From Amyelois transitella (taxonomy: Eukaryota; Arthropoda; Insecta; Lepidoptera; Pyralidae), in NCBI RefSeq assembly GCF_032362555.1, contig NC_083507.1, positions 9,675,001 through 9,739,000 on the forward strand: a DNA stretch of 64,000 bases, read 5' to 3'. Shown piece after piece: positions 1-64,000 of this stretch; the first letter of the stretch is position 1, and every line of letters begins with the position of its first letter. The translations under genes were made by a program, and so were the position numbers. The notes under the pieces are model-generated. The model saw nothing but the letters and a program-made list of their open reading frames with translations, searched no databases and was not told the DNA's origin.

Positions 1-3000
1 ACCATTGTCAGTAACATTTACTTTTGACACAGTATAATTGTTAGTCGTAGAAATTTCAGGCACAGATGAGGATTGGGATATCGCGGAGGCCACTGTTTCG
101 TCGCTAGAGTAATTTACATAAGGATTTTGATGACTTGTATTGTTATCATTTATTGCATATATTCCGTTGTTTGTTCCTGATTTCGGATTGAAAATAGTTT
201 CATTTGAATGCTTTTCATTTTCTTTAGCAATTATTTCTGTTGTCATGATATTTCGATTGGTCGTATTTGAAGTTTGTGAAAGTTGCAGTGTTCCATTTTT
301 AATATAATTAGTAGCGTTTTCTTTGTCACTACTTTCTTTCTTTACTACTTTTGAGGTACTACTTTCAGTCAATGTCTTGTTCGCAGACAAACTAGAATGG
401 TTTGACGTTTGTAATTCTTGTTTGTTTGGGGTTTCTGTAACATTTCTTGGGTAAACGTGATCAATGATATGCTTAGAATTTGTAATATTTAGTGGTTTTT
501 CACTATTCATATTTATAATTTCTTCGCCGCCAGTCAAATTTTTTATTGGATTGTTGCTATCTGGCATGAATGAAGATTGGGATACCATTGCAGCTTTTGT
601 CCCGTTCCCCGAGTAATTCTTCAAAGAATTTTTATTATTGGAGTTGGTATCATTGGTGGAATTTCTTTTGTTTTGGCTTATTAGCTTATTAACATGATTA
701 TTATAACTTATTGTGGACGTGTTATTTACAGGTTTTGGGTCAGATGTACTTTGATTTGTACTGGTGGTATTAGATATCACAGCTGTCAATGTTTGATCAT
801 CACTGGGACTGAATGTACTGGTTGGGTGTAACACTATGATATTTTTCTTTGATACTGCATCACTTAATTTATCGAAACGCGATGAATCGTTTGTTTTAAT
901 TTGTGAAATTGAAGCATTAGATAGAGTTTCATTGAACACTGATAATAATATTGTACTTTTAGCATGCTTATCATTGTTACGATTGATTTGTGGTGTTAGT
1001 GCATTTTGGTCTGATATTTCACTGCGTGATTGCACTGTTGTATTATGAATATATTTTTTTGTATTATTTGTATTAACGTAAGTTTTTTCGGGAGAAATTG
1101 CGGAGGCTGTATCATATTTATTAATTGATGGGATTGAAATATTATTTAACGAATTAATAATTGTTTTTTGTGGCGATGTCATATTATTTATAGTTTTTGA
1201 ACTTTTGTCTGAGTATTCAACGTCATTGTTAATTTTAGGCAGCTGATGTTTATCGATGTCAGTTGATTTATTTGTATTGTTTAAGCTGCTCAATTTATTA
1301 TTACTTATATTTTTTGATATAGGTTCTGTATCCAACGATGATAAGGAATTATTTTTACTAATCTGAAACAAGATAAGATTACGGTTTAAGTTAGAGTTAT
1401 TGACGGATATGGCTTCCGGAATAGTTTTATTTTCATTTAATTTTGTCTCGTTCCATTTATATTTTTTTTCATGTGTTGTGTTTGTCATTAAGTCATTAAG
1501 TGGCAGATATTTGTCATTTTCATTCGAAATTGTGTCATTTTTAAAGTGCACTGGAGAAGCAATGGATTTTTCATCTGCGGAAGTTTGCTTTGATGCTGAC
1601 TTTATTGAACTATTTCGTACTTCATGTACTGTTTGATTTTCAGCGAAGCTTATATTATTGATTCCTTCGATTGATTCTGGAATATTTGTTTTCATATCCT
1701 TATGTTGAGAAATATTACTCTTATCTGATTTGTTTTGGCTGCTGATATTATTTAAGATGGAGATATTACTATTTGAGATAATTGGCACCGGCGTTGATGT
1801 ATTTTGTTTGTTAGTAGTTTGAAATAATTTACTGTTATTCAAATGAGACGCATTAATATTTTGCGGCTTCAGTTTTGGTTTATTATGTAAAAAGCTTGTT
1901 TTATTACGTCGTTCCTTAGAGTTTTCTAGAATCTGATCTGTTTTGAAATTATCTGCAATTATATCAAGATTATCACTTGGCAAATTTAATTTTCCTACGT
2001 TCGTTTCATTTGTCTCTGTGGAAATCGATGCTGGGCTGAAAGTTATCATGGTATTATTTGTATTAGTGTGCGATAAAATTGTTTTTGGTGAATCCTTATT
2101 AGCACTTTGTAAATGGTGTACACTATCTTTAGACGAAATCACTGAGCTTTCATTTGTATATATATGTGATAATGTAGTATTTAAATTTTTCGTCTCGCTT
2201 TGACTCCTCAGCTTAGATTGTTTGTTTATAGGAGTTGCTTCTCTCAAAATATTAGGCAGAAGAGTTGAATTATTTCTACTAGCGTTTATTCTCCGGCACT
2301 CTGTATCATTATTCTGGGACACAGTAGGGTTTGAATAGTTTCCATTGAAATTAGAATTTTGCCACCCTGTGTTATTATCTTGAGATACAATAACTTTTGA
2401 GTACGACATATTAGCCTTTTCAGTTGTGTCGTTTTCACCATATTTATTTGTGTTATATAAATTTGTGGATATAGTTTTAGTGAGTTTATCATTCGTTTTA
2501 TTAGTAGTTTGTACTGTTATAATCTTTTGTGAGGTATCATTACTTATTTGTGATAAAATAGTAGTGTCTAGTAGTGACGGTACTATTTTATTTTCTTCAA
2601 TATTTGTTCCATTTGATTCATTGAAAGTATGTAACGTAGGTTGATTCCATTTGATGGTGTCCAGCGGAATGTTTATATATTGACTCGATTTTATTGTGCT
2701 ATTATTATTCCCTGATGCAGAAGGAATTGTGTTGTTATTCAAGATTGTGGAAGAAGTCTTTGTTATCAGTGGACTTAATGGTGCATTGGAGTAAGTTATA
2801 TTTCTGATTAGAAGTTGCGGCACTGTAGATTTAGTATTATTTTTATTTTCATTTGTGGTGTTAAACACGTTTGCGGTCCCAGGTTGTGCTTCTGTACTAT
2901 TTATAACAACTTTTGTGTCATAAAATTTATCGGAATTTGATGATACAGTTGAATTAAATTTCATTGTAAAATTTGCATGAGTTTTGTTAGATTCGCCAAA

Positions 3001-6000
3001 GTAATTGGGACGTGTAGTGTCAATATACGATGGTGATATTGTTGAATTTTTTGCAAATGTTTCTCTATTTTGTACTAGTGGTTCTGTATTTTTCATGAAA
3101 CTGGTATTTGAATTAGTTACATTACTGTTTATTAATTGTGTTTGATTCAGTCCATTAGAAGGTTTTGCCAAAGTTTCATGTTTAAAATTTTGGTTTGAAT
3201 TTATGGGATCTGAGAACATAGAAGTTGATGTTGTATTCATACTTGGTCTCATTATGTCAATTATTAGTGGCTGTGAATTTGGTTTCTTCTTTCGTGCACT
3301 ATTTCTATCCTTCGATTTTCCAGTATCAGATGATAAAGTATTATTAGAAACAGTCTCATTAATACCAATAGAATTTTTTGCTGCAGGAAAATGATCTGGC
3401 TTTATAGATTTGTTACTATTAGTATTAATATTAAATTCATCAGTAGGCATATTCAGTATTGTTTGATTTCCCGTATGGATGTTGTCTTTTGTTGTCTTTG
3501 AATATATCCATGAAATATTTGCAGGACGATTGTGGGAAGAAAAATTTCCTGAATTAATGCCTTTAAAATTAGTATTTTGAGTTTGTGATATTGAAGCTGA
3601 GATATCATTAGAATCATTCACTGGAGTCAAAGAAGTACTATTATTAGATAGTAATGGGAATATTTTGCTTTTAGTAAGATGTCCAACATTTAAAGCAACA
3701 GTATCTTTACTGGTTTCTGGACCTTTTTCATTTACTTGGGGAGTAATATCAGTGATATTAATTATCGAAGATGAAACATTCGTAAATGATCTTAAATGTG
3801 CTAAAGTGGTATTGGAATGTAAATCAGTGTTGTTAATATTGTGGTATTGTTGATTTGAGTTATTCTTAAAAGCTTTTGCAAATTTGGATGTTGTCTTATT
3901 TCGGTCTTCATTAGTGAATGGTTTTATTTCACTATCATTAAACTGATTTGGTATATTATTAATGCTGGATGTGGATATATTAAATGTTATCAAAGCTGGT
4001 TGGATCTTAGTATAATTTGAATTTTTAATTTCGGAAGTGGGTTGAACTGATTTATTGCTAAACATAGAAGAGGTGTTATTTACTCTGGTAGGTGACATTG
4101 TGGAAGTAGAATTCATTATTGGCATTTGTCGAACACTTGCATTATTGGCACTTGGACTATTATGTGAATCATGTGTTGGTACTGAAATATCCTTCGAAAT
4201 ATTTTTTTGTGACGTTATTCCACTTGTATTTTTCAAATTTTTTATTTTGTTCTTGTTGGAACTATTTAACCCTTCGGTTGTTATGTTTCGTTCTTTCATT
4301 TTAATATTTACAAGGTGAGTGGAACTATCGTTTTCCTTTGCAGACTTGTGTGATATTTCCGGTTCTTCGACTTTGGATACCATTAATGTTTCTGATATAG
4401 GATTTGTTAGATTTTGTCCTGTTTTTATATCGTTCACAAGATACTTATTATCAAGATAATTTACGCTTAAGTTTCTATCTCTCATCTGTGGAATTGTATT
4501 ATTAATAACATAATTATTAGAATCAAGTGGCTTCGACTCGTTTGTACTCACCGATGATTTTTTATGAGGTGAAGTATTGAGTGTTTTCTTTGGATTGTTT
4601 TGATCATTGTAGGTAGTTGAATTCAAGGAAGCAGCGGCCTGAGGATCTTCATTGCTTGTAGTATCCTGTGACGTTGATGCCGATGAAACATCGTTCTTCA
4701 TTGTGACTGGTGTTGAATTGGCGTTTAGGTTGATGGAACCACCGTTTTGTGGATTTGGTGGTGTGGTAGAAATTGGTATAATATTATTAGAAGCAGAAGT
4801 TTTCGTTAGAGCAACAGCAGTCGCTTGAGATTTGTTATCATTTGAAGTTGCATTAGTTTGTGCTGTAGCTGATGCGCTTGAGGATGGATCTTTGGTATGA
4901 TTGTCGGAGTTTGTAGTACTTTGTTTCGGTGATGAATTTTCTAACGTCTGCGGTATTGTTTCGTTTTTCGATGGATTTGTATCAATTGGAACAGTAGCAT
5001 TGTTGCTTTGTGATTTTGCATTATTCGGAGGATTAGATTCAGTAGTAGGCTTAGTTATATTTTGATTCGTTGTTTGACTATCTGAAGAGGGCGTTGTATC
5101 GTTTTCTTGTGGATATGTTGCATTTGCGCTTGGCGGTTGTGGTTTTGTTTTGTTAGCTATATTAGATTCAGTGGTAGGTTTTGTATAATTTTCACTCTGT
5201 GATTGACTTTCTAAAGAGGGCGTTGTATTATTTACTGGTATATTAGTGCTTGGAAGTTGGGGTTTTGTATTGTTGTCTGTATTAGATCCAGCAGTAGGCT
5301 TTGTTAAATTTTGATCCGCTGAGGGACTGTCTGAAGTGGGCTTTGTGTCATTTTTGGGCGGATTGCTATCTGTTGGAATAGTACTATTGGCGCTTGGTGG
5401 TTGCGGTTTTGTATTTTTAGCTGTATTTTTTCCAGATGCAGGCTTTGTTGTATTTTGACTCGGTAACGAACTTTCTGAAGCAGGCTTTGTTGTATTGTCA
5501 GGCGGTTTTTTATCTCTTGTACTAGAAGTATTAGAAGGTTGAGATGTACTACTATTCAGGGGCTTCGTTGAATTTGTAGGCATTGTTGCATTTTGCTCCG
5601 ATCTTGTATTTTCTTTCTTGGGCTTGGTAAAATTATGTATTACTTTAAATTCTAAAGGTGGAAATGTACCCTGTGGTATGATTGTTATTTTGGTTGTAAT
5701 TTTTTTTCGCTTTCCCTTCTTTTTATTATTTTCGCTTGTCGCCGCTCTTCGTATTCTCTTACCTGAGTCACAAGAGGAGCATTCTTGTTCATCCGGAACA
5801 TACTGCACTGGTTCCGTTATCACTTCTTCATTTGGATTGCTTTGCGGCGATACCGATCTCGTTTTTCTGTCGAGCGGGTCTACTTCCAGTACTCGAGCAT
5901 TTCCAGAGTCGAACTGAAAAAATAAATAATATGAGTAATTTCATTCATGTATTCTTTACTTATAATATATTAGTAGAAGAGTAAATTCTGTACATCTGAA

Positions 6001-7185
6001 ATATAAATAAATATAAAGCATACGGCGTTACTAGATTGAGCGCGAATTCAAAAATGTAGTTTGAAGAACATCGTCTGTTTGTTAGTATCTTGAAGTATTA
6101 CGCAAAATCTACCAATCGAATGACGATAAAACTTGGTACAATTTTACTTAGCCTCCTGGGCACAACACTGTATACTTTTATTGGAACAAGGTACACGACG
6201 GCGTGAGGGCGAGAAAAAGTTAGGTATTTAACTATAAATACCTTTAGTTAGGCATAACACATAGTCTTTAGAGGGCTAGAGGGTAAGTAGCACCCAAGAA
6301 GTTGTGATTTTTCTTTAGAATCGATATTTTCCTAAAAAATCCCTAAAAAAACTGATTTAAAAAAATGAAAGTATTGTTTTGTAAAGAAAGACTTTTCGAA
6401 GATTTTTTTAGATTTGTTTTTTCGCCATTTAAACCAAATTCCATTAAATTAAGATTTGAAGTTTTTTTATAAATAACAATATAAACATAACGAGTTGAAT
6501 ACAGAACTCGGTTTAAGAAAATAATGTACCTACACAAGTTCCAGGTTCCTTTACTTAATACAAGTGTGAAAGTATGTGTTTCGAACACCAAGAAATGTGT
6601 CACTTTAGGACTGGGATACTCTTACAAATAAATCGAGTATTATTTAAATAAGTAAATCTCACATCACATTGTATTAAAAGATGCATTTTGACAGTTAAAA
6701 ATATTTAAATCACCTCAGCTAGTCAAAAGCCTCCTCTGAGGTCAAATTGAGGGAAAGAGAAAACTTTATTGATTCATTATTATTTAACATTTTAGAGTCT
6801 TAAATAATTATTTTGTTAACATCCGAATGTCTTTTTCTTCTTCCTGGATTTAGTCCTGGTTACGTCGTCACTTCTCTGAACAGACCTTCGCAATCTGAAC
6901 CTCAACCATATTGGATCATTACACACCCTGTTGCCTGCATGAGCAGGTTTCCCTGAACATAACAGTATCGGTATGTTCTCAAAGTAATATAATATGGGCT
7001 AGATAGATAGATAATTGAACCTGTGCTTCCATGCGCATAAAGCCTCAAAGCATCCGAATGTGTAAATGAAATAAAAAAATAAATTTTCTTTTGGCATTTG
7101 ATTTCTTACCAATAACAATGAAAAATAAAACCCTCACCTGTATCACACACACACTCGCTACTAAAACCACCAGACACCACCCCAT
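1..7185 (-). CDS. Mucin-like, N-glycosylation-rich secreted glycoprotein (3' end beyond window)
   Basis: Two exons are visible on the minus strand: 7185-7138 (16 codons, from ATG) and 5913-1, joined in phase 0 (donor CAG|gtgagg, acceptor tttttcag). I checked the frame in triplets from 5913 to 1 and found no stop, giving 1,971 codons and at least 1,987 residues in all. Exon 1 (MGWCLVVLVASVCVIQ) is a typical signal peptide. The mature N-terminus is acidic, with a CSSC motif near residue 66, then a basic stretch with RIRR (possible furin-type site) and a Lys-rich patch. The rest is Asn/Ser/Thr/Pro/Lys-rich, almost free of Cys and Trp, and crowded with N-X-S/T sequons (about two dozen in the ~250 residues encoded around 4830-5630). 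Degenerate internal repeats occur. No known domain is recognised. A secreted or surface mucin-like role is inferred from composition only. The C-terminus and any anchor lie beyond position 1. Confidence 0.85.
59..1110 (-). repeat. Long-period (~168 aa) degenerate coding repeat
   Basis: The segment beginning at 59 is recognisably similar at DNA level to the one beginning at 563 (period about 504 bp). Both encode an S-Q-S-S-x-x-P motif preceded by an N-Y-S segment. A weaker third match (T-A-S-A-I-S-P) lies near 1100. This suggests growth of the exon by duplication of a long unit. Confidence 0.45.
2290..2410 (-). repeat. Pair of 23-aa coding repeats
   Basis: Two units about 69 bp apart encode a Y-S-x-x-x-V-S-Q-x-N-x-T motif. 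The outer one carries the only Cys codon I saw in the long Asn/Thr-rich part (2296-2298). Confidence 0.55.
4930..5480 (-). repeat. Degenerate coding tandem repeat, ~40-48 aa, about four units
   Basis: Inside the mucin-like exon, four successive units start with N-x-T-K-P (NTTKP, NLTKP, NYTKP, NITKP), continue with T-x-E/G-S-N and N-x-K/T-K-P-Q-x-P-S-x-N, and close with an NDT/NNT-P-S-x-x-S-Q segment. Units differ in length and are degenerate, so this is old protein-level repetition rather than a DNA satellite. Confidence 0.7.
6120..6190 (+). other. Candidate orphan signal-peptide exon (possible exon 1 of gene A)
   Basis: An ATG opens 23 codons beginning MTIKLGTILLSLLGTT, a credible signal peptide, and ends at a weak donor (AAG|gtacac) in phase 2. 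It lies antisense within intron 1 of the mucin-like gene. Splicing straight to gene A's first recognised exon at 9461 would shift frame and hit a stop quickly, so a missing Cys-pair exon would be needed, and I could not find one. It may be a chance ORF. Confidence 0.25.
6825..6957 (-). repeat. SINE-C fragment
   Basis: The reverse complement matches the SINE-C body (GGAAACCTGC, CAGGCAAC, GTGTAATGATCCAATA blocks) and its oligo-purine GGAAGAAG tail. It lies in intron 1 of the mucin-like gene. Confidence 0.6.
7000..7013. repeat. (TAGA)n microsatellite
   Basis: Three and a half uninterrupted TAGA units. Confidence 0.8.
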
Positions 7186-7222
7186 ATTTGAGAAATAAAG
7201 GAAATTCACACACTTGGCCTTA

Positions 7223-7230
7223 CATATATA
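7223..7230 (-). promoter_or_regulatory. Candidate TATA box of the mucin-like gene
   Basis: TATATATG on the minus strand, 38 nt upstream of the start codon at 7185. If used, it gives a 5' UTR of only about 10-15 nt. This rests on position and sequence alone. Confidence 0.35.
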
Positions 7231-7837
7231 GGTTTATTTTCTCTGATAGTATAACAAAAATAGTGTCACCGCGTTTTATCAACGCTCAGTAAGCACGTAT
7301 TATATGTTTTTGTTGTGCTGATAAAAACAATAACACGTGGTTTTTCGAAATACATCGTAAATGTATGTTTGTTGTAGTTATTCATTTAGAAACTATCTAT
7401 TAGTCGCATATTTGGTACGTGATTAGGTTTGTTTTATACCTAATAACTAATTGTAAGAACAATAAAGGTTTGCTCTATAATAAAAAATCGTTATAACAAG
7501 ATATCAGTTATAAAATGAAACATCTTCGTTCCATTAAAACATAAAATAAAGATTTATGCGAGATATACTAGACCACCGCTTCACTTATGAATATTTCGGA
7601 TCAAGTTGTTTTAAACATACATTCAATATTAAAGATTTATTTAAGATTAAATTTTAGTTATATTATAGTATAAGAATAAATTTAAGTTTAGTTTTTATAA
7701 GTTTTATTGGACCGACTTAACTTATAGTAGTCACTTAAACATTTAATCCTGACATTTGTATCAGGAACCCCGAGTAAAATCTAGAACTAACTGTATAAAA
7801 ATGTATTAGTCTGTAGCTGGTCTGATAGTGAAAGATA

Positions 7838-7955
7838 ATCAAGGGAAAGGCTTTTATTTAAACTGGGCGTTTTTCATCTAACAACATGTGATAACGAATC
7901 TTGTGTTGTTATTGTCTACCCCATAAGGGATAAAGACGATTTGTATAGGTACATA
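7838..7955 (+). repeat. SINE-A fragment
   Basis: Diverged 3' part of SINE-A, ending in the TCTACCCCATAAGGGATAAA hairpin block. Confidence 0.45.
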
Positions 7956-8380
7956 TGATTGTAATGTGTTTCTGCCTGATTTCACTTTATCCGAAAAACC
8001 TTATGAATATTTTATGAATTAATAAATGGCGAGAAACTGTAAATGGTAAATTTTATCAGAAGGTTATTAAAATAAGTGAGGTCGCAAGTCATCGACACTA
8101 AAAGGACATAACTTAATAAGTGCTAAATACGTGAGAAACATTGCGCAAGTTAGGTCCTTGAGCCCTAAATTAGGGTGAATGGCTCAACCGGTCCTATATT
8201 GGGCCATACTGTAATGAAACTTCGTTACGGATTATCCGATATTCGCATATATGTATACAGTCGTAAAGTAATTAGTAAGTATATTTCTTTCTAAAGCTAG
8301 AATTTCAAAAAAGTGGGTTTTTGCCAAATACTTATTATAAAAATTCACAGGTAATTTTGTTTTATATCCTAGTAACTTTT

Positions 8381-8654
8381 GTGGTTCCCGGTTGTGTTGT
8401 GTGGGTTCCGGCACCAATACAAAAAAGAATAGGACCACTCCATCTCTTTCCCATGGATGTCGTAAAAGCCGACTTAGGAGTAGGCTTATAAACTTGGGAT
8501 TCTTCTTTTAGGCGATGGGCTAGCAACCTGTCACTATTTGAAACTCAATCATATCTTAAAGCCAAATAGCTGAACGTGGCCTATCAGTCTTTACAAGACT
8601 GTAGGCTCTGTCTACCCCGCAAGGGATATAGGCGTGATTATATGTATGTATGTA
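8381..8654 (+). mobile_element. SINE-A copy
   Basis: Near-full copy with a disturbed 5' end (two GTGGTTCC starts) and a (TATG)n tail. Matching TAACTTTT at 8373-8380 and 8655-8662 is a probable 8-bp target-site duplication. Confidence 0.75.
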
Positions 8655-9460
8655 TAACTTTTCTTCGCTCCCGTCATAACAAAACAAACAATTTTTTTTG
8701 TTTCATCGTTATAAACAAACATCATTGCAAATCCTTACTTTTCATCAATATTGACATTTGTATAAAAGTATTCTTATCCACATTTATAAGCGGTCAAGAC
8801 ATTTAACGAGGCATGCGAAATCTCATGTCGACCTTCAGTCAAGCTTCGGCTATTACAGGAGCAATGAAAATATTTACTCGCTTGATTCGAAAGTATGTCA
8901 TTGTCAAAGCATTGCCCAACACTAGCAACTAAAGATCATTGCGGATTCCATAAGTAATCTACGGTAATAATAAATCAGTAATCAGATTTCCTTTTCCGCG
9001 CGCACGTGAAATTCGGAATCTGGTAATCAGCGTAATCGATGCAATTATACATGCGTCTGTTATGAATATTAATTCTTGGGTATATTAGCTTCTTAAAGAA
9101 ACATTTAAGGAAACTTTTATGACCATTTATACATATATCTTCTGTTACTGACAGACAACGTACAGCCGAAGTCGAAACTACTAAGCGTAGGGAGCTGAGT
9201 TATGACATGTAGGTTGCCTTGACCGTTAGTGCTAAGAAAGGATTTTAAAAAAAAAACCCATGCGATCGGAAGTTAACAGGACTTTCTGTTTTACGCGGGT
9301 GGAGCCACGGGCGTTCTCTAGTAACTTAATAAACTGAAAACATGATCGTTTCCGTCAGATTCGATTAACTTTCATTCAAGTATGTAGGTACGATACAATA
9401 AAAAAATAATAAATTAACACACCGGATTAAGTAACGAGATATTTTATTGTAATATTCCAG

Positions 9461-12400
9461 GGTATTCCAGAGCTGGACGTCCCAGGTATAGAGCCTCTAA
9501 GCCTTGGTCAGATCGCGCTGGCCCGCGGTCCGCAGGGCGCCAAGCTGACTGCCGTCGTCAACGATGTTAAGGTTCGAGGCCCGAGTAATTTCATCATACA
9601 GGAACTAAAGTGAGTTGATAGACCTTTTTTATACTAACATTCCACAATGATGAGGGTTCCACATTTATGTTAAACCGACGTGATCTGGTTAGAAGATATA
9701 TTCAGTCTACGTTTACGCACCGAACTGAACCGAAAAATTCATGATACAGGAACATAGATCCTTATAATCATAAATTTATTTATTTTTTATTGAAAATTTA
9801 AGGCACTTTAGAATAGAACCAGTTTAATTTAAATTAAATTATAAATAACTAGCTATGCCTGTAACATCGTCCGCGTGGAATTGTTATTTTGGGCATTATT
9901 GAAGTCCTCAATGATGAATAATTTTCCCCGTTTTTTTCCGTTTTTTTTTCACATTTTCCATTATTTCTTTGCTCCTTATAGTTCCTCGATAAATGGTTTA
10001 TTCAATGCAAAAAGAATTTTTCAATTCGAACCAGTACTTCCTGAGATTAGCGCGTTCAAACAAACAAACAAACTCTTCAGCTTTAAAATATTATAGTATA
10101 GATAATGGGCTACGATTTTTTATTCGGGTACCCCAACACTAACAAACATTTATTCAATATCTACTCACTGGGGAATACCTACTGGGAATGTAATGCCATA
10201 ATTTACATTGTAGCGGGAGCGATGATTCGGGCTCGACTCCCATAAAGGGAAGATCTTCCGCCAGGCTCGGTGTTATGCCTGGGGAACTGCGGCTCCGACG
10301 ATGTTGAGTCGGACGTTGTATTAATGCTCCAATCCGTGAAATCTTTGTTTGCGCAATTTTGATTCTTCGCTGCTATTGGCTGAGCGCGTCAATGTCCTCG
10401 TGATGATTGACAGTGTGTGTGTGTCATTAGTGATGTCGCTACATGTGATGTTTGTTTTTAATATCTATACTTGAATTTTTCAGGTCAGATCTTGACAAGA
10501 ACCGGTTCGACTTCAAGCTGTTGCTTCCGAAGCTGGACTTCGCCGGGAAGTACAAGATGGACATCCAAGTGCTCCTGCTGCGGCTACAGGGACGAGGGAA
10601 CATCACAGGCTCCTTCAGTTAGTATTATTTTCCATACTAATATGTTGAAAGAGAGAGTCTGTCTGTTACCCTTTGAAACACACAACTACCACACTGATTT
10701 TAATGAAATTTTATATAAATATAGTTTATTATCCGAAGTCAAATATAGGCTACTTTTTTTTGGAAACAACACAAGGGAACGGAAAAAAGGAATTTTAGTT
10801 TGACGCAGGCGGAGCTACAATCAGCTAAGATTCCAATATACCCGGGGGTTCCCGTAGAAATTTACGTAAGTATCAAGGTTGTTTCGTCTAGGAGCAAAAA
10901 TAAAAGTTACAAGTGATAAAATTCCTTAATAGTTATATGGCAAAAACGCGAATTAATTAAATAACAAAACATATGTGCTGTAACTCAACATAACTAAATA
11001 TAATTAGAAGACAATTAAATCATGTTTTACGTAGGATTTTCACAATGGTGGTACAAAATATATTGTGACGTTGCATTATACAAAAACAAATTTAACATAA
11101 CGTAAACTTGAAATCTAATTAGGTACTTGTAATGCTATGGTACGTTAATTTGATGCAACAAATGTTATAAAAATTCAAACAACAACATCGCTGAACGAAA
11201 TTATGTATGTTTATAATACATACGAGTACATATAAGTACTTAACGACCATTTCCTGGAGAGAGTACATATTTACACCTGCTACGACCCCTGCATACTTCT
11301 TTCACTTCATCCACTTTCATAACTATTTTCATGCAAGCTTCCTAAAGCAAAGCCTAGTAAACATAGCCTTAGTCTTGTGACAATCGCCTCTTTTTACTCC
11401 ATCAGGGATAAAGATATGATTTGTGAAACTATGTATGTTTTACAAGCCGCGTTCTATTGATATTTCAGGTAATTTTATTAGGTACTTGCATTCAGATATT
11501 TGCTTCCTACTATGTAACATCATAACGAGCACTATAATAACATTGTAGGTACATACTTGAAATCAGTAGGCAAGCACTCTTAAACTACGGGCTATAGTCA
11601 GGTATATTTATTTAGTAATAAGTTAAATAAACATCGTGAGGAAACCTGCACATTCAGGCAACTGGATGTGTAACCTTGATTGATCCAATAAGAGATAGAT
11701 TCCCCTGTAAATGTTGCGGAGGTCAGACGGTAGTTGCTTCGTGTAAAAACCTGACTCACCCAATCCTGGATCCATGGTCAAGGGCATACGACGGGCCCTT
11801 CAGAGTGGTGAGGATGCAACCGGGACTTATGCTAGGAGGAAGAAGCTTTATTTAGTAATGAATACCTAATGCTCGTATATATGGGACAAATCAAACAAAT
11901 TGAGTTACTGAGCTCCAAAGTAAGTCCGAAACATATGTAATAGTAATTTAACTGTACTGCAGTTTATAATAAAACTTAAATATATATTAGACATTAACCT
12001 GTTATGAAAAAATAAAATAAAAGAACAAAATACTTATCCGTGAACTTTGATCCAAATTGTAGATGTGAAGTCGATGGGACTTTCACAATTTCCTTACAAT
12101 GGTGTACATAAAGTACAAGGAATTGAAGCAAAGCTCGACATCAAAGCCCCTGTATACTTTTTTCGCTTCATCTACTTACATTACTCACTTCATGCAGTCT
12201 CGCCGGTTTAGGAAACATATGACCTGACTATTTAACCAGATCATCCGCAATTGGTATATTATTTATGTAGAATAAAAAAATAAATTGACACCTGATTATT
12301 GTCGGTTTGCTATTGAAATGCTATATTAGCATTAAGTTCATCTATTGTACCTCAATAAAGTTTTAAACAAATAATTGATAGAGTAAATAATATCTAAAAT

Positions 12401-14112
12401 TTACGCTAGAAAAGTAGGAAAAGCTACTTTTGCTAGTAAGACGTTAATTCAAATATAGGGCTCCAGAGACCAGTTGGCGACGAGTGGGGCGGCGAAGCGG
12501 CATTCCAGTATTGCGTGGAGTGTTGTGGCTTCACGCTGACAACATCGCGGTCAATACGCGAGTTACAAACTCACTACTAAAATATTACTTACGTAACTAA
12601 CACTACAGGTGTAACACTCCTTATATACGAATATACACAATAATTAAACAAACTATAGTTTTGAAGAAATAGATCATTCATACGATAAGTAATTATAAAT
12701 AAATAAAGAAAAAAATACACACATGCAAATGTTCGATCCATTTATGTATTTTCTAAAGTTTTGTTAGCTTCTACATTTTGAAAAATTATATATTGTAAGC
12801 TTTTAATAAGTATCGTGTGAAAATAGGGCACAGAACTTAAGATATAAAAATTTTGCATGCAAAGGGGTTTTATTCCCTTTTTCTTTTCAGTATTGAGTAA
12901 GATGATTTTAAATATAATCCAGGGCAAGTGACTGCTTTGTGTTGTTTGATTCACCATTATAGAATATTCATATAAAACTGAAAAGTGGCATGTCCTTTAG
13001 ATCTGAACATGCACACAAAAACAACAATATTACAATCTCAACATGAGATATAAGACGATGGATTACAAAGATTCAATTATAGGGGCAGCTAGTAGAAGAC
13101 AAGTTGAGAAAGTTACTGACCTTGACCCCGATGTATTTAACCTTGAAGAAACGTGTTTTAATGAAAATACAGTGTAATTCACATATGCGGACAGCGTACA
13201 TACCATCAACATAACCATTCAAGTCATGAACACGCAATGTGTAATACCAATTGATTTGCACATAATTTTAGCTATTAAAACAATAGATACTTAAATAATA
13301 AAAAATAAACACGAGATCAATGATAATGATACATTTGCAAATGTAAACACGGAATTGGTTTCATTAAAATTACTGAATTATGTAAATAGCAAATTTACAT
13401 AATGCGTTATATTAACATTCGCATGTGTCAACATCCATACTAATGGATGCTTAGAGTACTGGGTTGTAATCTTAATCTATTGTGTTTAAAAATAACATTT
13501 GTTTTTTTTTTTGTATAAAACATAGGACATGTTGTATATATTAAATATAAAAAAAAATTTGGTTTGTGAATGCGTCTCTACGTAGAATGTTTGTGAACCA
13601 TATGGTCTATCAAGAGAGATAGTTTCTTGCTCTCAAATTTATGTATGTCCAGTTTTGTACCCTCTGCTTTAGGGCCTGGGGTTCGTTATCCATAATTTAA
13701 GTCTTTCTATTTTTTTTGTAATATACAGCCTTCATTATTATCTGGTTAAAGAGTAAATGTGTATTTATTTATATGTTATTCAATTTTAAAACCTTGTCAT
13801 TTTTATTTTTCAGAGGACTACGCATGCAACGTCACAATGAGAGGACACAAAGAAAAGCGCGGCGAAGATGAATACTTGCAGTTTGATCCATTCAGAGTCA
13901 AACTTAGGGTTGGTCAGTCCTCAATCTACTTAACCAACTTATTTGACGGCGATCCAGTCCTGGGACCCGCCACTAACAGGGTTATCAACGAGAACTCTCA
14001 AGTGTTCCTACAAGAAATAAGTCCGGTCCTAGAACGGAGCCTTGGGGAACTCTTCACCGAAATGGCAAATAAAATAACATCTAAGTTCACATATAAGGAA
14101 TTATTTCCTTAG
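9461..14112 (+). CDS. JHBP/takeout-like protein, gene A (5' exons not found)
   Basis: Recognised exons: 9461-9609, 10484-10617, 13814-14112. They join in frame (AA|G, A|AG) and encode 193 residues from GIPELDVPGIEPL to the stop TAG at 14110-14112. This matches the takeout/JHBP superfamily (secreted carriers of small hydrophobic ligands) from just after the Cys pair to the C-terminal helix. A normal member is about 245 residues, so the signal peptide, both N-terminal Cys and about 50 residues are missing. No Cys-pair exon is visible between 6190 and 9460. The last exon fuses what are exons 5 and 6 in genes B and D, so that intron is absent here. One Cys remains, in DYACNVTM. The open frame and intact splice sites argue against a decayed pseudogene over this part. 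It is either a gene with a cryptic or distant first exon, or a 5'-truncated copy. Confidence 0.82.
9848..10106 (+). mobile_element. Retroposon family D copy
   Basis: About 250 bp, clearly homologous to 51995-52232 (shared TCGTCCGCG...TTATTTTGGGCAT, GATGAATAATTTTCCCC, TTGCTCCTTATAGTT and TTCAATGCAAAA blocks). It ends in a CAAACAAAC...CTTCAGCTTT segment. It lies in an intron of gene A. It looks like the 3' part of a LINE or a related SINE. Confidence 0.65.
10198..10330. repeat. GC-rich block with two adjacent hairpins
   Basis: Unusually GC-rich for this region. CCAGGC (10261-10266) pairs with GCCTGG (10277-10282), and TCCGAC (10294-10299) pairs with GTCGGA (10308-10313). It lies in the intron between 9609 and 10484. 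I do not recognise the family. Confidence 0.4.
10620..10860 (+). repeat. Interspersed repeat family E fragment
   Basis: Begins just after the exon donor with ATACTAATATG...CTGTCTGTTACC and ends near CGCAGGCGGAGCTACAATCAGCTA, a layout common in lepidopteran retroposon 3' ends. Recognised by pattern only. Confidence 0.45.
11255..11350 (-). mobile_element. LINE 3'-end fragment (AYPxGK family)
   Basis: The reverse complement carries the conserved ...GAAAGAAGTATGCAGGGGTCG block of the LINE whose ORF ends in ...VVSAYPxGKxA. It is diverged and lies in intron 2 of the recognised part of gene A. Confidence 0.5.
11632..11850 (+). repeat. SINE-C body
   Basis: ATCGTGAGGAAACCTGCACA through CAACCGGGACTTATGCTAGG and GGAAGAAG, collinear with the full copy at 48018-48361. 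The tRNA-like head is missing. Confidence 0.65.
12080..12215 (-). mobile_element. LINE 3'-end fragment (AYPxGK family)
   Basis: The reverse complement resembles the fragment at 46602-46740 (GATGAAGCGAAAAAAGTATA block). Diverged. Confidence 0.4.
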
Positions 14113-14222
14113 CTTATACAATTAAATTCTGTATATAGATACGTAAGTTAGTGTGAGATTTTCTGGACTTTATTATAAATAGTGATTTGCGATCGCAAGT
14201 GTCAGATGCCTATGCAAAATTC

Positions 14223-14228
14223 AATAAA
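14223..14228 (+). terminator. Polyadenylation signal, gene A
   Basis: AATAAA 111 nt after the stop codon. Confidence 0.6.
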
Positions 14229-15139
14229 TGTGATAGTAACGTCTATGGTTATAGTGTCCATTGAATAAGTTTTAGTAGGCTTTGGTGATAAGGCTATTTG
14301 TAACTTGAAATAACATTTTTTTGTTACTTTTGTATTAATTTAGCTTTATGTATTTAAATATAATAAATATTATTTTGTGTTTGTTTTAATAATAATCTTC
14401 TCGCTAATATTAGATTTCAAATAGAAGAGTCTATATTGCAACCATAAATATTTCACTCGAATAAATTTCACAGAAATCAATTTCAATTTGCAAAACAATT
14501 TGAAAAAATAATCCTTGATTCAACCTACCTTTTTGTAATACTTCACTTCTAGCTTTGTGCTTTATTCATACTTCAAGTAAGAAACGTTACCATGACTTCA
14601 TTTTATAATAAATTAAAATACACATTTATGTATAACATTTATTTTATTAAATAAGTTTTCGATTTTTTTATACTTTAGGTTTACTAATGAATTACCATTA
14701 TCAGATGTAATTAAATTAAAATTGACTGATTGGGAGAAATTGCTACTTTCTCGTCTTTGTAAGACGGAAATACTGCTATTGTAAATACGACTTTTTACTC
14801 GTATTATGTGATGTAAGGACACGAAAAAAACAAGTTTTCTTTTTTAATATTTTTAATAAAAAATGAGGAATAAATTCTTCCTTTCATTTTATCCTAAAAC
14901 AGAGGTTAATTAAAAGCAGGCTCCTTTCCCGCAAATGTTATTGAATTAATATTAGGTATGTACTTATTATTATTTTTACAATCGACAAAAAAAATGTTAT
15001 AAAGCATAAAGTAGTAAATCCAGAGCTTTCCTGGTACGCTTAAAAAATCTTCTTAAATTCTTAAGTCTTCAAAATCCTGAAGAGGCCGTGTACCGATTAT
15101 TCTTTTCTGAGTTATGAAAGTACATTAGTTTGATACTTA

Positions 15140-15365
15140 TCGATGTTTTTCTGATGAGGGAGAACATCGTGTGGCAACTTCTGCACATTTAGATAACTAC
15201 ATTTGTAGTGTAACCATGATCCAATAAGTAGGAGTATGAGTCATGTTTTCAGAAAAGGTTGCGGAGGTGAAAAGAGAGTTTATCGCTTAATGTCAGTCCA
15301 GATTCCTGGTTCGTGGGGGAAGCCAGGCTCCTTTCCAGAGAGATAAGGACATAATCGGTACTAAC
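15140..15365 (+). repeat. SINE-C body (diverged)
   Basis: GAACATCGTG...CAACTTCTGCACATTTAG...GGTTGCGGAGGTGAAA order matches SINE-C, with more divergence than the 11.6-kb copy. Confidence 0.5.
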
Positions 15366-15641
15366 GCCAGACGGACAATGAGTAGAAGAGAGTCAGTTTA
15401 TGATAAGTTTATAAAAGTGTATTCGCTTTTTGTTTAATAGCTCAGCGTAAAGTTAAGCTTACTAAATTCCATTTATTGACCAAACAATGTTCTATTTGTT
15501 TATAAATATTGATAGCCAGGAACACAGAAAACAGACGGAAAATCTTCAGCAGTTTTATTTTATTTCAGACATTAATTAGATCGGGTTGATAGACGGTGTG
15601 GTCCAAATATTCAAAAAAATCATTCGATTTAGACAGAGTAC

Positions 15642-15675
15642 AATATATATACAGAGACCTCTCTGTGTATATATT
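15642..15675. repeat. 15-bp inverted repeat
   Basis: Arms 15642-15656 and 15661-15675 pair with one G:T wobble across a 4-nt loop. Confidence 0.7.
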
Positions 15676-16564
15676 ATACTTACTTCATTTTAAAAAAAAT
15701 AGAATGCTGAAAGCATTTATTTAAATATAGTTAACGTCAGTATGCTTTTCATACAGGCCGTTACCGATTTATATCTGTAGTTTTGTATGTTGCCAAAAGA
15801 TGGCGTGTTAAAAATATATATTTTTTTTAAAGTTTCCTTTGAAAGTCTGTTTGAAGATAAGGCTTAACTGACATTTATTGAATACTAAAATATAGAAGAA
15901 AATTCTCCATAAATATAGAGCATTATTGTTAAGTAGCGTTTCAGGAAAATCTACCCGTTGTTCCCTCACTTTTATTGGGGACGTTCTGCCATTACGTCTG
16001 ATCAAGAATAATTACCCTTAGGCTGGTTGTGTGAAAATACAAGTTAGGTATCATCTAGTGCAATGTTGAGCAGAACAGTTAAACTATTAAATCTTTGCTT
16101 ATAATGTTAACTTGCTCTGTTTACTTAATTTTTAAACTTACCTGTTTAATATATCTCATCTTTCTTATTCACCGGTAGATATGATCATATTGAAGCCCTT
16201 ATTTCATATGATTACTTGGATCGAAATTTATTGCAGCTTTCTTGAACTAAATATTAATAATGCAGTTGTTGCACAATGTGTACACTACAACAAAGATAAA
16301 TTTATAACATTAAAATATTTTTAAATTTTCGAGTTTTGTAAATTAAATAACAAGAATTTTAAGACCAGTACAAAGATCTTTTGGTTAGGCTGAAAGAGAT
16401 AACATAACAAATAAGCAGAATCTATGTACTACAACGTTTATTGTATGTGTTTAAGTATAATGCTTTAGTACTGCTTCAGTACTTATTTGGATTGGTCAGA
16501 CGTAGTCTACTTCTTCTAAAAGAGATATGTTTTAGTTGTATACGTGAATTGGTATGGTTTGTTT

Positions 16565-16645
16565 GAAATTGAACTATACAACTGGGCGTTGCCGTTCAGT
16601 CTCTTCGAGATTGTTGGCTCTGTCTGGCCGTAAGGGATAAAAGGA
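16565..16645 (+). repeat. SINE-A fragment
   Basis: Diverged 3' third of SINE-A (GTTGGCTCTGTCTGGCCGTA), without a tail. Confidence 0.5.
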
Positions 16646-16785
16646 TTACCTATTGTATGAATTGGTAAATTACATCATTACTTGGATCACGACAGCAGGA
16701 TCAACACTGAAAATCTATCACCTAGCATCATCAAAAAGTTCATTCACTATATTCCGATGGCAAGATCACTTAGTATCCTCGTGAA

Positions 16786-17047
16786 CATACATACATACAT
16801 ATGGTTACGTCTATATCCCTTGCGGGGTAGACAGAGCCATCAGTCTTGAAAAGACTGAATGGCCACGTTCAGCTATTTGGCTTAATGATAGAATTGAGAT
16901 TCAAATAGTGACAGGTTGCTAGCCCATCGCCTAGAAAAGAATCCCAAGTTTGTAAGCCTATCCCTTAGTCGCCTTTTACGACATCCATGGGATAGAGATG
17001 GAGTGGTGCTATTCTTTTTTTTATTGGTGCCGGGAACCACACGGCAC
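16786..17047 (-). mobile_element. SINE-A copy
   Basis: Near-full copy in reverse orientation: a (CATA)n run at the left is the tail, and GTGCCGGGAACCACACGGCA at the right is the head. Flanks CTCGTGAAC and CTTGTGAAC are a probable target-site duplication with one mismatch. Confidence 0.85.
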
Positions 17048-18579
17048 CTTGTGAACTACTTTTATAAATCTGCCTTTATTATCTGTCATGAACTGTACAC
17101 GTAGTTTTTATGTAACTAACAATGCGGAATTACTATCTCGCCTACATTTCGTACATTGATCTTATGGAAATCCATGTAATTGTAGTGATTTTGGATTTAA
17201 TGTGTAATAAAATTTCAGTTTGACGATACATACTGGTGATGGTGATGTTAATTAAGAAATAGACGTAACTATATTACAAAATAACGAATGCTAAGTTTAG
17301 AGGGCGATGAAAAGAAAAATACTTTGTAATTCAATCTCAGAGACGAAAGGGTGGTCTAAAAATATTCTGTCTAAAGTAGTCAAAAAACATTTATATTAAT
17401 ATTATTACGAATTACTCAAATACTTCAATAGTAAATAATACATTTCTTTAAAAAAAATTGTAGATAAATTTCTCACTTAAAAATTGAATTGATTCCGTAT
17501 CTATATCTTCTTTTTTTATTGCGTCTTATATTTTCTCTATTCTAATTTGAAACGTGATGTATTACTTGCTATTTTTAAACTATAATTAACGCAAATTGTC
17601 AGAAGTAACAGATAGGTGATCAATTAAAACGGACACAAAAAATATCAGCTATTTTTCGGTATCAAAAAAGTCTGCAATATGACGCAAGTGATTCGTGCAA
17701 TAGTGAAGGTCTGTATTGATAGCACTTTTTGGACAAAAAGCAGCTTCCGCTGCGGTCCGTAAATAATACAGTCAAAACACATAACCTATTCAATAAAATT
17801 ATAACGTGTTACCTCGTTTTATAAGAGCCTTGAGAATCAAGCATTCAATTCAAAAGCGAATGTTAGCCCAATTTACAGCAACACAATTTTAATAAGTAGG
17901 AGTATGTAAGTATTTACTATATTTTTATATCCTCAGACACCTATGAACTTACAAACTGCAAAATTTTTTTTTTAGATAATCATGTTGTATAAGTTAAAAT
18001 TTATTATTAAATTTCGCTGGTGACATTTCTAAAATGAAATTATTTAGTTTTATTCGGGTCTCATATTAACAAGTTTAAATCAGGTAAAGATTTTTCCGAA
18101 CGGAAATAAAAATGCAGTTTTGAAAATTATTTACAATAAAAAGGTAAATAAATTGAATATGCTATACCACTTATATATGAAGAATAAAAATGAGTATCTT
18201 ATATCTAAAAAAAATGTTCATACATATAAAAGTCATAGGAAAAATTTTATAGCGTAAGTTCCAATGTCTGACGGTTTTTATAACCCCACATTAATTCAGT
18301 TGACGTGATCACACGCTATTATTTAAATTGATATGGCTACAATTTGCGACTATTAATGTTTTTTTTTCAATAGATATTTTTTGGCACGATAAGAATATAA
18401 AGAGGAAAATCCGCATCATGTTGGTCCTGCTTGCCTAATATCGTGGGTTTGGGTCGGTGGTCAGCTGAACCGCCGCTCACCATACAAATATCAGATTTTC
18501 GGACGCCGGTCTCCACTTATTGGTAGACACTGGTGCAAGACTGCAGTTGGACTGATTCTTAAAAATACGATAAGCAATC

Positions 18580-21500
18580 ATGAAAGTGTTGTTTTTAGTG
18601 CTGTGCGTTTTGGGTGTGTATGGAGAGACACGTAAGTATATAATTTTATATTTATATTTAGAAAATAAATCTACTGTCTTGCAAAAATATTTTAGAACTA
18701 TTTATTGTTTTTAAAAGATATAATATAAGCTAAAATAGAATATACTTTGGAAAATAAACACATAATGACATTTATTTACAATTTAAAGTTTGATATACAA
18801 ATACTTATTGCATCGTCGAAAACGACGCCTTATCAGACAAAGGCTGTTTGTCTGATAAGGCATTTGGTTCTAGTATCTAAAGATAATTAGTGTTGGTAAA
18901 ATGTTCTATATAAATATTTAGGATCTGTTTATGTTGACTATAAGTTATAGGTATGTACAAATTCGTAATATTTAAAAAAATTAAACATTTAGTCTAGCGT
19001 TATTACGAGTATGATGACTTTGGGAGTTGGTTTAAGTATTGATTCCCAATATGTTCTGGCTTACTTAGAGCATCGGTAAAAAGGGTAGATAATAAAGAAC
19101 TCCTATGTTTGTTTTATTTATTAATTGGAGTGGTTCCAATTCAATTGCTTTCAAGTAATAAAAAAAAAAATGAAACTGCTGGCTGTGAAATTTTTTGGCA
19201 TTTGGATTTTTACCGCCTATTTGATACTAATTTGCGGCGAACGAAACCACGATTGAAATTATAAAATATTTTCTGCCTTTCTTGCTTGATGTTGTTGATT
19301 AAGTTTACTGTTGCGTGGTTACCGGCACTGTAGAATATAGGACTCTTCCATCCCTTTCCCATGGTTTTCGTAAAGGCGAATAAAGGAAAGGTTTATTCTT
19401 TTTGTAGCCGATGGACTTATAAACTGTCTACTATTTGAATCTCAATTTTATCATATAACTGAACAAAGCCTTTTCAAGACTGGTGGCTCTGTCTTCCTCA
19501 CTAAGTATTATACGTGAATATATGTACATACGTATGAATGAACTAGTTGATTTACTTTATATGTCTCTTATATTATATGTGTTATCGCTGTAGAGGTATT
19601 ACGTACGAGAGGTAATAGTACGAAGACTGTATCCTTTTACGAATAGTCACCAAACCAGCCTCTCAAGGAAGACAAGAATATATGCTAATACAAATCTTGT
19701 ATACATACATATGTAGCACACAGTAATAGCCAATTGGCTGAGTAAATTTTTTATTATCAATCACTCTTTTTTTTTAACATTAAATCCGATCCCTTAATTG
19801 TTCCAATAATTAGGAATGATGTTAATTCATAAATAAATAATTATTGTCGCCGTCCGCGTACGTCATATTCCAAAAAAATTCGTAACTACGTTTCGCTATG
19901 ACATAGCTACTGATTGATTCAAGAAATATACAGGAAACCTTAACAAAACAACATCATAATTAATAGTTAATACGTTAGTAAGTTATTAGCGGTAATAAAA
20001 CATAAAACGCAATGACTTACTAAGAAAAAGTAGAGTGTCACTTGGAACAGAGAGAGACTTACTAATGTGATGTTACGCTACGAAAATTACAATATTTTGG
20101 TATGAATTAATGAAAATCTTAAAAGAAAAGAAAGTGATTGTGTTCAAATATAGTTTTACTTTCAAAGATTATAAAAACTTAGTGGTGAAATGTAATAATC
20201 GTCGTTTTAATTGTAATGTTATTAGCAGGAAATTAAATAATCTCGTTGAAATTCTAGGGCTTGGCATACATTGCACTGAAATTATATCATCGCAAAGTAT
20301 GCCAATCGAGGCTTTATGTAACTGAAGAAGCCTGGAGATAAAGCCGACCACCTATTGGTATATTCACATCTCGACAAATGTCCGTTTCTGCATATTTATC
20401 ACGTCTTTAACCCACTATAGACAAAGCTAGTTAAAGTTTAGTTAGATTCGAAGACCACATTTAGCTGGATGACCCAATATTAATATGATAGGTTGCTAGC
20501 CTGCCTGAAAGATGAATCCCAAGTTTATAAGAATTTAACTTGATTGTCTTTTATAATCTGGGCGGGAAGAGAAGCAGCTCACCATATCTAACAGTGTATT
20601 TTTAATCCACCACCAGAACCTCTCGGCATATTAGGTCTTATAACCGAAATGTTCAGTCGGTTTTATCTTTTCCTTGAATATCTCATTGCGAAAACTTGGA
20701 ATAAAATTATAAGAATTTTAAATCCGTAAATTCCTAGGGGAACGCAGCTAGAACCTTAATATTTTAAAGATTTAAGAATACAGACATTAGAAATTGTAAA
20801 TACATTTTCATAATATCGCAGCTGGGGTCACACACGACTTTGAAACACTGATTGGTTAATGTTCAATGACCAATTACACACAATCAGACCGTGTCCATTT
20901 CAGAAGGCACCTGATAAAGCAATACAAATGGTCTATCCACTGTGGATCGCATGTCAGATGAACTAACAGTTCAAGGCAGTCTGCATCCTAAAGTGCATTG
21001 GCACAAACACAACAAAATTAAATGAGATAACCTTCTTTTTTTTAAGAATTGTCTTTAAAAAAAGAAGGTTATCTCATTTAATTTTGTTTTTAAATTTAAT
21101 ATTTTATGGTCTATTACGTAATAAATTACTACTCTATATGTGGTAAATATATAAGACTTACAGAGTTGTACTTTTTCAGATGAATAATAAGGTTACTATT
21201 GTTAATTACTGTCTCTCGCGGTTTCCCTCGCGTTATGTGGGGTTTTTATAGTATTAAATCTTCGCCCTACAAAGCGTATTGATAACTATACTGAGCGTGA
21301 CGTTATGTACTAACACGCATTTTATTTGCAGTCGGTAAAGTAATATATATTATCTACGCATTGAACCTTTTTGGTTTCTTTAATGTATATTTGTATTAAC
21401 TTTTCCATGACAAATGTCCATCGTGGTTATCAGAACGTTAAAGTATAAAACCAACTTCCATCGCACTCGAACTTGTAATTATTGCGTAATTATTGATTAC

Positions 21501-24500
21501 TAATCAAACAAATAAAAAATCTTTTAAATCACATTTTTTTTGTTTAGTTTTAGTATTAATATATTTCTATTTTATTTTAAAATCATAAAGTGCCGTGTGG
21601 TTCCCGGCACCAATACAAAAAAGAATAGGACTACTCCATCTCTTTCCGCGGATGTCGTAAAATGCGACTAAGGGATAGGCTTACAAACTTGGGATTCTTT
21701 TTTAGGCGATGGTCTAGCAACCTGTCACTATTTGAATCTCAATTCTATCATTAAGCCAAATAGCTGAATGTGGCCATTCAGTCTTTTCAAGACTGTTGGC
21801 TCTGTCTACCCCGCTAGGGACATAGACGTGATTATATGAATGAAGAAATTATAAAATGACTAAGCCACGATTAAGTTAATTTTAACAGATTGATATTGGA
21901 GTCCTATAATGCAACCTATAAATTATTCTTCGTGACATACTCACGTACATATAGGTATGAGCTATTGATGTGTGTATTTGTATGCAAGGGAAATACATTC
22001 GGGACAAGGTCCTTCCGTCAATTACATACCCTATTAGGGTTATGACTAGATTTTGTAATATGTCTGGGCGTGTCCCTTTTTTGTCATGTTTAGACTTTGC
22101 CATTCATTAAGTTTTAGGAATTTGAGAGTTTGTTTGGGTATTTGTTGTAATTAATCTTGATTGCGTTCAGATTGTAAAAGTCTGTCAAGGGAAAGGTTTG
22201 GATAAACTTGTGATTCTTCTTAAGGTGGTGGGTATATCCTGCCGTTATCTCAAATTCTTAATTCCATCATTATGCCAGCCAGCTGAACGTGGCTTTTGAG
22301 TCTTTTCGTGATTATTGGCTCTGTCTGCCCCTTAACAGAAAAAAGATTGAGATAAACAACTTAGACATATAGAAATTATGACATCTCACTATGTTATAAT
22401 GTTGTTTGCAGCTGACTACTTCCCGAAATGTAGAAGAAGCGACCCACAAATTGAGAAATGCATTCTCGAAGGAGTGGAAGCCATGAGACCTTATCTCAAT
22501 AAGGGGATCCCTGAGGTTGGTATTTTTAAATTTTGATGGATTCTCAATAGTTCTCTAGATTACATAGTAACAATAATTAACTGATTGGTCGCTCAAACCT
22601 TATACTTTACCTACTTCTTCTTCTTCTTGTTTTATTTATTTATTTAAATGTACACCTACTATATTGTACAATAGGTGAAATTAATGCCAAAAGGTATTCT
22701 CTACCAGCCGTACCTTTAGACTAAACTGAGACTGTAAGTTAGGTGGTTAAAATAAGATCGATTTGCGATAGATATTCAACATTCTAAGATATGATATATA
22801 TACATGAACATTAACCAATAATCAACATATATTAATATTGTGACAGTATACACTTGTTGTATATAGAATAGTTGCTCTAAATATTCTGTTATATAAATTT
22901 TCTTATTGATATCTGAGAACGATTATAACTATAAGAAAATACATGTTGGAATCATTCTTTTGATTATGATACATATTTTTTAGGTTAATATACCAGCAGT
23001 AGACCCGTTCGTTGTCCCCACTTTGAAGCTGGACAGAACTGCTCCAAATCTACGGCTGAAGGCTACCATTAGACATGCGAAGGCATTTGGGGGATCCGCT
23101 TTTAAGATTGAAAAACTTAAGTAAGTAGTAGATGATAGCTATCGTCTTCTTTTTCTTTCTGAAGAGAAGAAGAAGACGATAGCTGATATATATCACCTAG
23201 CGGCCCGTCACGGCTTCGCTCGTGGAACATACTTACCTATAGCTCTATAGGTAACACTCGTATATAATATATTTTTGATTTTACTTTTCATGATAGTTCA
23301 ATATTTCCGAAGATAAGCTTTTACAAACAAAGTTATAAACTTTACCTCTTTATAATATTAATAAAGATTACATATTTTCTTAAATTATTTTTCAGCCAGT
23401 GGTCTAGTACTATAGAAACAAATGTAATGACAGGGAGAATTGGAAAGAAACCTTATTTTTAAATTAAGGCGATGGTCTAGCAACCTAAACTATCCAATTC
23501 TCAATTCCATAATTATTCTCTGTACGATAAGGAATCAAGCCTCGATAAAAACGAGTATATATATGGTCTTTTTTTACTTCTAAACGACTCTATATAATCA
23601 ATCAATAACATTCCTGAGAAAATACTACCTATAGACATCTTAAATAATCTAATTATATAGTATATATACCTAACAACTAATTATTTTCTATCTCAATTTC
23701 AGGGTGAACCTAAACAACAAATATGCTGCCGAAGTGAAAATCACAATTCCCAAGCTTATGGTGGTCGCGGACTACGACGTGCACGGCTCCCGGCTGCTGA
23801 CCCTGGACATCAACGGGAAGGGCAGGATTCGAGGCAACTTTAGTGAGTTCCCTTTTGTAATTTCTGTCGGCCTGTTTGGCCGATTGTCAAATTCCCGTCT
23901 CAGAATTAAAAGGTCTCGGATTCGATCCCGAGCCAGGTAGATATTAAATAACTATGTTGTGTAATTAAAAGTTTTGTATTTTATCAGTAGACTGGCCAAT
24001 CCTGACAGCCTTTACTTAGTTCACAAAATAAATTAATATGTACATCAACACACGTAACAATTAAGTTCTTCGATCTATAGTTTAATATTAATTTAAATAC
24101 CTATTCCTTGAAAAGATGTATAGTGGAGCACAAAGAAAAATATAGTTTGTCTAAGTATCTTAAACGTAAGATTATTATCTATGAGGTTTACTGTACCATG
24201 TTTTATAAAAACATTTATTTTTGCATATCCTTGAATTTTTCAATACTTTTAAACTTCCTTTTTTTCTTTTCAGCTGGCATAGCGGTAGTAGCTAAAGGTG
24301 TGGGCAAACTGACGCAGAAGGACGGCGTGGACTACATTCTTGCAGACCGGGTGGTTGCCAAAGTTAGGGTCACGCACGCTCAAGTTGCCGTCGACGATTC
24401 TGAACGACCTGTAGCTGGTAAGTTGTCAAAAATAGTAAATTACATCTACTGAAATGTTATACTGTGAAAGTTTGCCTGCCTGCATTACGATTTGCCGGCC

Positions 24501-25660
24501 AAACCAATTTGTTCCAAATTTGTTGACATTTTACATAAAACAATATTTCAATAACTAATCCGGTCAAACATAACATATGTATATTAAAATATACACTACT
24601 TGAGCTTTTGTCCGTGTTGATTTCCAGCAATGAATGAGTCTCTGTTACCCCTAAGGGTCAAGTCTTCCTGTGTCTATTTTTGTAAAAAAAAAACACTATT
24701 TTCAGTTACATGGAAAAATACCAAATACAAATACATTTTTATATATTTGTATGAAGTGTAGGTGTAGAATATTTATATAAAGTTTATTAGACGCCTCAAG
24801 TATTCGTTAATAGATTATATTTTTTGATCTGATTTTTCAATCGTATAAAAATATTTTTAATCGGTAGCTATAACGTTTTCAATTATAGCTTCAATTGATG
24901 TAATCAGAAGTATATTTTCAGTCTCTTGAATTTTCTACAGCATATCGATTCGTGTTTAAGTTTACCTGAAATCCTTTTAACTAATCGTTAGTTTCCGCTG
25001 AATAATACAGTTTTAATTATCAAGTTGCCCTTTGAAAATGTTAACAATATTTGATAATATAGTTGCAATTCATTGTCTAAGTCAGTGACCTCATTTTGCA
25101 TTATAATCCGCCTTCTATTTTTTTATGAATGTACATGTTTGGTAAAATGTAAACATCTAAGAATGCACTCAAAAATGTGTTATAATAAAAAGGGATTATA
25201 TTTTTTTTAAATAAATTATTAATTTTTAATATATTTATAACATATTGTTTTTGAATTTATAATCCCGCATGTGAAGGATATTTTTCGTTTTTTGTTCAAA
25301 TTCAAGTCACAGCAATAAACACATTAATAAAATTTTCTGAAGATTTATAATAATTTTTGTACTTAAATTATTGCAGTTTTAATGGCAATGCTTGATTAAA
25401 TTTAAAGGCAGTGACTATAATGCTAAATGAAAGGTGGAATTTTTTTTAATTTATAAATTACCATTATTTCGAGATATTCTGCATTTTCTTTGTTCTTTTT
25501 TACAGCAACATCTGCAGCAGCCTTCTTCAACGCCAGCCCCGGGGTGGTGCTTGACATCCTGAGTCCTCTAATTGACGAAACCTGTGCAACAGTAGCCAAG
25601 GCTTTCATTAATAAAGTCCTAGGATCGATACCCATAAAGGATGTTTTGCTTGACGACTGA
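18580..25660 (+). CDS. JHBP/takeout-like secreted protein, gene B (complete)
   Basis: Six exons, all in frame: 18580-18631, 22412-22515, 22984-23120, 23703-23842, 24274-24417, 25506-25660; 243 residues, the usual size for takeout proteins. Residues 1-15 are a signal peptide (MKVLFLVLCVLGVYG). The diagnostic Cys pair is C24 and C34 (x9 spacing), then RPYLNKGIPE and the lipid-binding beta-wrap, ending in a helical C-terminus. C9 lies in the signal peptide; a further Cys in IDETCATV has no obvious partner. The start is the first ATG in the signal exon, followed by a strong donor (gtaagt). The protein is expected to be secreted to haemolymph or another extracellular fluid and to bind a small hydrophobic ligand; which ligand cannot be read from sequence. 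Introns 1 and 3 hold striking perfect hairpins. A TATAAAG at 18396-18402 is too far upstream to be convincing. Confidence 0.93.
18827..18861. repeat. Perfect 15-bp hairpin in gene B intron 1
   Basis: Arm 18827-18841 (GCCTTATCAGACAAA) is the exact reverse complement of 18847-18861, with a 5-nt loop. Confidence 0.95.
19315..19540 (+). mobile_element. SINE-A copy (old)
   Basis: Diverged but collinear with SINE-A (GTGGTTACCGGCAC start, TATTTGAATCTCAATTTTAT middle, GTGGCTCTGTCTTC end). Lies in gene B intron 1. Confidence 0.7.
20435..20565 (-). repeat. SINE-A fragment
   Basis: Diverged middle part of SINE-A in reverse (GATAGGTTGCTAGCC, GAATCCCAAGTTTATAAG). Confidence 0.45.
21012..21087. repeat. 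Perfect 31-bp hairpin in gene B intron 1
   Basis: Arm 21012-21042 is the exact reverse complement of 21057-21087 across a 14-nt loop. Confidence 0.95.
21590..21841 (+). mobile_element. SINE-A copy
   Basis: Full head (GTGCCGTGTGGTTCCCGGCA) and body with a short tail. Flanks AAATCATAAA and AAATTATAAA look like a target-site duplication with one mismatch. Lies in gene B intron 1. Confidence 0.85.
22150..22345 (+). repeat. SINE-A fragment (old)
   Basis: Diverged body and 3' hairpin (GTGATTCTTCTTAAGG, ATTGGCTCTGTCTGCCCC), just upstream of gene B exon 2. Confidence 0.55.
22614..22628. repeat. (CTT)5 microsatellite
   Basis: Five CTT units, followed by a short TTTA run. Confidence 0.85.
23137..23184. 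repeat. Hairpin with 15-bp perfect arms in gene B intron 3
   Basis: AGCTATCGTCTTCTT (23137-23151) pairs exactly with 23170-23184, and pairing partly continues inward. It starts 16 nt after the exon 3 donor. Confidence 0.9.
23465..23515 (+). repeat. SINE-A scrap
   Basis: GGCGATGGTCTAGCAACCT and CAATTCTCAATTCCATAAT only. Confidence 0.4.
23863..23940 (+). repeat. tRNA-like SINE head
   Basis: Contains GGATTCGATCC at 23918-23928, a good RNA polymerase III B box within a TCGGATTCGATCCCGA stem. It cannot fold as a whole tRNA, so I read it as the promoter end of a tRNA-derived SINE. Lies 20 nt into gene B intron 4. Confidence 0.5.
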
Positions 25661-25677
25661 AAACTATAAATGTTTTA

Positions 25678-25683
25678 AATAAA
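25678..25683 (+). terminator. Polyadenylation signal, gene B
   Basis: AATAAA 18 nt after the stop codon, giving a very short 3' UTR. Confidence 0.7.
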
Positions 25684-26743
25684 CAATAATTTATTTCCTA
25701 AAGTAATTTGTCACAAAACTGGTATAGTCAACCGCATATAAAGATACTCTGTGTGAAACTATATGAGACGGTGATGGAGGCGAATTTGCGGTGAATTAGA
25801 GTTGATGTTCTGTTGACTGTACTAATTAGAAATAAAAACATATTATTTTTTAGACATAGATCCAACATGTTTTGTTTTTGGCTGCGTTTCATTTGATTTT
25901 GAAACTTAAGAAAAGGAAAGATCTTGTAGTTTTAAAGAAGTGTTCTTTCTACGATAGCGAATATATGTTTATATGCAATAGAGTGAATTGGTGAAGAAAT
26001 GTATGTTTTAGTATGTACTATTTAAATTGTTTTTGTACAACTTAGGAATAGATTAAAATAAGTAATGAGAATATATTCTCCTCAATCCTTACACTACTAG
26101 TACTTAGGTACCTGAACATAATGTTTAAGATTTATTAATTTAGGGTAAATCAAGCAAAGAATAGATTTATACATTCTTCAAAACGATCATGCCCCTTTCC
26201 ACATATTGTATTGTAGTGGGCCAAAGACTCGTGAGTATATTCTAGGAATATGCAAATTGGTCAACATGAATTTAAAATAAATAAAATAACAGTATAAATT
26301 TATGTATTTTTATTTCATAATTCAGTTAAGAAAAAGTGTACCTTTGTATTTAACTGGAAAAAAATATTTAATTTTTTTCTGCGCATACTTACTAAATTAT
26401 CATTATAAATAAAGAAAGAGTTTAAAAAGAAGATCGTTTTAATATAAAATGAAAAAATGTAATATAGCGGCAATTTTTTTAATTGTTTTCTTCATTCAAG
26501 AATTTTTTAAAAACATGTTTCGATATAACATTTTTTTTTCTTCCTTTAAATTGGTTTCGGTAAAAGAGTTATTGCGCCATCTTAAATCAAGAAAAAAAAA
26601 CATGTCCCATTAGTTTTTTTATGGTAATTGAGAAGGGTCACTTAACATTCTACGTGTACGTAACCTAGGAACCAGTCCTAAGACCTTAAATGCGAGGCCA
26701 GTGCACCAGTTATGGAATCTACGACCAACTCACCCATATCTCT
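25684..26743. other. Intergenic stretch between genes B and C
   Basis: About 1.1 kb, strongly AT-rich, with poly-T and poly-A runs. No gene or clear mobile element seen. Confidence 0.6.
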
Positions 26744-26750
26744 TATAAAG
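26744..26750 (+). promoter_or_regulatory. TATA box of gene C
   Basis: TATAAAG 53 nt upstream of the gene C start codon, the expected distance for a 5' UTR of about 25 nt. Confidence 0.55.
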
Positions 26751-26802
26751 GCATATTTTTAATTCTTATGTTAGAATACGTTTAGATAAACAGACGGTTA
26801 AG

Positions 26803-29464
26803 ATGTGGGGATTATTGATCAGATTTATCTTATTAGGCGTTTGTGCAAAAGAAGTGATTAGCAGAAGAGTGGATAGGAACAATGCCTCTTACGAGGTAGA
26901 TGATACCAGTAAGTACAATTAAGTTCTTTATATTCATTAAAAATAATTTGAAATATTGGATAGAAAATCTAGCTACTGTCCGCGAATTTCTCTTAAATCT
27001 CTATAAATTTATGGTATTCCTATATTTAACCTTTATAACTGTAAAGTTTCATGAAAATCCATTCAGCAGTTTTTGTGTGAAAGAGTAACAAACGACACAT
27101 ACTCATAAACTTTCGCACTTATAATATTACGAAGAATATAGTAAGCAGTCGCATTTTGTATTAATTTAAATTATTCTATTGTCTTTTAGTCCAGTTATGT
27201 GTTTGTAGGGTCAAGCTCTTTTGGTAACAATTAAAAAAAAAATTGTGCCACAGCTGCTTCTTTCCCGCGCAAAAGTAAAAGACTTCGTAAAAGTCAATCA
27301 AGGTTTGGGGTCAATTACTTTTATATTAAAACATGCGCATAGCTTAATTAAAGTAATATTTAATCACTTAAATGTTATGGAAATACTTCTTCTGACTGTC
27401 GTTTCGCGGTTTTATGCTCACATTTCTAGATTGAAGCCTGGGATATGCCTTGTTGAGCATGATCTTGGATTAATCGTTGATGAGTCATATTTATACATCA
27501 TTCAGTACTTTCTGATTAAAAAGTTAAGGTGATTTAACGAAGAATTTAACTTTATTTTATTTTTAAGTAAAATCATCGGTATGCCACTACAGCGACCCAA
27601 ATGTTGCCGATTGTATCCAAAGAATGGCGGAACAAGCCAGGCATCTTCTAGCAAAGGGTGTGCCAACCCTGGGTGTCCAACCTTTGGAGCCCTTGAAGGT
27701 CCCTAGCATCAGGTTAAGGCAACATAATGTTCCAAAGAATGCCTTCAAGTATGACGCCTGGCTCTCTGATGTTATGATCAGTGGACTAACAAACTTCACG
27801 TTTAATAAATTAGAGTAAGTAATATTGAAGTGACTTATGAAATTTTCTTCTGTTAAGCATTTCGTACTAACTCTTCTGGGATTCTTCGTTTAGAAGACTG
27901 GCTAGAAACCTGTCACTATCTATCCAGTAGGCTTATTTATTTCTATATTCTTTATTGTAACATTTACCATTTGTAAAGTACTTGTGGACTTGTGTAAAGT
28001 GTGGTGGACTTAATGGCTAATAGCATTATCTAGCAATCTACCGTTGGGTTAAGTAGAGAACCTTTGTGTGTACCTACTGTATTTATATAGATATGTATGT
28101 TAACTATGTATAATGCAAATATTTACTACTATTTTGACAACAACTCCACATATTCCACAAAAAAACATAACAGCTCATGAAGCGTTTATTTTATTTTAGC
28201 GTGTACCCTGAAGATCTGAAAGTGACAGCCAACATAAGTCTGCCACACCTGGTCATGACTGGCGAATACGTAATTCTGGGTGAATTCCAGATGTTGCCAG
28301 TCGAGTCCACCGGAAAAATGTCCGCTAACTTCTGTAAGTAGAGTCAAACAAAATAAATACTTAATCTGGCCATAAATACTGTAAAAATAAAAATTAATGA
28401 AATTTTTGAATTTGGAATATATAATTTTTTTAAATGATTGTTAATTCCATAGAGAAAAGCATTTTTTTTTTATTTTCGCGCCAAATTATAAAACTTTGTT
28501 CATACAGAAAGTTTGTTTTTTTTGGTTTTTTTTTAAATCAACATTATAAAGATGTGACAATTTGTTTAAATAATATAATTTTTCTATACAGCAATGTGCA
28601 CCGCAGCCCTGGTAGCCTTAGGTGCGCGTGTGCATAAGCGGATGGTGATCCGAGACGCGGACGTCCGGCTGAGATGCAGCGACACGGTCAAAGCTGACCT
28701 TAACGAGGTGCATTCTACTACCAATGAAATGGGTATGATGATTGATGTTTATTTATATATTTATGCGTAGGTAAAGATTTCGTTGGGTTTATCTGTGTGA
28801 AAAGGATAAGGGAACTTAAACTGAGATGCAGCGACACTGCTGAAGGTTATCCTATTTTTAATTATAAACAGCCATTTGAGTACATAGACATTTTTACAGT
28901 TTAAGCAATATTCCCTATTAAAAAATTAATAGTCAATTTTTTGAGTCTTTAATGCAAGTCCCGCCAATTTCACTGAATTGACTCACAGTACATATCGTCA
29001 TTATGACACGGCGGTAAGGGGTTAAGGCAGTTAGTTTGTCTAATGACAGAAATCAGAATTTGAAATTCTAGAATTAAAATACAAAGACTGCATACAAGTT
29101 CGATATAACATTGTAAGAAAAGGAACAAATGAAGTTCCCACCTCCACCAATCTCCACCTACCTATATGTTAATTAAAGCAAGTGTTACATTAAATATGTA
29201 CAGTCAACGGCAGAAAGACATAAGGCCCATTTCAATCAAGGTCATTTTTTTTTTACTCTAAAAAGAGGCAAAACTGAACACAATGGCATATATGATTTCA
29301 TCATTACAGAGATGATAACAGACCACATTGCCAAGATGCATTCCTCGGAGATAGTGAAAGAGATCCAGCCAGCTGTTGAGACATCCCTGGCGATGGTCCT
29401 GGAGGATATCGCCAATAAATTCCTCAAACATATACCTTCGGAGATGGTCTTCCCAAATAAGTAG
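26803..29464 (+). CDS. JHBP/takeout-like secreted protein, gene C (complete)
   Basis: Five exons in frame: 26803-26908, 27568-27814, 28200-28333, 28592-28732, 29310-29464; 260 residues. The signal peptide starts MWGLLIRFILLGVCA and is followed by an unusually long, charged linker before the Cys pair C41 and C51 (x9 spacing, as in the family). Then come LLAKGVPTLGVQPLEPLKV, the beta-wrap and the C-terminal helix. Exon 2 fuses what are exons 2 and 3 in genes B and D. Two extra cysteines, C165 and C191, lie in the same exon and could form a second disulfide. The acceptor of exon 2 (tttttaag|TA) was chosen because only this one keeps the frame. Role by family: extracellular carrier of a small hydrophobic ligand; the ligand is unknown. 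Confidence 0.92.
26930..27137 (-). repeat. Interspersed repeat family E fragment
   Basis: The reverse complement runs from CGTAATATTATAAGTGCGAAAGT through GTTACTCTTTCACAC and TGCTGAATGGATTTTCATGA, the usual start of this lepidopteran repeat. It lies in gene C intron 1. Confidence 0.5.
27875..27930 (+). repeat. SINE-A scrap
   Basis: GGATTCTTCGTTTAG and GGCTAGAAACCTGTCACTAT only; gene C intron 2. Confidence 0.45.
28669..28837 (+). repeat. Exon-derived direct repeat in gene C intron 4
   Basis: The 17-mer CTGAGATGCAGCGACAC of exon 4 (28669-28685) recurs exactly at 28821-28837 in the following intron, with partial similarity beyond. Probably a decayed partial duplication of the exon. Confidence 0.6.
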
Positions 29465-29680
29465 TCAGATTAAATAATTTTGCTTGAACAAATAACAAAA
29501 TTCTTTAATTTGACACAGGTTTAATTTTAAAGAAATCTTATGTATGAGAAAGATATAATAATGTTTAATGTTAATAATCAAACTTCGTCGAAAAATATTT
29601 ATATTAAGATGATATGGTTAATGTTAAGATTACTTTGTTTAATTTATTTTATAAATATAATTAACTTATTCTAGGTTCAT

Positions 29681-29686
29681 AATAAA
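29681..29686 (+). terminator. Polyadenylation signal, gene C
   Basis: AATAAA 217 nt after the stop codon. Confidence 0.5.
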
Positions 29687-30721
29687 TCAATGACACAATT
29701 TACACTTACTTTCATTCACTACTCCTTCAACTATTACAATAAGCATTGCACTGACTTATCTAAAATGAATCAATGACTCTATCGTCGAGTGATTAGATGA
29801 TCGATAGTAGTTACTTAATCAGAAGATAAATTAATCGTAGTGTCGAGTCTTGCTAACTTGGTGTTACAACAGTGACGTAACACGAGCGAGACCACTCTGT
29901 TACAAAACTATTCGGTATTTTACACTAACTTTCTCTTCAAATAACAACCTTAATTTTTAATACATAAGTGTGCTTATAGACTGAGTACAAATTTATGGGT
30001 CGAAGACTTAAATTATACAATTATGACGACATAACCAAAAGGTGCAGCATTGCATTGTATTATTTGCTTATTGTAATATTAACAGCATTTGTTTTGTTTT
30101 GTATTTTAGCAACATAGCTCTGGGCTCTAAATTAGAATAACTGGTAGAACACTGACTGTAATTTGTCACAGAATAGTGACATTGAATTTATGAGCAATTT
30201 CATTATTTATTCTGCGAATTGCATGATTTAGAAACAGCAGGTGGTGTCAAATATTGTGTAATTCTTTAAGCTAATAAATTAGCTTAGCTAAATATGGCTT
30301 TCCCATTCATTAACCCCAAAGAGGTATAATTTTTACCTGACTTTGAAAACCAATTCATTCAGAAGTTATTTTTGAAAAGACAAAGCCAAAGATTTCTTTA
30401 AACTTGTTTGAATTATGTGACAATGTGTATGTATTAAAATAATGCTCAGCTTATTATTTTTATAAATAGACAAGACTTAGGTTTTTGAATCTCAATTTAG
30501 CCTGATTAACGCGACCTTCGAGTAAGTTTTACTATTGAATTTGAAGTTATTACTATTGGTAATGTCTAATTGTTTTGGGTTATTCTGTATACTTAGCAGT
30601 TTAATAAAAAAACAAAAAAAAATTGTAAAATTATTCTTGTTTTGTAATGTGACTGTGTAGATTAATGGATAAGATGATTCAATGATGACCATTGCTTTAT
30701 CGTCACGTTCCAAATCGTATT
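29687..30721. other. Intergenic stretch between genes C and D
   Basis: About 1 kb of AT-rich DNA. I see no gene, and no repeat beyond simple A/T runs. Confidence 0.6.
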
Positions 30722-30730
30722 TATATAAAA
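30722..30730 (+). promoter_or_regulatory. TATA box of gene D
   Basis: TATATAAAA 40 nt upstream of the start codon; a good match at an ideal distance. Confidence 0.65.
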
Positions 30731-30769
30731 ACTTACCAAAGAAACCTTCATTTGTTTTTAATTAGTAAA

Positions 30770-33728
30770 ATGTGGAAATTGTTTTTGGTGCTCGGTTCAG
30801 TGAGCGCGGCCCACGCGGGGCTCGGAAAGAGTTTCATCAACTGTAAGTTTTGTTTGTAACGTTCCATAAGTCTGATATAAGCATGAATGAATTTGGAATT
30901 TCTTTATTTTCGTTTCATTCATCACGTTCATGTCCGTTGAACTCTTAATGTATGAAATTTCTTAAATAATGTTTTGATTAATATTGTCAAATTATTGACT
31001 GCTCAGATGCGCATATGAAAATTTGAGGAAGTACGAGTATCTCTTATAATTTATAAAGTACCTCAAGACTGCTAATGTTGGATAAACATACATACATAAA
31101 ATCACGCCCCTTTCCTGTACAGGTAGGCAGTGACTACATCTTTCAGTAATGTTAATTTAAGTTTATTAGTAATCACTTTGATTTTTAATTTTAAATTGAG
31201 GTAATTACCATGCAGCCTTATGTAGCTTTTTCAAAATTTCACCCCATGTAATTTTACATTTCTTTTTATTCATAACAGTTGGTGGTTTCATTTGTCCAAG
31301 AGAGGACAGAGCCTTGGGGCGCTGTTTACGAGATGCGCTGAATACTTACATACCTAAATTGGCCACAGGTATTCTAGCATCAACTTAATAAAAATTCTAG
31401 TCCAAGTTCAACATAGAAAAGCCTATTTATTCATATTTTTGAAATAATGACATATATTTTTAAATTATATTTAGTCTTTTTAACTTTGCAAGGTTTATTA
31501 TTTCAAACTAGAATGCGCAAGCGGCTCCGCCTGCGTCCAGAGAAAAATCCCGTTAAACGGAACGGGAGCAGAAATCCCGTGAGGTATTCGAGAAACCCCT
31601 TAAACGAAGATATTTTTTTTTTCTTAGGGGAATCTTTTTACGTACTCCTAGAAACAAATATGCCAAATTTCAATATTTTCAAATAAAAGTGGAAATTTCA
31701 GAAGCACAAACCTTCAAAGTATTGTTATAAATTAAATCTGTGTGATTTGTCCTTTATACTTGGTGATAATTAGTTATATTTCGGTAATCCAGGATTGCCT
31801 GAGTATGGGATCCCGCCAAGCGAGCCGCTAGTGGTGCCATCTTTGTCCATTCAGCAATCCACGGGGCCTATAACTGTGTGGTCTTCCTACACCGACGTCA
31901 CTGTTAGAGGCCCGTCTACCATGAAGATCAAAGATGTCAAGTGAGATTTCACTTTAATTATTACGGTGATACTTAACTTGAAGAAAAATATAGTGAATTC
32001 CTTTCTTCCCATTCAGATTGTTAGTGCCGTGTGGTTCCAGGCACCAATACAAAAAAGAATAGGACCACTCCATCTCTTTCCCATGGATATCGTAAAAGGC
32101 GACTAAGGGATAGGCTTACAAACTTGGGATTCTTTTTTAGGCGATGGGCTAGAAACCGGTCACTAACTTTATCTCAATTTTATCTTTAGCCACCCAGTTG
32201 AACGTGAGTCTTGCGACTCTGATTACCCCGCTAGGATAAAAACGTAATATGTGTATATGTATATAGATTACTGTTTCCAGAGTGCATTCGGACGAACATA
32301 AGGTAGTCGCCAAAATTTACATTCCCGAGTTGAGGATGAAAGGCAATTACGACCTGTCTGGGAACTTAATGATGCTGCCGATCAAAGGAGACGGGAAGTT
32401 TTCGGCCAAATACGGTAAATGTACCTTAATTGTATTAAAACTGTAAATGTAGGGAATTGTTATGGAAATGTACCCAAATTTATGTATATTTGTTCTTGTC
32501 TATTTTCATTATTTGGCGGTCATATGTGAAGGAAAAAAGCACGAGCAAAAGAAAGAAGGTGTAATAAGGAAAGCTCTCGATGAGAGAGCGAGACTTTGGT
32601 TTCATATAGAGAGACTTTTGTAATCAAATTTCTTTTTTGCCAATAAACATGATCAGGAATTTTCTTAGATGCATGGCCTCAGACCATGATGCTGCTAATG
32701 TTGTGCCCTGAATGTCCCACCATCTACACACTAAAAGATCATTTTACCCCTCACGAAAAGAAATATATTTTAAAATTGGATTCAAGAATCACATAAAGAC
32801 GTTAACAAAACATAGGTAAACTTAGTTAAATCCGCTTTCCAAGCACAAGTACTTACAGCATTTTCACCAAAGACGTCAATTCACACATAATTATTAAATC
32901 TACACGTTTACCAGTTAATTTTCATTGCAGGAGATATAGATGCAGTTGTGACGATAAATCTTGGAAGAACCCCGCGTCACAATGGAGTGGATGCTCTCTC
33001 GTGCGAAGACCTTCACGTCAAGTTCCATCTAGGATACGCTTCAATGCAGCTGCAGAATCTCTTTGGAGGGGACGATGAACTGGGTAAGATTCAAGATTAA
33101 TATATTCCACGAAGATGTGATGACAAAAGCACTCCCAAAATAATCCATGGTGCACTATTTGTATTTTCTTTGACAATCAAAGAATTTTGGGGGTTAATAC
33201 ATAATTAACCGTTTCTGAACATAAAAGTGTAGAAAAAAGCAGTATGTAGTCCATACGTATGACGAATAAGGACCCCTATTTCTTAGAGGGGTAGGTGTAC
33301 TTCATCTATTCATTGGCATACTTTATGTATAGAGCCCACATGTCATAATAATTATTATTTATCATGTCGTGCAAGCATGGATTTAGGGGGTTTTTTTGAC
33401 ATGACCTCTTACCGCAATGCTCATGAGTTGGAAGGTACTTTCGTGTAAGCCTTTAATTATTATTTTCAAAAATTTCATTAAAGGAAATATTCTGGGGCAC
33501 GAGATTTTTAGTTCTGTTTCGTTAATGTTGAAAATTATACTAATTTGATGACTATAAAAAACCGTTCAACCAATTCCAGGAAACACAATGAATGCGTTCC
33601 TGAATGAGAATTGGCAGAAACTAGCTGAAGAGCTGAAGACGCCAATGGAAGAGGCACTAAGGGACTTCTTCAAACCTCTAGCAGACCACGCATTTGCCAC
33701 ATTGAATGCTGATGACATACTTGCATAG
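30770..33728 (+). CDS. JHBP/takeout-like secreted protein, gene D (complete)
   Basis: Six exons in frame: 30770-30842, 31279-31368, 31793-31940, 32281-32414, 32931-33083, 33580-33728; 248 residues. The signal peptide is MWKLFLVLGSVSAAHA. The Cys pair C30 and C40 (x9) is followed by LATGLPEYGIPPSEPL, the beta-wrap, and a C-terminal helix (AEELKTPMEEALRDFF). A third Cys in DALSCEDLHV is unpaired. The exon plan is the same as gene B's, but the exon 2/3 intron falls two to three codons earlier, inside the Gly codon. A SINE-A copy fills most of intron 3 and ends 18 nt before exon 4. The product is expected to be secreted and to carry a hydrophobic ligand. Close linkage and shared orientation with A-C indicate tandem duplication. 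Confidence 0.93.
31086..31147 (-). mobile_element. LINE 3' end with (TATG)n tail (AYPxGK family)
   Basis: The reverse complement reads ...GTCACTGCCTACCTGTACAGG...GGGGCGTGATTTTATG followed by (TATG)n. It is the terminal segment of the LINE fragment family. Lies in gene D intron 1. Confidence 0.6.
31500..31690 (-). repeat. Retroposon-like fragment
   Basis: GCAAGCGGCTCCGCCTGCG and AAATCCCGTTAAACGGAACG blocks followed by ...CCAAATTTCAA, the usual wording of lepidopteran LINE or SINE 3' halves. Lies in gene D intron 2, with a short TCCCGTT/AACGGGA hairpin. Confidence 0.45.
32023..32262 (+). mobile_element. SINE-A copy
   Basis: Full head, slightly degraded 3' hairpin and a short TATG tail. It lies in gene D intron 3, close to the acceptor of exon 4. 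Confidence 0.85.
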
Positions 33729-33811
33729 AAAACATGATTCCCTTGGTTCCCTTATATACTAAGTAAAAATACCGTTTTTAAGGAAATATTTGAATTATAG
33801 AGTTCCTAGTC

Positions 33812-33817
33812 AATAAA
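33812..33817 (+). terminator. Polyadenylation signal, gene D
   Basis: AATAAA 84 nt after the stop codon. Confidence 0.65.
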
Positions 33818-35907
33818 TTCTATGGTTGAGTTCAAAAATCAATGAGAAAACTGATGGCTCCAATATCAAAATCTCTCATGCTGTTTGGGATCAAAGAAAA
33901 ATTGTAATGTGTATCAGGTGCATGCAGGTTGTATAAATAAATAAATAAAAATCTTAATTAGGTTAAGTAACTTATTCAAAATATTTAATATGTTTGTAAT
34001 TTAAAAAAAAAATCTTTTATGTATACTTTTATCTTTTATTATTCACAGTACTTATTATACAATTATACATTATCATCACATTCATTAAGTGCAGAATACA
34101 CTGAGATTAAATTAAGTTCTTAAGAATCTTAAAACTAATTTGGTTACTACTTAAATAAATAAACTTACCAATACACTCATAAGTACAGCCACCTACAGAT
34201 CAACTTGACTGCCTATGCTTTGTTTTGTATGAACAGAAGTCATGTTTCTCTGTAGGCACCTGTACTGTACATGCCCAAAAATAGTTGCCTTTCAATCTGA
34301 TCATTGAAAAAACTGCCAATGCGACAATCAAACAAAATTACATACAGCTACCTATATTCCCACGGATTTCATTGACAAACATATTGATAATTGCGTCCGT
34401 TGACCGATTTAACACACCAAACGAAACATTAACACTTAGGGTGAATTGCACCATAGCCTTGTTAAAGTTTATGTTTAAGGAGAATGACCAAGCATGGTAT
34501 CGCTAATCTAACAAAAAAAAATTCATAGATATGTCAGGTTCCTTTTTTGTCCTGGCATCAACCCGGCTACAAACTAACCTTTCTGGAGCAGAGCCCTGTT
34601 TGCGCCTTTAGCGATGTCCCACATTTATAACTATTTTAAAATCGAGGTACCGTCAGAAAAAGAAAACATTATATTATAACCATTTGTCTTAATTACTTAA
34701 CAATAGGTTAGTTATTTGTATTTAAAAAAGGCGGACATTTCGACTTACTTACTGACAGATGTGAATAGTTAGAATAATGTTTTATATGGATAATTATTAG
34801 GTCTTCTGATATGTTTCTAATAGTCAAACTATCGTTGTGAGTTGTAGTTAAAATGACTACGGTGTTAAAGTCACTTGGTCCATCCCCTTTGACTTTAGCG
34901 GTAACAATAGCGGGAGTATAGCATGAAAAACACAAATTTTGTTTAATCTTAAATTTGCAAGCTTGTCAGAGGTTGTTTTCATTATAGTAACATGGTGCAA
35001 CCCACACTTATAAGGCGATGTTGTATTTCACATAAAATTTTTACGAAACATGCATTTATGTTATTTTAAATGGCCTTAATGATCACTTAACTAATTATAA
35101 CAGGGTGTTTAGGGCGTAAGTAGAACGAGGCTTGTATTTTTTTTGATGCTTATCAATAATACAAATTATATTTTCAAACAACAAAATTGATATAATTCAC
35201 AAAATTATATATACTGACTGAATTCAGTCACTTTATGGCGGACATACCAGTCGCAAAAATCCCAATTCCTTCTAATATTATAAATGCGAAAGTAAGTTTG
35301 TTTGTCACTTCTTCATAGCTAAAATACAACTTATTCTGAAAAAACTTGCTACAAATATAGTTTTTTTAGTTTAACCCCGGCGGAGCTGCGGGAGAATGTT
35401 AACTTTTAATTTTTTGTGCATTTAAAAAAGATGCTCAATTCAATGTCAAAGGACTGTTGTTTTTTCTGACACATAATCAATAATTATTATTAATAGATAT
35501 TGGTAATGCATGTCCGTTTCCATTACAAAATTTTCAGAATCAATACAAATTATTCTTTCAATCACATTATCACACACATATCTTTAGGCTTAACAGCTTA
35601 CGCTTGACATTATTGGGTTCTAATGCGGATCTGAAAAGGTACTTACATATGGCCCAGGCCAGACTTCTTGGTCTTATGAAACCAAGGGGTGAATCCTGTA
35701 AAAAACCTTAATTGCCAATAGTATATTGATTAAGTCTCAGTGGGATTGCTGTTTCAGAGCTTGCACTATAGTTATTGAACACAAAATTCCACTGAAACTC
35801 ACACCCATTAAGATGAAGACACTATTGAATTACTATTTTAAGTTTTTCTACAGATTTTACCCCCTGATTACATTGGTGATTATAACTTAACAACCATTTA
35901 TGGTGAT
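33818..35907. other. Intergenic stretch between convergent genes D and E
   Basis: About 2.1 kb, AT-rich. It contains a family E repeat (35262-35400). The 3' ends of D (plus) and E (minus) face each other across it. I found no convincing AATAAA for gene E near its stop. Confidence 0.55.
35262..35400 (+). repeat. Interspersed repeat family E fragment
   Basis: TTCTAATATTATAAATGCGA start, then TTTGTCACTTCTTCA, and a CCCCGGCGGAGCTGCGGG end. Confidence 0.55.
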
Positions 35908-38900
35908 TTAAGGTTTAAGCCAGACATCAATGGGTACTTTCATGAAGGCAGCATTGAGGAAAGCCTTGAAGTGCTTGGCTATGGACACGGCTGCAGCAGG
36001 TCTCATCTCTTCTATGATCTCCGCTGCGTTATTGTTGAGGAATTGATTCATGGCTTCACCTGAAATGTTATAGGTGACGTTTTGTCTTTAATAAAGTGAA
36101 CCATCATCTAATTGACATAGTTTATCTAATTGTTATTAAGTTGGATTATAAAATCATGGATTCAGATGTAGTCTCTACCGGAGGTCTCGTACCTGATATA
36201 ACTTGCTGATATTCTGAATAAAATTCTATTTATTTTATTATTATTATAAAAATAATAATTACCAATAACGCTCCCAAAATTGACGGTATCCCGGACTCTG
36301 AACCTGGAGTTTCTCAGCTTGAAGTCCACCAGCAGTCGTTCAGCACTCATGTATTTGATGTTGTCTTTTTCTACCTCCGTGCCGAATACCTTTGCAATCG
36401 CAGCCACATCAACTGAAAAAGGTAAGCATTTAGGATTAGATGACATTATCAAGCCTCGGTTTGGTCTTTACCCCTCTGGAGGGGTGGTACCTACAGACAA
36501 TTCACCCACCGTAGCCCATATCACGTTTTAGACACGGTAAGAGGAAAAATTCCTTCTATACATGGTTGTTATGTCTGCCTAACGTATCCTTCAATCTGCC
36601 TTATATCCCAGACAATAGTATACAAGTATTATTTGAGCTTTGCATGTACTACCTTAATCCTTAAGTTGAGGTTATAGATCGAGGAAAATTTATGGTTAAT
36701 TGCAAAATTTTCATATAAACCCAAAAACAGGGGAACTTGACCGTAGACCTCATAGAGCGATCGAGCGCTTGCATGTACCACATCCGACCTGAACCATCAG
36801 GTAGATTGAGGTCCAATCTCACTTAAAAAATAGTATATGGTTTAAAAAAAACGGAAAGGCCATTGATATATTGCAATACTTACTAAACGCAGCCCAGAAG
36901 TCTCCCTGCGAGCGAACGGGGAAGAGGAGAACTTGACCTGACACCTCATAGCGGCCGGTGATCTCTATGCGAGGCAGGATGAGACCCATGTCGATGCGGA
37001 GCTTCTTCAGGTCTGACCTGAAAAAGATTGGTTTATATTAAGTAAAATTATTTACGTAATTGTTTATGAATGTCTTCATATTTTTTTCGGTTATACGCCT
37101 GTCATCCTTTTTAACGTGTCTCTTGCTTCGGTTTTGCTGGAAGAGTTTTCTTTAAGCAGAAACTTCTTATCTATTTTTCTTGTGTACGCGTATTCATAAA
37201 TCAATGAAAAATACTTTTACAGGTAAAATTTCAGCGCCGGAGTGGCTGCCGGCACTTCAAAAGAAGATGATCACTCCATCCCCTTTCCATGGATGTGGTA
37301 AAATGCGAATAAAAAAATAGGCACGTTAATCTTTGGGGTAGTACCTCCGCAACCGTTGCAGGGTAACCTACCCCATATTTGAGGTTAAACGGGAGTCGAC
37401 GGAAGTCGATTCGTGTTAAAATGTGATCAAGTCAGGATCTTGGGCAAATTTTTAACTATCATCTTGAATAGAAAAAAGAAAAGTGGATTTAAATATGCTT
37501 TTTATATAAGATCAAATTCCAAGTAATTTACATAGGTACTTATACGATAGTCAGTCGTAAATTTAGATAGCTTATCGTTCGGGTCATCACTAATTCAATA
37601 AAAAATTTTTTTAGTATTTTTAGCTATCTGATTGACCTCCTCAATCATATTAGGTACTTATTTTTTTCTGGTTAATATATGTATATCACAACACAAACTA
37701 TTTTGTTACTGAGGGATTATATATATATATAAAAGATATTCCAATTAATTAATATACTTAAGTATAGGATTTGTACCATCTTACTTATCCTACTTATGTT
37801 ATAAATGCGACAGAAGTTTGTGAGGTTGTGTGGATGTAAGAATAAAAAGTAATAAACTCCTCGAAAATTTTGGATTTCATATCTTTATCCATTTTTTAAC
37901 CTTCGCGCGACATATTCTAAATAAAAGCTTCTCACATAAATTATCATTTTATTGACTTTGACACGGTTTAACTGCACATTACATTAAATTACATACGAAA
38001 TAAATGCATAATTAGAAAGAAAATATCCCTCGCATATTTTAATGTCAAGTCATACCACTGTTGAAATTGTTTGTCACTCGATTTGTGTCGCAAGATACGT
38101 TCCCTCGACTCTCAACTGTTGGCCAATGAACCACAAACTTACTGACGATTACTTGCAACCTTTTTTAACACAAGGTTCATACTAGTCGACTAAAATAATA
38201 GTTTGGTTATAAGACGATTTCTCAAAGCGCGAGGTGTACTGTATATTTTTTTAGACAACAAGGATTTTATTTAGATTCGAAACATATTTTGTAAATCATT
38301 GCTCTTCTTAATATTTTCCTCTGTTATTAGTTTTCAAAAAGTCTTTACCATTTCTTATAAAAAAACCAACCAATGTTTCTCCCTTATATTCTTTACTTTT
38401 TATACTTTCTCGGTCTAAAAAATTAACAATCAAACTCACCTGATTTTGGTGACAGTATAGTTGCTTGGCCCAATGACTGTTATATTGCTGAACGCCGCAG
38501 TAACCCTCACTGGTCCAGCATCGTTCTCCATGACCAGTCTGTCGATGTACAGGGGTTCCATCGGAGGCAGGCCGATGTCTGAGAGCCCCCTCGCCAGGTA
38601 GGGTCGCAGGTGGTTGAAGGAGTTCTTGATACAGGTGTCGAGTTGAGGATCACTCCGACTGCATGGCTGGATGTACTCCGCTGGAATAGAAGAGGAATGA
38701 TTTCATCAAATATATTGGAAATTTATCAAAAATCTGAACTGCTACCTTTTATTATGCCACACCAGCCTATTATTATGTTCTGTTATGTATTAATTTATTT
38801 TATGTTATGTGTTTACGGAATACATAATTTTATTTTAATATTATGAGCCTTGTGGATGCAAACATACATAAATAAAGAATTCGAAGAACTCGCTTAGCAG

Positions 38901-41900
38901 AATGGTATAAGTGAGATTTAATTAAGGGACTTGCATACAAACAATATCTTTATGACAGGAACTTCGGTATCAAAATCTTTACCTAGTGGATGCCTAATTC
39001 ATTATTTAAAGCTGTAAACCAAATTTTTGCATATCTATTCAATCATTTAGACTCAGCAGTAATTTATGTGTCACGTTTTCTTTTATGATATTCTAAAAAG
39101 GAAACTACACGCAATGCAATATTTATTCAAATATTATCCAAACCAAAGACTGGGCTTGTACTGATATTCTGGATTATAATACAGTTGAGCATGATATATA
39201 ACAATAATATTGAGAAATAGTTACGCAGTGAATCTATGTTATGCGAACAATTGAAGATCAGTGTATCGAGGCTAACTACTGTGCCACTGACTTCTAAGAA
39301 TAGGTACATGTCTGCTTAGAAATGTCATTTAAATATTGAAATTATTGACTGTTATTGAATGATAGTTATATAAAATTACTGCCTATATTTTGGAAACATC
39401 TCTTCTATATCTGTTTTGAAGTTTGAGGAGTTATTCTTAATTGTAAGATGACCACCTTTTCTTACTTATGTGACTATGTCTGTATTTAAAAAAATAGCCA
39501 AAAATCAATAAAAACATCTATAAAAGACCAAAAATTTATTTTTATGAATTTCGTCTGTAATTCTGTTTGATTGTACTGGCATCACGTGGAAACTTTTGCT
39601 CCCATTCGTATTTTTGTCAGATGTATTAGTTTCAACTCAAAAATGTACACAAAAATCTCTTCCACCACCCCTCTAAAGCGGCAATTCAGGTGGTGTGTAA
39701 TTTTGAATAAGCATAAATTATTTATTCTCTTAGAATACCTAGATCAATGACCTAACGTAGTGTTTCACAAGCTGGAATTTAGGTTCATACAAATAATGCA
39801 TTGCGTTATGTAACATGACATGCGTTGCAGTTCTGACGCAAACGCGGTCAGCGGTCACAAGGCGGCGTAAAGCGGGTATCACCGCTGCAATTGGAGCATA
39901 TTGCATACTAGCGACCCGCCCCGGCTTCGCACGGGCGCAAAATTCGGAAAAAATTATACATAAAAACCTTCCTCTTGAATCACTCTACCTGTTACAAAAA
40001 ACCGCATCAAAATTCGTTGCGTAATTTTAAAGATTTAAGCATACAAACAAACAGACTAAAATAGCGACTTTGTTTTATGCTATGTAGTGATAGTCAGTTT
40101 CTTTAGGTTAATGTGTGCCGTGTGGTACCCGGAACTTGAGAATAGGACCACTGCATCCCATTTCATTATCATTTCCCATGGATGTCGTAAAAGACGACTA
40201 AGAGATAAGATTCAACTTGGGATTTTTCTTCAAGGCGATGAGGGGTAGGCGATAAGCGAGAGATGATATTCTGTGACTACAGCAATAGGTATTATTTTAA
40301 AGATACATACATACATAAAATCACGCCTCTTTCCCAGGTTTTTTTTTCTTTATCCAGGTTGCTTTATGAAACTTTGCTAGATTGCGAAGTATTATCCATC
40401 AAACAAGTTTAAGGTCAAACTGAATTTGGTCGACAAAACTAATATAAGCTAAGCATATTAAAATTTATAATTTGTACAAACACTGTGACCGTACATTGTC
40501 TACGTACTATGAATTAGATTCATGATTCGAACAACTTTATAATTACCTCCGTTCAAACATTACATATTCGAGCAAACATTTTTATCCTTTGTCAACATAC
40601 TCAAATAAACCAATATTGTGCCAGACCGGTCTGATGAGGTATGTAGTAATCAAATAAGATATTATATAACCATCCAAAGTTTAAGCTCAACGGCCAAAAG
40701 TATAGCTAAATCATCACTTTTTATGCGTTTTTTTTTGGGCGTCCATAAATATTTTTAGTTTTATAACCTTTAGAAAAAAGATGGTTCTCAGTTTGATCTG
40801 TATGTTTGTCTGCGATTAGCTCGCGCTTCGCTTATTCGATTTTGATGCGATTTTCAGAAAAGTGTTTTTTTACATTAAGGTGAAGGTTTAAGACTTCAAA
40901 AAAGGAGGATATCGATTAGTGGCGGTTCTCTACTAACTGTTCTGAATTTTTTACCTGTTTTGCTTAGTTATCTCTCCACTCGATCTCTTCCTGTCACTTG
41001 TCAAAGATTTAGCTCTTTCATGCAAAAACTAATAAACGGAATTTGCGTATTCCATTTGATTAATTTTAGATATTTAAATTTTGTATTTAGGAACATGCTA
41101 AATGCTATTTGACTTGTTAATAAAAGTAAAGTATCGTACTGAATCATTAGGGACTTGAATTTAGAGCGGAAAATGCGCTTTATTTATCAGATTAACATGT
41201 AGGCTATAATGTACATGCGAGTGACGCCACAGGAAAAACTCTTTACATAAACGTACAATATAATTAAGCAATTCTAAATTAGCAAGCAATAAAAAATTAA
41301 AAAAAAGCTAGTTTATTAAAAAAATATTTGACCATTTGCATAATGGGTCTCCCAACTCGGCGCATGAGAACGTTGAACTTGAACGAGTGGTAAAATCGAG
41401 TTCTTGCACAAGGTCACCGGTTATGTAACGATTATACAACGATGCAATAGCCGACAGACTGACATACAAACCTACTTCACAACCTTACGATGATTAACGC
41501 ACTACTTTGAGAGTATATGCGTGGTCTATTGTATTTCGTTGGAGTATCACCGTTCTTTTAGAAGAATGAAAGCATGTTGATTAAGCTAAGAGCGTGAACG
41601 TTGGAAGGGTAAGGCGAACGTCCTTGATTAAATAGGAGATGTCCTGGCGAAAGGTTTGGTCAAGAGTACCTTAACACGCCGAACTTGCCTAAAGAGAATG
41701 AATGAAGCGAAAGATATGTGCGTATATCGTAGCAGGAAGTAAGATGTCTCTGTCTACCCGTTTGGAAAAAGGCCTGGTATTGTATATAACTTGTCAATTT
41801 TCATCCTCCCGGCGATCTTCCGGACTCCATTTAAGATCATGATCCAGTTGTGGATAGATAAGGGAGCTCACGAATTATGATAAGACATGCGCCTTTCCTC

Positions 41901-44900
41901 TTGTAGGAACTACGGATTTCTTAAAAGAGTGAGACGATAAGACATCGCTTTGTCAACGTTCCTTCAAGGGGTCGTGCCCGTAAACTGTTTATAAAAAGGG
42001 GAAACTCCCAGAGTTTGCGGATCATAGTTAAGTGAATATTTACAAATGAGTTTTTTTCTGAAGTGACTGATTGCAAATGTGTTTTTCAAACCCAATCGAT
42101 CGGTAAAGAGTAGAGAGAAAAGCAAAATGAGAGGTACTTCGCGGTCATTGTCTTGAGTAATAGTTACAGCGTATGTATGTGTACCATTTTTAGAATGTTA
42201 TGTTCCCAAAGCAATAATCGAATATCCGGATTACCGATATTCCGACTTGCCTACTAGTAGTTATCTTGTAATTTAAATTATATTATGGGTTATAGAAAAC
42301 ATACAAATGTCGTTATTTAGCAAAAATTTATGCACTTAAACAATCTTACAATCACTTAGGTCATCCTAATTTGTCACGATTAAATTTAATTTCATGAAAT
42401 CCTCGAATTGTGCTTTTATAATTAAATTTGATTACACAGTTTTATTCTATCCTTGTGCCTTTTTCAATGTTTGAGTAGTTATAATTTTTATAATTTGCTT
42501 CTTTATTATTATTTAAAATTGAATAACCTTAATTAATAGAGATAATAAACACAGACAGCCTAGACAGACACAAATGTGGAGTACTTATCTTTATGCAACT
42601 ACGATTTCTCAATAAAGAACGGTAAGGATTGTGAAACATTGATACAATTCAATCAGGTGCGTGTGTTGATTCCGTTGCAAGGGAGATTTCCCATCGCCAT
42701 GAGATAAAAGCTAAGAAAAAATGTAACAATATGCTATATGTAGGGTAGGTGATCAATGAGCTTATTTAGTCGTATAAAAACATTTCTCAGGGCTATGACG
42801 AAACAATCTGCTCTAGGGAGACAACCCTGTTAATTCAGGTTTCTTACTTATATATCGCTGTGAGAAATTTTGTGAACGATTTTATCATTGACATATTTAT
42901 AGCTCAAAAAGAATGAATGTGATTAATTTTATTTATTTTATGACAAATATTGGCCATATAAATAATTTAATAACAACGAAACAACATACAATTGGCATAT
43001 AAACAACGAAATACGTACCTACTTAAATGGCATCTCCAAAAGATGATTTAAGTGATCAACCTCATGCGCATACGCATGCCCAAGTACTCACTTGCTTCAT
43101 CACAAAGAGGCGTACCACTTTCTACTTTACGAAACTTACTATAAGGGAAACCCGGCAAATAGACGGTCTCATCGTCTTTCGCAAAACTCATTTATATTTC
43201 TCACAATGTGTGGTAAGTGCGAAGCCGGGAATTTGATATTCTTGTAAATTAACTATTGCTAGTGCATCGCAAATAATTGCAATACTAGCTCCACCCGCGT
43301 TAACAAAACATTTCGTTTATTTCCGTCCCGTGGAAATTTCTGGACACCCATCCATCACATCATCTACATCTAGTATAGATAACATAAGGATGCTTCTTAT
43401 CAAATTTAAGTCTATGCCCAGCGGCGTGGGCTGTGCGTTCTGCCACTGTCAGAAGAGTTATATTCATAAATCGAATTCAATATTGGTTTTTTAAGAGTTT
43501 ACAATATTGTACTAATGTATACCATTCCACGCAAAGCTACTGAATAGGTAAAAATGAAGCCATGTGAGATAGGTAATACAATTAACCAAAATCTAGTAGT
43601 ATTATAACATACATACTACATATAATTACGTGTGTGTCCCTTGCGGAGTAGGGGTAGACAGAGCCTACAGTACCTAAAAGACCACGTTCAGTTGCACGAC
43701 TCAATGATGGAATTGAGATTCAAACAGTGACAGGTTGCTAGACATCGCCTCAAGAAAAATCTCACGTTTAGGGGATAATTTTTGCTGTTGCAATCGTATT
43801 TCTTCAAAGGTTTCTGTGGAATTAATAAAACAAACAAGATCTTTATTTTTCATAAAATTATAACCACATCAAGTGAAATATTTACTTGTACACCATTACT
43901 TAAGTCGGAAGTTCACGCCCGCTGCGCACGCGGCTCTGCTTGCGTGATATTATGTGCGATGCGATCACCGATTTGAAATACGATGTTCGAGAATTCGGGT
44001 GTAACTTGTTGATTCTGCTTTTTTTTTAGTTTTTGATGAAGAAGTTTTAATTTTGATGGACCGGAGCGTAAGTTATGATAATTATTTTTTGCCTGATAAT
44101 TTTTGGGCATGTCAGTGATACTGAGTATGTAAATTACTTTATCGTTTCCTGCACATTCCCTAAACTTCTACCTTGATTTTTTTTATTGTGTCGTACGTTC
44201 CTCAATACCTATACTGTGTTACGAAGATGGATAAATTTACAAAGAAAATGAAGGGGAACAAACTTAAAATGTCGAAAACTAATTGAACAAATTGCCAAAA
44301 GGCTTATAGCTAGCTAGTTTTGTTTGTTTCACGACAAACATAACTTCAATCTAAAATAAGCTATCACAAAGGCGTTTAACCTAAGGCGTTTAAGATAAGA
44401 AAGACCGGATCTAAATACATTTCTCCTCAACCACACGGCCTTGTCAAGCAATACTTAGTAGCTCGACCTTAGAACTAATGTAAGTAATTAGTTCATCCAG
44501 ACATTAGTTTTGGGCCCGGTCGTGTCGCAACGTTGTCGCAACCGAAAAATAGATGGTGTCAAGGCATTTGACTTGGTTATTTATATCTTCAGTACTTGGG
44601 TTTGTTTGGGTGTCTTTGAATTGACAGTACTAAACGTTTGAAGAAATTTACGTGTGGTAAAGTAGGTTATGCTAACGGTGCATCTATAATGGGTGTAACT
44701 ATTAATAAAGAAATATACAGGCCGACCATAACACACATGACGGTTTTCTTTTAATTTATGTATTGACAAGTGAAAATTCTGCTGTCAACCGGGTTATTAC
44801 CTACCTATATGTGTTGATAACCTGTGCAGTGCCGACTTTAACTAATTTTAGTTTTTTGCAGCTTTTGGGGAGAGGAGTAACAAACTAGTCTGAGCCTACT

Positions 44901-47900
44901 CTGTTTACAAAGTACTGGAGGACGATCGCAGCTCCCCCATGTATAACGGAAAATCCCCTAAATCCCCGTTCTCGTGAGAATTTCGAGAAGTTCTCTCTTA
45001 GTGCAGCCCTAGACCACACAAGGAACTTACATAGTAGTTTGTGTTGTTCATTGTCTGTCAGTCAGTCATTCAGTAACGGAATAATTGTATATATACAGAT
45101 AAAAAAATTTGCGGCGCACCTTTCCCCTGTAAAAATATCCGCTTGACTCATAAATCTGAAGGTTGTCTATGTATGTCTCGGTTTCCTGTAAAACCTTAAA
45201 AGCCCAGTAATAAACGGCGAGACAATCGATCGTTGTGTGCGCAAGCGCAACATAAACAGACAATACAATAAAACAAATTTGTCTTTGTATACTTCATGTC
45301 AAACTTGGACTACTCGGAAAAGCGTCGCCACAACCCAACCATTGTCAATATCACTTCCTAAAACATTGTAGTTTCTCAAAACCAAAGTTCTATTGTAATG
45401 TAAAATCGGCGTACCTAAATAATTTGATAAAAGATCTCTTCTTACAAAATAAAAGAAAAATTATCTACATAAGAAAGACTTTAAGGTAATTCCAGTTTTT
45501 ACAATTCCATGTTATTTCAAGTTCGCAATCAGATCTTGAATAACATGATAATAAACATGTTCACTTTTCTTTACATTCCTGTATTTCTAGACGAAATCGG
45601 TAATAGATTATAGCGGGAATGGGATTTCTAACGAATACTATCTGTTTAATTGGGTTTAATACACTAAAGGGAAAACCAATTTTTTCCCCGTTGTAACTCC
45701 ATTGTAAGACATTATAAGGCAGAAGTACAATACCTACTGTTGCAAAAACATACTAATTCGTTTTGCTTTTACAAAAGTAAATTGTAATGGAGTATTCGAA
45801 ACATGCTTGAATTCGATTCAATAATTAAATTATGAATATGAAAAAGAACTGATAACTTACATCCGAGTATCTATTAATCCACTGACGACGAAATAACCAG
45901 AAATTACGAAGGAAAAATTTTTTGTCCCTGAATGGACCAGAGATCAAAGAACTATTTCACAGATGGGACATTATTTTAGGTCAAAAATTTATTAAAGGCA
46001 AAGGTAGGAAAATATGATGAGTGTAAGTACCAGGGTCTTGAAATATTTAGCAATATGGTCTCTTCTCAATCACATCACGTACATCGTGACCATTTTATAA
46101 TTAATGCTCTATAGAAAAGGTTCGTCAAGGCTGAAAAACTCGTTCAGTGAGTGTGTCCGAATTATCAATATTCATATCAGGTAGGATAATGTTGAAGATG
46201 ACCCTTCTTATCTGATCGATTGGCAATCTATTTTTATATCATCACCATCATGACGCGTCTTTGTAAATGAATCCAAAGATTTATATAAATGGTTGATAAT
46301 TTTCAGGACTGAAAAATTTTCATTTGGTAAAAACTTATTATTTTTTTAAAAAGATAAATATAGGACGGATTCAACTCTTTCATATATTTTTTTGTTACAA
46401 CGCTTTTGCGTCTACACCTTAATCCATTAGGGTTAACACCTAACTCAGAGTGTTAGTTTACGCAATGTCTTTACCCAATTCAAAGAAAAATCTATGCAAA
46501 ATAAAAACATTATTTACACTAACATGCTAATCGAGCGTACTATAAACATGATCTACTTACACAACCTTATACTCGGTTACGGTTTCGTCATTAAAGTTAT
46601 TATACATACATAAATCATGCCTCTTTCCCGGAGAAATAGGCAGAAACTAGCCTTTCCACTTACCACGATCCCTGCATACTTCTTTCGCTTCGTCCGCATA
46701 CATAACTCTCTTCGTGCAAGCTCGTCAGTTTTGACTCAAATTATAGTATTCTCTATCTCTCTCACTCAATTTGGTTAAACGAAACTGCACGCAAATTTAA
46801 TTGCCTAAATTTTAGTTTTAATCTTAACTTTCATTTTGGTCGGTAGGTAAGGAAGAAAAAACGTAGAGTGTGCCAGTTTCTTCGGGAAGATTGCAGATTG
46901 TAAAACTCGATCAAAGGAATAGGATTTGGGGTCTTTACGACATCTATATACCTTGTGTGTGTGTGAATAGACTGAAAAGCCACTGCTTAGCTTGATGAAA
47001 GAATTGCGATTCAAATAGTGACAGGTTGTTAGACCGTCGCCTTAAATTTATATATATTCTATATAATATTCTTCTATTATTCTTCCTCTTCGGGACCGTT
47101 TTTAAATAAGTGCAATAAGATTTATAAAATAAGTTTCAGAGACCATGCTTTAAAATTTTAAAAATTAAGGTTGCATGGCGTCGTCTTCCATATAGTACCA
47201 AAAATACAATAAAAAAATTGTATGTAATGTTTGCCTATTGTGTTAAGCTAATTAAAGAGTTATATGACACAATCTAAAATGAAATTCAATAAGAATAATA
47301 ACATATTTTTCATATTTAAACTATTTCAAAGTCATTATCAATTTAAACAAACCTTGAGTGTCAATGTAAAATTATTGAAATTATGCACGTTACTAATTCT
47401 AGGTATTGTTTCTGAATTTTCAGATATATTGCAAGAAAATACACTTATAATTACATACAATGAATTATTACGAGAAAAGTTAATCATAATTCATGTTAAT
47501 GCCAAATAATATACTACATACCCATGCAAATAATACATTTCAATGCAACACATTTCATCAAATAAACCTTGTCCACAAACAAGCATAACTTGTTTGCAAT
47601 ACGAGGCACACTATTTCGACAGACGAAGGAACAAACGTACTAGTGACAAAAATGTGAACTTTGGAATAAAATATGTTTTGTTCCTACAGTTTTCGTGCTA
47701 GTGCCGTGTGGTTCCCGGCACCAATACAAAAAAGAATAGGACTACTTCATTCCTTTTCCTATGGATGTCGTAAAAGGCGACTAAGGGATAGGCTTACAAA
47801 CTTGGGATTCTTTTTTAGGCGATGGGCTAGCAACCTGTCACTAGTTGAATATCAATTCTATCGTTAAGCCAAATAGCTGAACGTGGCCATTCAGTCTTTT

Positions 47901-50797
47901 CAAGACTGTTGGCTCTGTCTACCCCGCAAGAGATATAGACGTGACCATATGTATGTAGGTATGTATGTGTTTTCGTGCTAATTCATGTACGTTATAGTAT
48001 AGCACAATCACGATAGGTAAGAGAGCGTCGGTGGCCGTATCTGTATGGTGTCCGGTAAATGCGCAGAAAAACACAGGTTCAAACCCCACCTCGCCCATGT
48101 ATCAATGACTATTTTCGATGTTATGTACTTTGTATACTAACTGATAGCCTCATCATAAGGGAAAACATCGTGAGGAAACCTGCACATTCAGGCAACTGGA
48201 TGTTAGGTTTCCCTGCTAAGGTTGCGGAGGCCAAATGGGAGTCGATCCATGTAAAAACTTGACTCATCTTATCCCAGATCCATGTTCAAAGGCATAGTTT
48301 CGGGTCCTCTCCACTGTAATGAGGATGCAACCGGGATTAAAGTTAGGAGGAAGAAGAAGAAATCATGGCGGTGGTCATCACCTGCTGGGTTTTTCTTCTT
48401 AGTCGAACACAATTGTCAGAGTGGTCGTGGTTGCGCAGATTAGGTACATGGAGAGGTGTTCGGCGGGTCGTATTCTTTCCCGAGGATTGTTCTCTCAGTG
48501 ATGTGCTTCCATTTCTGCCGGTTACAGACGTCGCGAGTACACTAGACCATGGTAGACTCAGTAGCTTTTTTGATCAGGTCAGTCCAGTGAGTTGGTGATC
48601 GGCCGCGCGTTCTCTTGCCTTCCACCTGGCCCTGAATAACCAGTCTCTCCATCGAGTTCTCATTTCGGGAAATTTTAAGCTATTCACTTCGCACAAATTT
48701 GAGTAAAACCATAAAAGGAAAAAAAGAAAAATCATTATCACACCACCACCCATGGCTTTACCAACCTTCTGGTCATACGAGCCGAATCATGGGTGGAGTG
48801 CACTGCTCTTGCATTTGCTCTGTCACACAAGCTCTCACAACAGCGCACAATTTCTCTCTACAAAATCTCTATAGAGTCCTATTAGGTACCAACCCCCTAT
48901 TCTATGGGGGCTGACAATTGGCGTTACGTTACTCATGCCATCGCCGATTGGTCGGAAAAGGAGAAAAGAACAGTTTAATCGACGAACTTCTTTTTTTTCT
49001 GTTTTCTTCTTATGGTGCAATAAAGAATCTATCTATCTATCTTCTAATCAATAATCATTTTATTAAATGCGACGTTACAATAGGGGATATATGATGACAA
49101 TAATAGAAATTACTTCAGTATTATGAAGTAAGTGATGATTAAAACACACACCATTAAGGAAACTTGACCCTCTTGTCTAAATGTGGATAATTATATGACG
49201 ATTGCGACAAAGGAAATATTAATTATCTTATGAATGAAAATAATAAGGATCAAACACACACACGTATCAAGTCATTTAGAGGCTTGAGAATAAAACCTAT
49301 GACACCAGTTTCAACTCTAGATAATAAAATACATACAAAAAAATTAAATACTAATTTTTCATATGTACCGTAAAAGGCGACTAAGGGAATGGCTTATAAA
49401 CTTGAGATTTTTCTTGTAAGTAGTTAATGGACTAGCAACTTGTCACTATTTCAATCTCAATACCAGCTGAACGTGGCGTTACAGTGTTCTTGAGACAGTT
49501 GGCTTTTATCAAATCAAAAGGAAGAATAATCAAAATATATTAAAATAAAATACAGAAGTTAAAAGTTCTTCAGGTCAACAGCGATTGATGCAAGTATTGT
49601 TTCTCAAGATTTTAGATATTTCGTCACATGATGTAAAAACATCTTTCTCGATTGACAATACAATAATATTATGCAAATAACATTGAAATAACAAGACATT
49701 TGAATGTCACATTTGCAAATCATTACGATATTTCATCTATGACATAAAACCACCCTTTATAGCGAATTACGAGAAGGTTGTTTCCTCGCCACATTAAACT
49801 CATCTAATAATTCTTTACTATGTTGGCTATGTCTACTCCGCAAGGGATATGTAGACGTGATTCTACTTTTGTTTGTCTGCACCTATGCAAATACTTTTTT
49901 GTAATACAGATAACCATAGTACAAAATTGGTATTAGCTCCAAGTCGGATCTCTATTTCTTAATTTAATAATTATGTTTATCAGATTTAGGTACACTTATC
50001 TTTCTTCTTATATATATAAAAAAAAGGAAAAATGAAATGACATTGATTGACCGACTGACGTATCAATGCATAAGCGAAACCACTACGTGAGATAGTTTCC
50101 CGGAACGGATTTTTAGATTTACGAGGGGAGCAGTGATCGTATTCTTACTTAAAATGTATCTGATCAATTGACCTTTAGGACGACAAAAAGGATAAATTTG
50201 CCTGTTTTACATCTCTGGATTCTAAAAATAATCTGCATTAACTCAGCAAGAAGACTGTAACTGAAAATACGTGCTCGAGATTTTAATAAGAACTTTAGTG
50301 TACACATAAATAATTACTAAACAAGGCTGGGCTTAATATTCAAATCGCGTCTCAAATTTACACAAGGAAGATCTGTTTAAAAGACAAAAGAAAACTTGAG
50401 TATATATTTTTTAAATAAATAACTCGGGTGTATTCAGTTTAAGAAGCACTAAGTTAACCAGTCGGTTATTGCAGGATTTTCACAGAGTTTACTGTGATGG
50501 ATTATTTTTTTAAAATACTTAGTTGAGCAAGCAAATATTAATAAATAATCGTTAATAATAATAAAATAGAGAGACAGAGAGAGAGAAAGAGATCAGCGTA
50601 ATATTAGATATCCTTTTAAATTTATAATTCTGATTAAAGTCGAAATTTATGTCAAATTTATGAGTAAGTATTGAAACAAATACAAATTACTTACGTGTTG
50701 TGAGTATGATATCATTTTCAGCAGCTTCCCCATTGTGGCACATCACTGCCAAGCATAATACTAGGACAGATACAATGCAGCTATCAGCCATTTTCAT
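35908..50797 (-). CDS. JHBP/takeout-like secreted protein, gene E (complete)
   Basis: Five minus-strand exons in frame: 50797-50695, 38680-38440, 37017-36884, 36412-36263, 36059-35908; 259 residues. The signal peptide lies in the first exon (KMADSCIVSVLVLCLAV core); the first of two possible Met codons was chosen. The Cys pair is C41 and C51 (CSRSDPQLDTC), followed by HLRPYLARGLSDIGLPPMEP, two sequons (NIT, NYT), the beta-wrap and the C-terminal FMKVPIDVWLKP typical of takeout proteins. Of the five it looks most like classical takeout. Exon 2 fuses exons 2 and 3 of B and D, as in gene C. It is inverted relative to A-D, and its first intron is 12 kb, filled with repeats. Expected to be a secreted carrier of a hydrophobic ligand. 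Confidence 0.93.
37230..37330 (+). repeat. SINE-A 5' fragment
   Basis: GTGGCTGCCGGCACTTC, CACTCCATCCCCTTTCCATG, GGATGTGGTAAAATGCGA; gene E intron 2. Confidence 0.5.
37335..37445 (-). repeat. SINE-C fragment
   Basis: The reverse complement contains ATATGGGGTAGGTTACCC and GGTTGCGGAGGTACTA; gene E intron 2. Confidence 0.45.
37785..37862 (+). repeat. Interspersed repeat family E 5' scrap
   Basis: CTACTTATGTTATAAATGCGACAG...GTTTGTGAGG, the start of the family E pattern. Confidence 0.4.
39790..40060 (-). repeat. Retroposon-like fragment
   Basis: CTAGCGACCCGCCCCGGCTT, then CGCACGGGCGCAAAATTCGG and a terminal CATACAAACAAACAGAC, wording shared with many arthropod retroposon ends. A related short block (TAGCGGCCCGTCACGGCTTC) occurs near 23197. 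Confidence 0.45.
40118..40250 (+). repeat. SINE-A 5' half
   Basis: Head GTGCCGTGTGGTACCCGGAA, with an internal insertion before CCCATGGATGTCGTAAAAG; truncated before the 3' hairpin. Confidence 0.65.
40305..40340 (-). mobile_element. LINE 3' tip (AYPxGK family)
   Basis: The reverse complement reads CCTGGGAAAGAGGCGTGATT, then TTATG repeats; only the tail end is present. Confidence 0.45.
41590..41790 (+). mobile_element. LINE ORF2 C-terminal fragment (AYPxGK family)
   Basis: One frame reads KGKANVLD-stop-IGDVLAKGLVKS, then RMNEAKDMCVYRSRK-stop-DVSVYPFGKRP. This is the C-terminal wording of a common lepidopteran non-LTR retrotransposon, with two in-frame stops, so it is dead. Clade not certain; the (TATG)n tail of sister fragments would fit an RTE-like element. 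Confidence 0.6.
43605..43775 (-). repeat. SINE-A 3' half
   Basis: Reverse orientation: TCCCTTGCGGAGTAGG...GTAGACAGAGCC and GGAATTGAGATTCAAACAGT. Confidence 0.6.
46602..46740 (-). mobile_element. LINE 3' end (AYPxGK family)
   Basis: The longest 3'-end copy in this orientation: the reverse complement has GAAGCGAAAGAAGTATGCAG, TTTCTGCCTATTTCTCCGGG and AAAGAGGCATGATTTATG, then a TATG tail. Confidence 0.6.
46945..47045 (-). repeat. SINE-A fragment
   Basis: GAAAGAATTGCGATTCAAAT and AGTGACAGGTTGTTAGAC in reverse. Confidence 0.5.
47701..47968 (+). mobile_element. SINE-A copy with 12-bp target-site duplication
   Basis: Full-length copy flanked by exact GTTTTCGTGCTA at 47689-47700 and 47969-47980. 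A good reference copy for the family. Confidence 0.92.
48018..48361 (+). mobile_element. SINE-C full copy (tRNA-derived)
   Basis: The head carries an RNA polymerase III B box, GGTTCAAACCC at 48076-48086. The body follows (CATCGTGAGGAAACCTGCAC, GGTTGCGGAGG, GAGGATGCAACCGGGATTAA), with a GGAGGAAGAAGAAGAA tail. This copy defines the family. Confidence 0.75.
48365..48690 (-). mobile_element. LINE ORF2 C-terminal fragment (second family)
   Basis: The minus strand encodes MERLVIQGQVEGKRTRGRSP, THWTDLIKKATESTMV, a stop, then CNRQKWKHIT and, in another frame, NHDHSDNCVRLRRK. This is the characteristic tail of a lepidopteran non-LTR retrotransposon, broken by a stop and a frameshift. It meets the SINE-C copy tail to tail. 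Confidence 0.6.
48700..49048 (+). repeat. Retroposon 3' end with (TCTA)n tail
   Basis: A block of mixed composition that ends ATGGTGCAATAAAGAATCTA and (TCTA)n at 49027-49042, as a polyadenylation-type retroposon end would. Family not recognised. Confidence 0.4.
49364..49507 (+). repeat. SINE-A middle fragment
   Basis: CCGTAAAAGGCGACTAAGGG through AGCTGAACGTGGCG; both ends missing. Confidence 0.55.
49825..49862 (+). repeat. SINE-A 3' scrap
   Basis: GTCTACTCCGCAAGGGATAT followed by GTAGACGTGATT: the 3' hairpin only. Confidence 0.5.
50569..50592. repeat. (GA)n microsatellite
   Basis: Imperfect GA run in gene E intron 1, about 100 bp from its first exon. Confidence 0.8.
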
Positions 50798-51994
50798 ATT
50801 TAAATATTTTATTATACTTTTTAATTACTTTTCGTTGTGAAAAATACTAAACGTATTTATTTATTCAATAACGACAATCCGTAACTTTCGGTCAGCACAC
50901 GACCTTTATCACACTTTTTTTTCTTCCAATTTTGAGTACTGGTCAAAAATAAAAATCGAATTTTTTTGTCTATGTATGTTCGAAATTTGAAATCAGCCGC
51001 GTCCGGAGGTCGGCAGAATCAGTTGGCAATAGGCGCGAGGTTGGGCCGCGAGACGGGCGCGCGTTTCATTTTGTTTGAAGTGAAAGCAAAAGACGATGAG
51101 TTTTATTCAAGTGCCATTTTCGTCATCCCTCAGCTCCCCACTTCGGCGCACTATTTACCACGTGCATGGAACAAAAATTCGTAGGAATTGATTTTTCTAT
51201 GCGATTTCATGGTAGTTAATCTTGGCTGACCATTGTTATATCACATCACGCGATGGCCCCGACAAGAACATTGAGGACATCTTGGCTAACTCCATACCCA
51301 CTTTTTCATAAAGGTAATGGTAATAAAGATGCATTTTCATGCAAAACAAAAATTAATCTTTTTAGAAAATTACCATAGGTACACTATGTATAACATGTAA
51401 TCAATTTTATAAAAGAAAAAATAAGTGTGTAAGTCTATTTTGAATAATATGCAAAGTAATGTGACTTTAGACCTTTACACAAAAACAATGAAAGATATTA
51501 GTTAAAATTTGACATACAAATAGTTCATTGGCACATGACACGCTCATGAAGATTCTAATACCCAGCAAAGCTTTGTGGAAAAACATGACTTACCGAAAGC
51601 ATGGTCAAAGGTACATTCCAAACTCGAACTAGGTTCGGATGTACCCGGGATTAACCCGAAGCCTAAGAAGAAGAAGGCAGAAGGTGCAACTGGGAACATG
51701 CCATGATGCGAGAGAAAAAGAGAGAGAGAAGAAGTAGTATCCATAAAGTACTATTAGTACACATGAATTGAAAAATACATAAAATATTTCTACTTCTGTC
51801 CTAGAATATTCTGTATATGTAGTGAAAATAAATTATTCAATTAGGTACTCAAGATTATCACTTTATTATAACATAGGTACTTATTTGTTTCTTCTCTATC
51901 TATATTAATTTATCACTTGCAAAATTATACTTCATAATTAACGTAGAGATCGCTAAAAACAATAGTTCTTACAATTATTAGGTATATATTATAC

Positions 51995-52232
51995 AAGCTG
52001 TGTCCGCTACTTCGTCCGCGTTGAATAGTTATTTTGGGCATCATTGAAGCCCTCAAGGATGAATAATTTTCCCCTTTTTTTCACATTTTCTATTATTTCT
52101 TTGCTCCTTATAGTTGCAGCGTGATATTATATAGCCTTTCTCGATAAATGGTCTATTCAATGCAAAATAATTTTTCAATTCGAACGATCGTGTTCAAACA
52201 AACAAACTCTTCAGCTTTATAATATTAATATA
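51995..52232 (+). mobile_element. Retroposon family D copy
   Basis: Homologous to 9848-10106, with about 20 bp extra (GCAGCGTGATATTATATAGC) in the middle, and the same CTTCAGCTTTATAATATTAA end. Confidence 0.65.
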
Positions 52233-52256
52233 TGTAGATGGTTACAAACTAGTCCA

Positions 52257-52363
52257 GCCCCCGTAGCATGGCACGCGCGACGCCATTTTTATCGCGCGAA
52301 AAAAGTGCAACAGCGATAGTATTTTGCGCGATGAAAACGGCGTCGCGAATGCCATACGGGGGC
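52257..52363. repeat. GC-rich fold-back, ~44-bp imperfect arms
   Basis: Arm 52257-52302 (starts GCCCCCGTAGCATGGCA) pairs with 52322-52363 (ends TGCCATACGGGGGC) with few mismatches across a ~20-nt loop. It is rich in CGCG, in contrast to its AT-rich surroundings. Confidence 0.8.
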
Positions 52364-52724
52364 AGAGATCATTCCTCATGGCGGCGAGGGTGCCATTTAT
52401 TTTTGGGGGCAAGTTTATAATTGCCCTAAAAACCAAACAGTTTCTTTGTCTTGTGGAACTATATAAATATATGTTCAATTACATACATCCATCAAATGTT
52501 TTAGTTTTTACTTTCCATTCCATTTAAGATTACTGTCAGATGCCAGTCATTTGAAGTTGTTAAAAATCAGTATGTGCCTATAAAATTTTAAGAATTATCT
52601 CGATTTCTCAAAGTTTCCAGTTCCACACTTATCTGAATTCTGTATTGCTATCAGTAAAGGAAAAAATCGTATCGTAAAAGCTGAGTAGATTCAATTAAAA
52701 CGAAAACTTGAGTAACTAAAGATT

Positions 52725-52872
52725 TGTAACCCTAGTCCAATATGGGGTTTACCTGCAAAGGTTATGAAGATCAGACGTAGTCGCTTTGTGTAAATACTTG
52801 TCTTACCCAATTAAGGAGCGTGGACAAGCTCTTCAGGGTTTTTAACAACACAAACGGGTCTAAAAGCCAGAA
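52725..52872 (+). repeat. SINE-C body (diverged)
   Basis: CCAATATGGGGTTTACCTGC, AAAGGTTATGAAGATCAGAC, then a truncated tail just before the SINE-A copy. Confidence 0.5.
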
Positions 52873-52900
52873 GCATGATAGTTTGGCCAACATTTTATTT

Positions 52901-53166
52901 GCCGTGTGGTTCCCGGCACCATTACAAAAAAGAATAGGACCTCTCCATCTCTTTCCCACGGATGTCATAAAAGGCGACTAAGGGATAGGCTTTTAAACTT
53001 GGGATTCCTCTTTTACGCGATGGGCTAGCAACCTGTCCCTATTTTAATCTCAATTCTAACACTAAGCCAAACAGCTGAGCGTGGCCTATAAGTCTTTTCA
53101 AGACTGGTAGCTCTGTCTACCCCGCTAGGGATGTAGACGTGATCATATGTATGTATGTATGTATTT
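52901..53166 (+). mobile_element. SINE-A copy with 9-bp target-site duplication
   Basis: Near-full, with four TATG units. ATTTTATTT at 52892-52900 repeats at 53167-53175. Confidence 0.88.
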
Positions 53167-53261
53167 ATTTTATTTAAAACGATAGTAAAACATGAAGCAT
53201 ACAAATATCTTAACCCTTACTAGGTAAACACTCTAGGGCCAACAGTTTTGAAAACAATGAA

Positions 53262-53322
53262 AGGACACGTTCAACTGGATGGCTTAATGATGGAATTGAG
53301 TTTCAGATAGTGACAGGTTGTA
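53262..53322 (-). repeat. SINE-A scrap
   Basis: GGCTTAATGATGGAATTGAG and ATAGTGACAGGTTGT in reverse. Confidence 0.5.
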
Positions 53323-53651
53323 TCATTAAGCACAAGGCTTTAATTCAAGTATCGGCATTGCATCTAACTCATCAAAATACAATCCCACAGGAAACTATTA
53401 TATTTTAATCGTTTTGTCAATTTGCAGCCCCGTAGAAGGCCGTTCTCAAATTGTTTACAAATTGTTGTTTCCCAACTTGATTGCCTGATATTATGTGGTC
53501 AAGTAGATTATACAATATACTCGTACGTAGACGATTAAGGTCAGGGGTCGGCGGCGGGCGCCTGAGAGACAACTGGCCCAATATATCCCTTTATCTACAG
53601 ACGGTCCACATTGTGGTACAAGGAAATGCCTTTAGTCACTTTTTTTCATTT

Positions 53652-54075
53652 ACAATTTTTAAAGTTGTGAAAACATACGATTGTATTGTGAATTTACTAT
53701 GACGTTTCGAATTTATCGTCTTATTTTATATTCGTGATTCCCGGCACTAATACAAAAAAGAATAGGACCACTCTATCTCTTTCCCATGGATGTCGTAAAA
53801 GGCGATAAGGGATAGGCTTACAAACTTGGGATTCTTTTCTAGGCGATGGGCTAGCAACCTGTCACTATTTGAATCTCAATTCTATCATTAAGCCAAATAG
53901 CTGAACGTGGCCATTCAGTCTTTTCAAGACTGTTGGCTCTGTCTACCCCGTAAGGGATATAGACGTGATGATATGTATGTATGTATGTTATATTTTTTTA
54001 AAGCTGTGAAAACATACAATTGTATTGTGAATTTACTATGACGTTCTGAATTAATCGTTTTATTTTATTATATTC
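53652..54075 (+). repeat. ~80-bp direct repeat flanking a SINE-A copy
   Basis: 53652-53733 and about 53990-54075 are close copies of one another (shared GTGAAAACATAC and TTGTATTGTGAATTTACTAT). The SINE-A element 53734-53989 sits exactly between them. Confidence 0.8.
53734..53989 (+). mobile_element. SINE-A copy
   Basis: Nearly full length; it lacks the first few bases of the head (starts TGATTCCCGGCAC) and has a clean (TATG)n tail. Confidence 0.9.
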
Positions 54076-54500
54076 ATACTAAAACTATGCCAACCGCTCT
54101 AGCTGCGTAAAAGAACTACTTATTTATAAAATTTTAAGATATCCCCTTTTAGCATCCTATAGGAAAATACCCGAGTACATACCAAATTTCAACCTGTCAC
54201 TATAACTAGCTCAATTTTTAAGGTTAATTATATAAATATGTAGCTTAAATACATCAATATTTTTAGACAAGTTTTCCTTTTTTTATCCACTCGTAAAATA
54301 ATCGTGGTGAAGTGTAAACCGGGCATTACTTTATCGCTACTTTTTCTATATGAAACATGTAGAGAAACGTGGTAAGATAATTTTTTATCAGAATAATTGT
54401 TATTTTTTTGCGCATTTGCAAATACTAGTACACTATAGATATTATATACTTCTGTAGATGTAATTTTGCTACATAGTATCACTAATAATGATTATATATA

Positions 54501-54753
54501 TGTGCCGTGTGGTTCCCGGCACTTAAAAATGGGACCACTCTATATCTTTCCCACGGATATCATGAAAGGGGTATAAAAAAAACTTGGAATTAAATTAAGG
54601 CAATGGACTTGCTAGTCGTTTGCATCAATTAAGATTCAAATTCAGAATAGTGACAACTATTGGAATCTCAATTCCATCTTTAAAAGCCATAGAGCTGAGC
54701 TTGGTATTTCAGTCTTTATGAGACTATTGGCTCTGTCTGCCCCGCAAGGGATA
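54501..54753 (+). mobile_element. SINE-A copy (old)
   Basis: Intact head but a diverged middle with an insertion; the 3' hairpin CTGCCCCGCAAGGGATAA is kept and the TATG tail is lost. Confidence 0.75.
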
Positions 54754-55607
54754 ACGTATAACATTTGTTGTACAAAATACAAATGTATAGCGCAATAGGT
54801 GGAATATATGCTAGAAGCATTATCTACCAATCAACTATTGGGTTGACTGGTATATATAGACTATACATATATTTCAAAACATTTAATGTAGATAAATTAT
54901 TCTTAGTTGCCTCTCTTATTAGTTTTAGACTAAAAGGAAAGATAGAGAGGGTCTATTATGAACACCTGTTTCTGGTCTTTTCCATATCTAAAATTTACAA
55001 TGAATGTTTACATACAACTACTTCTTAAAGAGTGTACGACTGAGGAAAAGAATTACCCTCGAGTGTATTTGTTGCGCATAAACAAGTTACAAGTTTATAA
55101 CAAACATAAATCTTTATTTGCTTTATATAAACAAGGCAAAGATATATCGCATGGTCTGATAAATGCCATCCGTCACAGACGACAGAACGGTAATACCGTG
55201 GACGATGCAGTAATTACTGTAACAACTCGGTAACAATACAGTCCGAAGGCGGAAAGTCGCACAATACGCGTAATTGTACGTAATCCTTTCACCTCCATGG
55301 AGAAAACAAACAGTGTAAACTTGTGACAATAGAAGAATCAAAATTTTGCAACTTTTGCAGGAGAACATATCTCATATAAATTGGATCTTGATGACAGAGT
55401 GTGATCACTGGTAGTCTCGGTCTCTCGATCGATTTCTCTCATTCTAGAATTGGATTTCTGACTGTTATCAGCGTCTGAAGCTTTCTGGAACAATTGATCA
55501 GGTCAAGGTTGTTATCTTAACCAACTCAACTAATTACTATGATATTACGAGTGTTTATTTGAGTAGGTAGCGTATCTATAATTTACATTCTGTGTAGAAC
55601 TAGCTAG

Positions 55608-55738
55608 TGAAGTGGGCTAGCAAGCACTATTTGAATCTCAATTCTATTGTTAAGCCCAGCAGCTGAACGTCAGTCTGTCAGTCTTTCAGGACTGCTGTGT
55701 CTATCTACCCCGCAAGGGATATAGACGTGATTATATGA
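55608..55738 (+). mobile_element. SINE-A copy, 5'-truncated
   Basis: Begins at GTGGGCTAGCAAGC, keeps the 3' hairpin and GACGTGATTATATG. Confidence 0.7.
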
Positions 55739-55793
55739 AATTAATAATGTAGAACGCTCACGTCTTGTTATGAGTGTAGTTTTTTTTCTTAAA

Positions 55794-55820
55794 GTTCGAC
55801 GCGTTGAAGACGCGTCGAAC
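55794..55820. repeat. Perfect 11-bp GC-rich hairpin
   Basis: GTTCGACGCGT pairs with ACGCGTCGAAC across loop TGAAG. Confidence 0.9.
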
Positions 55821-56649
55821 CAAGCTTAGTGGAAATATCGGGAAGCGAACCCCAGGCCCCGAAGCATTTTGGCGGAGGATGCAACCGGAAACAACGAGAG
55901 AACTAGAGTACCTACCTAATATCCCACTGGTGCGTTAATAATCACTTAATGGTCGCATTATAACTAAACCCTAAAAATACATTGCATACATATCATGCCA
56001 ATCTTTTCAGTCAACTTATTTTGTTTCACCAATATTTTCATGCAAGTTCAGGGTACTCTTGATTCGACTTTTCACCAGAACCTCGGCAATATGACCAAGA
56101 TACGTTCTCGACCTTCATCAAACTATAATCTGTTACTTATTAAAAAGACTTGATGGTCGTCCAAAATAGAGATAATTTCCATCTGTAAGATAAAATGGGG
56201 GAGTAAAAAGGACTGGTCTGAATCGACCAGTATTTTTACCTATTAGAAGGTCTGCGTAGTAGCTTAATACAGTTTTATCTCATTCACACATATCTTTTAT
56301 TTATATTCTTAGCGGTCATTACTTCTTGCCTATAACAATTATTTTCACAGCATACAGAAAAAAGAATTAAGTTTACTATCCATTACCAGATTAACATATA
56401 AAACAATTGCAGCTTCTAGAAAACACGCATCGATGTATAGATATTTGTACAATGTAGTTTAAAGTTCATTTGATAATTTGTGTGACAGATTTATCTTTAT
56501 TATAATGAAATAATTTACGCGTTATCCAGAACAGAACGTGGTACCATTACCAGTGGTCTCATTGACTACAAGAAATGTATACGCATTTATTATAATAGAA
56601 ATTCAAAATTATTTGTGGCTGTGATAATAATTAAGTAACAAAAGTGAAT

Positions 56650-56656
56650 TATAAAA
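56650..56656 (+). promoter_or_regulatory. Possible TATA box of the SLC18B1-like gene
   Basis: TATAAAA 65 nt upstream of the start codon. The surroundings are so AT-rich that this could be chance. Confidence 0.25.
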
Positions 56657-56720
56657 TAATTAAGACAATTTTAGGAAAAAATCTGAAATTTAAAAACAAA
56701 ATAGCAACGGAACTTCTGAA

Positions 56721-59700
56721 ATGGGCTTCGACTTTTCGAGAAGACAGTGGTTGACCATCATAGTTATTTCAATAGCTGATTTTTGCAACGCCATCTGTGT
56801 GGCACTTCAAGCTCCTTTTTATCCTTTAGAGGTAAGAATAGTTTTTTCATGTCAATAATACACCGATTACGTGATCATTCAATATCAAGAAAAACTCCGA
56901 AGAGTATGTTAAAATTTTAATATGGACACTTTGATTAAGTTTTGGATAGGAACAAAACTTACTAAAACATTATTTATCTGAGGCTAACTAAAGCTATCTG
57001 ATATGATTTAGGTAGGTATATACTATGTCCTTTCTTTTTGTAGTTGTATTTTAGTTCCATTTAGCCGGACAGTGATCCATAAGAGCTGCTAGAATAAAAT
57101 AAAAAATATATTTAAGAATTCGCTATTTATACTTTTGTAATACTTTATATATCATACATTTATTATTATCATGGATTTTTTTTATGGATTTGTATGGTGG
57201 TAAGCAGACATTTTAGTCTTCTCAAAATACAAAGCTACGAAGTTCTTGTAATCTAAAATGAGCTTTATCCCAGTTTGTCGAGCTATGCAAAGTGTCTTAT
57301 AAAAAATGGCACACGAACAATCTGCTAGTCATACGCAACTCTTCATACCTACTACCTTCAGTTTGAAATTTATAGGTATAATTAAGTAAAATGAACTCAC
57401 ATGTTATAAAATTAGTGTATATTTTAATTATGAACATGTGCTACAAATGGAGATAGACTTTCTTGACCTTATTATTAATATTTAGTTTAATAATTAGCTA
57501 TTTTGTAATCACCAAGTAGCAACAGTATTATGGTTTAGCTATGTTGATATTAACAATTAATTTTATTGATAAGGAACATGCTATTTATATCGCTACTAAG
57601 ATATTTTTTTTCAACTGACTAAATTTTGCGCATTCAGAGGGAGGAGAATTTGATAAGGAATTAAATGGTTATATAAATTCATATTCGGCTAATAATAGAA
57701 CAGGGACGTAAACTCGCGTTAATTAAGAATTATAAAACCGTTCAAGACTCGTTCAACATATCATATAGATAAAAAGTACACATTATATAAATTTCTTATA
57801 AACTTAGGATTCCTCTTTTAGGCGATGGGCTAGCAACCTGTCACTATTTGAATCTCAGTTCTATCATTAAGCCAAATAGCTGAACGTGGCCATTCAGTCT
57901 TTTCAAGACTGTTGGCTCTGTCTACCCCGCAAGGGATATAGACGTGATCATATGTATGTATGTATGTATATAAATTTTGTAAACAACTAATTATCGGCAA
58001 CAAACTTCTTCAAAAATACCATTATATGAATTCTATACTAACAGGGCTTCAGCGCAGGATAGCAATGAAAATTATTTGACAGACATCGTGTCTCAGGTGA
58101 CGGCATTAAGCTGAATAAGTACCCCTTCGGTAGCGGTATATACATACATATTTTGATTGGTGTTTCTGAATAAATACTATGCCTTTTTGTCATTTAGAAA
58201 TACTAGAAAATATTAAACAAAAACGCATTATGTACATATATTGAAGCATTAGGTATATTGAAGTTACGTGTTTTAGGCATAAAGTAAGATGAAAAAGTTA
58301 GTGTTTTGATAGTATGAAATGAGCAAAAAAGGAGTGTCTAGTGGTAGGCAGGTGACAAATTGTTTTAAAAAAAGTTACATGCAGGGGACGTAAAGAAAAA
58401 AAATACAAAAAATTTGGAAAATCAAATTTAAAAAAACTACATGATTTTATTTACAATCTCGTCCTTCTCTAAGGCCGACTGTGTCCATCAGTACGTAAGG
58501 ACATGGTCAATATTTTATCACCGGATGTTATTGACCTTTTACTAAGATAGATACTTTTATATAGATAGTGTTACTTAAGTTGACGTCACAATAAGGAACT
58601 GGCTCGTTCTAATATTAAAATACTTTTGAAGTTCTAGAAGCTAAAGCAGTTTTATTTAACGACTTTAATTTTTGACTTTGATTTAATTGAAGATTTTCTG
58701 AAAGAAAAACCTCATCTTAGAAGAGAAAATAACATGCATGCGGGTCTCAATAATACAATAATACCAGCCATCTAGCTAAACGTGGACTTTCAGTCTTTTT
58801 AAAACTGCGGGCGCTATCTACCCTGTTAGGGATAAAGACGTGAATCTATGTTTGTAATTTCTTCTTGCAGGCAGAAAGAAAGGGCTGCACTGCAACAGAA
58901 TATGGCTTGGTCTTTGGCGTGTTTGAGCTGGTGGTGTTCCTGGTCAGCCCGATTTACGGGGCCCATCTCAACAGGCTGGGGCCCAAGCTGCTGTTCAATG
59001 GGGGCATCCTCACCACTGGGACATGCGCCATTCTCTTTGGGTGAGTGAAGTAAGAATTGAATTATATAAGGTAATCTTTTTTAAAGCCGTGTGGTTCCCG
59101 GCACCAATACAAAAAAGAATAGGACCACTCCATCTCTTTCCCATGGATGTCGTAAACGGCGACTAAGGGATAGGCTTACAAACTTGGGATTCTTTTTAAG
59201 GCCATGGGCTAGCAACCTGTCACTAGTTGAATCTCAATTCTATCGTTAAGCCAAATAGCTGAACGTGGCCATTCAGTCTTTTCAAGACTGTTGGCTCTGT
59301 CTACCCCGCAAGAGATATAGACGTGACCATATGTATGTATCTTTTTTAAATAATGAAGTGCGAGCTTTCAGCGAGTTTAAATGCATCATAGTATTAGTTT
59401 TGACTGTTTTTTTATTATTTACCCCGTGCATTGGTATTTGGAGGTCAGTATGTCTCTTATATAAGCCTGCAATCTACATATCCACCCAACCCTCATCAAT
59501 TTTTTCAAATGATTAGACAAGCGATTGTTTTAACTTCAATATTAGGTGTCTCTTTGTCAAATTGTGTGACTGTCTTTCATTCCTTTTTCTTCCGCTCTCA
59601 ATTAAAAACTAGTTTCTAAGTAAGAAGAGGTATAGGTAGGTATGATTAACACAATTTTATAATAAATAATCATATCGATCATACACGAGTTTATTCAAAG

Positions 59701-62700
59701 AAATATTATATTCAAATATTCACTTAATTCATATCTAGGATATATAAAACATAAGATAATAAGATTTTGTTGTTAATGTATTTTTCACCATCTCCCACAG
59801 ACTTCTAGATAAGGTGGAAGGCCATGTGCCGTTCATAGCGCTGAGTTTCCTGATACGCATCATAGAAGCCATGGGCAACGCTGCATTCCTTACAGCTTCC
59901 TTCGCCATCATAGCCAAAGAGTTCCCCAACAATGTTGCCAGCATGTTTGTAAGTACACTTTAGAATATAATAACTAATCTGGATATCAAAACATGACGCC
60001 GAAAACGAAAGTAGAGAGGGAAAATGTCTGAAGGCGGACCTCGGGCACTGAAGCATTAGAAACCGGGAACACGCAAAAATGAGAAAATTGATAGAGAGCT
60101 CATGTCTATAAATCCTAAATAACCAAGAAATTCGAATATTCTCTAATGCACAGACATATATGTGGCATGTGCCTTTTATGTGGATAACGCCTTAAGCTAT
60201 CTAAGAGCAATGCACCATGTAATATTTTTAGAGCTAAGTAACGAAAAGTCAAATTTTCAGTTCTAGTACTTATTTCATAACTAATAGTGATTTTTACCGG
60301 CCGTGTTGCAATTTTATGAAGACTCGTTAACACCCCAAATTTTTACAATAACTTAAAATTAAGTATAGCGTGTAAGTGATTCAGTGAATAGTACAGTAAA
60401 AAATATACATTAAATTCTCCAAAGAGAAAAACATAAGCGCCTTAAGTTAACTCATAGCAATACAACATAAAGTATTTTGCTTTTAAAGTTAATAGTAAGT
60501 AATACATAACGAAAAATAACAGTTGTTAAACATACTTGAGAAAAGAAACATTTTTCTTACTTCTGGGTATATTTTTAAGGTTGGCAGCTCTACTTGTTAT
60601 TCACTAATCCATTGCAAATTTCGTTTCACATATTTAATCCAAACATTTCTCCTTTAACTTAAAATGTTACTTATTTTAGAACATCGTTCATTCAACAAGT
60701 GTCATTCCCCACAGGCATCACTAGAAACGTTCTTCGGGCTGGGTTTAATCGTGGGTCCCATGCTGGGTGGGACCCTATACTCGTTCGGGGGGTACACGCT
60801 GCCCTTCGCCGTGCTGGGCTCTGCGCTATTCTGTGCTGCCGTCATGAGCTGCATCGTGCTGCCGAGGTCACATGACGATGAGGACGTGAGGCCTACTGGA
60901 CGTAAGTTATATTGAACTGTTTCTTAATACTAATATTGTAAGTTATATTTATTATGATCATTCTCCTGGTTAGTCGTTACTCACGGTTGCGTCAACATCT
61001 TTTGGAGAGGAGGTGCTGAACTTATATTGTCTAAAACTCTTATTTATGTTTAATTTTTCGTACCCATTCAACTTCATATTTAATTACTTGTTAAAAAGTT
61101 TTCAGTTGATCGGTACCATTAATCAGATGGGAAAATGCAAAAAAAGGAAAGTAAACTGAATTCACTATACATTTCTTCCGTATATAAATAAATTCTCATC
61201 GGCTCCATTTTTCATAGCAACAATGTGGAACTTATTGAGGATTCCTGGCGTGCTGCTATCTGCATTCAGCATCATGGCCACCAGTTTGAGCATCAGCTTC
61301 CTGCAGGCGACCCTTGAGCCACATTTGAGACAGGTCAGTCTATTGTTCATCGTGGTGGAATGGCCATACCATGCGAACCTATGATGCACAGAATACGGCA
61401 CTTCCGTTAACGATTCTTCGATCTTTTTTAGTACCAAAATTTGTAACTTGGGAAGGAATGTAATCTTTGTATTTTGTGCTATAATGCCTCGAAATGGCAA
61501 GAAGGGCTCACCAGGGGATTTTAGTGGATAATCTGGCAAACTTAATGCCAGGAGTCACAGGAGTCGAGACCCAGGAGGCTGAGCCGTAAAAAGGCTTTAA
61601 CCTTCGTAAACAAAAAATATCAGCTATTATCACTAGATGAAATTAAGATTGAAAAGAAGCAAATCGGCATGGAAGCATCAAGTACATCGCAAATCTTTTT
61701 CTTCTGTAATGAAAATATTTTTTTTGATCAACAGTTCCAATTCTCTCCTATAATCCTGGGGCTGATGTTTGTCATCAACGGTGGGGTATACGCCATCTCT
61801 GCCCCAGCCTGGGGATGGCTGTGCGACCGCCCCACCATCAAGCAGAAATACGTCACTGTGATCGGCTGCGTGTGTATCTCAGCGGGCTTCCTCCTCATTG
61901 GTCCAGCGCCCTTCTTAAATATACCAACGTAAGTAAACATACATATATTACTTGCTTGAAGAGAGATAAGAATGAACGAAAATCGGTGATCAAATCGATA
62001 AATATCATGTAGGCGCAAAGTTAGGTTAGGATCCCCTGTAAGGGTTGCGGAGATCAGATGGAAGTCGTTTCGCGTAAAGTCCTCCTTGAACGAATCCAGG
62101 ATCATAGTCTTAAAGCCGCACCTAGTGCTCCTTTAAGTATAGACAATGTAACCTATCGTGTCGTTAACTATTCAAATCATATTTAGGGCGTTAGTCTCTG
62201 TATAGTGACCCTTGTGACCACAATCCTGGTGTTAATTACTCTATGCAAATGTCGTAGGCAGAGATACATAAAATATACCGCGACAAATCTTAATGCCAAT
62301 GATCACTTGGGTCGAATCGTCGAAATAAGTATTTGCTCTGATTATGTAGTAAGTGAGGAATTGTGAAAAAATATTTATTTACAATTGAGCGGCCTGTATA
62401 AATGGGATGCGCTAAAAGGCATAAGTTCAAATCCTACCTCGGCCATCTACAACAACTTGTTCTGAATTATTATCTAGTTGTTCGCCGCGGACTTAGACCT
62501 CGCGATCACTTTTAGTTTAAATACTGAGCAATGCTCTTGCGAAGAGGAAAAACATTGTTAGGAAACCTTCACATTCAAGCAACTTGATGGGTAAATCCAA
62601 TATAGGTTAGGTTCAAATCTATCTGCAAATGATGCTGAGGTCAGTCAGGATTTGCTAAAAATCTGACTCATCCAATCCAGGATCTTCGTCAAAAGGCGCA

Positions 62701-63167
62701 CATCCAACTCCTCTAGAGAGAGATGAGAATGTTACCGTAACACAAAAGAAGAATGTAATAAAACTACTTAAATAATAAAAAGTCTTTACTGGTTGTATGC
62801 CGTGTGGTTCCCGGAACCAAAACAAAAAGAATAGGACCACTCCATCTCTTTCCCATGGATGTCGTAAAAAGCGACTAAGGGATAGGCTTATAAAATTGCG
62901 ATCCTTTTTTTAGGCGATGGGCTAGCAACCTGTCACTATTTGGATCTCAATTCCATCATCAAGCCGAGCAGCTGAACGTGGTCATTCAGTCTTTTCGGGA
63001 CTGTTGGCTCTGTCTACCCCGTAAGGGATATAGACGTGACTATATGTATGTATGTACTTTACTGGTTGTAGGTTAAAGTGGGTAATCATCACTGGGCTGG
63101 TGCTGCATGGTCTCGGCATGGGGAGCCAGCTCGTCGCCTCGTTCTCCGATGCACTCAGCACGGCTAT
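56721..63167 (+). CDS. SLC18B1: SLC18B1-type MFS transporter (3' exons beyond window)
   Basis: Seven in-frame exons: 56721-56831, 58871-59040, 59801-59948, 60715-60901, 61218-61333, 61735-61928, 63072-63167; 340 residues, then a donor (AT|gtaagt), so about the last quarter lies off the window. It is a multi-pass membrane protein of the major facilitator superfamily. Exon 1 holds TM1. Exons 2-4 hold the N-terminal bundle, with the family wording EYGLVFGVFELVVFLVSPIYG, the RIIEAMGNAAFLTASFAIIA helix, and SLETFFGLGLIVGPMLGGT (the TM5 region). Exon 6 carries the second-half loop GWLCDRPTIKQKY. By homology with vertebrate SLC18B1 it would load polyamines or related amines into vesicles; in insects that is inference. 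Introns hold four SINE-A pieces, one abutting the exon 7 acceptor. Confidence 0.92.
57795..57966 (+). mobile_element. 5'-truncated SINE-A with 11-bp target-site duplication
   Basis: Starts mid-element (CTTATAAACTTAGGATTCC), has the complete 3' end and (TATG)n tail. TATATAAATTT at 57784-57794 repeats at 57967-57977. Lies in SLC18B1 intron 1. Confidence 0.92.
58766..58851 (+). repeat. SINE-A 3' fragment
   Basis: AGCCATCTAGCTAAACGTGG to GGGATAAAGACGTGAATCTA; ends about 20 nt before the acceptor of SLC18B1 exon 2. Confidence 0.6.
59086..59339 (+). mobile_element. SINE-A copy with 11-bp target-site duplication
   Basis: Near-full. TCTTTTTTAAA at 59075-59085 repeats at 59340-59350. It begins 46 nt after SLC18B1 exon 2. 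Confidence 0.9.
62018..62130 (+). repeat. SINE-C body fragment
   Basis: TTAGGATCCCCTGTAAGGGT, TGCGGAGATCAGATGGAAGT and GAATCCAGGATCAT; SLC18B1 intron 6. Confidence 0.55.
62385..62755 (+). mobile_element. SINE-C full copy
   Basis: The head has a B-box-like AGTTCAAATCC (62424-62434). The body follows in the same order as at 48 kb (AGGAAACCTTCACATTCAAG, CAACTTGATGGG, GACTCATCCAATCCAGGATC) and ends in AAAGAAGAA. SLC18B1 intron 6. Confidence 0.7.
62798..63057 (+). mobile_element. SINE-A copy with 13-bp target-site duplication next to exon 7
   Basis: Full-length. TTTACTGGTTGTA at 62785-62797 repeats exactly at 63058-63070, directly in front of the G of the exon 7 acceptor (tag|GTT). Confidence 0.95.
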
Positions 63168-63379
63168 GTAAGTTTATTTTTATATTATTTGACACTTGAA
63201 GGTGTCATAATAAGGTTTATTAACTTGTTTAATGGGATTGGTTAGCAGACTTTAGATATCTCTGAATACGAGATAGAGAGTATAATTTTTGTTGTCTCAG
63301 AACAGAAATTAAATTTATCGCGATAAGAGAATGCTATAATGTGAAGGAAGATAACAAACATACAGGAATAGAATAGGGA

Positions 63380-63490
63380 ATGCTTAGATGGTTTGTTGGT
63401 ATGGAGAGGATGAACGAGAGCAAAAGTAAAATTAACAAGTGGAATGTGAAGTGAATGTTGGAAGGAGAAGTACCTAGACGTATCATTAAA
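63380..63490 (+). mobile_element. LINE ORF2 C-terminal fragment (AYPxGK family)
   Basis: One frame reads MLRWFVGMERMNESKSK, then after a stop MLEGEVPRRI. This is the segment just upstream of the one at 41.6 kb in the same retrotransposon family. Broken; it lies in the SLC18B1 intron after exon 7. Confidence 0.5.
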
Positions 63491-64000
63491 AAAAACTGTA
63501 GTAGTAATGTTCATATTTAGCAGAGTACCTACAACTCCATACCACCATACAGGGCAACTTAAGATTATCAAGCTCATTTGGTCTTCCCTTAGATCAAAGG
63601 TAAAATGTAGAATACTTACATTTGTTTTCTGATAATTCAGCATACAAAAGGACATAGCATGTTGACATCGCAAATTAAAATCGTAATACAATAATGACGA
63701 AAACCATACAAGGTTTCATGTGAATTCCGACTTCTACTCACAAAATTACAGACACATGTAACACGAAATGCTTGGAGAATTTTAATAAGTGCAATGCGGT
63801 ACCCGAGAGGCAAGGGCTAATCGAATTATAATGAGTTTTTTTGCCAAATCCAGTCTTTCTCCACAGCAGCCGTGTATGTGTCAGATTGCACAGGCAAAAT
63901 GGACAATTTCATATCATTATTGATGTAAAGTGAATGTCACATATCATTTTGAAAACTTGATTGTACATTTTGTTTTAAACTGTTTAGCAATTTTTTAGAT
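63491..64000. other. Intron of the SLC18B1-like gene to the window edge
   Basis: AT-rich, with no exon seen; the remaining transporter exons must lie further right. Confidence 0.5.

Follow-up and report, generated by a model that had tools for sequence, protein, structure and literature searches.

A gene for a giant secreted protein in Amyelois transitella, with signs of selection on its N-glycosylation sites and a candidate role as a coat or glue

The DNA analyzed here is a 64,000-nucleotide stretch of the Amyelois transitella genome, hereafter the window (C3:9,675,001-9,739,000 of a 327-Mb assembly in 33 contigs; negative positions lie on the same contig to the left of it). On its minus strand is a real gene for a giant secreted protein. 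Read through to its last exon, this gene encodes 5,823 residues, or about 620 kDa (mass without the first 22 residues). The sequons of the protein, Asn-X-Ser/Thr, show signs of having been selected for glycosylation itself, beyond mere Asn richness. A coat or glue function is likely, with silk as our best single guess at about an even chance.

The gene and its surroundings

The first-pass annotation of this DNA had joined a signal-peptide exon to a long minus-strand frame, and the junction stands: exon 1 (donor at 7138) meets exon 2 in phase 0 at an acceptor, TTTTTTCAG/TTC, lying just before 5913 (Table 1). The frame was described as far beyond chance. It is open from 5940 to 1 and, with adjoining contig DNA, on to -8171, that is, 4,704 codons; this extension excludes an end immediately left of position 1. 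The remaining two minus-strand frames hold 317 and 558 stops per 4,693 codons each, and at the lower of these rates a run of such length has a probability of about 10^-143. The signal peptide is hydrophobic by inspection and is also the most hydrophobic 16-residue window of the 5,449-residue reading introduced below, in agreement with a giant secreted product.

Table 1. Features of the giant gene (a slash marks the exon/intron boundary)
Feature	Position	Strand	Remarks
TATA-like box TATATATG	7223..7230	-	about 40 bp before the ATG; called from sequence, promoter role putative
Exon 1, coding part	7138..7185, ATG at 7185	-	16-codon hydrophobic signal peptide MGWCLVVLVASVCVIQ; phase-0 donor CAG/GTGAGG
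Intron 1	5914..7137	-	1,224 bp
Giant exon 2	1..5913, on to about -10301 or to a stop near -10384	-	first 1,971 codons in the window
ECSSC (residues 60-64)	5770..5784	-	only CxxC of the reading; called from Cys positions
Donor-like CAG/GTAAGA	5757..5765	-	last exon base 5763, phase 1; best of 633, score 11.4
RIRR (residues 69-72)	5746..5757	-	furin-like motif R-x-[KR]-R, occurring once in the entire reading
Mucin-like stretch (residues 108-340)	4942..5640	-	Pro/Thr/Ser/Asn-rich, internally repetitive; 20 sequons in 233 residues
Right-hand edge of the 1,716-bp array	1..128	-	first core module begins at 108
Exon 3 (last exon)	-10541 to -11748	-	about 400 codons, ends TAA; conserved; AATAAA at -11896

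The giant form may end in either of two ways. A donor at -10301 (CAG/GTTGTA) would join exon 3 in phase, giving the full reading of 5,823 residues; alternatively, reading continues past this donor through a hydrophobic tail before meeting a stop, giving 5,449 residues with 397 sequons. The C-terminus that had been sought leftwards would be one of these two. The chitin-binding domain suggested for it did not turn up when Pfam was searched with the window part, a single unit, exon 3 and five core modules out of six. The full reading is rich in Ser (15.0%), Thr (14.5%) and Asn (13.4%), with a pI of about 5 and a GRAVY of -0.70; its only Cys are residues 4, 13, 61, 64 and 1222. Near-absence of Cys and Trp had been remarked on earlier, and the window part (1,987 residues with exon 1) indeed has five of each. 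The mucin-like stretch contains a 144-bp tandem unit (5241-5534).

Searches for relatives brought back no family. With the E limit at 0.1, Pfam gives no family for the window part, in keeping with the earlier failure to recognize a domain, and none is above cut-off for any of the segments just named. We attribute two matches below cut-off to chance: Ago_MID_bact (with the unit at E 0.031; at best 0.0092, in five of six module members) and SH3_YKFC_2nd (E 0.31 with exon 3). A single-sequence search of the PDB returned nothing at E up to 0.1, and the lone match of a PDB profile search, a sortase at E 1.8, is at chance level. Viral contigs searched with the module alignment gave 147 pattern matches, of which none was confirmed. 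The Rfam search of the window returned nothing at gathering scores. Because no relative appears above the Pfam cut-off or in the PDB, we assign the protein to no family.

The giant gene is flanked on both sides by a cluster of JHBP/takeout genes (C3:9,618,947-9,713,696, or about -56053 to 38696); of the 79 matches to JHBP-family exons in the genome-wide list, 25 fall there (9.619-9.714 Mb). This neighborhood is not a shown sericin cluster, which may speak against a silk function. JHBP-family exons at 9371-9613 and 13750-14109 on the plus strand, starting about 2.2 kb upstream, are divergent from the giant gene, and a shared promoter region is possible. Elsewhere in the window, 61546-61929 (plus strand) is probably an exon of a transporter from the major facilitator superfamily; its match (E 6e-8) falls just short of the Pfam cut-off, with 32.4 bits against 33.4. 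Contig C33 of the same assembly is the mitochondrial genome (15,205 bp), opening with tRNA-Met, tRNA-Ile and tRNA-Gln (other strand) followed by nad2, and a CGA start for COX1; we take this tRNA order and start codon to be those of ditrysian Lepidoptera.

N-glycosylation sites and repeat modules

Sequons number 428 in the full reading, against 221±12 in composition shuffles and 237 for the reversed motif [ST]xN. Because repeats inflate this test, a non-redundant set of 3,195 residues is fairer, and it still carries 228 sequons where composition predicts 124±9. Three further properties of the non-redundant set point the same way. First, Asn is followed by x-[ST] in 49% of cases, against 17-28% when seven other residues are put in its place. 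Second, Thr is preferred over Ser at the third position (NXT:NXS 140:88 at T:S 434:454, p 1e-4). Third, Pro is avoided at the second: Ser or Thr follows three of 17 Asn-Pro pairs, while among the other 449 Asn the number is 228 (p 0.011); the corresponding fraction in the full reading is 3/26. Between the second module, R2, and exon 3, Asn is kept at 21 of 26 sequon positions and at three of 11 others (p 0.006), and 18 of the 26 are sequons in both. A 629-residue part of fibroin heavy chain (FibH) from the same genome has six sequons, against 9.0±2.6 expected.

These observations are signs of selection on glycosylation, the sites themselves being predicted from the sequence; N-glycans would occupy as many as a few hundred of them. 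Their spread is uneven. The figure of one sequon per ten residues proposed earlier is too high for the window part, which has 139, or one per 14; residues 108-340 come closer, at one per 11.7, and residues 17-136, just past the signal-peptide exon, carry only three.

One half of the protein is unique; it is followed by six units in tandem and by a seventh module, diverged, which exon 3 encodes. The array, detected by TRF from -9422 to 128, is made of 5.6 copies of a 1,716-bp (572-residue) unit. It contains six module copies, R1 to R6, whose five spacings are 550, 572, 572, 572 and 572 residues. Exon 3 is 46-47% identical to the 375-residue core of the five units with which it was aligned (R6 was left out of the module alignment, which holds exon 3 and the other five). 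When the unit was searched against the genome, all seven of the matches listed fell in the giant gene; a query with the opening 121 residues of exon 2 found, at E up to 10, nothing but itself. Blastp without composition correction made the unique half look similar to the modules, and we set this aside as a likely effect of composition.

The protein sequence of the modules also shows signs of selection, dN/dS (NG86) being below 1 in all 21 module pairs. It ranges from 0.17 to 0.54 among R1-R5 (n=10) and from 0.24 to 0.28 in pairs with exon 3 (n=6), for which dS, at 1.6-1.9, is near saturation. Constraint is weakest in pairs with R6 (0.51-0.95, n=5), a module whose end is poorly aligned.

The frame, described earlier as uninterrupted, is so within the window, but one break was found outside it, at about -8168. 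There, a run of A (about -8165 to -8168) counts four bases against five in the two sister units whose sequence around it is the same; a fourth unit differs in sequence at this position. If the one-base shift is real, the gene may be decaying or unexpressed, a reading which the R6 ratios could also suggest and which we nevertheless regard as improbable. Beyond the break, the frame reopens for 711 codons to -10301, the 747-codon frame past the break keeps up the density of sequons, at 6.7 per 100, and exon 3 is conserved; even a real shift would cost the giant form only its last part. For these reasons, a recent event or a homopolymer error in the assembly fits better.

A predicted one-module isoform

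We scored the 633 GT sites of exon 2 with an approximate donor matrix, under which the donor of intron 1 reaches 13.2. The best site, at 5763, shares its phase with the exon 3 acceptor (-10540/-10541), and their junction gives a protein of 468 residues: 16 from exon 1, 50 from exon 2, then one module. This predicted form has 31 sequons against 16.0±3.2, and none of 2,000 shuffles reaches 31. The -10301 donor, in comparison, scores 0.1, a value exceeded by 226 of the 633 sites; a better donor at -10363 (7.6) would put exon 3 out of frame, as judged by inspection. A second strong donor-like site, TCG/GTGAGT, is seen at 4546-4554 on the minus strand, in phase 0 and out of phase with exon 3.

A short, one-module isoform may thus be produced by alternative splicing. 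The first-pass annotation had noted neither this strong donor inside the window nor the unit array and exon 3, which lie mostly or wholly outside it. Because exon 3 is conserved as protein, we infer that the short form would be real and that the giant form would arise when the strong donor is ignored. Splicing at 5763 would yield the soluble 468-residue protein; read-through would yield the giant form, ending in exon 3 by way of the weak donor, or in the hydrophobic tail.

Coat function, silk relatives and alternatives

Amyelois transitella is a silk-making lepidopteran: exons of fibroin light chain lie on contig C20 (best E 2.8e-24, over cut-off), and the start of its own FibH is found on contig C17 (E 3.2e-8, 30% identity) in an open frame of 4,154 residues. 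This FibH start (C17:7,224,319-7,227,642) shows Ser/Ala/Gly-rich repeats with NAPVVIVEQGG blocks.

Could the giant gene be FibH itself, or a duplicate of it? A short signal-peptide exon followed by a giant repetitive exon is the arrangement of FibH, according to the portions of PMC9684489 that deal with it, and the repeat segment TFVVTTE can be likened by eye to the FibH N-terminal domain. However, in six comparisons with that domain (PDB 3ua0), 233 to 613 of 1,000 shuffles reach the alignment score. The start of the species' own FibH lies on a different contig, and the mature chain has a single Cys, residue 1222, after the N-terminal CxxC. Unlike FibH, the giant protein is not Gly/Ala-rich and lacks Cys near its C-terminus. 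We consider this identity most improbable.

Other silk proteins offer closer parallels. In the passages of PMC9684489 on sericins, repeats stand in tandem in large exons, Ser2 and Ser3 have three exons and two introns, and a Ser4 has 28.9% Asn; Y. cagnagella Ser4 is an example of an Asn-rich sericin. Like these sericins, as described there, the giant protein is secreted, hydrophilic and Ser-containing, with tandem repeats in a large exon behind a signal peptide; unlike them, it has 572-residue units and N-glycan sites that look selected. Its Ser content lies at the low end of the 14-62% given in the sericin tables of PMC9745057 and PMC9684489, and its mass exceeds those of the sericins listed in Tables 1 and 2 of the former and in part of Table 2 of the latter. 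With the silk mucins (Muc1/P150) it shares Ser/Thr-rich repeats and large size, Ek-Muc1 reaching 474 kDa in Table 1 of PMC9745057; it differs from them in having N-glycan sites over most of its length and in its three modeled exons, against 32 and 25 for Y. cagnagella Muc1 and Muc2 in the relevant part of PMC9684489. PMC9745057 lists silk proteins with their composition and their CXCX and CXCXCX signatures. Neither CXCX near the C-terminus, as in Ser1-type sericin, nor CXCXCX, as in silk mucin-1/P150, is present in the 5,823-residue reading. Since these signatures fail and the protein is a candidate called from its sequence, we describe its architecture as sericin-like or silk-mucin-like and leave membership unassigned. 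Passages of a review (PMC12976744) describe O-linked modification as the more prominent in silk, which counts against a coat built on N-glycans; excerpts of the same review and of PMC9745057 describe silk coat proteins as Ser-rich, with O-glycans more prominent. A literature search met no N-glycan-dense lepidopteran coat protein, and one may still be in print.

Of the identities first suggested, a mucin, silk or coat component fits best because the short signal-peptide exon, the tandem repeats in a giant exon and the short last exon are arranged as in some lepidopteran sericins; a hemocyte surface protein and an egg or cuticle coat stay rivals. The strongest competitor is a secreted or membrane-anchored glycoprotein employed elsewhere than in silk (hemocyte or gut surface, egg coat, cuticle), to which we give a lower but still substantial probability. 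If the weak donor is ignored, the tail CIWFFIIYTFLNIVHL, with about 10 further residues, is a possible single membrane anchor, second only to the signal peptide in hydrophobicity within the 5,449-residue reading. The missing Ser1 and Muc1 Cys signatures and the position among JHBP/takeout genes also favor such a role. Yet 5% of open 27-codon stretches taken at random from the region (1,192 of 22,730) contain a window just as hydrophobic, so that the tail may be an intron read through. In the parts searched, moreover, Pfam gives no domain above cut-off, whether chitin-binding, ZP, EGF or any other.

Our preferred interpretation, given about an even chance, is a repetitive glycoprotein secreted as a coat, most likely a silk coating of sericin- or mucin-like type or a comparable epithelial glue or gel. 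Being hydrophilic, the chain would stay extended and hydrated as a polymer brush, which would make it a sticky, lubricating and water-retaining layer around silk or an epithelium, and gene length would evolve by unequal exchange between units. We may also hypothesize, with a probability well below even, an 'N-linked mucin': a gel-forming animal protein in which a brush of hundreds of selectively maintained N-glycan sites stands in for O-glycans, its 16-kb exon being an intron turned exon (a giant exitron) that grew by duplication of the last-exon module, with splicing toggling between a one-module soluble form and a polymer of about 5,400-5,800 residues.

The short/giant splice switch, as predicted, is sharply and cheaply testable. 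Genes of this kind are easily overlooked in annotation, because they are repetitive and consist mostly of one long exon. A coat-like giant bearing a signature of selection on N-glycosylation would widen the known makeup of natural glues and gels.
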